DNA of 64,000 nt. It comes from Megalonaias nervosa. Taxonomy: Eukaryota > Mollusca > Bivalvia > Unionida > Unionidae. The stretch is from the NCBI GenBank assembly GCA_016617855.1, contig JAECUM010027314.1, positions 1 to 64,000 on the forward strand. Reading direction: 5' to 3'. Positions 1-64,000 of this stretch are shown piece by piece. The notes beneath the pieces are model-generated. The model had not been told where the DNA came from. It was given only the letters and a program-made list of their open reading frames with translations, and did not search any database. The translations under genes were made by a program, and so were the position numbers. Numbering within the stretch: the stretch's first letter is position 1; every line of letters starts with the position of its first letter.

Positions 1-240
1 GGAATAATGCATTGATCATGGACCTTGACCACAAGGGAGACAACTACACTATGCTACATGTATGATGAGGAATAGTACATTGATCTTGGACCTTGACTAC
101 AACAGAGACAACCAAACTATAATACATGTATGAATAGGAATAATACATTGATCTTGGACCTTGACTACAATGGAGACAACCACTCTATACTGCATGTATG
201 ATGCTCAATAATACATTGCTCTTCAACCTTGACTATAAAG
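1..240. repeat. Minisatellite, ~68-bp period, cut by window start
   Basis: Units beginning with GGAATAATACATTGATC-like sequence start near 1, 69, 137 and 205. They contain a shared GACCTTGACTACAA core. The array is truncated at the left window edge and its last unit is diverged. Confidence 0.85.
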
Positions 241-242
241 TA

Positions 243-382
243 GAAAACCACACATATAATAAGGGACCCTGAAAACCACACATATAATAAGGGACCCTGA
301 AAACCACACATATAATAAGGGACCCTGAAAACCACACATATAATAAGGGACCCTGAAAACCACACATATAATAAGGGACCCT
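243..382. repeat. Minisatellite, 28 bp x 5, nearly perfect
   Basis: Five consecutive 28-bp units (GAAAACCACACATATAATAA then GGGACCCT) are virtually identical, which indicates recent expansion. The reading frame through it on the minus strand is a product of the repeat and not a gene. Confidence 0.95.
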
Positions 383-1197
383 GAAGAAGATTTACAAGAA
401 GGTAGGCAACCAAATAACTTTCAATCCTGTGCAACAGTTACAAACTGAAGAAACCAAAGTAATATATTACTACTCTGTGGTCTTAGCACAAAGATGTAAA
501 ACCAAAAAGTTTTGTAAAATCAACAAATAATTTAATTGTCCATGTTATACAATGAAAATTAAAGATAAAATTAGAGTATCATGAATTAAATCCCAAATAA
601 TTATAACTGTTCCATTAAGTCCAAATACAAATGTTACAAATTAACTCCAACCTTGAATGTGTTGATATAGTAACAGTCTTGATGTATCACACTGAAATAA
701 TCCAGAATATCTTTGAATGAATTTACAATAATCTGGAAATATTGTTAATCCAGTCAATGAGCACTTTAGTAATTTCAATAAATGAGTTAAATAATTATTC
801 CTCTCAAGTTATTTGTGAAGAAAGCTACAGTGGTTTCACTAGACTGATATTAAAAAAAGAACAATTCATTTTGTTTCAGAACCATACATAAAAACCAAAT
901 ACACAATAAGATAACCAGGATGTGTGTCATAAGTTTGCTTCCAGAACATGCTAAGGCCAAAAGGCCACACAACATGTTTACAAATTTTATCGTAAAGTAC
1001 AACCTACTTTTTCAGCCGAGTCCAAAATATTGTCAACCAGTTGCATTGTTTTGATTTGTTCTGATGAAATATGTCTTTGCTAGATTTATTATGAACTTTA
1101 GGACATAGTACCATTGGGTTACAAAACATTTATGAACAAAATGTATTTTTTGTATTTTGAAACATTAACACAATTTGTATGATACTTGTTTTGACAT
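383..1197. other. Unannotated AT-rich spacer
   Basis: No reading frame, RNA gene or repeat could be supported here. A weak resemblance between 590-780 and 59040-59280 (shared AAATCCCAAATAAT and AACAGTCTT segments) may mark an old dispersed repeat. Confidence 0.4.
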
Positions 1198-1204
1198 ATT
1201 ATTA

Positions 1205-1242
<38 letters not shown>
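1198..1242. repeat. (ATT)n microsatellite
   Basis: About 14 ATT units with one ATC variant. Confidence 0.95.
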
Positions 1243-1245
<3 letters not shown>

Positions 1246-1261
1246 GGTGCTTCAGCTGAGT

Positions 1262-1402
1262 AGATGGCAATTTCCAACATATAAGGTCATGATGTGTGAG
1301 ATGATGTAATATATATTATGTGTGTACTGGCCATGGTGTGCGAGATGATGTAACACTTTGCAGATATCATGTGTGTAAAGGCCATGGTGTGTGAGACGAT
1401 AT
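1262..1402. repeat. Short tandem repeat, ~62 bp, 2-3 units
   Basis: The segment GGTGTGNGAGATGATGTAA recurs at about 62-bp intervals, each time preceded by GGCCATG-like sequence. Confidence 0.7.
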
Positions 1403-1436
1403 AAAGCTCTATGATGCATCATTGCCTCAGCAAATT

Positions 1437-1955
1437 CATTACCCTACCATTAAAAGTGTTCATTACAATACCATTAGAAGTGTTAATTACCCTACCATTA
1501 AAAGTGTTCATTGTCCCACCATTAGAAGTGTGCATTACCCTGCCATTAGAAGTGTTAGTTACCCTACGATTAGAGTGTTCATTACCCTACCATTAGAAGT
1601 GTTCATTACCCTGCCATTAGAAGTGTTCATTACCCGACTATTAGAAGTGTTCATTACCCCACCATTAAAAGTGTTCATTGCCCTACCATTAGAAGTGTGC
1701 ATTACCCCACCATTAAGTGTTCTTTACTCCACCATTAAGTGTTCTTTACTCCACCATTAAAAGTGTTCATTACCCCACCTTTAGAAGTGTTCATTACCCC
1801 ACCATTAAAAATATTCATTGCCCTACCATTAGAAGTGTTTGTAACCCTGCCATTAGAAGTGTTTTTTACCCATAATTAAAGTGTGCATTACCCTGCCATT
1901 AGAAGTGTCCATTACCCTGCCATTAGAAGTGTTCATTACCCTGCCATTAGAAGTA
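1437..1955. repeat. Minisatellite, 24 bp, ~22 units
   Basis: The unit is CATTACCCTACCATTAGAAG followed by TGTT. Units differ by point changes and a few shortened copies. The 24-bp period keeps frames open on the plus strand, so the apparent 61- and 112-codon frames are repeat products. Confidence 0.95.
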
Positions 1956-2100
1956 TTTGAAAGTCATCCAAAGGCAATGAGGCATAAAGTACTTGTGATG
2001 TAAACCTTCAGATACACATTCCATCAATTTTCATGAATATACTATAAAAATAAATTTAAAACACCAATGCACAAACTAATGTATATACTGACCTACCTTC

Positions 2101-2295
2101 ATGGACATAATGTAGCACTCATAGACATATTCCTTCTGAGCTTCTTGACTCTATATTTAACCAAGGCTAAAAAGGAATTTATGCCCATCAGTTGACCCTC
2201 AATGACATAATGTAGAACTCATAGACATATTCCCTCTGAGTTTCTTGACTCTACCAAGGCTAAATAAGGAATGTATGCCCATCATTTGACCAATC
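2101..2295. repeat. Tandem duplication, ~99 bp x 2
   Basis: Two copies share GACATAATGTAG, CTCATAGACATATTCC, TTCTTGACTCTA and AAGGAAT..ATGCCCATCA in the same order. Confidence 0.85.
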
Positions 2296-3650
2296 ACTTT
2301 AGACAGTAATATGCATGACAGAATAATAAGCATATATTGTAAGTCTGATGAAAATCAGATTGACCAATCAAGATTGCTCACTAAATGAGTATGGACACCA
2401 TTCATTATTTACCTCATCTGCAATAATGATGATACAAACTTCTTTTCTAACCTTATCAGAATTAGATTAGCAATGTGGTCTCCATGATCATTAGATCACA
2501 GACATGCAAAGTCACATAAATGTGTGGAGGTTCCAAATTATGAAACTCCTTAGAGTTCCTTATTTTCCAAGGTTAATCAAAATCAAATCAGAGACATTGA
2601 ATCCAAAAAGATATCAATTTCAATCAAATGGATGTTCATCTAGTTAATATTTACAGATCCCATTTATTATTGATCTTATCCATGATAATGACGATATTAG
2701 CTCAAAGTTGGATCCAAATTAGATCAGAAATATGGCATCAGTGTGATCACACACTATTGCTAATAGTCAGAGATGCAAGGCCATGCCATGAATTCACTTT
2801 GTTTTATTGCCTGAAAAGCCTAAATGTTTATATCTAGTTGTCATGAAAATTAAATGACTGCCATGGGAGCCATCGAGAATCCATCTTTAAAATTTGACTG
2901 TACAGTTTGTGAAATATTGAAAATGTGTAAACATTAGAGGTAAAAGACACAGTTCAGCAATGTCAAAAGCTGGCAAACTCTTAATGTATTTCACCTGGAA
3001 AACAGGAATTAATGCCTGCCATGCAGGAGACCAGAGACTTTGTAACTGGCATCTATATCAGCCATACTTTAAGAAATATGAACATAAAATTTAGTGCGGA
3101 ACCATTTTCCACTTGAAACAAAAATAACCTTTGCTATGCCAGTTACAAATAAAAACTGCAGCAGTTGATGGAAAGTAATCAGTTTGGTACAGGCTGTAAT
3201 GAAAAACTTACAATTTTCCAAAAGTATGAACTGTCACAAAATGGAAGGAACTCTGCATACAGTTACATGCATTTTTACTATGCATGTAAAAGTTCTACCA
3301 AGTCTCAAAACCACTGAAAGAAAAGAAAAGAATTGCTGACTACAACATGAATTGCAATACTGAGAGTGAGTCAAGTTGATCAGTGCCGACTTATATTAAT
3401 TAGAGTTCTTAATCAATTTCTGCCATCACATTCTACTCTTCCAACATGAATACACATACAGGTGCACAATTTTACAGCAAAATACCATGAAACTGGGTTC
3501 TGAAAAATATAAAAGTTCTTGGGTTCAAGTTTGTGACAAAGGGAGTGTAAAAGAGAAATTACTCAGCCTAGGTTAAACATTGTGTGCATATTTTTAACAG
3601 CATGAAACTATTATCACCAATGTAAGAATGGCAACATGACTACATATTTT
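2296..3650. other. Spacer with a faint duplicated segment
   Basis: No gene is supported. The stretches at about 2457-2525 and 2718-2790 resemble each other (AATTAGAT..AATATGG followed by a GATCA-containing segment), suggesting an old degenerate repeat. The 69-codon frame at 2628 falls in this material and has no coding character. Confidence 0.4.
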
Positions 3651-3876
3651 AGTGTACTGGTCTAGTGACCCACTGTAGAAATCTTAGTGTACTGGTCTAG
3701 AGACCTGCAGTAGATTGTACTTCAGTGTAGTGGTCAAGTGACCCACTTTAAATTGTACCTCAGTGTGCTGGTCTAATGACCCAAAGTAGATTGTACATGA
3801 GTGTACTGTTCTAACGCCCCACTGTAGATTGTACCTCTGTGTACCGGTCCAATGCCCCAATGTAGATTATACCTCA
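3651..3876. repeat. Minisatellite, ~45 bp, 5 units
   Basis: Units follow the pattern AGTGTACTGGTCTAGTGACC, then CACTGTAGATTGTACCTC, with substitutions. Confidence 0.85.
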
Positions 3877-3969
3877 GCTTTTGAAGCAAAACTGCACCAA
3901 GCAGAATGTTTACACAAATTTACTTTCTGTAAATATGTGAAAATTCATTGGTCAACTTCCAGCACAATA

Positions 3970-4172
3970 ATCTAGTAAAAAGGAGTGAAATAAACCAATA
4001 TAAGCAGTGAAATAAACTCCTATACTGAGCAAAATGAACTAGTGCATGGAATGAAATAAACTAGCATAAGGAGTGAAATAAATTAGTACATGGAATGAAA
4101 TAAACTCCTATAAGGAATGAAATAAACTAGTATAATGAGTGAAATGATTTCCTGTAAGGAGTGAAAAAAATC
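3970..4172. repeat. Degenerate minisatellite, ~24 bp
   Basis: The unit AAGGAGTGAAATAAACTAGT and variants are repeated about eight times. Confidence 0.75.
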
Positions 4173-4246
4173 TTTAAACTTTAAATCATAATTGCATATT
4201 TTGAGGAAATAATGTGTCCAGTGTACATAAGCTAACTAATATTGCA

Positions 4247-4682
4247 GTACTGGGTTTGTCCTCTTTAGGTCTTTATTACTTTTGATTATATTTATTGTTA
4301 CTTTTACAAGTGCTGGGTTTGTCCTCTTTAGGTCTTTATTACTTTGATTATATTTATTGTTACTTTTACAAGTGCTGGGTTTGTCCTCTTTAGGTCTTTA
4401 TTACTTTGATTATATTTATTGTTACTTTTACAAGTGCTGGGTTTGTCCTCTTTAGGTCTTTATTACTTTTGATTATATTTACTGTTACTTTTACAAGTGC
4501 TGGGTTTGTCCTCTTTAGGTCTTTATTACTTTGATTATATTTATTGTTACTTTTACAAGTGCTGGGTTTGTCCTCTTTAGGTCTTTATTACTTTGATTAT
4601 ATTTATTGTTACTTTTACAAGTGCTGGGTTTGTCCTCTTTAGGTCTTTATTACTTTGATTATATTTATTGTTACTTTTACAA
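4247..4682. repeat. Minisatellite, 62-63 bp x 7
   Basis: Seven almost identical units contain CTGGGTTTGTCCTCTTTAGG and end in TTGTTACTTTTACAA. Length differences come from a TTT/TTTT variant. The high identity suggests recent amplification. Confidence 0.95.
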
Positions 4683-5182
4683 AAGACCCTTTTTATTGGT
4701 CACCTAAGGGAAAAATGTTGGAATCTATGATGTTGATTCATATAGTTTTGGGGGATTACACACAAGACCTATTTGCTAAAATTTTACCCAGCATGTCAGT
4801 GCAGCAGTCACTATGACTTGCCTGCTCATGCAGGCATGACAAAAACTATACAAAGTTCAAATCTTTGTATTTTATGAAGTCAACTGAAAGCAACTCTGAT
4901 AAAAATACATGTACAGTATCAATGTATATAAAAAAACACTCCAAGAGAATTCAATAAAAGAATGTCAGATCTGGTTGGATGTGGAGCAAAACGAAAAACA
5001 GGTACTTACCACTATATCTAAGTCTAAACTGTACATATGACTCTGGCTGTGGAACCAAACCTGAAACTGAATGGGCATCTCTCTTGTAGAACAAAACCTG
5101 AAACTGAAAGGACCTCCAGTGGAATATGCATATATATTAATATTAGAAATGAATATATATATTATGTCCAAGTTTCCTATTA
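4683..5182. other. Spacer
   Basis: No gene is supported. A short duplicated phrase (ACCTGAAACTGAA) occurs at about 5060 and 5097. Confidence 0.4.
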
Positions 5183-6350
5183 TTGATGATATAATATGCA
5201 TACTGTTTGATGATGTGTTATTTATACTGTTTGATGATGTAATATATACACTATTTGATGGTGTAGTATTATTGTTGATATGTCTTCTTTTTGATGATGC
5301 AATACATGTACTGTTTGATGATGTAATATGTATACTGTTTGATGATGTAATATGAATACTGTTTGATGATGTAATATATACTGCTTGATGATATCATGTA
5401 TACTGATTAATGATGTAATATATATACTTTTTGATGAAATAATATGTACACTGTTTGATGATGTATCATGTATAATGTTTGACGATGTAATATGTACTGT
5501 ATGATGATGTACTATTTATAATGTTTGATGATATATTGTGTATAATGTTTGATGACATAATATGTATATTGTTTGATGCTGTATCATGTATACTTTTTGA
5601 TGATATATGATGTATATTGTTTGATGATGTATCAGGTATACTGACTAATGATGTATTATATATACTGTTGATGTATACTGATATATATACTGTTGATGTA
5701 TACTGTTTGATGGTGTAATATTATGTTTGACAATATATCATGTATACTGTTTCATGATGTATCATCTATAATGTTTGATGATGCACTATGTATACTGTTT
5801 CATTATGTATTGTGTACTGTTTGATTATGTAAAATGTGTACTGTTTAATGATGTAATATGTATTCTTTTTGATGATGTAATATGTATTCTTTTGATGATG
5901 TAATATGTGTACTTTTTGATGATGTAATATGTATATTTTTTGATGATGTAATATGTATACTGTTTGATGATGTAATATGTATACTGTTTGATGATGTAAT
6001 ATGTATTCTTTTTGATGATGTAATATGTATACTGTTTGATGATGTAATATGTATACTGTTTGATGATGTAATATGTATTCTTTTTGATGATGTAATATGT
6101 ATGCTGTTTGATGATGTAATATGTATTCTTTTTGATGATGTAATATGTATACTGTTTGATGATGTAATATGTATACTGTTTGATGATGTAATATGTATAT
6201 TGTTTGATGGTGTAATATGTATACTGTTTGATGATGTAATATGTATACTTTTGATGATGTAAAATGTATACTTTTTGATGATGTAATATGTATACTTTTG
6301 ACGATGTAAATCATATAATGTGTTATGATGTAATATGAATACTGTTTGAT
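5183..6350. repeat. Large 24-bp minisatellite, ~48 units
   Basis: The unit is GATGATGTAATATGTATACT followed by GTTT, with an alternative TCTTTTT form. Units are diverged at the left (5.18-5.85 kb) and homogeneous in 5.88-6.25 kb. Because 24 is divisible by three, frames stay open on both strands (ILFDDVIC-type and ILHHQTVY-type octapeptides). These are not supported as genes. Confidence 0.97.
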
Positions 6351-6490
6351 AAGTCTTTTTTATTCACAGACAAGGTTATTCTTTAACTTTTTCATTACAT
6401 ATCTCCATTATATCCTCATAATGAAAATGATGATTTAATGTTATTGGAAGAAAGACTGCCACACAATTTAGGGGCTGTTTGTTTGATTAT

Positions 6491-6955
6491 GGCAAGATGT
6501 CTAAATATAGACTAGGTCTTATAAATGAGGCCAAGATGTCTAAATATAGAATAGGTCTTATAAATGAGGCCAAGTGGTCTAAATATAGAATAGGTCTTAT
6601 AAATGAGGCCAAGTGGTCTAAATATGGAATAGGTCTTATAAATGTGGCCAAGTGGTCTAAATATAGAATAGGTCTTATAAATGAGGCCTAGATGTCTAAA
6701 TATAGAATAGGTCTTATAAATGTGGCCAAGATGTCTAAATATAGAATAGGTCTTATAAATATGGCCAAGATGTCTAAATGTGGAATATGTCTTGTAAATG
6801 TGGCCAAGATGTCTAAATATAGAATATGTCTTATAAATGTGGCCAAGATATCTAAATATAGAATAGGTCTTATAAATGTGGCCAAGATGTCTAAATATAG
6901 ACTAGGTCTTATAAATGAGGCCAAGTGGTCTAACTATGGAATAGGTCTAATAAAT
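6491..6955. repeat. Minisatellite, 39 bp x 12
   Basis: The unit contains GATGTCTAAATATAGAATAG, GTCTTATAAATG and a GGCCAA junction. Both strands are open across the array because the period is 13 codons. Confidence 0.95.
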
Positions 6956-7044
6956 GGTACATGTTCCTATAATTGAGATACATCTATTTACAAAGAAATA
7001 TGTAGATAACTCTAGACTATTTAAAGATAGACTAAGTCAACAAT

Positions 7045-7145
7045 AATTTTGTAAAAGGAATTAATGGAGAAGAATACAGAATGTAGACATATTTTAACAG
7101 TAATAGATTTAATGGGGAAGAATATGGAATGTAGACATTGTTTGA
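7045..7145. repeat. Short tandem duplication, ~55 bp x 2
   Basis: AATGGAGAAGAATACAGAAT and its variant are each followed by GTAGACAT..TTTAACAGTAA. Confidence 0.7.
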
Positions 7146-7290
7146 CAGTAAAGGTTGTTCAAGTTTGAGAGATTACATGTTCACATCATCATATATGTTT
7201 CATAAGTTTCTGGATTTTACATTTGTAAATAATGGTGAATATGATCATTTTATGCAGCTATGTGTGTTTGTTGACTTATCTCCCCTTGAA

Positions 7291-7515
7291 CGCAATACTA
7301 TAATAACTCCTCTGGCTTGGTCAAAATGTAAGTAGATATCATAACATGGAGAATATTCATAGTAGACAGTTCCCTCCCCTACAGCATAATACTATAATGA
7401 CTACTCTGGCTTGGTCAAGATGTAAAGACATCATAACCTGGAGAATATTCATAGCAGAGAGTTACCTCCCCTACAATACAATACTATAATGACTGCTCTG
7501 GTTTGGGCAATATCT
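7291..7515. repeat. Tandem repeat, ~95 bp, 2-3 units
   Basis: Units carry ATACTATAATGACT, CTCTGGCTTGGTCAA, CATGGAGAATATTCATAG and CCTCCCCTACA in order. A single diverged copy lies at about 8690-8785, separated by another array. Confidence 0.8.
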
Positions 7516-7903
7516 AAATGGTGGTACTGTACAGTCTCTTATTTTGAACAGGGTTAGATTCTTAAAGGAAAACAATTCCCAGGTTTTCTTCACTGATTAT
7601 CTTGGCTATTTCAAAAAGACCTTATGTATCATTAAAGAACTTCGAATTGCCTTTATTGTTTGCATGATTGATGGGTGTAATTAGATTATAGAGTATACAG
7701 CTTTGCCTTAATTCAGATGTGCACTTATAAAAAAAAGAAAAAAAAAAAGAACAAAACTGCAAGCTCTACTTAGTCATTTATAGTTCCTGGACTAAAGATG
7801 TACATTGTAAATAAAAGTGATGACAACTTATCTTCTATACTTTTTATATATTTTGTAATTCATTTATTGCACTTTCAGAAGTTGGTTTTGTCTGATCTGG
7901 AAA

Positions 7904-8398
7904 TATTAATTTTCCCTATTTTAATAACTGACAATGGTACTGCACTTCAGACTAATTCCCTATTTGAATAACTGACAATGGTGCTGTACTTTAGACTAAT
8001 TCCCTATTTTAATAGCTGACAATGGTACTGTACTTGAGACTAATTCCCTATTTTAATAACTAACAATGGTGCTGTACTTTAGACTAATTCCCTATTTTAA
8101 TAACTGACAATGGTGCTGTACTTTAGACTAATTCCCTATTTTGATAACTAACAATGGTACTGTACTTTAGACTAATTCCCTATTTTAATAGCTGACAATG
8201 GTACTGTACTTGAGACTAATTCACTATTTTAATAACTAACAATGGTACTGTACTTGAGATTAATTCCCTATTTTAATAACTAACAATGGTACTGTACTTG
8301 AGACCAATTCTCTATGTTTATAACTGACAATGGTACTGTACTTTAGATTAATTCCCTATTTTAATAACTGACAATGGTACTGTACTTTAGACTAATTC
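7904..8398. repeat. Minisatellite, 44 bp x 11
   Basis: The unit is TAATTCCCTATTTTAATAAC, TGACAATGGTACTGTACTTT, AGAC. It directly abuts the exon-like minus-strand frame at 8387-8581. Confidence 0.95.
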
Positions 8399-8581
8399 AG
8401 GCTGATTTTTCAAGCACATGGGAGTATCCATCTTGGTTAGATGTGTGCATAATTCATCTAAATTTTCAATAGGCACAATTTCCAGAGAAATTTCACACAC
8501 ATTACATACAAGTAACAGAGGTGCATCAACATTCTCACCACTGTGCATGCTGCAAATGCACAGAACTTCACCTTGCAACTG
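8387..8581 (-). CDS. Candidate isolated exon encoding a Cys/His-containing segment
   Basis: On the minus strand a 65-codon open stretch starts after a possible acceptor (GAGAGAGTGACAG) at about 8582. It runs into the neighbouring 44-bp minisatellite, where it stops. The encoded peptide is well mixed in composition. It has a CIC pair, then VCNVC followed about 16 residues later by LCTHL, loosely like the C-x2-C...H spacing of a C2H2 zinc finger, though not a clean match. No partner exon, start codon context or donor was identified, and the stop lies in repeat sequence, so the true 3' end is unclear. It could be a remnant of a host or transposon gene, or a chance frame. I do not recognise a specific family. 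Confidence 0.3.
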   Translation of the reverse strand, partial: QLQGEVLCICSMHSGENVDAPLLLVCNVCEISLEIVPIENLDELCTHLTKMDTPMCLKNQPELV

Positions 8582-9595
8582 TCACTCTCTCAGAAGTACA
8601 TAACAACTATAGATCAACCCCAATGGATATCACAACAATGATAAAATTCACAATAGATTTGTAGACTTACCTCCGTTATAAAAAAAAATATTGTAATTAC
8701 TTCTTTGGTTTGGCCACAATGTAACGGGATATTACAACATGGAGAATAATCACAGTAGGTAGAAAATGTTTCTTTCACAATACAACATATATTGACCAGT
8801 TTCACAATCTTTTGGGCGATAATGTGAACAGTGATGTATGTATCCCTACAACTTTTGTACGAAAAGTGGAAAACTAATGTTTAAATTATATGATCTGTAT
8901 CAGGCAATACTTATATATTGGGTAACTTTCATGTTGGGAATATGAACTTGACCTTTTGAAACAAGGTTTCACTGTCAGAAACAGGTTGAGAAATAAACTC
9001 AGAGTATTATTTCCTACATTAGAATATCATATGGAATTTAATCAATGTATTAACCTAGAACAGGTTTATATCAAGTCAATGGAAAAGAAAATAAAGTACT
9101 GAAGCCAAATGGTATTGTAATTTTTTTGTCTAGATTACTAATCATGCATCTTTGGATCTAATGTCAATTACATAAAGTAAATCTACAGAATGGCAACAAA
9201 GCTTGACTAGTCAGAAAAATGCGTGTATCAAGTACACAGCTGAAACTACAACATATTAAAAGGCAAAATGTTTTACATGCACACCCTTACCAATGATGAG
9301 GTGTATACATTTCCAAGTTAGCACTGGATGAAATATAGATCACAATGACCTAATTCTACTTTGCAAATGTACTAATCACTAAGCACTGCATTATCACTAT
9401 ATTTTAAGAGCATATCATAAGAGATGAACATGGACACAAAATAATGAATAAGACTGCCCATGAAATGCAATCAACAGTATATATATAGTAGTCAGACAGC
9501 TTTACTTGCTGTTTCAACTAGGGCTTCCAAGAATGTTCAAGGGGCATTTTTCAGTGTAAAGAAGTTATATTCCAACAGAAATTAGCTGTCCTTTT

Positions 9596-9598
<3 letters not shown>
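8582..9598. other. Spacer with one stray repeat unit
   Basis: Apart from the ~95-bp repeat unit near 8690-8785 nothing is supported. Confidence 0.4.

Positions 9599-9629
<31 letters not shown>
9599..9629. repeat. (GT)n microsatellite forming the SINE tail
   Basis: About 15 GT units, at the 3' end of the minus-strand SINE. Confidence 0.95.
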
Positions 9630-9630
<1 letters not shown>

Positions 9631-9928
9631 ATTTTATGTCTTTTTTATATCTTTAATGTAGCTTCAAAAATTTCAGTAATATCCCTTCAATGTCTGCGGT
9701 GTGATAGTTTATTGTGATGTCTAGTGCTGGGGCATTGTGTCACAAACATGTGACACTATGTCAAACCCAGTCATATTATCCTGACACAAGTGTGACCAGT
9801 CTTAACATTAACCTATAATAAGTGCCAAGTGAGGCAGCTGCTAGTATCATTTTTATGTAATTGGTATGACAAAACTAGCTTCAAACCTGTGACCTACCCC
9901 AACAAAGGCAGATGCACTAACCACATTT
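9599..9928 (-). mobile_element. tRNA-derived SINE, AC-tailed, minus orientation
   Basis: This is the same element as at 30567-30903. Shared blocks include TTTCAGTAATATC, GATGTCTAG.GCTGGG.CAT and AAGTGAGGCAG. The tRNA-like head lies at the right (AACCTGTGACCT..AGATGCACTAACCAC, read on the complement). At its left end, which is the 3' end of the element, is a (GT)15 run that reads (AC)n on the element strand. A possible short TSD is TTTATTG at both edges. Confidence 0.7.
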
Positions 9929-9996
9929 ATTGCAAATTAAGATTTACACACCATCATCAGAAAGGAATATCTCTAATTAGTACCTACAATATACTA

Positions 9997-10268
9997 GCAT
10001 TGTATGTGTGAATGTAGTTGATGGAAATGTTTATTGCAATATACCAGCATTGTGTAATATATGTGTGGATGTAGTTGATGGAAATGTTTATTGCAATATA
10101 CTAGCATTGTGTAATATATGTGTGAATGTAGTTGATGGAAATGTTTATTGCAATATACTAGCATTGTGTAATATATGTGTGAATGTAGTTGATGAAACTG
10201 TGTATTGCAGTATACTCACATTGTGTAATATATGTGCAAATGTAGTAGATGGAAATGTTTATTGCCAA
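9997..10268. repeat. Minisatellite, 57 bp, ~4.8 units
   Basis: The unit is ATGTGTGAATGTAGTTGATG, GAAATGTTTATTGCAATATA, CTAGCATTGTGTAATAT. The 19-codon period gives an open frame that is a repeat product. Confidence 0.95.
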
Positions 10269-10320
10269 AACAGAGGACAACTCTTGTGAAAATTGTGAGA
10301 ATACAATAATTAGTTATATT

Positions 10321-11490
10321 TTCTGACAATCACCATTGTACATACATAGTGAAGACAATCATTAGTCACACCTTCCCATGATTACCATTGTACATCCATA
10401 ATGAAGACAATCATTAGTCACACCTTCCCATGATCACCATTGTATATACATAGTGAACACAATCATTAGTCCTATCTTCCCATAATCACTATTGTATATA
10501 CATAGTGACGACAATCATTAGTTACACCTTCCCATGACCACCATTGTACATACATAGTGAACACAATCATTATTCCTATCTTCTCTCACCATTGTACACA
10601 CATAGTGAAAACAATAATTAGTCATATCTGTTCATGATCACTATTGTACATGCATAGTGAAGACAATCATTAGTCACACCTTCCCATGATCACCACTGTG
10701 CATACATAGTGAATACAATAATTAGTCACATCTTCTCATGATCATCATTGTACACACAGTGAAGACAATACTTAGTCATATCTTTTCATGATCACCATTG
10801 TACACACATAGTGAAGACAATAATTAGTCATATCTTTTCATGATCACCATTGTACATGCATAGTGAAGACAATCATTAGTCACAACTTCCCATGATCACC
10901 ACTGTACATACATAGTGAACACAATCATTAGTCACACCTTCCCATGATCACTATTGTACATATATAGTGAAGACAATCATTAGTCACACCCTCCCATGAT
11001 TACCATTGTACATCCATAATGAAGACAATCATCAGTCACTCCTTCCCATGATCACCACTGTACATACATAGTGAACACAATCATTAGTCACACCTTCCCA
11101 TGATCACTATTGTACATACATAGTGAAGACAATCATTAGTCACACCTTCCCATGATCACTATTGTACATACATAGTGAACACAATCATTAGTCCTATCTT
11201 CCCATGATCACTATTGTACATACATAGTGATGACAATCATTAGGTACACCTTCCCATGACCACCATTGTACATACATAGTGAACACAATCATTATTCCTA
11301 TTTTCTCATGATCACCATTGTACACACATAGTGAAGACAATAATTAGTCACATCTTCTCATGATCTTCATTGTACACGCATAGTGAACACAATAATTAGT
11401 CATATCAGTTCATGATCACATTGTACATGCATAGTGAATACAATAAATAGTCCTATCATCTGATGATCATCACTGTACATGCATAGTTTT
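10321..11490. repeat. Minisatellite, 52 bp, ~22 units
   Basis: The unit contains CCCATGATCACCATTGTACA, TACATAGTGAAGACAATCAT and TAGTCACACCTT. Variant blocks recur in the same order (for example a TCCTATCTTC variant), suggesting multi-unit higher-order duplication. Confidence 0.95.
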
Positions 11491-11874
11491 ACAGCAATCC
11501 AATAAAAAGTGCAATAATAGTTGCATTAAAAAAAATTCTTACATACACTGCATCAAGCTATAAAGAAGGGCCATAACTCTTCCATAAATTAAGGAAGGTC
11601 CAAGATTTGTCAATACGTGCATTTATGAATGATGATCATATAGTATGAACCAACTTTAACCACAGTCCATAAAAAGGTAAGACAACTTGCATTCACAATG
11701 AAAGGTTGTCTTGTCCTACATTCAGCAATATAACAAAAGGCATAGGACCTCCCAAAACAATGGGGAGTAAAGTGATTTGTTCAAATGTTTGTCTTCCAAT
11801 TATGACCATAATATTTACCAACTTTCATGGCAGTCCATGAAAAATAGGAAATGGGAATAGTTGATTTAATGAGA
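11491..11874. other. Spacer between two arrays
   Basis: Nothing beyond AT-rich sequence with a short phrase (AGTCCATAAAAA / AGTCCATGAAAAA) near 11666 and 11833. Confidence 0.4.
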
Positions 11875-13317
11875 TTGTGTTGGATGGTTGGAAATGTGTA
11901 TTACTATAAACAGATATTGTGTTGGATGTATGGAAATGAGTATTACTATAAACAGATATTGTGTTGGATGGATGGATATGAGTATTACTATGCACAGACA
12001 TTGTGTTGGATGGATGGAAATGAGTATTACTATACATAGACATTCTGTTGGATGGATGGAAATGAGTATTACTATACACAGACATGAGTATTACTATAAA
12101 CAGACATTGTGTTGGATGGATGGAAATGAGTATTACTGTACATAGACATTGTGTTGGATGAATGAACATGAGTATTACTATACTCAGATATTGTGTTGGA
12201 TGGATGGAAATGAGTATTACTATACAAGGGCGTTGTGTTTGATGGATGGACATGAGTATTACTATACATAGATATTGTGTTGGATGGATGGACATGAGTA
12301 TTACTATACATAGACATTGTGTTGGATGGATGGAAATGAGTATTACTATACATGGACATTGTGTTGGATGGATGGACATGAGTATTACTATACATGGACA
12401 TTGTGTTGGATGGATGGACATGAGTATTACTATACATGGACATTGCATTGGATGGATGGACATGAGTATTACTATACATGGACATTGTGTTGGATGGATG
12501 GAAATGAGTATTACTGTACACAGACATTGTGTTGGATGAATGAACATGAGTATTACTATACTCAGACATTGTGTTGGATGGATGGAAATAAGTATTACTA
12601 TGCACAGACATTCTGTTGGATGGATGGAAATGAGTATTACTATACACAGACATTGTGTTGGATGGATGGAAATGAGTATTACTATGCACAGACATTCTTT
12701 TGGATGGATGGAAATGAGTATTACTATACACAGACACTGTGTTGGATGGATGGAAATGAGTATTACTATACACAGACATTGTGTTGGATGGATGGACATG
12801 AGTATTACTATACATAGACATTGTGTTGGATGGATGGACATGAGTATTATTATACATGGACATTGTGTTGGATGGATGGACATGAGTATTATACATAGAC
12901 ATTGTGTTGGGCAGATGGACATGACTATTACTATACATAGACATTCTGTTGGATGGATGGACATGAGTATTACTATACATAGACATTCTGTTGGATGGAT
13001 GGACATGAGTACATGTATTACTATACACAGACATTCTGTTGGATGGATGGACATGAGTATTACTATACACAGACATTGTGTTGGATGGATGGATATGAGT
13101 ATTACTATACACAGACATTGTGTTGGATGGATGGACATGAGTATTACTATACAGAGACACTGTGTTGGATGGATGGAAATGAGTATTACTATACACAGAC
13201 ATTGTGTTGGATGGATGGAAATTAGTATTACTATACACAGACTGTGTTGGATGGATGGAAATGAGTATTAATATACATAGACATTGTGTTGGATGGATGG
13301 ACATGAGTATTATTATA
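11875..13317. repeat. Large 42-bp minisatellite, ~34 units
   Basis: The unit is GGAAATGAGTATTACTATAC, ACAGACATTGTGTTGGATGG, AT. The period equals 14 codons, so long overlapping frames are open on both strands, including two of more than 400 codons on the minus strand in different frames. Their mutual overlap and pure repeat content argue against coding. Confidence 0.97.
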
Positions 13318-14065
13318 TTGAGACGGAGATACAATAACTAATATAAGACACTTCTGATACAGAGAAATCAAATTATCTGTGTTTTAGACAACATATATAA
13401 CAACACACATGATCACATTATGTACATATGCATACATGAATGACTAATAAGTTTAATTTTTTCAGCATTTAGTGTTTTTATGTATAATCATTCTAACAAG
13501 GGTGTCATTAATACAAGTAAGAGTTTAAAAAAAGCAAAACTTTAAATTTTGTTAATAATATATTAAAAAATAATGTTGCCACTTTATCAATCATCAATCA
13601 CGCTAACAAGCTTAAGAGGATAAATAGAAACAGGAAGAAAGAAACAAATTATGATGCATCACCTACTGTGAGCAACAAGTCCAGGGGTCAGTTTCATATC
13701 ACAAACTGGTAGTGCATCTTAAAGTGAAAAAAGATACCCATGCACCCTAAAGTGAAAAAATTACCCATGTCATGATTATTAAATTGGATTACAGATATAT
13801 ACAATGTTCAAACACGGTGCAAATCATAACAAATAACTTTTTTAGGCAAATCCAAAAATAAAGCAAGCAAAACATTTTTGAGCTTAACATTAGTCACTGA
13901 GATGAAAATACACAAGGGGTTATCATGGATGCATACAGTTCAAGTTCAGTTTATTTTCTTCATGCACTGGTTAATGTACAGCATAATTCTGTGACGGAAA
14001 ATCCACCCCTACCCGATGTTCAGCAGACCTCTGTTCCACTGTCTTCATCATCCCCTTGAATGTGT
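13318..14065. other. Spacer
   Basis: No gene or repeat supported. A short phrase (CCTAAAGTGAAAAA) is repeated near 13720 and 13745. Confidence 0.4.
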
Positions 14066-14368
14066 TCAGCTATTATTTACTTTCATTCTTCTGGAACACC
14101 AGGAGCTTTCATTGACCTTTTTGATGCTCCTGGTTCTTTTTAACAGCATCCTCTTGCATCTTGTTGAACATATTTCAATGTATGCTTGGTCCAATATATC
14201 CTTCAATTTAGTAAATATATTGGATTCCCATGAAGGATGCCCATAATCTGCACCTTCCTCATCTGAACTCATGAAGCTGTTCTTTGGCACCTTCCTTTCT
14301 TTTGCCTTCTTTCCAGAACTCCATGATTCTTTCTTTTCCAATGCAGAGAGTCTTCTTTTGGATTTCTG
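14066..14368 (-). pseudogene. Terminal-exon-like fragment of an unidentified gene, possibly transposon-derived
   Basis: On the minus strand an open stretch of 101 codons begins after a convincing acceptor (TTTATCATTCAG, with a NAGNAG variant) and ends with TGA at 14066. The peptide has a basic start (QKSKRRL), a lysine-rich stretch, an acidic phrase FMSSDEEG, and then a basic helix-forming tail (STRCKRMLLKRTRSIKKV). The layout basic linker, short acidic box, W-containing segment, basic tail reminds me of C-terminal parts of repeat-associated proteins in invertebrate genomes, but I cannot name a family. An AC microsatellite lies in the presumed intron just upstream. A weaker exon-like segment sits at 14796-14900. 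Confidence 0.4.
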
Positions 14369-14395
14369 CTGAATGATAAATAATAAGGAAAAAGT

Positions 14396-14396
<1 letters not shown>

Positions 14397-14441
<45 letters not shown>
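14397..14441. repeat. (AC)n microsatellite
   Basis: About 22 AC units. It generates the poly-(CV) starts of three spurious minus-strand frames. Confidence 0.97.
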
Positions 14442-14443
<2 letters not shown>

Positions 14444-14795
14444 CTCTTAAACACACTAAAATACTAATCATGGAAGCCACAAAATTGTACTAAATAACTG
14501 GTGACTTTCTCTTATACAGTTTATGCAGTGTGGCTGTATACATAGTGCTTATATATTATGAAATGGGAATGTATTACACTTAAGAGTCTTATGGGGGAGT
14601 GTTGGCAGTCTGTAAACAATTGTTGCATTTTGCCCCTATAAAAATCCTAGCCCCACCTCACCCCCTTGGAAAAAGCTGTCCGTCCATAACCTAAAAATGA
14701 TAAGTACTTAGTATGTCCCATGTGACATAAGGTTACATGCATACAGTATTTAATATAGTATTCTGAAGCCAAAGTTTAATCCCCAACTATATTAC

Positions 14796-14900
14796 CTCTT
14801 TCTTCCTTTCGTATCATATCTGGAGTAGCTTGTGCTCCTCTAATTTTTTTCATCTTTCTTGTTTCAGTTTCTTTTTGGGTAGTTTATCTTTTTCTAGCAG
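14796..14900 (-). pseudogene. Possible decayed exon upstream of 14066-14368
   Basis: On the minus strand a 105-nt segment is flanked by TTTTTCACACAG on its 5' side and GGTAATAT on its 3' side, which resemble an acceptor and a donor. The first 16 codons read LLEKDKLPKKKLKQER and then hit TGA; a later part is open in another frame. This fits a frameshifted exon of the same gene as the fragment at 14.07-14.37 kb, but it could be chance. Confidence 0.22.
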
Positions 14901-15084
14901 CTGTGTGAAAAATGAAACATACATTGCAGTGAAATATCTTCATTGTCCAGATAATCTGTTTAAAAATTATATTATATTTATTTTAAACTAAACATATTTA
15001 ATGGTGTCAGAGACCCAAACAGTATGGCAGTAGCCACAAAGAATATTGAGATTTAAATCCCATAATGGGAAAAGCTGTTTTAAA

Positions 15085-15335
15085 AAAATTATACTGCAAG
15101 TAGCAGTTACTTTTAATGTAAATATAATTAGTTTTATTATGGAAATTAAACATTAACCATTTTTAAGTTGACATGTAATTAATTTGAATTTTAGGCAGAT
15201 CCCATTTTAAAAATATACTATAAGTAACAGTTACTTTTAATGCAAACTTAATGACAGTTTTTATATGGCAATTAAGCTCTAACCATTTTTAAGCTGACAT
15301 GTAATTAATTTGAATTTGAGGCAGATCCCATTTTG
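15085..15335. repeat. Tandem duplication, ~125 bp x 2
   Basis: Both copies share GCAGTTACTTTTAATG, AACCATTTTTAAG, TGACATGTAATTAATTTGAA and GGCAGATCCCATTTT. Confidence 0.9.
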
Positions 15336-15754
15336 TACCTTTTACAACCATGCATTAAAGAGAAATAAATTCCATTCACATTGCTTTTGATGAAGTCTTT
15401 CATCTTGTCATTAGAATGATTGCCTAATCTAAAGTAGACAAACAATATAAACAGTGAAGTCATTCCTTTCTAACATTTGTAGTCTAATTGTATATCCATT
15501 CTTACAGAAAAATGCACATCATTGATGGATGGGTGTACACATATGATTGTACCCATGAATAAACAATAGAACTTGCCTGCTGTTCATGATAACCTTTGTT
15601 TATTTTTCATGGTCTTTATTGGGACAGTATCCAAATATTTCATAAATCATAGATAATGGCTGCATGCTGAATATAGTGAAATGCATAAAGACATTTTGTA
15701 CTCTTAATAAATCCAATTATATAAAGAAGTTAATATTTCTGGCATCATATGCTT

Positions 15755-15838
15755 CATTGACTCAAACACATGAGGACAGAGGTAGTTGTCAGTGATGGTA
15801 AAGGCCAACACCCTAGACCACTTGGGCCACCTAAGGAG
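15755..15838 (-). mobile_element. tRNA-like SINE head fragment
   Basis: On the minus strand GGTGGCCCAAGTGGTCTAGG resembles a tRNA A-box region and GTGTTTGAGTC a degraded B box about 50 bp downstream. No body or tail was traced. Confidence 0.4.
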
Positions 15839-15910
15839 GTTTAATTATTTAATATCATACATTTAGTGCAACATAGATTATTTTCTCAAGCTTTATCATC
15901 AATCAGGTCA

Positions 15911-15911
<1 letters not shown>

Positions 15912-15957
<46 letters not shown>
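15912..15957. repeat. (TA)n microsatellite
   Basis: About 22 TA units. Confidence 0.95.
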
Positions 15958-15964
<7 letters not shown>

Positions 15965-15990
15965 CTACTGAATTTTGTTTAACTAAATTC

Positions 15991-16179
15991 AGGGCTGTTC
16001 CATTTAAACATACAAGCACCCAGGAAAGGCAGTTTTTAAAAAATATATATATCAGGGTAATTTGACTTTACAGAGTTCATATTAAAATGATAAAAAATTC
16101 TAAATTCCATCAATGGGTGAGTATCCCACTTTAAATTTGCCTTCTCTGGGTCCCATGTATGTTTTACTGGAACAGCCCT
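15991..16179. mobile_element. Non-autonomous inverted-repeat element (MITE), 189 bp
   Basis: The left end AGGGCTGTTCCATTTAAACA and the complement of the right end AGGGCTGTTCCAGTAAAACA begin about 49 bp of imperfect terminal inverted repeat, continuing through CAGGAAAGGCA / CAGAGAAGGCA. There is no coding capacity. A target-site duplication was not clear, so the superfamily is left open. Confidence 0.75.
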
Positions 16180-16914
16180 CATTGATTTTGGACCATTTGT
16201 GCTAATAAGTTTTTCGCAGAAAATTTCAAGTTAAAAATGTATTTTAAAAAATGAAACATGCTAACGTATGACCTGAAAATCTAATCAGGTCATCTAGAAA
16301 TACAAATAAAGATGCCTTCAAAACACCCTACTGGACCAACAGAGAGACATGACCATATCAAGGAGTCCTCCTGCAGTTGCATCACTGATGCATATATTCT
16401 TATAAAATCTACTGTAATCAACAAAGAAGCACTGCCTGTATGCATGTACTGTGGTATGAAGTTAGTATAATAGGAACATGAAAAAAAAATTAAAAAAATG
16501 GCAAAATGGAATGAAAATTAGTGGACATTCCAAATACAATACTGTATGCCAATCATATTTAAAGAATTTTTCCCCTGCATATTTACCTTTTTTTTCAACT
16601 ACAATGCCACTCTGTTGTCCAGTCCACTTTCATATGCCTCAGGGACTGTAATCTATAAAAAGAAATCAAGATTAATCCATGATGAACTCTTATCGTTTGC
16701 TATTAAAAATTCTCAACATTTTATTCTGAACTAATAGTCATAGTACAGATACACCTGACATACTACTAATGCTTAGCTTGAGTTTTTCAAAGTTGTTAAT
16801 ATTACTGAAAATAATTCCAAGTTGGAAATGAATAGTACAAATTTTTCTTGTCAGTTTATTTCAAAATAATTTTCATTATAAGGGATCATATCCATAATTA
16901 CAAAAATTCCATTC
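16180..16914. other. Spacer with one exon-like speck
   Basis: On the minus strand about 16587-16653 has acceptor- and donor-like flanks (TTTATAG and GGTAAATA) and 19 open codons before a TGA. This is too weak to call. Nothing else is supported. Confidence 0.3.
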
Positions 16915-17028
16915 TTTCTCACATACCCACATTGTCTGAGCCCGAGATTCAAACTAATGCAGAGGTGAGATGGCAGTGATCGGTTACATTGATCACTTTG
17001 ACCACTCGGCCAGTGATTCAATGATAAG
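16915..17028 (-). mobile_element. Partial tRNA-derived SINE, AAC-tail family
   Basis: Read on the complement, it has the head GGCCGAGTGGTC and the body CAATGTGGGTATGTGAGAAA shared with the elements at 25578-25834, 35345-35600 and 58010-58190. The 3' part is missing. Confidence 0.6.
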
Positions 17029-17554
17029 GTAAATATCCTAAGAAGCAAATGTAATGATTGTAGTATTCAAATAAAACTCCATTAAGTCCAAGTAACTGTT
17101 ATTGACACTGACTGACATATTAATTTGAGTGTTAACCCTCTTTAAGTGCAGAATATTAAAGAAGGAAAAGCCAAAGTTTTCATGTTTGTTTTGTTTAAAT
17201 TTGGATGAAATGAACTTAATTTTTGGCGCATGGAAACAATGTTACATTTGCATTTAAGGTATAACAAATTAGCAGCAAAGCTATTGTACTGATCTAGAAT
17301 TCTTGCAAGAAGTCAACTTTAAATATTCCTATAATATTTGTGATGGACAGAAGGATGCATGGACCAAAAAGGAAACTAATGGATATACCCATTTTCCATC
17401 AGATAAGGGGGTATAACAATGAGTGTTAATAGGAACCCAGTATACAAAACCCAGGCTATTGTTGATACTAAAACTCAGATAAATCTTATGCATACAAATT
17501 TCCTCAATAATGAAATACATTGGGATGAAGTTAAAAAAGACCAAATTTTCTAAA

Positions 17555-17925
17555 TAATGAAGTATGGTGGGGAGGAAAATAAAATTGGACCAAATGTTCT
17601 CAAGTCAAATGGCGTGGGGAGGAAAATAAAAAAGGACCAAAGGTTCTTAGCAGTCAAATGGAGGGAAGAGGAAAATAAGAAAGGACAAAATGTTCTCAAT
17701 AGACAATGGGGTGGGTAGGAATGGACCCAACATTCTCAACAGTCAAATTGGGTGGGAAGGAAAACAGAAATCGACCAAATGTTCTCAACAGTCAAATGGG
17801 GATGGGAGGAAAATAAAAGAGGGACAAGATGTTCTCTACAGCCAAATGTGGTGGGGAGAAAAATAAAATTGGACCAAAATATCACAACAGTCAAATGGGG
17901 CAGGAACAAAACAGAAAAGAACTAA
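17555..17925. repeat. Degenerate minisatellite, ~58 bp, 6 units
   Basis: Units contain GGTGGGGAGGAAAATAAAA, GGACCAAATGTTCTCAA and CAGTCAAATGG. The array is purine-rich on the plus strand. Confidence 0.85.
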
Positions 17926-18660
17926 TCTACAATGAGTGGGTCCAACCTTTTCATTAGCATCTTCCTCTTTCAGGGTTACAGAAATTACTTTCTGGACTAA
18001 TGTCAGTTCTGAAAATCTACTGATCAGAATAAATGAATAAATTAATCCTAATTTGGCAACGGATCAGTGAGAGAAATCAGTGTGTCAACCTTGGCTGATG
18101 GAATAGATGTTGCCATAAGGATTTCACATAAAAATGGATTCAGTTACAAAGTTCAACACATATTTTGTCCATGGAGAAAATTTCTCAAAATTTTTTGCAT
18201 ATAATGCAGAGGACCTATTATATACATGTTTGATTGCTGCCTTTTGTTCCACTTTCCAAAATATTATTTAATTTAACACCATTTAGAAGAGTTAAAGAAT
18301 CCATTATAGTGTTGACAATGTTTTCTGCACTTCCATAAAGGACAGAATGGAATAGGCTTGATCATTTCTGTGCTTGTCTAGTCCTGGAAAGAGAAAAGCC
18401 TGGTCTCTGATATTTTGGAAGCTAATGATTCAAAACATATTTATGGCCTAACAGTTTCTTAAGGATTGAAACTGACATATGTCCTTGTTCTTTCTGTGTG
18501 CCTTAAATTTTATTCACTTGCATAATTGTACCTCTTTGTAAACTTTCCTGCAGTCACACATGCAATATGATATTTCAGTAACAATGTGTACCCATGTGAG
18601 TTCAGGTTTTGTGAGAATAGGCCCAGTGCTTCATTTTGTGTGTTGTGAAAGGTGACTAAT
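17926..18660. other. Spacer
   Basis: No feature supported. Confidence 0.4.
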
Positions 18661-18664
18661 GGTG

Positions 18665-18805
18665 AGAGACCGACAGTAGCAAATTGGCTAAGGTGTTAAA
18701 CTCATGACCAAGAGGTCGTCATTTCACTCTGTTCCTACTACCTTGGGCTCATGGGGTTTGAATGTGCAAGGTACTTTACACCCCTTGCCCTGGTAAGAAA
18801 TGACA
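18665..18805 (+). mobile_element. tRNA-like SINE fragment, plus orientation
   Basis: TAGCAAATTGGCTAAGG matches the A-box pattern (TRGC..A..GG) and GGTCGTCATTTCACTC lies at B-box distance, with a CCTTGGGCTCATGGGG body after it. It is too diverged to be a functional tRNA: there is no acceptor-stem pairing and the B box is degraded. Confidence 0.5.
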
Positions 18806-19688
18806 ACTGCTCTTAAATTTGACTTTAGAAATATAAAGAATCACAAAAATATTAATAATGTGTCAAATATCCTAAAATTGCATGAAAAATCAACTTGAAC
18901 TCTCTAAAACTATGAAGAAAAAAAATAACATCACCCAGTTGCGCTGATTCATAAAGCGCACCTTTCATGAACAGGAAAGACTGGTTTTAGTTTAAATAGC
19001 TTACTGTATCAATGTATTTAAAATTTAATTTCCAGTAAAACAGAAAGCATTATAGTAAATATATGCATTAAACAACTTGACACATTTTCTTGTGAACAAG
19101 ATTTTGTATGAATTGTCCAACCAGGCATAACACAAATGTGTGTGTGCATGTGTGTGTGTTTAAGGATGTGGGCTTAGGATTAAAGCAGACTTTTTAAAAC
19201 CCAAGTATATTTAAAAAGAGTAATTATAAGTAAAATGGGTATTTATATGTCTCATCTACCACATATTTTATATCCCAAACAATTATGTTCTTTTAGCATG
19301 AACAGTGTTTGAGTGATGGGGTTGGATTGGCAGGCTGAATGTTTAAAAAAAATTCTCACTGATGCTATGGACAAAATATCACATACTTATAAACATTTAG
19401 AAGAAAAAAAAATATAAAATGTTTATTTTTTCTGAGCATTAAATGATCTCACAACCAGAATCTGAATGTGGAACCATCTTTCATGAAAGACGGATGCTCT
19501 ACCATTCAGTTATTGTTCCTCAGTATACTAGTTGGAAATGTTTATATGTCCCAAAGAAGACCAACATCAAGCTTTGGGACAGAGTTTTACTTATTCCCTT
19601 AATTCAACTATGGAAGTTCCATTTTCTTTGGTATATTGTCAAAAATGGTGTGACAAAATGAGGTCTTCCCTACATCTGTATCCATAAA
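18806..19688. other. Spacer
   Basis: Short frames at 19443-19661 show no coding character. Nothing else is supported. Confidence 0.4.
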
Positions 19689-20224
19689 GGGATTATAGCA
19701 ATGGAAGGTTGTACATATATCCATACAGTGTCATAGCAATGGAAGGTTGTACATGTACCCATACAGGGATCATAGCAATGTAAGGTTGTACATGTATTCA
19801 TACAGGGATCATAGCAATGGAAGGCTGTACATGTATTCATACAGAGATCATAGCAATGGAAGGCTGTACAGGTATTCATACAGGGATCATAGCAATGGAA
19901 GGCTGTATGTGTATTCATACAGGGATCATAACAATGGAAGGTTGTACATGTATTCATACAGGGATCATAGCAATGGAAGGTTGTACATGTATTCATACAG
20001 GTATCATAGCAATGTAAGGTTGTAAATGTATCCATACAGTGTCATAGCAATGGAAGGTTGTACATGTATCGATACAGGGACCATAGCAATGGAAGGTTGT
20101 ACATGTATCCATACAGTGTCATAGCAATGGAAGGTTGTACATGTATTCAAACAGGAATCATAGCAATGGAAGGTTGTACATTTATTCATATAGTGATCAT
20201 AGCAATGGAAGGTTGTACATTTAT
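19689..20224. repeat. Minisatellite, 39 bp, ~14 units
   Basis: The unit is GGGATCATAGCAATGGAAGG, TTGTACATGTATTCATACA. A shorter variant (TGTCATAG) recurs at intervals, suggesting block duplication. Open frames on both strands follow from the 13-codon period. Confidence 0.95.
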
Positions 20225-20254
20225 TACATATACATCATATTTAAATAATTATAT

Positions 20255-20418
20255 AATGCCTTCATGGTCTCCTTTTCACTAGAATAGGCAATACTGGATT
20301 TGTCTGTGTGGTTATTCCACAGATAATGCCATGGTCTCCTTGGCACTAGAATAGGCAATACTGGATCTGTCTGCATGGATATTACATTGATATTGCCTTC
20401 ACTTTCTCCTTGTCACTA
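20255..20418. repeat. Tandem repeat, ~68 bp, 2.5 units
   Basis: The segments ATGGTCTCCTTNNCACTAG and AATAGGCAATACTGGAT recur. Confidence 0.8.
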
Positions 20419-21398
20419 ACTGTGACATTGTCCTTGCTTGTTTTGTTTCTAAACAGCTCTTTCACTCTGACATACTGGTGTTTGCATGTCGCACCTGGAA
20501 AAAAATGTATATTCAAAAAATATCTATGGCAGAATAAACATATATTTACTATAAGGTGTTATTAACTGTTGCAGTATGTTTTTTGTGTGTCCTAATAGTA
20601 ATATTGTAAAATAGGAATTATTAACCTGAAACATGTTACTGCTTTTAATGACTATAAAGTCAATGGATGCAATTAAAACATAAATATGCACATATTTAAT
20701 CCAAAGAAATGGTAACTTTGTATCTACTATCTTAAAAGTGCATGAAAAATAAAAAAAAAGTCCATGTTGTTAGAAAAAGTCCACAATATCTGATCTTATG
20801 ATATTAAGTATATGTACTACCACTGGCATGAATGGTCTAAAGTCAAAGATGGTTGGATCCTATTTAAGACTCCGCAACCAGCAAACAACCATCACCCTTG
20901 TTTACTGCATCACTATTACATATTAGGTATTATTATATGAATTTACAGTATCTGTAAATAAAAGTGCACTTGAAACCCATGAATCTTCAAAGCAGTACAT
21001 TAAACTAGAGATATTATGGAGGAGACAAGAAATTCATTACCATATCTAGTGACCATGACGCTAATAAAACCAAAGTGGTACGAAAACATGTTGTCTATTA
21101 ACGATTCATTCCAAAATCTATCAGGAGTTAAGGAATGGTCAAGAAAAATCAATAACCTTGTCTAGTGACCTGACACTATCACCCAAATGAGGTACACGAA
21201 CCAATGTCTATTAATGATCCTAAAACTATACAAAGATTCATTCCAGTCACAAATGTTTCAGAAGTAGATAACACAGATAACACCACCAACAACTCTGCCA
21301 ATCAACCCCTGTCTATTGCTTATTTTTCTGCATATCCACCTACCCATAAACACTGGGTGGATTTCTTAAACCAGGTTTAAGATGGATGTTATATTTAG

Positions 21399-21403
<5 letters not shown>

Positions 21404-21450
<47 letters not shown>
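21404..21450. repeat. (TA)n microsatellite
   Basis: About 23 TA units. Confidence 0.95.
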
Positions 21451-21454
<4 letters not shown>

Positions 21455-21755
21455 GCCATATTATTGGAGAAACTAACAAAATACACAAATGAGAACATTA
21501 TGCTAGAATCACGCACCAGTGAAAGAGTGGAAAAGAAGAGCAGGTGCTTTGAGGAAGTGAGAGACAGAACAGATGTTGCTATGAGTCAAATGATTTATCA
21601 CACCTGTTTTATTATATATGCACTGTCCACATTCCTCCTGTAACTGGTTAACTCCAGTCCTAAGTACTCCCCACTTCATTTGTACAAAGTCATTCATTGC
21701 CAATTTTTCAAAACTTGTCTAACATTTATAAATCCTACTTTGGTCTGGAAACTGA

Positions 21756-21758
<3 letters not shown>

Positions 21759-21796
<38 letters not shown>
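21759..21796. repeat. (AAT)n microsatellite
   Basis: About 12 AAT units, with a few more after a short gap. Confidence 0.95.
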
Positions 21797-21797
<1 letters not shown>

Positions 21798-22007
21798 TTT
21801 GTGTAAAAGAACAATAACAATAATAATAATTATATATAATTATATCTCATTGTAAAAAACAACAACAAACAAAACAAATCCCATGTGCTGCTGCTATTTT
21901 CAATAGTTTTAGAAACAGTTATTAGCTGCAGATCTAATTAGTCTCCAAACTAGTTCCCAAGTGAGTGATTTTAAATTATATGTCATTTAAATATTTTGCC
22001 TTGATTG

Positions 22008-22009
<2 letters not shown>

Positions 22010-22057
<48 letters not shown>

Positions 22058-22058
22058 C
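22010..22058. repeat. Compound (TA)n(GA)n microsatellite
   Basis: A TA run passes directly into GA; the same TA-GA join recurs at 39519-39600. Confidence 0.95.
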
Positions 22059-22536
22059 ATGATCTGAGATACACTATGTATTCCTATAAATGTCCCTTCA
22101 TATCCCCAACTGTTGGTACACAGGGGCAGCCCTTCCCACCTTCAACACTGAGTTATGTCCCAAGTGACTGATGTGAAATCACATAGGTTATTTTACATAC
22201 CTGGCTTTGATGAAGGCACAAACCAAATGTTAGTCTGGAATATGCAACAGTTAAAATTTATTTTTGATTTTTGAACAGCTACCTAAAACCTCTTATATAT
22301 TCTATTATGGCTGGTGTCCCTATAACAAGATATAAGAACAAAGAATACATACATACTCTCACACGCAAAAACACATGGTGGAGGTGGTCACTGTTGCAAT
22401 TTTGATCTGCTAGTAGGAACTATATTATTTCTGCTTAGACATTTTCAATCAGCTAATGATAGCCTGGGAGAGGAAGACAGCAAATAACGGCCAGTGAAAT
22501 AGGCTCAGTATTTTAGCACATTTTTTTTTTTCTGGT

Positions 22537-22725
22537 TTCAACCATTGCCAAGGAGCATTCCTTCATTATAACTGCAAAGTTATATGCAAGTAGTAGAAAC
22601 TTACACATCATCTCAATGTTCAACCATTGCCAAGGAGCATTCCTTCATTTTAACTGCAAAGTTATATGCAAGTGATAGAAACTTATACACATCAAGATTT
22701 TCAACCTGTGCCGAGGTACATGACA
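22537..22725. repeat. Tandem repeat, ~81 bp, 2.3 units
   Basis: The segments TTCAACCATTGCCAAGGAGC and CTGCAAAGTTATATGCAAGT occur twice; a third start is diverged. Confidence 0.9.
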
Positions 22726-24099
22726 TGTGGTTTTCATATTACACATATATTATCTTGTTATCTAAACTACAACCACAATTTACTTTTGCATCAGGACACA
22801 TAAACTCTCACATGTTGTATACATTTATAATTCATTATTCCACCCAATAATTATGAATTTTAAAATATTTGGAGAAGGCATTGCCTTTGACATGATTGCT
22901 ATTTAAAACAAAATCGGACAAAAATGCACCTCTATCCTGCCCACAGATGGGAAGACAAAGCAAGACCTTAACTACTCCTTAGTCCTATGTGGTAAACTGT
23001 ATGGGAAAATAAAAATATGATTGTTTATAAGTTTCATAAAGATATTCCTTGATGAGATTAATTAGGAATGAATTCAGCTAGAAATGTATATTTTGTAATC
23101 ATTCAAAAGAGAAGTCACATCATAATTGTTTTATGTGATATTTCTGCTCAATAACTATACTTTTTACTTTAATACTGAATTGAAATTATCCACAGAATGT
23201 TTGTGACTCTCAGCAGCATCCCCACAGTGCACACCCTTGGAGCATTACCAGAGATTGTAACCCAAGAGCCTAATATATTTGTCATAGCCCAGACCATGAA
23301 GATGAATAACAATACAGTTGTAATATCTTCACTTGCAATACTTAAAATATTGATATTTAAAGAAACTATCCTAACACCTGGCCCACCCCAAGGTTCTTAT
23401 TAAAACTGTTAAATAATTATATACATGTAAAGACACCCACCCAATCATATCCAAATCTTGAATGGCTGTAGTTCCAATGGTGTAGGGATATACATTATAT
23501 TATTAATGGAGGAACAATTCAGATAGATGGGAAAGAAGATATAATCCATATTTTTTTTAAAAAAATGATACACAGTATTACAGTTATTGTCAATTTTTGT
23601 GGAAAATATGTAAACATTATCTGTCAATAATAGTTATGAAACTATCTTTAAAAAGTCAACGCAAAGAGAAAAATCTTGTATTGGTTGACAAGGTACACCA
23701 TCCATGAAAGAACTTGTCCATGATATAAGAAACAAAAAACAAAATTTGCATACAGTGGAACTTAAAGATACAGCTAATTGCTACAGACAATTAATACATT
23801 AACAATACAGTTGTAACTTTTATTTTAGTTGTCAATGCTAATTATAGTTCTATTACAAAAATAAACAAATGAAACATAGCTAAATCATTATTTTCTCTCT
23901 GTACCATATTAATTTGATATTCCAGTTGTCATCAAATGTTTCTAACAATGAAAATTTATATTTTCTATTCAACTATAATTATAGTAGCAAGAATGGTTAT
24001 GAGTTACCTACAGTTATTGAACAGGAAAAGAAAGCCAAAAAAAAAACAAAAAAAAAAAAACAAAATAAAAAAATGTAAAAAGTTGGGATTTCTTTTTAA
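22726..24099. other. Spacer
   Basis: A 68-codon frame at 23197-23403 follows an acceptor-like ATTATCCACAG but has no recognisable motif and is not called. An A-rich run precedes the SINE at 24.1 kb. Confidence 0.35.
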
Positions 24100-24422
24100 A
24101 GTAGGGGTCCTAAGTGGTTAGTGTTCTCATTCTGCCTCCCCTTAAGTGGCTGGGCCCAGCCTCTTAATTCATACCGCGCTTAGCTGGTGCAAAGTCTGTT
24201 TTAGTTTAGGACAAAAATGGGAAGCAAAAAATGATCACATTAAGAACGGAACATACCAGATGGATAGCAGACTGTCTGGAATAAACCCAGGCTAATATCC
24301 AAACTAACTACAATACCTGGCCACCACGAAATTATATTTATAGTAACATTACACCGACTTCAAATCTGGGATGCTCCGATAAAGTAAAGGTCAACAGCAG
24401 CAACAACAACAACAACAACAAT
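24100..24422 (+). mobile_element. tRNA-derived SINE with (CAA)n tail, plus orientation
   Basis: The tRNA-like head GGTCCTAAGTGGTTAGTGTT is at the left. The element ends in (CAA)n at 24399-24421. An A-rich tract flanks its left side. The body includes a GGATGCTCCGATAAAG segment near the tail. This differs in body and tail from the AC-tailed family. Confidence 0.5.
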
Positions 24423-25185
24423 AAATGTCAAGCACTTTTCGATAGGCACAGTATGTTCAAGTTATAGAAAATGCTTTTCTAATATTAGAAACTGTGCTGT
24501 ATTTCTGTAATATTTAAAATGAGGCAACAGTATTGGTTATATTTTTAACGTTAGAAACTGTTGAAAGTCAGTGTCACATGCGGTTAGTCAGGTAATGATT
24601 GCTCCCATAATTAGTCCCTGTCTTTACAAAGCTTGCAAGTTGAAATAATGTGCTTAAGCGTTCCAAAGACAGCAAGACCGCAAGCAATGACAATTACATG
24701 CAAACTGCATTATGTAGACTGCATTTTTGATATAACTGGATATACGAATAGATCCTTCGATGAAATGGGGTCCTAGCTAACTGAGGCCTTGAGAAGTTAA
24801 GACTTCCATACGGATATGTACCAGGAACCCGTAGACGTTTTTTGGTCTAAGCTCTGCAAATGTTATCGACTTCAAGCAGAATGTGAGATTCTGATTTCCA
24901 CAGATGAAATACTGGGCAGAAAAGCTCCGAACACGTGATAGCACAGATTTCCCAAGTTTTTGAAAATGCTTAGTCCGTCCGGAACTCGTGGCTTTAAAAA
25001 TGGGAGATCAGGATGAAGGTCCTGGGAGTCCATAACAACATGACCCGATAACCGTGTCCTAGCCCCACTGTAAGAATTAAATACGAACTATATTTTATGC
25101 ATTACACCACTTTAAAACAATATTTTTATTTTAATAAGTTCAAGGAATTCAGAGTGATATAAATCTCAATCAACAGTCTCAGCTG
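24423..25185. other. Relatively CpG-rich unique spacer
   Basis: The base composition is less AT-rich than its surroundings, with several CG dinucleotides and a CACGTG hexamer near 24933. This would suit a promoter, but no adjoining exon could be established; an ATG at about 25001 opens only 11 codons. Confidence 0.25.
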
Positions 25186-25462
25186 TGTCATTAATGGCTT
25201 CCAGCCACTCATCTTCCACTCTGATGCTCATGTGTCATTAATGGCTTCCAGCCACTCATCTTCCACTCTGCTGCTCATGTGTCATTAATGGCATTCAGCC
25301 TCTCACCTTCCACTCTGATGCTCATGTATCATTACTGGCATCCAAGCTCACCATTTACTCTGATGCTCATGTATCATTACGGGCATTCAAGCTCACCATT
25401 TACTCTGATGCTCATGTATCATTAGTGGCATTCATCCTCATCTTCCACTCGGATGACCATGT
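25186..25462. repeat. Minisatellite, ~45-50 bp, 6 units
   Basis: Units contain GTGTCATTAATGGCTTCCAG, CACTCATCTTCCACTCTGAT and GCTCAT. The right-hand units are shortened. Confidence 0.9.
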
Positions 25463-25577
25463 TGTTTTCTCACTTACTGCAGCTAATGGCAGTAGTTCAG
25501 AATCTGCATAAAATAATGACATGTTCAAAATCAATGAAATTCCCAGCAGCATTTACCATGGTTGCATTTCAAATTAT

Positions 25578-25834
25578 AAATGTTGTTGTTGTAGAGTTTA
25601 ACGCCATTCTTCAGCATAAGATAGGGTATACATGGCAGCCAGCATAAATGGTGGAGAAAGAACCTGGGAAAAGCCCAGAAAGAACCACCAACCCACGAGA
25701 AGCTACTGGCAAGCTTTCTCACATACCCTGTGACATTGGCTGAATCCGAGACTTGAACCCATGCAAACAGAAGTGATATATGGCTGTGGTCCAAAACGGT
25801 GAGAGCTTTAGACCTTTCAGCCACTCGGGGCCCC
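25578..25834 (-). mobile_element. tRNA-derived SINE, AAC-tail family, full-length copy
   Basis: On the complement it starts GGGGCCCCGAGTGGCTGAAA (A-box-like). It has a B-box-like GGTTCAAGTCTC about 80 bp in, then the family body TATGTGAGAAAGCTTGCCAG, and ends GGCGTTAAACTCTACAACAA. The B box is the best preserved of the copies in this window. Confidence 0.75.
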
Positions 25835-26207
25835 TAATTATGAATATATTGTACTCATACATGTAAATAAAAGCAATTAAAAAAAGTATTATGTAATACT
25901 GTAATATAAATTTGTGTTCCTGCTCCACTTTTCTACACTTATATGGAAGTAACTGTATTAACAAATATTCTAAAATTTAGAGTTTTAATATATTTAGAGG
26001 CTGAACTCCAAAGTAGAAGAAGAAAAAGAAGAAGAAAAAGAAACAAGAAAGTAAATATTGATATAATTAAAATGCATGAAATATGAAATGTAAATGTTTA
26101 AATTTTTGGGGTTCCTTTTGTGCAAATTCAAATTAAAATATGTACCTGAGAATCTAATAAATAAATATTTGTATTGGTTTAGTGGATGTCCATTATTGGT
26201 CAGGTAA

Positions 26208-26620
26208 TAATCTTTGTTGCCTTGGCATTGTACTTGTCTGCCTTGGCATAGTATTAGTCTGCCTTGGCATTTGACCTGTCTGCCTTGACATTTGACTTGT
26301 CTGTCTTAGCATGGACCTTGTGTGCCTTGGTATTGTACTTGCCTGCTTTGGCATTGTATTTGTCTGCTTTGACATGGGCTTTTGTCTGTCTTGGCATTGT
26401 ACTTGACTACCATGGCATTTTACTTGTCTGCCTTGGCATCGTATTTGGCTGCCTTGGCATGGACCTTGTTTGCCTTGGTATTGTACTTGCCTGCTTTGGC
26501 AATGTATTTGTCTGCTTTGACATGGGCCTTGTCTGTCTTGGCATTGAACTTGCCTACCATGGCATTTTATTTGTCTGCCTTGGCATCGTATTTGGCTGCC
26601 TTGGTATGGTATTTGTCTCC
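26208..26620. repeat. Minisatellite, 21 bp, ~20 units
   Basis: The unit is TCTGCCTTGGCATTGTACTT followed by G. The seven-codon period gives open frames on both strands; the hydrophobic 161-codon plus-strand frame is only the repeat translated. Confidence 0.95.
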
Positions 26621-28017
26621 CTCCTCTTGACTTTTATTTCCAGCAGAATGAGTAGCATTGCCTTTTATCTCCAGCGTGTTCCTTCTTTACACAGTATGTA
26701 CTGGATCTTTCTTTGTCTTGTTTTAGATAAATGTAGAAAACTCATTTAGTACTTCATTAACAAATGAGTTAGTCTGAATGCACTTTGCAGACCAGAAACA
26801 AACAGCACTTATATCTCCATCATTTTTTATTCTTAGCTAGGGGAGTTTCAGTTCCCGATCTGGCTTCCATTGTCTATTTATTGGCCTCTGACTGTTATTT
26901 ACCAGACAGCCTTGTTCTGATGTGACATCTGAGACTTCTCTTATAGCTCAGATGATCTAGCTGATGAATTAAAAAAATAACAAAAAGAAAAACTCTGCAA
27001 AGAAATCTGACTAATGATGACTTGGATACTCAGAGATGGTTGAATAGAATGCCCATCTTATTAATTGGGAATATGTCCCACTGTCAGGGTGAGCTTAATT
27101 GGTGATAATTGGTTAATTACTAGCACTCAGTTCTTTTGGTCCTAGGCAAAAACTTTATCTCAGTTGTGTAATGTTTATGATGACATGACTATACATTGTT
27201 GACCTTCCTTGATATTATTAGACTTTACTTCTCTCTAAATAACTCCAGTACTCTCAAAGCAACCTGTCTTGGACATCATTATGGACAAACCATTTAATTT
27301 TTAGGGAGTGGGGTGAGGAAAAAGCATTACTAGTTAAGACACGTATATGAGTAAACATCTGGCATTACACTGTACCATATGTAATAAGGTGAATTAGCAT
27401 TATTAAATGAAACAAAGAAAGATTGAAAATGCATACCATGCAGCAATTTATTAAAACAACAAACAAAAATAAAATGCAAAAATAATTGAAAACAAATATA
27501 TTAGTTAGTAAACAACATTAATTGCCTTAAGAGCTGGACTGAAGAAATAAAGGTGGGATATAAAGTGGACTACAATGAGAACACAAATTAATCATCGTAC
27601 ATACAGAATATGGTGGTTAAAGATATTGAGACATCTGTTGGCTGTCCTTTACCCAGCATGAAGCTAATGGAATATACAGGATGCATTGAAGATAAGAGCA
27701 AAGAAGACTTAATGGCTTTATTGTTGAATGTTCAATAATAGATTAAAATCTGTCAACTTTCTAAGGAGCCAACATATTTTAAAACAAAGCAAGAATGAAT
27801 TATATTCTTTTTTTTTCTTGAAGAAACCAACATATTTTTTGTCAAATTGTCTTCTTTAAGTCAGTTAGCAGTCACCAAATACAGGCAGTATTATGGTAAA
27901 TATATGACATTGGAAACAAGGTGTGAAAAAAATGGGCTACAATAAACACTTCATTAATTTTGCATATGTTGGAGAGTTCAGTACAGGAAGGGAGACAACT
28001 CTTATTTTGAGATCACT
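26621..28017. other. Spacer
   Basis: No feature supported. Confidence 0.4.
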
Positions 28018-28018
28018 C

Positions 28019-28049
<31 letters not shown>
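28018..28049. repeat. (TA)n microsatellite
   Basis: About 15 TA units. Confidence 0.95.
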
Positions 28050-28050
<1 letters not shown>

Positions 28051-28053
28051 TTG

Positions 28054-28390
28054 CTAATAATTTGAGTCCAGCTGCAAATGTAGACCCAGATCTTCCATTG
28101 CATAATGTGCCAGCAGATTAGAGTCTGTTTTATTTGCTCTACTGATTGCTTGTAACAAATGGCATGGACATAGATTTTTCATTGGATAATCCGACAGCAG
28201 GTCTAGGGTTTTGCAGTTTGTTGTTGAACTCGACTTACAATTGAGCACATGCATTCGTTGTCTGGCTGAAAAGTAATATTTCAATTTACATGCATCAAAC
28301 ATGTGATCCAGTAGGTTCACTGCTTTTCTTGTCATGGGAAAAAATTTGCTAAATTTGTAGTTTGCATCAGTATTGTTCAAGAGGTCAAGT
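28054..28390 (-). CDS. Candidate exon of an unrecognised gene
   Basis: On the minus strand a 112-codon open stretch begins after an acceptor-like TTTGTTCCACAG at about 28391 and ends at a stop at 28054. The first part (to about 28235) has varied, protein-like composition with FFPMTRKAVNLLDHMFDACK. It meets an in-frame AATTGTAAGT that would serve as a donor. The downstream part contains two imperfect copies of a roughly 80-bp segment, so it may be intron or repeat rather than coding. No start codon exon or family match was found. It could be one exon of a minus-strand host gene or a transposon relic. Confidence 0.35.
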
Positions 28391-28407
28391 GCTGTGGAAC
28401 AAACAAA

Positions 28408-28605
28408 TTACTTAGCCCTGTCACACCTAATCTACACCATAATTACAACATAATTACAGTAGCCCTGTGGCACCTAAACTACACCATAATTACAATAGCC
28501 CTGTCACACCTAATCCACAGCATAAGTACAATAGCCATCTCATACCTAATCCACACTGTAGTTGCAGTAGCCCTATCACACCTAAGCCACAACATAATTA
28601 CAGTA
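28408..28605. repeat. Minisatellite, ~42 bp, 5 units
   Basis: Units follow AGCCCTGTCACACCTAATCC, ACACCATAATTACAATA. Confidence 0.9.
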
Positions 28606-28881
28606 GATCTGCAATATATACAAAATACAGTTAAAAATAAGTTAAATGCGAAGAGCACACATTATTTGAGTTGACTACAACAGTTTCCTGTCTAAGATGT
28701 ATAATAGAACTTTGCTTCTTTTTACAGATTGGGGTTAACCACACATGGCTGTAATTTGATTACTTATAGTTTGAATCTCTGTAAGGGTGTGCAGCCTCTG
28801 TTATGCCATCCAGGGTTAATTCACACAAGAGTGGAGAGAAAAATAATAACCCTCTTCTTAAATCATATTTGTGGAATGGGC

Positions 28882-29268
28882 AAAGGTTTGAGAGGCAGTC
28901 ATATTGCAGCAAAGATCTGTTCACAGTCTAAAGGTTGAGCGGCAGCCATATTACAGTAAAGATCTGTTCACATTCAAAGGGTTGAGAAGCAGTCATATTG
29001 CAGTAAAGATCTGTTCACTGTCTAAGGGTTGAGAGGCAGTCATATTGCAGTAAAGATCTGTTCACAGTCTAAGGGTTGAGCTGCAGCCATATTACAGTAA
29101 AGATCTATTCACAGTCTAAGGGTTGAGAAGCAGTCATATTGCAGTAAAGATCTGTTCACTGTCTAAGGGTTGAGAGGCAGTCATATTGCAGTAAAGATCT
29201 GTTCACAGTCTAAGGACTGAGAGGCAGTGATATTACAGTAAAGATCTGTTCACAGTCTAAGGATGGAG
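28882..29268. repeat. Minisatellite, ~46 bp, 8 units
   Basis: Units contain GGTTGAGAGGCAGTCATATT, GCAGTAAAGATCTGTTCACA and GTCTAAG. Each carries AGATCT. Confidence 0.95.
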
Positions 29269-30474
29269 AGATATTCAAGATCAGTTTACATCAGTTTTCT
29301 GCATTGAGTTGTATGATGTTGAGGTAGAATTGAGTTAGACACAGGCAACCAGAAACAAAGAATGACACTGAGGAATTTATACTTGCCAGTGATAAATGCA
29401 TGACTAGTAGAATTCAGAAATGGTTGGAAAGAGTACAGACTAAGGTTTGAAGGATACAGATCACTGCATCACATATGACTATCTGTCATGTTTTACCATA
29501 TGGATCCCAACTACATGATACCAATTCTAGAATACTTCAGATCACATGCTTTCTATTTGTCACACAGAGCCTGGAAGATTTGAAGGAAGAGTCAGTTGCA
29601 TGCCTTGCATCATATAGAAATGATGTGTCATCTTCGTTCTAGGTGGATGAGCAAAGAGCACCTAGGCAAAGAAAATGAAGTGCTTAGATTTGTGAGAGCT
29701 GTTCAGTTTGCCGTGATGAAGGAAATAGATTTAAGATCTGAAGGATGATATGTTTGTTTCCAATTGCCCAAGCCCTGTGTGTTTTAATTTGTTATGTAAA
29801 ATGATAAATGAATCATGTTAAGTTTGTGTGTAACTAATAATATATTTACTTTCTGTGTGAAAAGAGCTATGTCTGATCCTTTATTGCTTTGCTAAGACTA
29901 AAGTTGGCAGACAAAATTCTAATACTGGACCCATCCAGCTTCTAGACTGTAAGTATTTTAGGTTTGTGTGATCAGTAAATAACCAAGGCCCTTTGATAGT
30001 GGGATTTCCTTATTTAAATTGGCAGGGGATTCATAAGCTTGTGTCTGTAGCTTATCATCAAACAAGTAGAATTGACAGTGAAAATAAAATGAATCAAATG
30101 CAGTAATGTGGACAGACATTTTATGAAAAAAAGAATTACGATACGAAAAGAGAAAGTTCACAACTTAAATTTTTTTGGTGGACTGAATATTTTGTACAGA
30201 TTTATTATTAAATAATAAAATGTTGGAAATATATATGTAAACAACTAAAATAATATTTATTAGCAAACAGAAAATATACTAGTTTTAAATAAATTCCTTC
30301 CAATGCCAATTAACATAAAAGATCCATATATCAGAGTCAAATATAATTTGGCAAAATCAGCACAAGGACGTTATAAATGTCCTTCATTTTCCCATGATGT
30401 TTATGGTTACAACTATTATATAATTGACTTATTTACTCATATCCTGATCGATGAACAAATTTGACCATATATGA
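29269..30474. other. Spacer
   Basis: No feature supported. Confidence 0.4.
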
Positions 30475-30561
30475 ACTGGTACTTGTATATGGCCTTGTCT
30501 GTTATAACTGGTATATGTATATGAATTGTTCTGATATGACTGTTTCATGTATTTGGCCTTG

Positions 30562-30566
<5 letters not shown>

Positions 30567-30596
<30 letters not shown>
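30567..30596. repeat. (GT)n microsatellite, SINE tail
   Basis: About 15 GT units immediately inside the left TSD. Confidence 0.95.
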
Positions 30597-30599
<3 letters not shown>

Positions 30600-30903
30600 T
30601 GTTTTGGATTTTTAATGTAGCGTGGACAATTTTTCAGTAATATCACTATGAAATATGGAGTGTGGCAGTTTATAGAGATGTCTAGCACTGGGACATCATG
30701 CCCCAGACAGGTAGCATGACGTCCCACCCAGTCACATGAGCCTGACACCAGGCTAACCACTCCTAATACCAACCCCTTAATGCTGAGTACCAAGTGAGGC
30801 AGTTCCATTTTTAAAAGTCTTTGCTATGACTTGATCGGGTTTTGAACCTGCAACCTCATGCATCTGAGGCAGATGTTCAAACCACTTAGGCCACTGTTGC
30901 GGT
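30567..30903 (-). mobile_element. tRNA-derived SINE, AC-tailed, with perfect 11-bp TSD
   Basis: The sequence GCCTTGCCTGT occurs at 30556-30566 and again at 30904-30914, flanking the element exactly. On the complement the element starts with a tRNA-like head (CAGTGGCCTAAGTGG, then GGTTCAAAACC about 40 bp later). It runs through a body shared with 9599-9928 and ends in (AC)n. Transposition by L1-type target-primed reverse transcription is the usual mechanism for such elements and fits the TSD. Confidence 0.9.
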
Positions 30904-31075
30904 GCCTTGCCTGTTATAACTGGTACATGTATATGGCCTTGCCTCTAATAACTAGCACATGTATATGGCCTTGCCTCTAATAACTGGTACATGTATATGA
31001 CCTTGCCTCTAATAACTGGTACATGTATATGGCCTTGCCTGTAATAACTGGTATATGTATTTGGCCTTAAGGCTT

Positions 31076-32290
31076 AAATAATATTTTACAGTTAATAAAT
31101 CAATGCTGGTGAAAATAATAAATGCTTAAGAACTATTGACTTCTAACTTGGCACAAGGAGCTAAAAGGAATGTTCATTGAATGAACAATGTTGTATTATT
31201 GTGAAGTCAATCCAGAATTACTCTAGAACCAGTCTAAGTTGCCAGATTATATATAATTTGCCATTTGTGTACTCAAAGAAAATATAATCAGACACATACC
31301 TAGGGTTTGTGACTTTAAAAATATCACTGACTTTAAAAGATACCACTATCACTGCCTCCAGTTCCACAAGTTCTGACTCTAATTCCTTGTGCCACACACT
31401 ATTAAATTATTTGTTACAGAATTTGCAATTGCTACACTGTGAATAAATGTAGAAATAAACAGAATGATGTTGATCTGTGTGTTTATTCAGAACTCAAAAT
31501 ATTTCATGTAAAGCAATGTTATCCTCGAGGTCCAGATGTTATCCATTGTCCAATTGCTCTGTCAGTGTTCTCATTATTCATTATATCAACAGTGTTGATG
31601 TTCATTAGCATCAAAGCGTGTTTTGCTTTACACATTTTTTTCTTGACACTTTAGGTGCCGTTTAACATGTAAGCAAAGTTGCATGACATTACTGTAAGCA
31701 TGAGCTAGGGACAGCTTAATTATTATTTATTAAACTTTAATTTGAAATGGCTTGAAAAATGCAGTAGCAGTTATAAATGAAAAAAATCAAAATACCTACT
31801 CAGAATGTTTCTGCTGAAATAATTTGATGGTCTTTACTTTTTATCTCAACTCTATCAACAGATGGATTATTTGTACTTATAGACACAAAAGCCATCATGG
31901 ACCACATTTGATTTTTTAAAAAACAATTAGCTCCTCAAAAATACCACATTTGACCTAAACTCCTTGGATTTCAACAAGAGGGTAATCAATTAACAGCCTG
32001 TTGTGTGCACATTAGCCTTAACATGATTACTCAACCATGAATCATTGCACCAGCCAGAACAACAGCTTAAATAGTTCTTGACCACAGTAGACTGGTTCTA
32101 GCTGATTTATGTACAATGTGGATAGAAAGCATACATACAGCATATTTGAATTCTTTCTATTTTTAAATATTTCAATATTTGAAACAAAAATCATAATTTT
32201 CAAAAGCAGTAGGTTTCAACTATAAAACAGGATGTGTGGCAGATGGCCTTAAAAATTGTAGTTTTGTCCTACTGCTAGCAGAATCTGAGG
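31076..32290. other. Spacer
   Basis: No feature supported. Confidence 0.4.
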
Positions 32291-34604
32291 TATCTTCAAG
32301 CCAAGCAAAGTAGGGGGCATCTGCATGGGGATAAATATTAATAGTTACCTTCAAGCCAAGAAAAGTAGGGGGGCACATGCATGGGGATAAATATTAATAG
32401 CTATCTTCAAGCCAAGTAAAGTAGGGGGCACATGCATGGGGATAAATATTAATAGATATATTCAAGCCAAGTAAAGTAGGGGGCATATGCATGGGGATAA
32501 ATATTAATAGATATCTTCAAGCCAAGCAAAGTAGGGGGCATATGCATGGGGATAAATACTAATAGATATCTTCAAGCCAAGCAAAGTAGGGGGCACATGC
32601 ATGGGGGTGGATATTAATATTTACCTTCAAGCCAAGCAAAGTAGAGGGCATATGAATGGGGATGGATATTAATAGCTATCTTCAAGCCAAGCAAAGTAGG
32701 GGGCATATGCATGGGGATAAATATTAATAGTTATCTTTAAGCTAAGCAAAGTAGGGGGCATATGCATGGGGATAAATATTAATATTTATCTTTAAGCCAA
32801 GTAAAGTAGGGGGCATATGCATGGGGATAAATATTAATATTTATCTTCAAGCCAAGTAAAGTAGGGGGCATATACATGGGGATAAATATGAATAGGTACC
32901 TTCAAGCCAAGTAAAGTAGGGGACATATGCATGGGGATAAATATTAATAGATATCTTCAAGCCATGTAAAGTAGGGGGCATATGCATGGGGATCAATATT
33001 AATATTTATCTTCAAGCCAAGTAAAGTAGGGGGCACTTACATGGGGATAAATATTAATAGGCACCTTCAATCCAAGCAAAGTAGGGGGCATATGCATGGG
33101 GATAAATACTAATAGATATCTTCAAGCCAAGAAAAGTAGGGGGGCATATGCATGGGTATAAATACTAATAGATATCTTCAAGCCAAGAAAAGTAGGGGGA
33201 CATATGCATGGGGATAAATATTAATAGATATCTTCAAGCCAAGCAAAGTAGGGGGCACATACATGGGGATAAATATTAATAGATATCTTCAAGCCAAGTA
33301 AAGTAGGGGGCACATACATGGGGATAAATATTAATAGGTACCTTCAAGCCAAGCAAAGTAGGGGGCATATGCATGGGGATAAATATTAATATTTATCTTC
33401 AAGCCAAGCAAAGTAGGGGGCACATACATGGGGATAAATATTAATAGATATCTTCAAGCCAAGTAAAGTAGGGGGCACATACATGGGGATAAATATTAAT
33501 AGGTACCTTCAAGCCAAGCAAAGTAGGGGGCATATGCATGGGGATAAATATTAATATTTATCTTTAAGCTAAGCAAAGTAGGGGACATATGAATGGGGAT
33601 GGATATTAATAGTTATCTTTAAGCTAAGCAACGTAGGGGGTATATGCATGGGGGTAAATATTAATATTTATCTTCAAGCCAAATAAAGTAGGGGGTACAT
33701 ACATGGGGATAAATATTAATAGGTACCTTCAAGCCAAGTAAAGTAGGGGGCATATGCATGGGGATCAATATTAATATTTATCTTCAAGCCAAGTAAAGTA
33801 GGGGGCACATACATGGGGATAAATATTAAACGATACCTTCAAGCCAAGTAAAGTAGGGGGCACATACATGGGGATAAATATTAATAGGTACCTTCAATCC
33901 AAGTAAAGTAGGGGGCACATGCATGGGGATAAATATTAATAGGTACCTTCAAGCCAAGTAAAGTAGGGGGCACATACATGGGGATAAATATTAATAGGTA
34001 CCTTCAAGCCAAGTAAAGTAGGGGGCACATACATGGGGATAAATATTAATAGGTACATTCAAGCCAAGTAAAGTAGGGGGCACATGCATGGGGATAGATA
34101 TTAATATTTATCTTCAAGCCAAGTAAAGTAGGGGGCACATACATGGGGATGGATATTAATATTTATCTTCAAGCCAAGTAAAGTAGGGGGCATATGCATG
34201 GGGATAAATATTAATAGGTACCTTCAAGCCAAGTAAAGTAGGGGGCACATGCATGGGGATAGATATTAATATTTATCTTCAAGCCAAGTAAAGTTTGGGG
34301 CACATACATAGGGATGGATATTAAAATTTATCTTCAAGCCCAGCAAAGTAGGGGGCATATGCATGGGGATAAATATTAATATTTATCTTCAAGCCAAGTA
34401 AAGTAGGGGGCATATGCATGGGGATAAATATTAATATTTATCTTCAAGCCAAGTAAAGTAGGAGGCACATACATGGGGGTGGATATTAATATTTATCTTC
34501 AAGCCAAGTAAAGTAGGGGGCACATACATGGGGATAAATATTAATATTTATCTTCAAGCCAGGTAAAGCAGGGGGCACATACATGGGGATAAATATTAAT
34601 AGGT
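32291..34604. repeat. Largest array: 55-bp minisatellite, ~42 units
   Basis: The unit is TATCTTCAAGCCAAGTAAAG, TAGGGGGCACATGCATGGGG, ATAAATATTAATATT. Variant positions (AAG[C/T]AAAG, CACATA/CATATG, ATTT/AGGT/AGAT ends) combine in recurring orders. Each unit has a G5 and a G4 run on the plus strand about 9-10 bp apart. The period is not a multiple of three and no long frame crosses it. Confidence 0.97.
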
Positions 34605-35344
34605 TACCAGTATTTCACATCTTGAAAAGAAAATTCCACATTTCATCAGTGTGGTCAAAGTTTTCTGATGCAAATTAGATTTTTTTGGACAAGCCAATGG
34701 GTCCTTTGCTTAGAATACTGAAGGGATGAGATCTGAAACAGAGGGGTCCCAGGTGTAAGGCTATCAGATTCATTCAGTTTTTGATATGGGAAACAGGCCA
34801 AACTAGAGCACAGTTTACTAAAACACCAACACAAACCCTATTTACACCCCCTGGTACTGAAGTACATTTTATACTTTTCTACTGAGATGAAAAGAATTTG
34901 TTTGGAATGTGATGCTTTCTATATAACCATTACTAAATATATCAGTTATTTCAATACAACAGCAGCTCATGATTATCTGAAAGGATTTAAAAGTGTAATA
35001 GCAGCGGACATGCAGAGCTTAGCTGACCTTGACTAGAATATGCAATGAAATAAGCACAACATATAATTAAACATCCACAATACATGGTTATTTTTGTACA
35101 AACTGTAATAAAATGGCCAAATCAAATGATGATTGCACAGCATTTAATAAAGCATCCACAGCACATGTTGTTTCAGCAACACAAAATTAAACATCCACAT
35201 CACATAATGTTCGCACAGCATACAATAAAACATTCACATCACATAATGAACATCAGACATATTTCAAGGTGCACAAGATGGAGTAAATCATATGCAATAT
35301 ATAATAAGACACAACATATAATAAGTTACATAATAATAACATAT
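34605..35344. other. Spacer with a degenerate ~38-bp repeat
   Basis: From about 35084 to 35260 phrases such as AAACATCCACATCACATAAT and GCACAGCAT..AATAAA recur roughly five times. No gene is supported; the 110-codon frame here is repeat-based. Confidence 0.5.
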
Positions 35345-35600
35345 ATAGTTGGTGTGGGCTTAAGACCATTTCTCAACACATATTATTCTATACATGGTGG
35401 TCAGAATGTTAGGTAGAGGAAGAACCCAGGGAGAACCAGAGGCACAGGTGAAGATACTGACAAGCTTTCTCACATACCCACATTGGCTGAACCCAAGACT
35501 TAAACCCACACTGACAGAGTTGAGAATTGTCTGTTGTGGTCTCTTGTTAATTGTTGTCTGTTAATATGACTGTTCCAAATCACTAAGCTACTTGGTGCCC
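35345..35600 (-). mobile_element. tRNA-derived SINE, AAC-tail family, diverged copy
   Basis: The complement reads GGGCACCAAGTAGCTTAGTG at the head. It then has TTTAAGTCTTGGGTTCAGCC and GGGTATGTGAGAAAGCTTGT, matching the copy at 25578-25834. Confidence 0.65.
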
Positions 35601-35620
35601 TATATCTATTTATCTATCTA

Positions 35621-35625
<5 letters not shown>

Positions 35626-35681
<56 letters not shown>
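35626..35681. repeat. (TA)n microsatellite
   Basis: About 27 TA units at the SINE head side. Confidence 0.95.
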
Positions 35682-35685
<4 letters not shown>

Positions 35686-36029
35686 GTTTGTGTGTGGGTA
35701 GTTAAAATGCACATGACATTATCAACAACCCTTTAGGGCCCTCCTAATTTCACTTGAGCTTTACATTTGTGTTGTATTTTTATGCATCTCTCAGATTTTC
35801 ATTTAGCCTAAGTGATTTGCCCTGTACAACCATGTTACTCTGTCATGTATCCAAATAGAAATTGGTCCCTCAGTCTTAATTGCATGGAATGAACTCATGA
35901 AGACAAGGATACTGAATTAATGTGGGAGTGATACTTTATTGGACATAATGAAAATCTGTACTTAAAAAAGCCAATCTTTCGACCTCATAATTAGATAAAG
36001 GTAAATTCATGTATACATAAAATGTACTA

Positions 36030-36475
36030 GAGTGGGAAATATAGTACATATATAAGTGTGTAAATGTATAAGAGTTTGGGAAAGCATGTGTATAAGAGTA
36101 GGGGAAGGTATGTGTAACAGTGAAAGTATGTGTATAAAAGTGGGGAAAGTATATGTACATGAGTGTCTAAAAGTATGTGTATGAGTGTGGGAAGGTATGT
36201 GTAAAAGAGTGAAAGTCTGTGTACAAGAGTGGCTAAAAGAATGTGTATGAGTGTGGGAAAGAATTTGTACAATAGTTTGGAAAAGAATGTATATAGCAGT
36301 GGGTGGAAAGAATGTATGTAACTGGCAGAAAGTGAGTGTATGAGTAGTAGACATTATAAGTGGGGAAAATGTGTGTATTATACAGAATGGGAAAGTAAGT
36401 ATATAAGAGTGGGAACGTATGTGTATAAGAATGTGGAGAAAATAGATGCATACTAGCGTGTGAAAGCATGTTTAT
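36030..36475. repeat. Degenerate minisatellite, ~26 bp
   Basis: Units resemble AGTATGTGTATAAGAGTGGG with many substitutions, about 16-17 copies. Three overlapping minus-strand frames (FPTLIHIL-type peptides) derive from it. Confidence 0.85.
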
Positions 36476-36635
36476 ATGAGCGAACTAATTTATCTTTTAT
36501 CGTTGCAAAGTAAAATTTCGTTTCTAAATCAGAACTTTTCAGTTAGGACATACAAGTAAGAGAAATGTTGGGAAATAAATTTGAATTATTAATACTTACG
36601 AAAAACAAGAAAATAATAGCCTCATCCACATTTCG

Positions 36636-36792
36636 CTCCTAATAGTTACTAATGTAAATGACAGCTGACTCCTAATGGTTACTAATGTAAATGACAGCTG
36701 ACTCCTAATGGTTACTACCTGACTCCTAATGGTTAATAATGTAAATGACAGCCAACTCCTAATGGTTACTAATGTATATTACAGCTGACTCA
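36636..36792. repeat. Minisatellite, 33 bp, ~4.7 units
   Basis: The unit is CTCCTAATGGTTACTAATGT, AAATGACAGCTGA; one unit is shortened. Confidence 0.9.
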
Positions 36793-38898
36793 TATTTTTA
36801 AAACCATATTTGCTGATTTTCATTACAAGAATTGGTTGAGAGGTTCTAGATAAGACCTATCTTAGAATTAGTTGCTAACAAGAACAAACGTCATAATATA
36901 CAAAGATGATAAATTGGAAAAGCTCCCAGAATTTAGATGATCAATTATTTTTTTTTTTTAAAGCCATACCATTATATTGCTTCTATTCTTTATTTTTATC
37001 TATTTGTATTCATTTGTTTTTACTAATGTCATAATGTACAACCAGTTAATTTGTTGTTGCCATCATTTTTTAAGTTCATGGGCTTTTCCGGCTATGGAGA
37101 ACCAATCGCACCCTCGTTCAGTTTTATTTCATGATTTTAAGACATTAAACACATTGGCATGCCAGTGTCATGAGAGATGTGGGCTAAATCTGAAAGGTCC
37201 TTCCTCTGTGTAATTAGATTTAAATTGGATGATATACCTCCCCAATGAAATGAGAGGAACTTCGGAAGGTTTGTCTCCCCTGTATGAAAACTGAATACAG
37301 TATAATTGCATGTAAATTATTTTAATAATCATTAGTGCCGGACGTTAATATTGTACCAGTTAGTGATGTTTTTTGAAGTTAGCAAATCATCTCTTCAAGA
37401 TTTTCAATCAAAACGTAACAAAGCAAAAACATTTCTTGACAGAAACGTGATCAAGTCAAAATGTAATGGTCCCTAAGCTAAATGTACTAAGGTCTCACTG
37501 GACAGTTTGTCTGGTGAATTTACATTCGACCTATTGCAGAAAAATGAGAATAATTTTACACTGAAGAGACAAATAAAAACAAACTAATTATTTTTGTAGA
37601 AAGCATGCATGTGCGATGTTGACTCTGGCAATCAGGTAAATTCCTTATACAACTGGTGGCTTTTATACTGAAGCAACACTGCCACCAACCCCTCCTTTTC
37701 ACATTCATTTTTGACAGCAAAGAGTTTTTTTGAATATTTTCCTGTGAGAAGGCAGCTAAAAGAATCAGTATGTGCCATATGCATGAATAAAGTTCACTTG
37801 TACTATAACAAATTTGCGTACTTTTCATCACCCCTCAACCATCTCGATTTTTAGATATTTAACTCTGTAGCAGACATAACAAATACGTAAGCCAAGTCGG
37901 CTGTTCATTTGCAGCCCTAGTTATGCATTTTGATCTCCAGTGCTAGTCTAACTGTGACGGGCAGTCACCAAACAAGCCAACCCATTTTCAAGCCAACTCA
38001 GAGTAAATCTAAACCACATTACAGATTTAACTTCTGAGTGAATTTATAAATGCTAGGCTTATGACAATTGGGTTCATGCCTTCTAACTTAAAAATCAGAG
38101 AGGTGTCAAAATACGAAACTATCCAGTGAGATATATATTCAAAAGGCACATATGAATGTCAACACGTACCCAAGTCAAAATGTACTAAAGAGTAAAATAA
38201 AACAGAATATATACAAGTTATAACGTATCGAGTTATGGGATTTATTAAACAATAAATTAAAATATAACATTTTCAAATATCTTGCTACGGAGTAAGCCAA
38301 ATAAGAAAGCAAATTGTGTCGCCACATCAATAAAGTAAACGTTGATCAATTGGCGCCAGTTTGGCAATGACCCAATGAACTATGCAGATCATCAGCTTGA
38401 ACCGTCAGGGATAAAGCCAAAATCCAGTTTATTTTTACAAGAGGCCAAAATTTGACTGAGTCAAAAGAAAAGAGCAAAAAGCTACTAACTTGAATAAAGA
38501 TTTCGCCATGAAATTTTAGGATTTTATATTTGGGATTGTTTCAATAAGTGTGTTGTGATATTTGGAAATTTATGTTTGTGGGATATAATTTATCAACGGA
38601 TTTTGACCGATATTTTCGTATCGGTGCATGTAGTTACTGAAGCTTTCCAAACAATTTAGCTATTAGTCTGCATATAAGTCATACTATTATTATAAAGAAA
38701 TGATTCAATGTAAATATAACATGTTTCTTGTATTACTGTTATAACACTCGACTGTGCATTGCAATTAATTTTCTTTACTCATTTCGAATATCTATTTTTA
38801 AATTTTTAAATGGACACTACTTTCGAAAAATAAAGTTATTGCGTAAGGAATTATCAATGCTAGCGCATGTTCTCGTACTTTATACTTAAAATAATTAT

Positions 38899-38900
<2 letters not shown>
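36793..38900. other. Unique spacer with relics of the GTAC-rich foldback family
   Basis: Segments at about 37430-37460 (GATCAAGTCAAAATGTAATG) and 38163-38190 (ACGTACCCAAGTCAAAATGT) match the subterminal repeat of the foldback element at 55420-57070. Sequence of the opposite orientation lies at 39920-40017. No gene is supported. Confidence 0.4.

Positions 38901-38942
<42 letters not shown>
38901..38942. repeat. (CT)n microsatellite
   Basis: About 21 CT units. Confidence 0.95.
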
Positions 38943-38945
<3 letters not shown>

Positions 38946-39055
38946 GAGTTTTCGTTTTGAACTATTATTTCAAGGAGGACGTTAGGGTTAGTTAATGACA
39001 TATGATGATACTTTATATACTGAGCGAATTACTGATATAGTTATAATCTCTAATC

Positions 39056-39279
39056 TAGGGGTCGGCAACCTAATTTACATAGCGTACCACTTATTTTCCC
39101 TTATTAAACACAAAACGAACGACCACGTGCCTCCAGTATGAGAGTAACACTGATACAATCAAGATTTTTGGCTGCTCATCGCGTGCCACACAGTTAGTGA
39201 AGTGGGCCCACTTCACTACTCACACAAAGCCTCATGAAGTGCCACCTTGTGGCAAGCGTGCCATAGGTTGCGACCTCTG
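39056..39279. mobile_element. Non-autonomous hAT-like element (MITE), 224 bp
   Basis: The left end TAGGGGTCGGCAACCT and the complement of the right end CAGAGGTCGCAACCT are terminal inverted repeats of the CAGNGGTCGGCAACC type seen in hAT elements. The flanks CTCTAATC / TTCTAATA agree at six of eight positions, as expected for an old 8-bp TSD. There is no coding capacity. Confidence 0.75.
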
Positions 39280-39513
39280 TTCTAATATGTCATCCCCCAT
39301 TCAACTGTACATAATACCGCTGATCTTGCAGAGTGGAAAGTTAGCTTGTACAGAATCAGATACTTGGCAAATGTTGTGGAACTGGCTTTACTCCTAACTT
39401 TGAGACTTCGAATACGATTTGTAGGCTCTACCTCCTGAGCGATACAAAGGAACCTCATCATTAATGGAAATTTTTGAGAGGTAAAATAAACAAAATACAC
39501 TCCAACCTTCTCC

Positions 39514-39518
<5 letters not shown>

Positions 39519-39600
<82 letters not shown>
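39519..39600. repeat. Compound (TA)n(GA)n microsatellite
   Basis: About 20 TA units pass into about 20 GA units. Minus-strand poly-(SL)/(YI) frames here are spurious. Confidence 0.97.
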
Positions 39601-39602
<2 letters not shown>

Positions 39603-40017
39603 GCCAACAACAACAACAAAACCGCATAATTCTAGGTATTTGTTATGTTGGTACTCAGAAACCGTATCAATAATCACTTAGACCTCCATTTATTCAAAAA
39701 TTCAACATCATTACAAAATATTACTGGGATTTGTTTTCTGTGTCACTCATACGCTTAGACTCTGTGCTAAATTTATAAAGCTAATGAATGAAACAAATCG
39801 AAAAGCCCAAATCCAATCATGTCTATTAACTATTTATGGCGAATTGTCATCTACCTATATACCGAACTTGCAATATAACATATCCAAAACAAAATCACTA
39901 AATATCCTAACTTCAGCGTGTTTGGCCTTGATTTAATTTGAGTACGTTTTCAGTTTGGTACCGTTTGAATTGAGCACGTTTTGGCTTGGGTGCTTTTCGG
40001 CTTAAGTACTTTTTGAC

Positions 40018-40262
40018 CTCTTACCTCTCATCTCTGATCGAAAACAAGGCTAGGGAGCAATCATTGAATTTATGACACTCATTGAAATATATTTTACTTT
40101 CTCTTACCTCTCATCCCTGATAAAAACTTAGGCTAGGAAATAGTCATTAAACTTATGAAAATCATTCAGATATATCGTAAATTCTCTTACCTCTCATCTC
40201 TCATTACAAAAACAAGACTAGGGAGCAATCACTGAATTGATGATAATCACGGAAACAGAACA
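40018..40262. repeat. Triplicated ~82-bp repeat upstream of the RING/B-box gene
   Basis: Units starting CTCTTACCTCTCATCTCTGA begin at 40018, 40101 and 40183. They share AAACAAGGCTAGGGAGCAAT and a TTGAATTTATGA-like part. The last unit ends about 95 bp before the ATG at 40356, placing the repeat in the probable promoter or 5' UTR. A regulatory role is only inferred from position. Confidence 0.85.
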
Positions 40263-40355
40263 TTGTCCGACAGATGGGGCTAACATGTGTAGACCTGTTC
40301 ACCATACACATACATCTAACACTATTGGTTGGACAAAACGAAAGTGGTCTCGAAA

Positions 40356-41390
40356 ATGGCAGCAAGCCGGCAGGAGTGTAGTATTTGCATGGATAGTTTT
40401 AAGAATCCTAAGTTAATATCATGTCACCACAGCTTTTGTTGCAAGTGTCTGGAGGATTATATACAGGTTAACCTTCACAATGGTCGATTTAATTGCCCCA
40501 TCTGCAGGACAAGTGTAGAATTACCGAAGAACGGGATGTCCGGTTTTCAAAGTAACTTTTACATCGATACTGACTCGGGTGAGAAATTTGCCTGTGACCT
40601 TTGTGGTCCGAAAAACGTGGCATGCAGTAGATGTTTGGACTGTGAAGAGAATTTGTGTCAGCCATGTTGCTATGCACACGAAAAATCAAAAGTTAGTAGG
40701 CATCACAAAATTTGTGATCTGGGAACTCTAGATTCTGTAATGAAAGGTAAAATTCGACAACGTGTATTCTGTGATCAACATCCAGAAGAGGAGATCAAGC
40801 TTTTTTGTCAAGATTGTAATGTAGTTATTTGTTTAATGTGCAAAGCGATTAAGCACGAGAATCATGCAACAAAATCTGTAGCTGATGCTGCAACTGAAGT
40901 AAAAAAGACCCTAGATACGAAACTGACTCAATGCTTAGACAAGCTGAGACGTATCAATGCTTCCATAGCAAAGGTAGAGGAGCTTGATAGGAGTATTAAT
41001 GATGCAGAGAGGGAGGAATTAAAAGCAGTTGACAATCAGGGATCACACTTGCACAAAGCAATTGACGAAGAAGTGGCAAAATTTAAAGACAAAATACAAA
41101 ATGTTTACCAGCTCCTACGACAGCAAAACGCAGTTTTCAAAAGAGATATGGGGGATGAATTAAACTCGTGTTCTAACACCAAGGACAAAGCACAAACACT
41201 AAGAGATCAAATGACAGACATCGAGATACTAAAGAGTGGCCTAAATCTTGAGCAAGAAATTTCTGCAGCAATATTAAAGAATGATCAAATACCCAGTACA
41301 CGTCTGGATAACAAACTGTTTTCGCCAGCCAAAATAAACGCAAGTGTGCTGATTCCCTTGATTGGCATCATGCAAGATTCTACTGACGTG
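40356..41390 (+). CDS. TRIM-type RING/B-box/coiled-coil protein, exon 1
   Basis: Exon 1 encodes 345 residues. An in-frame TAA at 40317 precedes the first ATG at 40356, which has a good context (AAAATGG). Residues 8-50 form a C3HC4 RING finger (C8, C11, C23, H25, C28, C31, C47, C50). A cysteine/histidine-rich B-box 1 spans about 80-120. B-box 2 spans 139-170 (C139, H142, C151, C154, C159, C162, H167, H170). A charged coiled coil follows from about 175 to 275. Such proteins are usually E3 ubiquitin ligases, with the RING recruiting the E2 enzyme and the coiled coil driving antiparallel dimerisation. The exon ends in phase 0 at GACGTG/GTAAGT; without splicing it would stop 16 codons later. No NHL, SPRY or other C-terminal domain is visible, so the subtype and substrates cannot be named. 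Confidence 0.92.
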
Positions 41391-43317
41391 GTAAGTATCA
41401 ACTCTCGTAAATTTCAGCCCCAATGTGTTCTATACATGTAAGACTTGTATTCTTATCTTTGATACGAGAAGCAATGTCTGTATTCCCAATGAAAATAATA
41501 AGAGACGTTTGTACTTATACTGAGTTAAGTTCCTTCATGAAAGTACTTAACTCATATCATTTAATATTCGAGTATTTCAAAAGTCTGATATCGAAAGATA
41601 TTATTATTGATCATTTGAAAGGAATTTAATCAGATAAACGTAGAGGCCTTATCAAGAAATATAAATAATATGCGTGGTGAAGTTGGTAAACATACACAGA
41701 CAGCACGCACCGTCCACGCAAAAAACATTGATTCTGGTGGGCAGGAACTATTCAGCTTAATGTTCAGGGCACAGAACACATTTGGAACTAGTCGGCGTTC
41801 TAGTTTGTTTTGCTTCAGTGAGAACCGAAACAAGTCATATTTGACAGTTGGGATCTGCTGGTTATCCATTCCTTTTGTTGAAGCAGCATTGCTTTTTTAT
41901 TTATTTTATATCTTTGCCATTAGTTTTGATTTTGTTTTAATGTACCTGACCCCTAACGTACATTTAAAGGCATTATTTATTATATAATGGCTGCCTGGAG
42001 AACACATCCTGTATTTGATAATTATGAGGCGAGCGAACTTCGTGATATAAGGCATATTAAAAGGCAAAATATTCTTGCCAGAAGGATAAACAACCTTGAC
42101 TATCTTATTTCGTACGTTTCAAGATCTAACTCCGCCTTCGCAATAAATGCACTTTTAAGTTAAGAAATACAGACTGGTCCCTTAAATCATCCGGCGCATT
42201 TTCGCTATCCATAATATATTCTGCTTAACTTTGGAAAAAAAAAAAAAAAAAATGTGATGCTAACTTATTAACACCCCTGTTCCAGTATTAGCGTTTGGTG
42301 TTTACATTTTTATATGTCATTTTAATGAGACTTCATTCACAACAGAACTACGGATGCAAGCATAATGCATGTTATGTAAATCAAAGTCATATCATTAGCT
42401 GAAACAGGCATAAGTAGGATGCAACAATGCCGGTTCTATCACAGCACATACCACCGTATCATATAGCGGTTCATTTGAATAAGGAGTACGCCTGTTATGA
42501 TAACCCCCTTACGTGCCAGAACCACATCCTTCTTTTGGGATTACCGCTGCCATATCTGTGCTGGTTCTAGCAGGTTTAATGGGGTTGAAGTGACAATAGC
42601 GGGTTGAAGCCAACCCTGGCGTCCCTGTACCCTGACTACCGCCTCAAATGCTCTTGCGAGCATCAGCCCCACACCGATTACTGATTTAGGTCACACGGTT
42701 ATGGTGTAAATAAGTTCCAAAAGTTGATCCTTGTTGATGCAATACGTGCTGTATTTCAAAATGAGGTCCTTGTCGTAGGCAATGTTCAACTTTTCCTGGT
42801 CGTAAAGTTCTTTTAGCTTTTGTGCGTGAGCAACACTTTATCAGGCCCGCGCCCTATGACCTGTGAGAGTCAAATTAACAGCGATATCGCTATTAATAAG
42901 GTAAACGTTAATGATGGCATCTTCGAGATCTTTGCGTTTTTCGATGATAACTTGGGTGAGGTACCGTGTTTCCAAACGTTTCTCCCTATTTTTAGGATTG
43001 TGAAAATTGGTTGATTAATGTACAAACACTGTAGCATTATAAAATCTATTATAATATGCAATATATAGTGTAGAGTCTTAACCACGTGCTCATAGCGAGA
43101 CTTTCACCCGCTTACGCTTTGCATCTCGTTATTCGCTTATCTCAGTGTGATAAAGAAAAGACGGAAAAGTTACAATTCAGAGATTTAAATACGAGACAAC
43201 CCTTACATTAGATCTTCGTGTATTGCGTATCTTTCTGTTCAAGTAATACATTTCCAAATATGTACATCTATGTCTACTCTCATCTTGTCTGATATCGCAT
43301 TTATTTGATTCTTTCAG
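41391..43317 (+). other. Intron 1 of the RING/B-box gene
   Basis: It is bounded by GTAAGT at 41391 and TTCTTTCAG at 43317. It holds a poly-A run at about 42234-42251 and a minus-strand relict frame at 42541-43011. Its last ~250 bp are homologous to the region before the second micro-exon. Confidence 0.75.
42541..43011 (-). pseudogene. Relict minus-strand reading frame of unknown origin
   Basis: Read on the minus strand in a single frame, 157 codons contain only two interruptions before a final TAA: an adjacent TGA TAA pair at about 42838-42843, and a TGA near 42688. The first 105 codons look protein-like, with helical charged phrases such as VIIEKRKDLEDAIINVYLIN and AHAQKLKELYDQEKLNIAYD. The local base composition is richer in G+C than the flanks. 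I do not recognise the family. It may be a degraded mobile-element, viral or captured host gene fragment, or a chance frame. Confidence 0.35.
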
Positions 43318-43341
43318 GACGAAAGAGCAAGAAAAGGACGA
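43318..43341 (+). CDS. Micro-exon 1 (24 nt) of the RING/B-box gene
   Basis: The exon lies between TTCTTTCAG and GTGAGT and encodes DERARKGR in phase 0, matching the phase-0 end of exon 1. It is the most diverged of the four copies. Homologous sequence flanks it on both sides, shared with micro-exon 2. Inclusion adds eight residues to the C-terminal side of the coiled-coil region without shifting the frame. Confidence 0.75.
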
Positions 43342-43481
43342 GTGAGTTTTAATATCCGTGATTTCAATCACTACGAACGAATGTTACTCTCTCTGATACA
43401 CCTTTTTCTATATTTTAGTTCAAACGTTACTGACAATATTTCAGGTCAAAAGAGGTTATCTTAATTAATTGCTACAGCGCC

Positions 43482-43485
<4 letters not shown>

Positions 43486-43550
<65 letters not shown>
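43486..43550. repeat. (TA)n microsatellite that grew inside a duplicated intron block
   Basis: About 32 TA units precede TTGATATTTT. The homologous position after micro-exon 2 (about 44550-44570) has only ATATATATTGATATTTT, so the expansion postdates the duplication. Confidence 0.95.
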
Positions 43551-43552
<2 letters not shown>

Positions 43553-44266
43553 ATATTTTTACAACTAAAATAAACTCTGTTCTAATTTAATTGCGTCAAA
43601 AATCAGAATATCTACATTTTCGGATATATCGTCGTATGATATCTTACCTGCGTTCCCCAACTGGCAATGAATGCAAGACATCTCTAAAAATCATTACTGA
43701 TTTTATCATAGTCACATCAAAATAATTTGTAAATACTGTCATGATGCAAAACGCTTAGTTTTGTTTCTGTAAAATATATTTCCGTTGGTATCGAATTGCC
43801 CTCTGTATAAGTCTTACTTTTAGTCTATTTTATAAGTATACATATCATGTTGCCCTTTTGTACTCTGCAACCCCTCAACTGTGATCAGGAAGGGACCATT
43901 GTAAAATCCTTTGTGTCGAAACAGTATCATATGTTCTTAACTAGACTTCCATCCGCTTGCGTATTTGAAAATATCTCGCAGGTAAGCCGATTCTACCGAG
44001 GATATTATATGCAACAAGGAATATTACAGCTTGTTATTAATGTTATATCTAAATGACAAAAAAGAAGAGAAAAGTCAATATTCAGAATCTTAAATACGAA
44101 GCAGCCCCATAGAAAATTCGTTCATAAGACTGATATTGTGTATTTCTCTCTTCAAGTAATGACATAAACTGTATTTGCAACTGAATGCGTCTACAGTCTC
44201 TTTTGAAAGCAAATATTATATGTTTACTACACCTTGTCTAATATGATATACATTATATTCTTGCAG

Positions 44267-44290
44267 GAAGAAAGAGAGAAAAAAGAAAGA
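44267..44290 (+). CDS. Micro-exon 2 (24 nt) of the RING/B-box gene
   Basis: Bounded by ATTCTTGCAG and GTAAGT, it encodes EEREKKER in phase 0. The flanking intron blocks match those of micro-exon 1: upstream CCGCTT.CG...ATCTCG, downstream TTGATATTTT, ACATTTCGG and TACTGATT.TATCA. The unit length between copies 1 and 2 is 949 bp. Confidence 0.82.
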
Positions 44291-45099
44291 GTAAGTATTA
44301 GTATAGTGATTTCAGCTTGCATGTACAAATTCTGCAGTGCATAATGATATTATGTGATTGCAAAGACACGTTCATTTAGTAAACCTAACTAGTCGTCACA
44401 AAGTGATCGTCTTTGACTATGAAGGATGAGGTCAGCAGCTCATCTATATATAACACACTTTTTCTTTCTATTTCGGCTTAAATGTCAGTAACACCATTTC
44501 AGCTAACACATGGTTATCAGAATAATTTTGTTTCAGCGCACAGGGAGACAATATATATTGATATTTTATACAAAACCCAATGAAGCTATATCCTTTTTTT
44601 CACATGCGCAAAAAGCCCAATACTTACATTTCGGGTGTATCTTGCTGCGTTATCTTACTATCTTCTTTAAATTACCAACGTTTGCGAGGCAAGTTTTCGT
44701 TTGCTTACTGATTCTATCAAGCTTAGACACAATACATTTATAAATACTATAATTATGTAAACCTTTTTGTCTTGTTTCTCCAACATGTTTTATTTTAACT
44801 TCTTTAGAAATAAAAACCCCACGTTGACCTATCTCTCCATGTATCATAGTATGCAACGCATTTTAAAGAAAGAGACAAAACAACAGCGCCATTTTTCACA
44901 TTAGTATGTAAACGTACCAATCGCATGCAATGGAAATCTGTTGGCATATGCTACTATGCAATCAACGAGTACAAAATGAACGTGACCATCTGTATGTGCA
45001 TATATTATTTCAAGAAAGTCCTGTTACTTTCCAAACGCAGTAAGGTAGGCACACACCAATTAAAATGCAAAACATGGAGTTCCAAAACGTTGTCTGAAT

Positions 45100-45900
45100 G
45101 ACATTGACGGTACACAAAACTGTGAGAGGTTATTAACATTAAACTTTCAAAATCTAAAGCATAGTGTTTCAAAACACAGTTGGTAAAATATCATTTGATA
45201 TCATAACAACTGTTGCAAATTGTAAACTGTCCAAAATGCGTATATTTAGTTGCACATATGTTAACCAAATAAGCAAAACATTCCACATGACATCATCATA
45301 TATATTTTCCCCCTCCAACCTTGTCATGGCAACATTTGTTATATCTGAAATTATGCTTACTTTCCCACTGAATAAATCTGAGGTGGTGAAAATGTATTCT
45401 TTACCTCTACTAGTCTGTCCGTTAGCTGCAGATTTGTATTGGCACTTTGCCTAAAGTACTTAAAGGAGTGCAATGAAACTTTGAACGCACGTTATGTCAT
45501 GAGCTATTGGATCCCCAAAACGATAATGGTACTGCTCTGACCTCCAATAGGGCCGTCACAGTGGCCAACAGGAAATGGTGTTATCGTTACTTCCCCTGGT
45601 CAGAAAGTCATATTGACATGGGGATTTCACTAGAAGGCTTCGTATTATATTTAATTGGTGGGAATTGAAAATGGTTCTAATCTGATGTTCAATATGGCTG
45701 ATACAGCACCCACTTTTAATTTGTTTTTATATCTACTATTGAACAAAAAGTCTTATTGACACGGGGTTCTAATCAGAAGACTTATTAGGGTCTCACAGTT
45801 GTCATCTTTAAAATCTTGTTATGGCTACTCCTCCCTAACAGATGGTCATATGAACTTGGGGATTTTAATGCTGTAATGGTTATTCGATTTATATTGCGTA
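45100..45900. repeat. Block B: duplicated intronic segment, copy 1
   Basis: Matches 50780-51790 in order. Shared parts are CAAAACACAG.TGG.AAAA, AAACTGTC.AAAATG, GTCATGGC.ACA and CTACTAGTC..T.CGTTAG, followed by degenerate repeats containing AATATGG(C) and GTTATCGTTACTCC. The 96-codon frame at 45164 is not conserved in the other copy and is not a gene. Confidence 0.7.
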
Positions 45901-46039
45901 CCTGACGTTTTTCCTGATTGTGATTAAGTGTTCTGAATATAGTTTGGCCTTCCTGACGTTTGTCATCATTGCAAGTATGTAAACAAGATGTTTATTAGAA
46001 TTTTAGTATTTAATCCATACTTTTCTTTCGTTTATCTTT

Positions 46040-46778
46040 AAGAGGATGTCAACGTAGTGGAAATAATCATTGTAGCTGTACTGTATGTCTTAGCATATAA
46101 AAAGGGGTCAGATGCAAATTGAATGCCACCAAAATAAAATGTTCAATTGCATAAATTATATTATTTAATTACTGAAGAATAAATCATGGATTAGGAAACC
46201 AACATAAAAGTTCATCTCTCGATGACATAAAGAGACGAGTGTCTTTGAAAATATTATACTAGTCTGAGAAATATTCGTTTCTCTGTCCACGTTGAAAGCC
46301 CTCCTTACGACATCCACAGTACGTTTTCAGCTATCGGTCAACGTGGCCAACGAGAAATGGGTGACTTGATAATATTACATGCACCGTTAGAGGCCGCAAG
46401 GAGTGAAACAAGAACATAACCTCACTGTAGAGAGCGCAAATTTGACGATTGGTTATCTGCCGTTTAATTTCTTGCTGTATTCAGCAACACCGTGTTATTG
46501 TTACCTAAACAATTTAACATACCCTATTGACGGAAAACTGTGTAGCTCGTTACTTTCTATCTATTGAGGATAAATAAGACAGAAAATTTGAAATTCAACG
46601 ATTTAAATATGAGACAACCCCTATAGCAGATTAGTCTAAATGACAACTATTTCAGAATTTTCGGTTCACTGTAATTCCATTTACACATTAATGCATGCGT
46701 GTCTACTCGATTATTTGGGAGCAATTACGCGAGGTTTGTCTCTCCTTGTCTAATATTAGATTTATTATATTATTTCAG
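46040..46778. repeat. Block A preceding micro-exon 3
   Basis: Homologous blocks precede micro-exon 4 (49440-50075) and lie at the window end (63300-64000). Shared landmarks are ATCATGGATT, TCTGTCCAC, ATGGGTGACTTGATAATA, CTGCCGTTT, and AGATTTAAATACGA-like sequence about 200 bp before the micro-exon. Confidence 0.8.
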
Positions 46779-46802
46779 GAAGAACGAGAGAAGAAAGAAA
46801 TA
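46779..46802 (+). CDS. Micro-exon 3 (24 nt) of the RING/B-box gene
   Basis: Bounded by TTATTTCAG and GTAAGT, it encodes EEREKKEI in phase 0. It belongs to the same duplication group as micro-exon 4: about 650 bp upstream and 300 bp downstream are recognisably homologous (for example TTTTCAAAC, TTTCCTATATC and ATTATACGTTTGTTTCAA downstream of both). Confidence 0.82.
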
Positions 46803-47269
46803 GTAAGTGTAAATATAGCTGCTTTCTGTTCATAAGTACAAATCATGTATTTTATACAGGTTTTTTTGTTTCTTCTAAGACGCATATATTTGTGGAAAAT
46901 AATTATTCGCCAGATTTTACCTCACCTTTACCACTTTCCAATGAAGGATTATTTTCAAACCGTGATTAGTTTATATTTTTCCTATATCTCAATATTTATC
47001 GTTTTCGACAGTAAAATAAGTAACAGCCTTTTATCAGCAAATAGGTACAAAGGGACATATTTATGGAATAAAACATTATACGTTTGTTTCAAGGTGTGCT
47101 AGTTATAATTTGGCAAGGTCCTGCAAGCTTTCCGTACTGTTAAATTATTGACTTTCTTCCTGATGATTCATCCTTTAATTGTGCATGTACTGATAGTTTA
47201 ATAATGTTTCTTATGTTGCAAATACTTATCACTTATAATCTTAACTCATAATGCGTCAAACCTCGGGTC

Positions 47270-47760
47270 TCGTGATCTCATCTTCCAATAAACACTGCTG
47301 TGATGACCAACAAGTTAACTTGTATTGCCTTTATTAATTTAGATCGGATAGCGCAAAAAAAAAGTTCACTTTAAAGCGTGCACCAAATAATATGTGCAAA
47401 ATGAAAGAGCAACGATTTAGAATAAACCAAAGGTAAGTCAATCTTGCCACAAATGACCTATCAACATTTTGAAACACGTCAGTATTTTAGGTAGGACGTG
47501 ACATGCAGATGGTATCTCACATTTAAAGAGTGATACGATCACTTTAGCAGGACGTTTTCAAATAGCTAATGCTACCGCAATCGATGGAGACTAGCTGCCT
47601 GCTGGCGATGATGTCGATAATATCACTGAGTTGCCTACTGGGACAAGAGGTGCTGGAAATATTAACCCTGGAAAACGAGGGAACCAGACCATTCGTTCAC
47701 TGCGATATTAGAGCAATCTGTGACAGAAAGCACTCCATTATTGACCTATATGTCTAATGT
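47270..47760 (+). repeat. Block C, plus-oriented copy
   Basis: It matches the complement of about 62740-63190. Shared phrases include AAGTTAACTTGT, GAATAAACCAAA.GTAAGTC, ACAAATGACC, GTATTTTAG, ATCACTTTAGCAG, CTAATGCTACCG and CTGCCTGCTGGC. The short frame starting at 47569 begins MLP in both copies but diverges after about 25 residues, so coding is not supported. Confidence 0.8.
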
Positions 47761-48519
47761 TGTGTTTAAATCTGGATTGTTTAATACATATTGGAGCAGA
47801 CCTGATATCAGATTACTTCATTTTCTGATGACTTTCTGAAGACATTAGACTCGAAAGACCACTCAAAATGTTATGAATGTTTAAAGAAGAAGGGTATGGA
47901 AAAATGTTTCGCGTTTCATATCGGCAATGTCTAGTAGTCTTTTTATACGAATCCACGTTGCTTGGCGGTATACACTAAACTATCCTTCTAACTTGGGAAT
48001 CAGAAAAGATTGCAATCTAAGTCTTCTAATTTTGAATATATTTATTGCTAATTTGATTACCAAATTAAGAGAGAAATATATACATATGCTACTGGTTATA
48101 ACTGACAATTTAATATAGCATATGTTGGTGATATTGCTAATCATGCAGATAGTGCCAGAAATCTAGAAATTATTATTGTTGAGGAAACTTGGGAAGGAAT
48201 AGGAACAGGTTCAAGATTAATATTGACTAAATTCAAATCACTGTTTATAGAAATGGAGATTTTCGGAGAAAACTGGAGGAGAATGGTCTCTCGTGTTTAT
48301 TATACGGGGCAAAGTTCGTGTCTGTATCAATATTAAAACCAGGCTAAAAATGTGAAAAACATATTTTGCACCAATTACTTGAAATTACCAAATAATACGT
48401 TTTTCTCATTTTCATGATACGAATGTGGCCTATATAATGTTTACATTCGAGATTAATGAGTGTATAAATCTCACAGGTCAAATGTGCATTTGCATCCAAT
48501 TATTAATAGACGTAATCTG

Positions 48520-49125
48520 ATTGTTATGATCTTAACGGTGCAAAATAAGGAATTCACAGCGCTTACATAGCGTATGACAAAGGTTGAACGCTCTAGTGTA
48601 TATTGTTTCTATTCTTTCTTAATTATAATTGAATCCTCTTCCTTTGGCAACTTTTTGTCACACAATTTACCATGTATTATACGTATCCAATTCTATAATT
48701 ATCTCATGTAAACCCATGCACCCTAAGAAAGAAAAACAAAACATACAACGTTGCCAAATTATGTTGCAGTTGACCTTCTCTAGCACTTATAGAGAAATCC
48801 TCTCAGACTGGTCTGAAAACACATAATGTTAGATGCAGTTTTGAAACGTGCAATTGATGCACGTTTTATCATTATTATAATATTCACGGTGCATAATGGG
48901 ACCTCACGACAAAAGGTTAAACGTTATGATCTATGCTGTTTTTATTCTTTGTTAATTATAATTTAAATCCTCCTCCATTGGCATCTTTTAGTCATACAAT
49001 TTACCATGTCTGATACTTATCACCTTTTTATATAAAGCCAACGAGAAACATGCAAAGTTGCCAAAAATGTAATTGACATTGTCTGAAACTTTCAGAAAAC
49101 ATACACCCACGTTGGTCTAAAAAAA
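48520..49125. repeat. Tandem duplication, ~350 bp x 2 (diverged)
   Basis: The copies at 48520-48835 and 48870-49125 share CGGTGCA.AAT, ATTCTTT.TTAATTATAATT, TCCT.TTGGCA and ACAATTTACCATGT, and then GTTGCCAAA and a GACTGGTCTGAAAA-like end. No function is seen. Confidence 0.75.
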
Positions 49126-49439
49126 CGAACCAATAGTGTAAGATTAGCTATTTTGAAAACTGCAACCATTTATCGTTTTTTCTTCTTCTAATATTCAAAT
49201 ATCCACTAAGGATGATCTACTCGAAGAATCCTGATCAGATTATACAGTCTGCACGTAATTGTTAAAACTGTATAATGTTCTACTTGCGACTCGCTTTCCT
49301 TTATGAGAAAAGTTAAGAAACATTATACGAATTTCTGATCCGACACTGTTAATCTGTCACTCAATGTCCACAATGACACGTAGACAAAGCACACTTTTAA
49401 CATTACTTTGTGTTAGAATTAAAATAAACTGACCGTTTT

Positions 49440-50075
49440 TGCCAATGTATTAAATAATTGAAGTGAAACATCACGGATTTAAAAAGAAAATGAGACTTGA
49501 AGTTTTCAAAGAAATAACCAGATTAGTATATTTTAAAACGCTATACTATTCTAAAAACATAATCGCTTGCTCTGCCCACTTTCCTGAGCCCACATTACAG
49601 CATGCTCAGTACCATTTTTTTATGCTATGTTGTCATTAAGGGATGGGTGACTTGATAATAATACATGCACAGTTTGAGGGCAAATGGAGTAATATAAAGA
49701 ATAAATCACAAATGTAGATTTAATAATGGGCTGTCTGCCGTTTTATTTGTTTTTGTTTTTTTTTTTTTATCGGCAGAATTATAAATACTGTATGGAAGAA
49801 CACGTCACAGCTTGTTTATTTCTGTCTCTTCAGAATAAAGAAAGGACAGAAAAGTTGAAACTCAGAGATTTAAATGCAAGAAAATCCATATAGTAGGTTA
49901 GTTCAAAAGACAACTATTTTGAATAACATTTGTTTCATGTAATGGCTTACACTGTGAGAGGTACGTTGTATTTCCATCTGCGAATATTTGCAAGCGTACC
50001 TACTCTCTCTTTGGAGAGGAAATAAGCGGGTTTTGCTTCATCTTGTCTAATATCAGATTTATTTTATTCTTTCAG
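49440..50075. repeat. Block A preceding micro-exon 4
   Basis: Homologous to 46040-46778 and 63300-64000 (ATGGGTGACTTGATAATA at 49645; CTGTCTGCCGTTTTATTTG at 49731). Confidence 0.8.
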
Positions 50076-50099
50076 GAAGAAAGAGAGAAAAAAGAAAGG
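50076..50099 (+). CDS. Micro-exon 4 (24 nt) of the RING/B-box gene
   Basis: Bounded by ATTCTTTCAG and GTAAGT, it encodes EEREKKER in phase 0, identical in protein to micro-exon 2. At the DNA level it differs from micro-exon 2 only in the last base (AGG versus AGA). Confidence 0.82.
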
Positions 50100-50779
50100 G
50101 TAAGTACAAGGATATATGTTTCAGTAAATATGTTCTAATCATTCATTAGATAAAGCTATTATGCCATTGCTAAGGGGTGTATATTATGAAATATAATTAT
50201 TATCCAAATGTATCTCATCGTTTAGCACTTATCAAAGAAGGAGTGTTTTCAAACTCTTGTCTAGTTCATATTTTCCTATATCCCGCATTTATCGCTTTGT
50301 CGAAAAAAATATAGCATCCTTCTTTGAAAAATGCATAGAAACTGACATTTTTATGGACTAATAGATTATACGTTTGTTTCAATACGTGCCTAATATGACA
50401 TTGTCATTCCAGCCATCATTACTGTTAAATTATTGACAGTGCGGCCCATAACATTACAAGCCTTGTAGAGTTGTTAATTAGTTTATCTTTTACAAAATAT
50501 ATACTGTGACTAATAACTGTCTCTTATATTTCACAATTCAAGGTCACAAGAAGGAATATTTAATCATGACGCTTGTTTCAGTATCCGGAATACAACACTT
50601 TCGTATTATGTTTAACAAAACGTACTCGATGCCTAGCTCGGGTAGGACATAGTCCCGTCGTTGTTGAAAAGTTGACTTGTGTGACCCTCGTGGTTTGCCA
50701 TGCTGTACATGTTTTTCAGTCCCAAACCATTGAATAAATAATACATGAGACTTTACTTTATACATACATAATGCCTAGT

Positions 50780-51790
50780 AAGCCTGTCTCAAATTTACTT
50801 CAAAACACAGCTGGCAAAACTCGAACTGGTGACCATAATTGCTCTATGAATGGCAAACTGTCTAAAATGTATTTGTTTTCATAGATATCAACTAATGTGT
50901 ACAACACCCCAGATCATCGTTAGATATAGGCATTATAACCTTCATTTCTGTCATGGCGACACATGCTAAATCTACAAGTGTTTAATTTCCTAATGCAAAT
51001 CTGTCGGAGGTACTCCAAATCTTTCTTTAGCCCTACTAGTCCATTCGTTAGTACAAAGAGTTTGTTGTCGCTACTCCTTCACAAATACTCGGACGATTGA
51101 GGTGAAACTTTGCTCACACCTTCATCCCATAATCTAGCTTGTCCCTAACCTATATGTTGACCCTAGGACATCAGATATGGCCGCCAGAGTTGCCATTTTG
51201 AAAATTCTCTTTAATCGTTACTCGTGATGAATATAGTGCCATACTGAAATGAAGTTTACACCAGAAGACTTTTTTATTGTATCTAATTGGTCCTAAATCG
51301 AAATAATGACTGACTATAATACGGCCATCACAGAGGCCATCTTGAAAATCGTTTAATAACTGTTATTGAATTAAACATTATATTCACTTGGGATTTTCAA
51401 AAGAATTTTTGTTTTGTTTCATTAGTCGTGACGGAAGATTGTGTCAATCTAATGTCTAATACGGCAACAACAGCGGCCATTTTGAAAATATTTTCATCAC
51501 TATTCTTAAGGAAAATTCAAAGTAACATGCTGTTTTCGCCAGAAGACTTCTTATTTTGTCTCGTTGGTGCTAAACGAAATGGTGCCAATCTAACATCAAT
51601 ATGGCCGCCGGAACAGTAATCCAAAAAGTATTGTTATCGTTACTCCTCATGAATGGATGGTGGTTTTGACTTACTGTGTCTAGTCTGGCCTGAAAGAAAA
51701 TGGTTCCAATTTGATATGGAATATGGCAGCCGCAGGAGTTACCCTAAAAATATTGTTATCGTTACTCTTCCTGAAAGACGGTATTCGGTC
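50780..51790. repeat. Block B, copy 2, with degenerate ~110-bp repeats
   Basis: The first 300 bp match 45130-45430. The rest consists of three or more degenerate units with AATATGGC.GCC, CATTTTGAAAAT and ATTGTTATCGTTACTCC, alternating with AGAAGACTT. This sequence type also fills 45480-45900. Confidence 0.7.
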
Positions 51791-52990
51791 CGTAGTGGAC
51801 GTTTAATCTTTTAATATTATTTATGTGAAAAACAACAAATGTAATTAGTTGCGTAGCGCCAAGGTTGGGCCCTGTGTCGCGCTGGGACGCCACACATTAA
51901 AGGAAATAAATATATCAAATGTTAGCTTTTGTTTTCTTTCTTTCTTTTTTTTTTTTTTTGTTTCGTTCTTTTTATTGAAAACGTTTTGTTGACATAAATG
52001 AAGTGGTATATTATAAACAGTCCTACTAAAACTTGATATTCCAAAATACTGTATACAAATAATATAAAATTCTTACCATTTCGTCCTCTTGGAATTCTTG
52101 ATTATATCACATCCTCCATGTCTTCAATTAAAAAACTGTAAGTATTAATGAAAAAAGTCAGAAAACTATACAGACAATGTATTTGGAGTGCCTGCCAATG
52201 AAACACATTACAACAATAGTCGGATAATCTTATTTTGGTGCAAAATATAGACCTACAATCTATTATGTCCAATACAATATAGAAATCCCATATTTAAAGC
52301 TAGCTTTCAAACACACGGAATTGAAATATGGGCATTATAACTGGACAGTTAGCTGGGAGTCTAAAGGCAATTATATTTGACATGAGTGAAATAAACACTT
52401 GCTGATAACAAGGTGATGACAGATAAAGCAAACACTGGCAGGTAATCATCGGAATCAAGAAATATTCAGACCAGGGTCCTGTCTTGGGAGTAACTAGTAA
52501 CATTTTTGCTATTGAAACCATACAACGTAAGGTGTCCAGTGTTACATTAGTTTTCATTTTCATGACTTTTCGGCAGCCCATAGCAATGGATAAAAATAAA
52601 TTATAGCAGTCTTTATTTAACGCTTATGTGCTAGCATATCCTATACAAACCTAAAAGATGTGCCAAGATGAACTTATTATAGTTTGGAATAGTATCAAGA
52701 ATGATACAGATTTGGCTGAAAAAAGTTAACCATATGTTGCAAGAGCTCAAGGCGATCTCCATTACAAAGAAAGGATCACTTCTTAACTTTTGGACAAAAT
52801 AAGCACCACCAGTTTCAAAAAAGAGTTTCTAAAAGAGTCCTATGAACAACCGACTGATGTCTGCAATATCATTACTTCTGGAACATTGCCTCTACTATTC
52901 CGAGATATGCTATTTTTCAATTACATTTGAAGTCCTTAACTGATGTCACAAATTCTGACCTCGTTGGTTGTATGATCGGCAGAATCAATG
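51791..52990. other. Intronic or intergenic sequence left of the transposase relic
   Basis: It contains a T-rich run at about 51930-51960 and a stretch with several CGs at 51850-51900. A 93-codon minus-strand frame at 52300-52581 has no recognisable motif and is not called. The transposon's left terminus must lie in here but was not found. Confidence 0.35.
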
Positions 52991-53019
52991 ACTACTTTCA
53001 AATGAGCAGAACACAGAGT

Positions 53020-54872
53020 TAAAAGATAAACAAAAAAGAAAAACTGAGTTGGAAAAGAAACTAAAGAGGAAGGTTGATAATCAGAAAAGATCCCAGAAAG
53101 CAAGGGACTTGAAAAAAATCAAAACTGAATGCGTTTATGGAAGATAATCCTGAACTGCGCACAAAACTGAATATCAGGGCCAGATGTGGCCGACCAAAAA
53201 TTGAAGAGGAACAACCATTTCTTTTGCAAGCTATACTGAATATCGCAATGTATGGTTCAGCTTCTCATGGAAAAAAGACAGTCCGAAGTCTGCATAAGTA
53301 TCAAAACCTTAGATCAATTTTAACAGAGCATTTAAGAAAAGATGGCTTCATTATAAGTCAAAGTGTAGCAAAACCTTCGTCTACTTCCTAAGCGTAGTTC
53401 GTCGTCAGAAGGTAAGCGTCATGTTGCCACTGTCCCAGTAAAGTTAATTAGAGCGCAGAATGATTATCACACTAAACATATTGATGGCTAGTTTTGCACA
53501 ACTACAATAAGACATTTGGAAGAATTGTCTTCCATACTTGGACTGGATGAGGTTTGTTTTATCAGCCAGGACGATAAATGTCGTGTCCCAATTGGTCTGG
53601 TCGCTGCCAGTAAGCAGAGTCGACTGCTAATGCCCGCTGTGTATAAAGTAAGCCTTCCTGAACACGACCAGGTAGTTACTGCCCGGCACAAGCTTATACC
53701 CTCGGTGTATGCCGGCATTGAGATCCATCGCAACAAACAAAGTCTGCTATTGGCTTTTCTGGCAAAATGTTTATAGCCATCCGATGTGGAAAACACTCCG
53801 CATCAACAGCACTCAGCCAAGGATTTTACTTTGAAAAGTTGCGGTGTCTGACAGAGTTCGATACCATAACCAGGACTGGTACTGATAAATTGATCAAGCC
53901 GATTCTCGTGTTTACTGTTGATGGTGGGCCGGATGAAAATTCATGGTATCAACAAGTCGTTAAGGTTGCCATCCACCATTTCTTGAAACATGATCTTGAC
54001 TTTGTCTTCATTGCAACAAATGCTCCGGGACGAAGTGCTTTTAACAGAGTGGAGAGAAAGATGGCGCCACTGAACAGGGAACTGAGTGGATTAATATTAC
54101 ATCACGACAACTATGGCAACCATTTAGACGAACGAGTTAAGACAATTGACATTGAGCTAGAGAAGAAAAACATTGAATTTGCCGGAAAAACGTTGGTCGA
54201 AATATGGTCACAGTTGACTTCAGACAATTACCCAACCATTGCTGAGTATATGGATCCATTACATTCAGAGCACATGGAACAGAATATATTGTGTAGAGAT
54301 CAAAACTGGTGTGACACCCATGTCCGCTCAAGCCAATACTTGCTTCAGATTGTGAAGTGTGACGACATGTGCTGTTCGAAAGCAAGAAGCTCATACTTCA
54401 GAGTGATAAAAAGAGAGATTTCTTCCTCTTCCTTTACCCCTTGTTCAAACATGTGAAGGGCTTAAAGTTCCAGACCGAGCAACAGGTGGGGCCTTGCACC
54501 AATTTCCATCCCTATTTGCCACTCAAAGTCTCAAAACGGAAGACATTCTACCTCGGTCAGCAAACACATTTCGGACAATTACCTACGATCTGTATTGCCC
54601 TGCACTTCAATCTGTGCAGAATGAGAGAATTTGCAAGATATGCCACTTGTATGTCAGCTCTCTGGTCATGTTGCTGCAGTCATTCAGTCCTTCACAAACA
54701 AATAGCAGTTCCATCGAAACGTATCAGACCAATGAGAGTCGCTGCTAGAACGCAACGCGAAATGATGGTCATACTGGCAAATGCAGAGAACGCAGAAAGT
54801 GTGGATTGGATTGACGAGGAGGAGCTTGATTTGGAGAAAATATCCCTTCCAATAAATGATGTTAATGTATAA
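53020..54872 (+). pseudogene. Decayed DDE/RNase H-like transposase gene
   Basis: A single protein-coding ancestor can be followed through pieces in alternating frames: 53137-53391 (frame 1), about 53380-53755 (frame 2), 53767-54410 (frame 1), about 54412-54680 (frame 2) and about 54680-54872 (frame 3). A lysine-rich stretch precedes it from about 53020. There are thus at least four frameshifts plus an in-frame TAG at 53489. The core resembles an RNase H-fold transposase: a first acidic pair in FISQDDK (codon near 53570), a second in FTVDGGPDEN (near 53920), and a Glu in FNRVERKM (54052), 43 residues later, like the N-x-V-E-R helix of integrases. A CKICHLY motif and an acidic tail lie near the end. 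The superfamily is not assigned. The copy cannot be active. Confidence 0.8.
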
Positions 54873-55224
54873 ACTAATGGATTTCGTGTTCATTCAATAG
54901 AGGAGTATCTTACTTTGCCTTGGACTAATGATTACTATGAAGATAAATAATTAATGTACAAATACTTCAGATTTTAAACCCTTAGAACTGTTGTGGATTT
55001 CTGGAAACTTTAAAGTTTGTAAGAACTGAAGTGATTGATGTGTTTATTGTACATTTCGTTTCGTTTTTTGCTTAAAATTAATTAAATTTTTAAAAATAAT
55101 TTTATAAACTGCTAACTAGCAAAGCAGTCCTGATTTATTAAACACTATTTTATATGAAAGATTGTTGTTTTGTCTGTATAGTTAACTGATTTACATTACA
55201 TTTACTTTTCAGTATTGCAACAAA

Positions 55225-55345
55225 TTCGCGGGAAAAAAAAGTTGGGGGGGGTTAGAGATTTGTGACGTCACATAGAGGGGGTCCGGGTTTTTGCAACGAA
55301 ATGTGACGAGGGGGGAGGGGGTAAAAAAGATGGAAAAAGTGTGTG
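55225..55345. mobile_element. G-rich probable 3' end of the transposon
   Basis: Runs of eight, five, six and five Gs alternate with GTGACGTCACATAG and GTGTGACATCATATG phrases shortly after the transposase relic. The position and unusual composition suggest the element's terminal region. No inverted partner was found on the left. Confidence 0.35.
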
Positions 55346-55419
55346 ACATCATATGTGGACGACCCATATCATAACATGGTTAACGTGACACTGACTAAAG
55401 TTATCTCTGGGGGAATAGG

Positions 55420-55565
55420 TCAGAATGTACGCAAACCGAAACCTACCCAAGTCAAAAGGTACCCAAACCGAAACTTACCTAAGTCAAAACGTACCCAGAC
55501 CGAAACGTACCCAAGTCAAAATGTACTCAAGTCAAAATGTACCCAGGTCAAAACTTACCCACAAT
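55420..55565. repeat. Subterminal repeat, left tip of foldback element
   Basis: About eight units of 16-18 bp: GTACCCAAACCGAAAC or GTACCCAAGTCAAAAT. Confidence 0.9.
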
Positions 55566-56524
55566 TTATTTAAATAATAACATAATTTTAGTGTATTCTG
55601 TTTCATATGGCAGTGACCGGCCTGATGAGTAATAGAAATCGGCAGACGCAATGGAATTATCTATTATCTAGCTCCAACGCACATTACGAAATACACGTTT
55701 AAATTAGGAAGTATCGTTTCAATATATTTATGTTGTGTTTTCCGGTGGAAAAAATTCTACTAACTGATATGAACCATGATTGACGACTTCTTCAATAGCA
55801 TCGTATTTGCATTGCGTTCCATTTTTCCATTTTGTATTTTATTTTATTTCCATTGCGTTCAGTTTGTCCATTGATTATTCTAGCGATACCAGCTTAAATC
55901 ATCAGTAATACTTTACTTCTTTTTGTTAAATACTAGTGATTTTAAGGAGTAGTATAAAATATTTAGCTGCATTAAATCCGTGTATTCCTACACACCTTTA
56001 TATTAATCAGATCAGCTGATCTTGAAAAATTCAACACCTGCAAACGACCCAAATCTAGTGTAAAGTTCGGCAGAGATGCTAATTATCCTAAAAAAAAAGT
56101 TCACTGGCTGACAATTTTCTTGCGTTATATGCTCTTGCATCTATTTGCACGGAAGCCCTATAAAATGCAATTATTAGATTAATCAAATGTATCGCATACG
56201 GACTAGTGAACTGGAAATATGTGCTGACTCACACGAAAAAAATCACCTTAATCCAGTTAAAATTATGGAGCTTCTGTTCTTGGTATTTTCGGCATTTTTT
56301 TTATTATAATCGTCCCAGTAACCGAGTATTACTGATGATTCAAGCTGGTAAAACTTAAAATACACAATTGAAATTATGGAACTCAATGGAAATCAAATAA
56401 AATACGAAATGAAAAAATGGAACGCAAAGTAAATAGAGACTCAATGGAAAATACTTTTGTGTTTTATTTATTTATTTTTTTTTTTTTAAATTATAAACTG
56501 TCAAAAGAAAGCTTTTAGTCATCA

Positions 56525-56527
<3 letters not shown>

Positions 56528-56605
<78 letters not shown>
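56528..56605. repeat. (TA)n microsatellite within the foldback right arm
   Basis: About 38 TA units, absent from the left arm. Confidence 0.97.
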
Positions 56606-56607
<2 letters not shown>

Positions 56608-56949
56608 GTTTCTAATGCGAAATGGAAAATGGAATTGATTTTCAAAACTGACCCTAATAATTGTATGAAACGTGTGCATTTCATTACTAAAAACACACGA
56701 AGCAGTCATAAAGCATGGCTCAGATCAGTTGGTAGAATTTTCTCCAAGGGAAAACACAACATAAATATATTAAAGCGATACTTCTGAACTTAAAGACGTT
56801 TTTTATTGTTTCTTAATGTGCTTTGAAGAAGATTATACGATAAGATAGTTCCATTGCGTCTGCCGAGTTTCGTTGCTCATAAGTCTGGTCACCGTCAAGA
56901 AACACAATACACTAAAAGTATGTCATTATTTAAAGCGAGTGTGGGTCAT

Positions 56950-57070
56950 GTTTTAATTTGGGTACGTTTTGAGTTGGGTACGTTTTGACTTGAGTACGTT
57001 TTGAGTTGGGTACGTTTCGGCCTGGGTACGTTTTGACTTGTGTACGTTTCTGCCTGAGTACGTTTTGACT
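56950..57070. repeat. Subterminal repeat, right tip of foldback element
   Basis: About seven units of GGGTACGTTTTGAGTT or GAGTACGTTTTGACTT, the complement of the left-tip units. Confidence 0.9.
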
Positions 57071-57400
57071 GTAAATCTTTCTGGGGATCCTGTGGAATTA
57101 TATTTAACAATCGAAAATATATTCTTGAGGGGATTCCCGTATGTTGTCATTTGGTGTAATATCCATGCCAGGACCGCTTTCGGGTATCAAACAGGCGCTG
57201 CTCTGATCGTTGTTGTGACTATTTCCGCGGTGCCTGGCAACTTAGATACACTTACCGCTCTAATACAACTACGCGTGTTTAATGTAAAGGTGTGTTTTAG
57301 CGACCATGGTGCGATTACGATTGTGCCTGTCCCCGCTGGTTTACTTTTGCAAAGGTATCGCTGTGGAAATTATATCGATTGAGCGAAACTTCAATTACCT

Positions 57401-57451
<51 letters not shown>

Positions 57452-58009
57452 CAACAGCGTCAATTGGATTTAGAAATTATTCTCGAATACATGTCTGTGA
57501 GAAAGAAACCGATACTCTAAAAATAGTAATATATGTGATTAATAGCCCGTGCGTGAAACAACATGGATGTACTTGAGGAATAAAAGATCGTCGAGGAGCA
57601 GGATAATAGCGTTGCTAATCTTGAATAGTGTAGACTTAGAAAGTGTTATATGATTGAGTTGACGATTCGGTTTTTAACTTTGCTGGAAGACAGCGTCTTA
57701 AGTAAATAGTACACGGGTCATTATTCCCGGCTTTTGACATAAATACAATGCTGTTGCTCATCGGAAGTGCATTTATTGTATCCGCCCTGAATGTGTTGCC
57801 ACTTGCAGGAAGTTCTATGACAGAAATCAGAAATCAGAAATGATCAATCGCAATAAAACACGCTTTATTAACAAAGGAACGATCTGACGTCATGGTTAGC
57901 ATGCTGCAACAGGCTGGTCACCAATTACGGAGTGTGAGCCTAGGATCTATTTCATTTCTTGTTGTTGTTATGAGTGGAGCGCCATTTTTCAGTATGGCGG
58001 TCAGTATAT
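57071..58009. other. Spacer right of the foldback element
   Basis: The region 57150-57380 is less AT-rich, with a 114-codon plus-strand frame at 57038-57382 that begins inside the foldback tip and has no family motif; it is not called. A TA microsatellite lies at 57402-57451. Confidence 0.35.
57402..57451. repeat. (TA)n microsatellite
   Basis: About 24 TA units. Confidence 0.95.
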
Positions 58010-58190
58010 CTGGTGGAATAATGACCCGTTAAAGCCATGGGAAGAACTACCGACCCACTGGAAGCTACTGGCAAGCTGTCTTAAATACCCACGTTTGCCG
58101 AGAGTGAGACTCGAACCAACGCGGACATAGGTGAGATGTCAGTGTTCTGTAAAGGCGAGCTCGTTTGACTACTCGGTCGCTCTGGTCCCC
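58010..58190 (-). mobile_element. tRNA-derived SINE, AAC-tail family
   Basis: On the complement it begins GGGGACCAGAGCGACCGAGT, has the B-box-like GGTTCGAGTCTC, and continues through GTGGGTATTTAAGACAGCTT and GCCAGTAGCTTCCAGTGGGT. GGTTCGAGTCT is the closest to a canonical B box in the window. The 3' tail is missing. Confidence 0.75.
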
Positions 58191-59829
58191 TATTTCATTT
58201 TGTCGTTTAATTTTTGTAGGCTATGATAATTATGGTACCACATGAGCGTTGCTTATCCATATTTCCCTTAGTATATAATATGATTTGACAGCTGAAATGT
58301 GTATACTGAAGATGGTACATAACACGATTGCATGAATATTTCATCACCATTAACAATGATTGACTTAGGCAGTGTCTACGTATGGTATGCACTATTGCAC
58401 ACATTGCTTTCATTTCCGTTCTTGGAACAAATACATGTAGACTAAAACGACTATGTTATACAATCTACCACATGTAAGAGCGTGTCATATTTATTACGAA
58501 AGAGCGAAGTAGAATTAACAGCTTTCAGCGATCAAAACAGTGAAATCAGAAAGTTCGCTAATATTGAGTCTTATTAGGCAAAGGATCCTTGTCAAATCTT
58601 TACATGATAAATTGGTTACCCAGGTTGCGCTTTTGGTAGTGGCAGTCAATTCATGGGTAACTTATATGTAAAGTAAAGTTACCATAGGGGTTGTTTTATA
58701 CATGTAATTACACACCGTATGTAACTGGTGAATTAAATTCAGTTTTCAATTTTCCTCATATTTATCAATATAAGCAATTTTCAAAGCCGTAATTAGAACA
58801 AGCTGGTAAACGCAATAATGTGCAGTATATATTATATATGAAGTCCATTCAGTCAAGAAGTTACTCTTCAGTATTAGTTTTACCTCCCTAATTGTATCAC
58901 TGTTATTATGATTATATAGTCCTAAAATAAGTGATAGAAAATTGTGAGAGGCATCAAGCTTTGCAAAATTCAAGAAATGATTTCTCTTCCTAGAATACAA
59001 ACTGAAAATGTGAAAAGAACTTACGGTATTGCGAACTAAATCCCAAATAATCCTAGAATTAGTAACACAAGTTCTAATGAATAGAGTTCTGAATAAACTT
59101 TAATGGCATCCCAAATAACTTCAAACTCTAAAGGTGTCGATGTGCCTGTAGTGGCCGGTAGTCTCTAATGTATTTATATACCAATGGCCTGATTTGTAAT
59201 GATGTGCCAACAGTCTTTTGTTGAATCACAGTAATACAATCCTAGGATTCCTTCTTTCAGATTAGTATAATTCCAGGCTAATACCTCTTTCCAAGAATAT
59301 TATAAAGCACGTCGTATTTCCAGAGAAGAATAATTTGAATTAAATAATCTCACCCAAACCAAAATACTGAACACAACAATGGTTGATTTCTGCCCAGACT
59401 TGCTCGCAGGTAGAACGATTTTTTTTCCCAGTAAACAGGATTATATAAAAAATCTAAGACACAAGAGAACTACCCGGATGAGAGCTAAAAGTTTATTTCT
59501 AGAACAATTTATAATTAGAAGGCCTGTTACTAAAAATTATATTAAAGAACATGATAAACATAAGGTCCTTGACTCCTATTAAGACAGTGATACTAGTATT
59601 TAACCTACACTCACAGAGATATAAAAAAGAAAACTTTGTATTAGTTGCTTACAGAATAAAGAAAAAAATCAATGATTCTTGTCAGGTAGACAGTGATCTT
59701 GATTTTGGGCAAGGTCAGCAACAAAATACAATTTTACATAAACCAAAGCATATCAAGAAAGAAATGTAAGAAACAATGCAAATTAAAATACATAACACAT
59801 TTCATTTATGTTTTTTATTTCATATTCAA

Positions 59830-59830
<1 letters not shown>
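58191..59830. other. Unannotated AT-rich sequence
   Basis: No micro-exon-like EEREKKER sequence, exon or repeat could be supported. Short lysine-rich frames at 59379-59769 look like AT-rich noise. Confidence 0.4.

Positions 59831-59896
<66 letters not shown>
59831..59896. repeat. (TA)n microsatellite
   Basis: About 33 TA units. Confidence 0.97.
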
Positions 59897-59899
<3 letters not shown>

Positions 59900-60150
59900 A
59901 GCCTCGTTAATCCGGACTAAATTTATCGGAAAATCTCTCTTTCCGTACATATTTCAACGGGAACGAAATTCCTAAAACTTCATTTTCTCCGTTAATCCAA
60001 AATCCCCCATTCCGGAAGCGGAAATCAAAATCGGGGACTAAAGTGTAAAATTACTGTGAAACTTGCTTCCATAATCCGGAAATAATCTGTTGGAAAATAA
60101 GAAAATTCGAAGAATAATATTAAAAAAAGTGTTGTTTGTCCGGTAAATTA
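59897..60150. mobile_element. Possible pogo/Tigger-type element fragment
   Basis: GCCTCGTTAATCCGGACTAA at 59901 and CTGTGAAACTTGCTTCCATA then ATCCGG at about 60054 resemble the CAGT..AACCTC.ATAATCCGG ends of pogo-like elements. Both are in the same orientation, so this may be two truncated ends rather than one intact element. Confidence 0.3.
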
Positions 60151-60954
60151 GATTCACTTAAACAAATTTGGAGGTGTGCCATTTTATCAATCTCTGGTCA
60201 AATTTTAGTGGTATATTAAGGTTATAATTGATCATGTAATCATGATTGTGGAAAAACTTAAATTAGCGCGACCGTATTGCAACCAGCGATTGTAAAAACA
60301 AAGTATGTTTATGCTACTCACCCAGGGAGAGTTAAGAACTGGTAAACGCACTGCAATAAAACCGTCCACACTTTTGACAGAAGATATGGTTAATAAATTA
60401 TGTGTCATTAACTCTCTTTGTTGTTTGCCAGTTGTATGTAACAGCAACGGTTGTTGATGGCCGTACAGATAAAGTTGATTGGTCTAAGCTTTGGACTGTA
60501 CATGGCTTCATTTCAAAATAAAAGCGACGTTAATTATTTTCCCATTAGCAGCTATAACAGTTGTAAAATACGACGAATACAAATAATAAATATGTTATTG
60601 GTTCAAATAATGTTATAGACCGCATTGCTATCTGCAAATATGCACATCGGTGTGTGAGTGAGTGAGAGAGAGATTATATATTGCAGTTAAAGTTGAAAGA
60701 AGGAAAACATTTTTCCTTCAGAAATCTTAAAGATATCGAGTATATGTATTTTCCGTTGCAAATATTCTTGAATAAGCAGTTTAAAATAAATAAATTGATA
60801 ATGTCATTATTACAACACTACAACATAATATAAGCTGGCCAAATCGATCGAAATTAAGCGGGGTGAGTAGTCCTGGAAAATCAATGTTCGCTAAAAATTG
60901 TACAAGCAAATAAAATAAAATAAATGTAACACAAAAAACAAAACAATGAAGATA

Positions 60955-61018
60955 GAAATTATCAATGTAACCCCTGCTTATTTAGAAATTATCAATGTAA
61001 CTCCTGCTTATTTAGACA
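60955..61018. repeat. Tandem duplication, 32 bp x 2
   Basis: TAGAAATTATCAATGTAACC / TAGAAATTATCAATGTAACT, each followed by CCTGCTTATT. Confidence 0.9.
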
Positions 61019-61095
61019 CATATCCTTGTCTACCTGGTCACTTGAATAAAACCAGGTGGTTTATGCTATGAACCAGATACTCTTACTAGAAAGCA

Positions 61096-61462
<367 letters not shown>

Positions 61463-61582
61463 ATGATAACTACAGTTCATCATTCGCAAAAGCCGGGGAC
61501 GAAAATGTTTATTAAATCGAAGATCAACAAATGACGAGCCTTGCACCTGTTGATTCCGTTTCTAGCTGCAGTACTGATGGTC

Positions 61583-61655
61583 CGCATTCAAAATGAAGAT
61601 CATCCAAAATACCAACCGCATTCAAAATGAAGATCATCTAAAATACCAACACCAG
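61583..61655. repeat. Tandem duplication, 36 bp x 2
   Basis: CGCATTCAAAATGAAGATCA, TC(C/T)AAAATACCAAC occurs twice. Confidence 0.9.
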
Positions 61656-62735
61656 CCAGATAAACATTTCAAATTCAGATGTACAAAATATGCTGTTACA
61701 AGATAAGTGGACGAACTTTCATTTTGTATATTGATATTAATGAGGATTCAAACGTATGAATATTACGGGGATAGTGTTTCAAAACTTGGTAGGACCCGTC
61801 ATTTTGGTTTAATTTTCGTGCTTAATAGGTTGTAATATTGTGCAAGGTGAGTATAATAGGTCATTCGGATCAATCATATCAAGTGTTTAATACAATTTGT
61901 GAAGTCTTGAATGTAAACAGCATATCGGCCACATTCACCTCTAGAAAATGCAGGAAACATATTCTTAGTTAATTTTAAGTAATTGGTACAAAATCGTTGG
62001 TAAACATTTTTAGTCTGGCATTAATAGTCATAAACACTTAGATTATGCCCTGTACCATAAATAGGAGACACCATTCCGTTCCTTTTTTATCAAAAAGCCT
62101 CCTTTTCTATCAACAGTACCTTTAATTTATAATTAATTTAATTTATTTAATATTAATTTTGAACCCTCTACCTTCGCAAGTTACTTCGACAACTTTAATT
62201 TCTAGATTTATGATAGTATTTGCACAATTAGCAACATAATCAGCACACAGTATCCAATTTGCAATATATGTATGTATATATATATATATATATATATATA
62301 ACGCGGACAGTTTCATAAAGATTGCTGTACATTGACGACATAACACTTTTTTTCTCCGTTACATTATTTCCCTAAACATTCATAACATTCTGAGTGATCT
62401 ATCGAATCAAACAGCCTGAACAAATCAATAGTAGACAAAATAATCTGATACCAGGTCTGTTTAAATATTTATCAACCAACGTTTGAAGAATGAAAATGTT
62501 AAATAAGGGAGAGTACCCTTTTCAGAAACCAGATTAAACTTCTTAGATTATTTCCCTTTTTCCTCTTCCTGCCGTCGGTCTTTATATTCAAGATAGTACT
62601 AATATTCCTATTTTGATTGCGACTAATACCACAGTAATTATTGGTATAATTTAATTCATTTCTCTTTTGCGCATTGGACAAATAATAGTCTCTACACATG
62701 CCTGGATGCAATAATGAGACACAGAATGAAAAAAA
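61656..62735. other. Unannotated AT-rich sequence
   Basis: It holds a short TA run at 62274-62299. No gene is supported. Confidence 0.4.
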
Positions 62736-62739
62736 AACG

Positions 62740-63190
62740 AGTCAATATTGGAGTAGTTTCTGTAACAGTTTACATTCATATATCAGTGAACGTACGGGTC
62801 TGGTCGCTTCTCCCTCCCCTTTCCAAGAGCTAATATGTCCAATATCTTACCGTCTTCCAATATGCAACTCAGTTTTATTATCCTCATCCTTGCCAGCAGG
62901 CAGCGAGTTTGCAGTGATTTCGGTAGCATTAGGTAGTTAAAAAGTCTGCTAAAGTGATCTAATGAAAGGTATCACTTATATATCCTGCTATTCCTAAAAT
63001 ACTTGACGTGCCTCAAAACGGTGTTGGGTCATTTGTGATGTGATTGACTTACTTTTGGTTTATTCTATAGTTTTGCTCTTTCATTTTGCACAAGTTGTTT
63101 GGTGCATTCTGCAAAGTGAATTTTCTTTTGGATTACACTATCTAAATTAATAAATATCACACAAGTTAACTCGTTGATCATCCTTGAGAA
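62740..63190 (-). repeat. Block C, inverted copy
   Basis: The complement aligns with 47270-47760 over about 450 bp with small gaps. It is the only block of the duplicated intron found in inverted orientation. The 80-codon plus-strand frame at 62698 runs antisense to the block and is not a gene. Confidence 0.8.
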
Positions 63191-63299
63191 GGATTATCAT
63201 TATTGTGTGGAAACATTAAATAGATAATGCCAATTTATACCAATATACTGAAATAGCATTTGCCGCCTAATGTGCTTATCCATATTTTTGTTTCTTTAT

Positions 63300-64000
63300 T
63301 TGTTTTAAATGACCACAAGGTAATGGTAATAATCATTTCTGCTATACCATAGAGATGGGGTCGCTTCAGTAATTTGTGCCACAAAAAGAAAATATTTAAT
63401 TGTCTAACGGAATCTGTTACTAAAGTAAAATCATGGATTTGGAAAACAAAATGACAGTTAATGTCTTCGAAGAAACAAACATATGAGCATCTTCGAAAAG
63501 GTTATACTTCTCTGAAAAGAATATTCTTTATGTCTGTCCACTTTACTGAGCCCACAATACCGTATCTACGTTATGTTGTTGTGTTCTTCGTCCACACTGC
63601 CATTGAAAGATGGGTGACTTCATAATATTGTATACACAGTCTGAGGGCGAACGGAGGGAAACAAGAACAAAACACAAATTGCAGAAAGGCAATGCAGATT
63701 TGATGATTGGGCTGTCTGCCGTTTTATTTGTTGTTGTAATCTGCAGCGCACTGTACGTTTTACCCAAAGAAGTAAAAGTGCTCAATGGCTGAAAAAGTTA
63801 GAGCCTGTTAATTTATATCTCAATGAAAGGCAGAAATGTTGAAATTCAGAGATGTAAATACGAAAGAAACCGTACAGCAGATCAGTTGAAACGACAACTA
63901 TTTTTGGATTATTTCGTTTCATGTAATGGCTTACACAATGACTTACACTATATTTCGATTAGCTAATATAAGCATCCGTGTATATTCCCATTTTTAAGAA
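63300..64000 (+). repeat. Block A, copy 5, cut by window end; predicts a further micro-exon
   Basis: Landmarks in order: ATCATGGATTTGG, TCTGTCCACTTTACTGAG, ATGGGTGACTTCATAATA, GGGCTGTCTGCCGTTTTATT and GTTGAAATTCAGAG.TGTAAA at 63838. In copies 3 and 4 the micro-exon lies about 210-230 bp after the last landmark, so the equivalent exon would fall near 64050-64070, outside the window. Confidence 0.75.

Follow-up and report, generated by a model that had tools for sequence, protein, structure and literature searches.

A tandem array of micro-exon cassettes predicted to encode a charged single alpha-helix in a likely TRIM-type gene of Megalonaias nervosa

Behind a RING/B-box/coiled-coil exon of Megalonaias nervosa lies a tandem series of five or more duplicated micro-exon cassettes. 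Four, each 24 nt long, are in the analyzed stretch of 64,000 nt (the window), and one of 33 nt is located beyond its edge. In our assessment the cassettes are quite probably spliced in series into one charged single alpha-helix of the ER/K type on the C-terminal side of a TRIM-type protein, where the helix would serve as a modular spacer. One exon of 24 nt would correspond precisely to 8 residues and thereby to a single ER/K charge period, and duplication, loss or skipping of an exon would consequently give clean steps of helix length. Spacer-length evolution and its possible regulation in a likely ubiquitin ligase would thus be directly testable with existing mussel RNA-seq data, such as those of Potamilus streckersoni (PRJNA681676) and Sinanodonta woodiana (SRP547275).

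The leading exon and the cassettes of the window

Exon 1 (positions 40356-41390, forward strand) comprises 345 codons for a RING, B-box 1, B-box 2 and a coiled coil followed by a linker, and ends in phase 0 directly before the donor GTAAGT. A Pfam search of its product retrieved zf-C3HC4 (RING, residues 8-50) and zf-B_box (138-174) above their cut-offs, and an ANCHR-like B-box (80-119) with 24.5 bits, which lies under the Pfam cut-off of 27 bits. The order RING, B-boxes and coiled coil is that of TRIM/RBCC proteins, the last element being represented by a long helix (residues 175-285) in the model of the annotated relative P0004. The product is 74% identical over its full length to a protein of Sinanodonta woodiana and 72% identical to P0004 in the alignment. 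The top Foldseek matches were to TRIM28 at low TM-scores (0.38 for the first match). Six pairwise comparisons of four paralogues gave dN/dS values of 0.25-0.34, with no stop codons in the compared sequences. The gene is likely of the TRIM type and likely encodes a ubiquitin ligase.

Micro-exons are very short exons of about 30 nt or less. Four segments of 24 nt with canonical splice signals are located downstream on the forward strand: cassette 1 (DERARKGR, 43318-43341, donor GTGAGT), cassette 2 (EEREKKER, 44267-44290), cassette 3 (EEREKKEI, 46779-46802) and cassette 4 (EEREKKER, 50076-50099), the last three with the donor GTAAGT. Each is preceded by a YAG acceptor, followed by a GTRAG donor and read in phase 0 behind the phase-0 exon 1, i.e. 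all are symmetric; every position and splice signal given in a preliminary description of this DNA proved correct. A search of the window for stop-free YAG-24nt-GTRAG segments recovered exactly these four on the forward strand and none on the reverse strand. Scanned on a single strand, 60 first-order Markov sequences with a length of 64 kb contained such segments 1.7 times on average and four times at most, and the bare count is thus near chance and insufficient by itself. Segments in which at least five of the eight residues are D, E, K or R are expected 0.03 times (Markov maximum 1) compared with the four seen, which rules out chance splice-like segments for the charged set.

Tandem duplication and conservation

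Self-BLASTN delimited duplicated units of intron, exon and intron around cassette 3 (46013-47152, forward strand) and cassette 4 (49467-50437, forward strand), whose flanking introns are homologous (46224-47152 versus 49511-50437, 67% identity). The surroundings of the other two cassettes also align with those of cassette 4, at 73% for 44191-44365 versus 50000-50174 and at 82% for 43280-43347, around cassette 1, versus 50038-50105. This homology of the exon together with its adjoining introns bears out the earlier proposal of a serial duplication. The unit of cassette 3 has a further match in the window (46013-46687 versus 63278-63937), which extends to 46013-47041 versus 63278-64330 when the next stretch of the contig is included; that of cassette 4 matches 63427-63969, or 63427-64323 with the next stretch (49467-50325, 70%). 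The region 63278-64000 on the forward strand represents the upstream flank of a fifth unit, so that a fifth copy was predicted past the window edge and then found at contig positions 64058-64090 (L001:58-90, forward strand), where an exon of 33 nt, slightly longer than a typical micro-exon, encodes EEKEEKEKKER between the acceptor tttag and the donor GTAAGT. The preliminary description had counted four members and eight-residue steps; the count holds within the window but has to be raised by at least one, and the step holds for the four 24-nt cassettes, but cassettes of 33, 18 and 39 nt exist as well.

Cassette 1 is the most divergent, with 15 to 18 of its 24 sites common to the other cassettes. 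Cassettes 2 and 4 are identical at 23 of 24 sites, compared with 110 of 171 in the 5' flanks and 60 of 96 in the 3' flanks, and their single difference is synonymous. Cassette 3 with read-through into its intron showed a weak match to residues 378-394 of P0004 (64.7% of 17 residues, E 0.055).

Cassette 4 and its flanks retrieved 48 matches on many contigs of the same genome, and the copies group into position classes common to several contigs. Among 27 cassette places examined, paralogous or own, 21 are intact, five have lost the acceptor and one carries the donor GTACGT. Intact exon 1 is joined to cassettes on three further contigs (C54609, C9040 and C44250), and thus precedes them in the same orientation on four of the five contigs read upstream, the window included; on the fifth, C10693, no exon 1 was found within the 8.5 kb inspected ahead of its first cassette. 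Mean pairwise identity over 30 aligned copies amounts to 0.85 for the cassette, 0.93 for the donor and 0.81 for the acceptor, and to 0.62-0.68 for the flanks beyond the splice signals. The joined cassette peptide of 32 residues retrieved no match from the genome, which is uninformative and expected for a search that ignores introns.

The cassettes are also conserved in annotated proteins of two Unionidae; 12 of 65 family proteins have them directly after exon 1, and some relatives list runs of three to five. The exons of C10693 (EERVQKEK, EEREKKER, EEREAKEY and EEREKKVR) match, unit by unit, P0035, an annotated protein of Potamilus streckersoni that reads EERIQKEK, EERERKER, EEREAKEY and EEREKKVR. 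This correspondence indicates that the cassettes are kept as exons within the Unionidae; lack of conservation, which the preliminary description had named as a ground for giving up its model, is contradicted by annotated proteins and paralogous DNA alike. The C10693 exons also resemble P0031, and part of the C54609 array resembles P0063. At the exon-1 boundary 21 of the 65 family models (19 VS, 2 VC) read on as if the donor were unspliced, which suggests that annotation likely misses such exons, and 14 end within three residues of it. An annotation of S. woodiana took P. streckersoni proteins as templates, according to PMC12048480, and the gene models of the relatives may therefore not be independent, since one may follow another.

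The working product could be exon 1 alone, extended by 16 residues of intron 1 up to a stop that ends at 41441, with the cassettes as relics. The open frame, the 21 read-through models and the five lost acceptors are compatible with it, but conservation is higher in the exons and splice signals than in their flanks, the exon-by-exon match extends across subfamilies, and the sole change between cassettes 2 and 4 is silent; we regard relics as distinctly unlikely. Carriage of the cassettes by a dispersed repeat or transposon, whose youth would mimic conservation, might account for the 48 dispersed matches and for the failure to find exon 1 in the part of C10693 that was read. It is hardly credible given the intact, co-oriented exon 1 on the other four contigs, position classes of the kind that whole-gene duplication gives, and an exon more conserved than its flanks.

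The predicted charged helix

In the four joined window cassettes 29 of 32 residues are charged and two are hydrophobic. Of their 28 i to i+4 pairs 23 are attractive and none is repulsive, which none of 20,000 shuffles equalled; the ER/K pairing proposed earlier is thereby upheld. In the unit EEREKKER each residue is opposite in charge to the one four places further on, also across joins, and however the four cassettes are combined (15 ways), no repulsive pair arises. One of 39 pairs is repulsive when the 33-nt exon is included, and two of 28 are in P0031. High charge, opposite charges at i,i+4 and the lack of a hydrophobic seam are the properties of single alpha-helices (SAH) of the ER/K type, and the cassette array likely forms such a helix with a period of eight.

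AlphaFold2 models of P0004 and P0035 predict the cassette part as a separate helix, with 57 and 61 residues between it and the preceding coiled coil. The coiled-coil helices span residues 175-285 and 177-287, the cassette helices 343-398 and 349-388, and a return helix and a linker lie between them in both models. The 10-residue means range from 85 to 97 over most of the cassette part and are lower at its ends. The claim that the array extends the TRIM coiled coil was accordingly abandoned: a continuous heptad helix with hydrophobic a/d positions is ruled out by the unit of eight instead of seven residues, by the two hydrophobic residues in 32 and by the separate helices of both models.

In the proposed model exon 1 and the cassettes would be joined in phase 0, each 24-nt cassette contributing one full charge period (EERE/KKER) to a single helix. 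Each such cassette gained or lost would, by canonical helix geometry, change the length of the helix by about 12 Angstrom and rotate the following part by about 80 degrees with the frame preserved. Since a cassette is a whole charge period, no combination in the window creates a repulsive pair, and both properties together argue that the array likely works as a modular spacer, a role we infer for a helix that is itself predicted. Alternatively, the charged helix could be a surface that binds a protein, RNA or a different nucleic acid, with avidity rising with the number of cassettes. Contacts of charged single helices with proteins and RNA are reported in PMC5812594, and the high charge would suit such contacts, but acidic and basic residues are almost balanced in number, and this balance and the i+4 pattern suggest that selection acted on helix stability, making a binding surface rather unlikely.

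There is close to an even chance that all cassettes are spliced in constitutively and that length differs between genes solely through exon duplication and splice-site decay, without a choice of isoforms. Splice signals are uniformly strong in intact copies, some relatives list their cassettes in runs, and C10693 corresponds to P0035 with no unit skipped. On the other hand, the cassettes are all symmetric and tiny, a class in which skipping is harmless, and P0063 joins three units compared with at least five in the C54609 array, though these are different genes of different species. Judging from sequence, alternative inclusion is possible. More tentatively than constitutive splicing, we consider a splicing-tuned ruler, in which the cell would pick cassettes and obtain ten helix lengths from 0 to 43 residues with the five known exons, each step shifting the C-terminal domain by about 12 Angstrom and turning it by about 80 degrees with respect to the RING; the array would also evolve across the multi-copy family as exons are duplicated and single splice sites lost, in whole-period changes of reach.

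The C-terminal part and known systems

Many TRIM/RBCC members have a domain at the C-terminus, for example SPRY or NHL. In the paralogue C54609 (91-133 kb), a search for ORFs of at least 70 or at least 110 residues and a scan for charged micro-exons, reaching up to 42 kb past the last cassette, found neither downstream exons nor such a domain, and the rest of the window contig (L001, to the contig end at 67744) showed no significant match to the relatives' proteins. The ORFs of both regions are transposon-like or unassigned. In several longer relatives (P0056-P0060, P0071) the exon-1 module, or its RING, is fused with a part labeled eIF4G-like, SPRY, HSP70-like or ADP-ribosylhydrolase by Pfam accessions, the name in the source or by eye. 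They were rejected as a guide to the C-terminal domain, as a clear cassette array is lacking in them and annotation may have produced the fusions.

Schistosome micro-exon genes (MEGs) encode short secreted proteins, mostly by symmetric micro-exons. They share with the mussel gene short symmetric exons in series that can be skipped without a frameshift, but here a RING/B-box/coiled-coil exon of 345 codons leads, the five cassettes account for only 43 residues, and they are related copies encoding a charge-periodic helix. TRIM (RBCC) proteins such as TRIM28/KAP1, TRIM2/3 and TRIM72 resemble the product in RING, B-box and coiled coil, according to Pfam and to searches of PDB sequences and of folds; it differs in the micro-exon array after coiled coil and linker, and in that the usual C-terminal domain was not found in the stretches searched. 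Searches of the open-licence PMC literature turned up neither TRIM genes nor bivalves with a described micro-exon array, and no case of an SAH in a TRIM-type gene or with each charge period as its own duplicated exon. SAH/ER/K domains have the E/R/K composition and the opposite charges at i,i+4 in common with the cassettes, and transcripts of a single gene that differ in SAH length are reported as rare, with afadin named, in PMC5812594. Tandem duplicated exons with alternative use, as described in PMC9741552, are likewise copied together with their introns; they are mutually exclusive and exchange a region, whereas the units described here can add in series.

Exon 1 and its charged micro-exons

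The window holds one single-exon RING/B-box/B-box/coiled-coil module, exon 1 of a TRIM-type gene (40356-41390, forward strand, 345 codons), which ends in phase 0 before GTAAGT. The four 24-nt cassettes proposed in the preliminary description lie on the same strand at 43318-43341 (DERARKGR), 44267-44290 (EEREKKER), 46779-46802 (EEREKKEI) and 50076-50099 (EEREKKER), each with a YAG acceptor, a GTRAG donor and an open phase 0. When both strands are scanned for stop-free YAG-24nt-GTRAG segments, these four and no other emerge. Simulated sequences of 64 kb (60, one strand of each scanned) contain the same pattern 1.7 times on average and at most four times, so that the bare segment count proves little; for segments with at least five of eight residues D/E/K/R the expectation is 0.03 and the simulated maximum one, compared with four observed.

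Self-comparison of the window documents that the introns around the cassettes are homologous to one another (e.g., 46224-47152 vs. 49511-50437, 67% over 974 columns). A cassette flank recurs at 63278-63969 and runs past the window edge, and a fifth exon was therefore expected near 64060. It was then found in the next contig stretch at 64058-64090 (L001:58-90, forward strand; EEKEEKEKKER), in phase 0 with acceptor tttag and donor GTAAGT, but with 33 instead of 24 nt. Its inner AG is a possible alternative acceptor that would leave the final 24 nt, coding for EEKEKKER. The introns from exon 1 to cassette 5 measure 1927, 925, 2488, 3273 and 13958 nt, and the contig (67744 bases) ends 3.7 kb beyond.

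Cassettes 2 and 4 share 23/24 sites, the single change being synonymous, and their flanks agree at 110/171 upstream and 60/96 downstream sites. The cassettes are duplicates of one another; the relation is less clear for cassette 1, which agrees with the others at 15 to 18 of 24 sites. All five copies share a CTTGTCTRATAT element 23-34 bases 5' of the exon, which could hold a branch point, judging by the consensus for such sites.

Paralogous arrays and annotated relatives

Cassette 4 with its flanks had at least 48 DNA matches in its own genome, a lower bound with 40 of 75 candidates scored. Thirty matches were taken as loci and represent 27 distinct places (three came as two pieces), including cassettes 4 and 5 themselves; no loci were taken from the other 18, among them cassette 2. 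The exon is intact at 21 of the 27 places (18 of 24 nt, two of 33 and one of 39), with identical copies among them. One place has the donor GTACGT, and the acceptor AG is lost at five, some of which also lack donor or frame. These five acceptors (L009, L012, L016, L017, L027) have decayed to cat or caa, and on contigs C9040 and C44250 other cassettes can be intact beside the acceptor-less copy. Such coexistence is what one would expect if a cassette can be lost singly and cleanly. The 39-nt cassette EEREKKEREKKER (L026:1610-1648, contig C51228) looks like an internal 15-nt duplication within a 24-nt cassette.

An intact, stop-free exon 1 lies upstream of the cassettes on the same strand of C54609, C9040 and C44250 (63, 64 and 81% protein identity). 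Its donor is always GTAAGT, which in C54609 and C9040 follows two codons further on, and pairwise dN/dS ranges from 0.25 to 0.34 (six pairs). No exon 1 was found within the 8.5 kb read ahead of the first cassette of C10693. The cassettes sort into position classes common to several contigs, including the 33-nt class (support 0.98), from which we infer that the arrays were probably copied along with whole genes.

The closest annotated proteins stem from the Unionidae Sinanodonta woodiana (Unioninae) and Potamilus streckersoni (Ambleminae). Among 65 family proteins (P0001-P0065, including the six longer or distant members P0056-P0061), 12 carry cassette units directly behind the exon-1 end (assigned by eye), 21 continue into VS (19) or VC (2), as translation of donor read-through would give, 14 stop at most three residues from the boundary, and the remainder of 18 includes P0055, which also reads VS. 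P0004 has five units, P0001 three, and P0031 and P0035 four each. The clearest case is the match between P0035 from P. streckersoni (EERIQKEK EERERKER EEREAKEY EEREKKVR) and C10693 with EERVQKEK (21834), EEREKKER (24938), EEREAKEY (29001), which was sought because P0035 has that unit, and EEREKKVR (32755). With this correspondence and the 12 of 65 proteins, conservation of the cassettes in relatives is supported at the level of annotated proteins and paralogous DNA. P0063 reads EERLGQ EERERKGR EEEQIQAF (split by eye) and compares with C54609, whose cassettes, as read up to 50 kb and again from 79.8 kb on, are EERREQ (18 nt), two EEREKKER, EEKEKIEKTER (33 nt) and EEEQIKAI.

According to the publications, both annotations used RNA-seq among their evidence, and that of S. 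woodiana also took P. streckersoni proteins as templates (PMC12048480, PMC7937423). The locus-tag prefixes of the matched proteins are absent from the texts consulted, and their origin from these annotations is thus assumed. Unlike these annotated models, the M. nervosa exons were read from the DNA itself. In P0056-P0060 the exon-1 module is joined to eIF4G-like (W2/MIF4G), SPRY, HSP70-like and ADP-ribosylhydrolase parts, and likewise in P0071 (RING only), reflecting either true exon shuffling, with exon 1 as a promiscuous partner, or gene models fused in annotation.

Charge pattern and predicted helix

In EEREKKER all residues are paired with an opposite charge at i+4, both inside one unit and over the join, in agreement with the pairing originally proposed. 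The joined window cassettes have 23/28 attractive and no repulsive i+4 pairs, which none of 20000 shuffles equalled, and all 15 subsets in genomic order are free of repulsive pairs. Addition of the 33-nt unit results in 33/39 attractive and 1/39 repulsive pairs; P0031 has 2/28 repulsive ones. The initial view that the cassettes extend the coiled coil is not supported by their period of eight, the near absence of hydrophobic residues and AlphaFold2 models of the relatives P0004 and P0035. In these two models a long coiled-coil helix (175-285 and 177-287, respectively) is followed by a return helix, a linker and a separate cassette helix (343-398 and 349-388); the pTM is just 0.43 in both models, and the domain placement is hence not trustworthy. 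The array fits a single ER/K helix, i.e. a charged single alpha helix, rather than a coiled coil.

TRIM families, micro-exons, tandem duplication of exons and ER/K helices are all known individually. The open-licence PMC literature searched yielded no case that combines them with exons exactly as long as the charge period. Length differences of such helices among alternative transcripts are reported to occur, but rarely (PMC5812594). The cassettes are observed with their splice signals, phase, duplication, conservation and the decay of some copies; once joined, they are predicted to form one helix, presumably a spacer whose length would be set by cassette number. We regard this modular helix as a likely reading. 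A regulated ruler with putative alternative inclusion of cassettes is a more doubtful proposition.

Neighbouring open frames and repeats

A Ty3/Gypsy-like ORF within C54609:123001-133000 (L040) includes, on its gag side, a stretch with many E, K, R and Q residues; sequence of this kind might conceivably have seeded the cassettes. Two overlapping open frames between cassettes 4 and 5 (53722-54456, 54363-54872) lack a Pfam match up to E 0.1 and have the look of a transposon-derived gene. The long open frames at 5766-6901 and 11825-13337 (repeats ITSSN/YILHHQ and HPTQCLCIVI) resemble minisatellite-type tandem repeats rather than genes.
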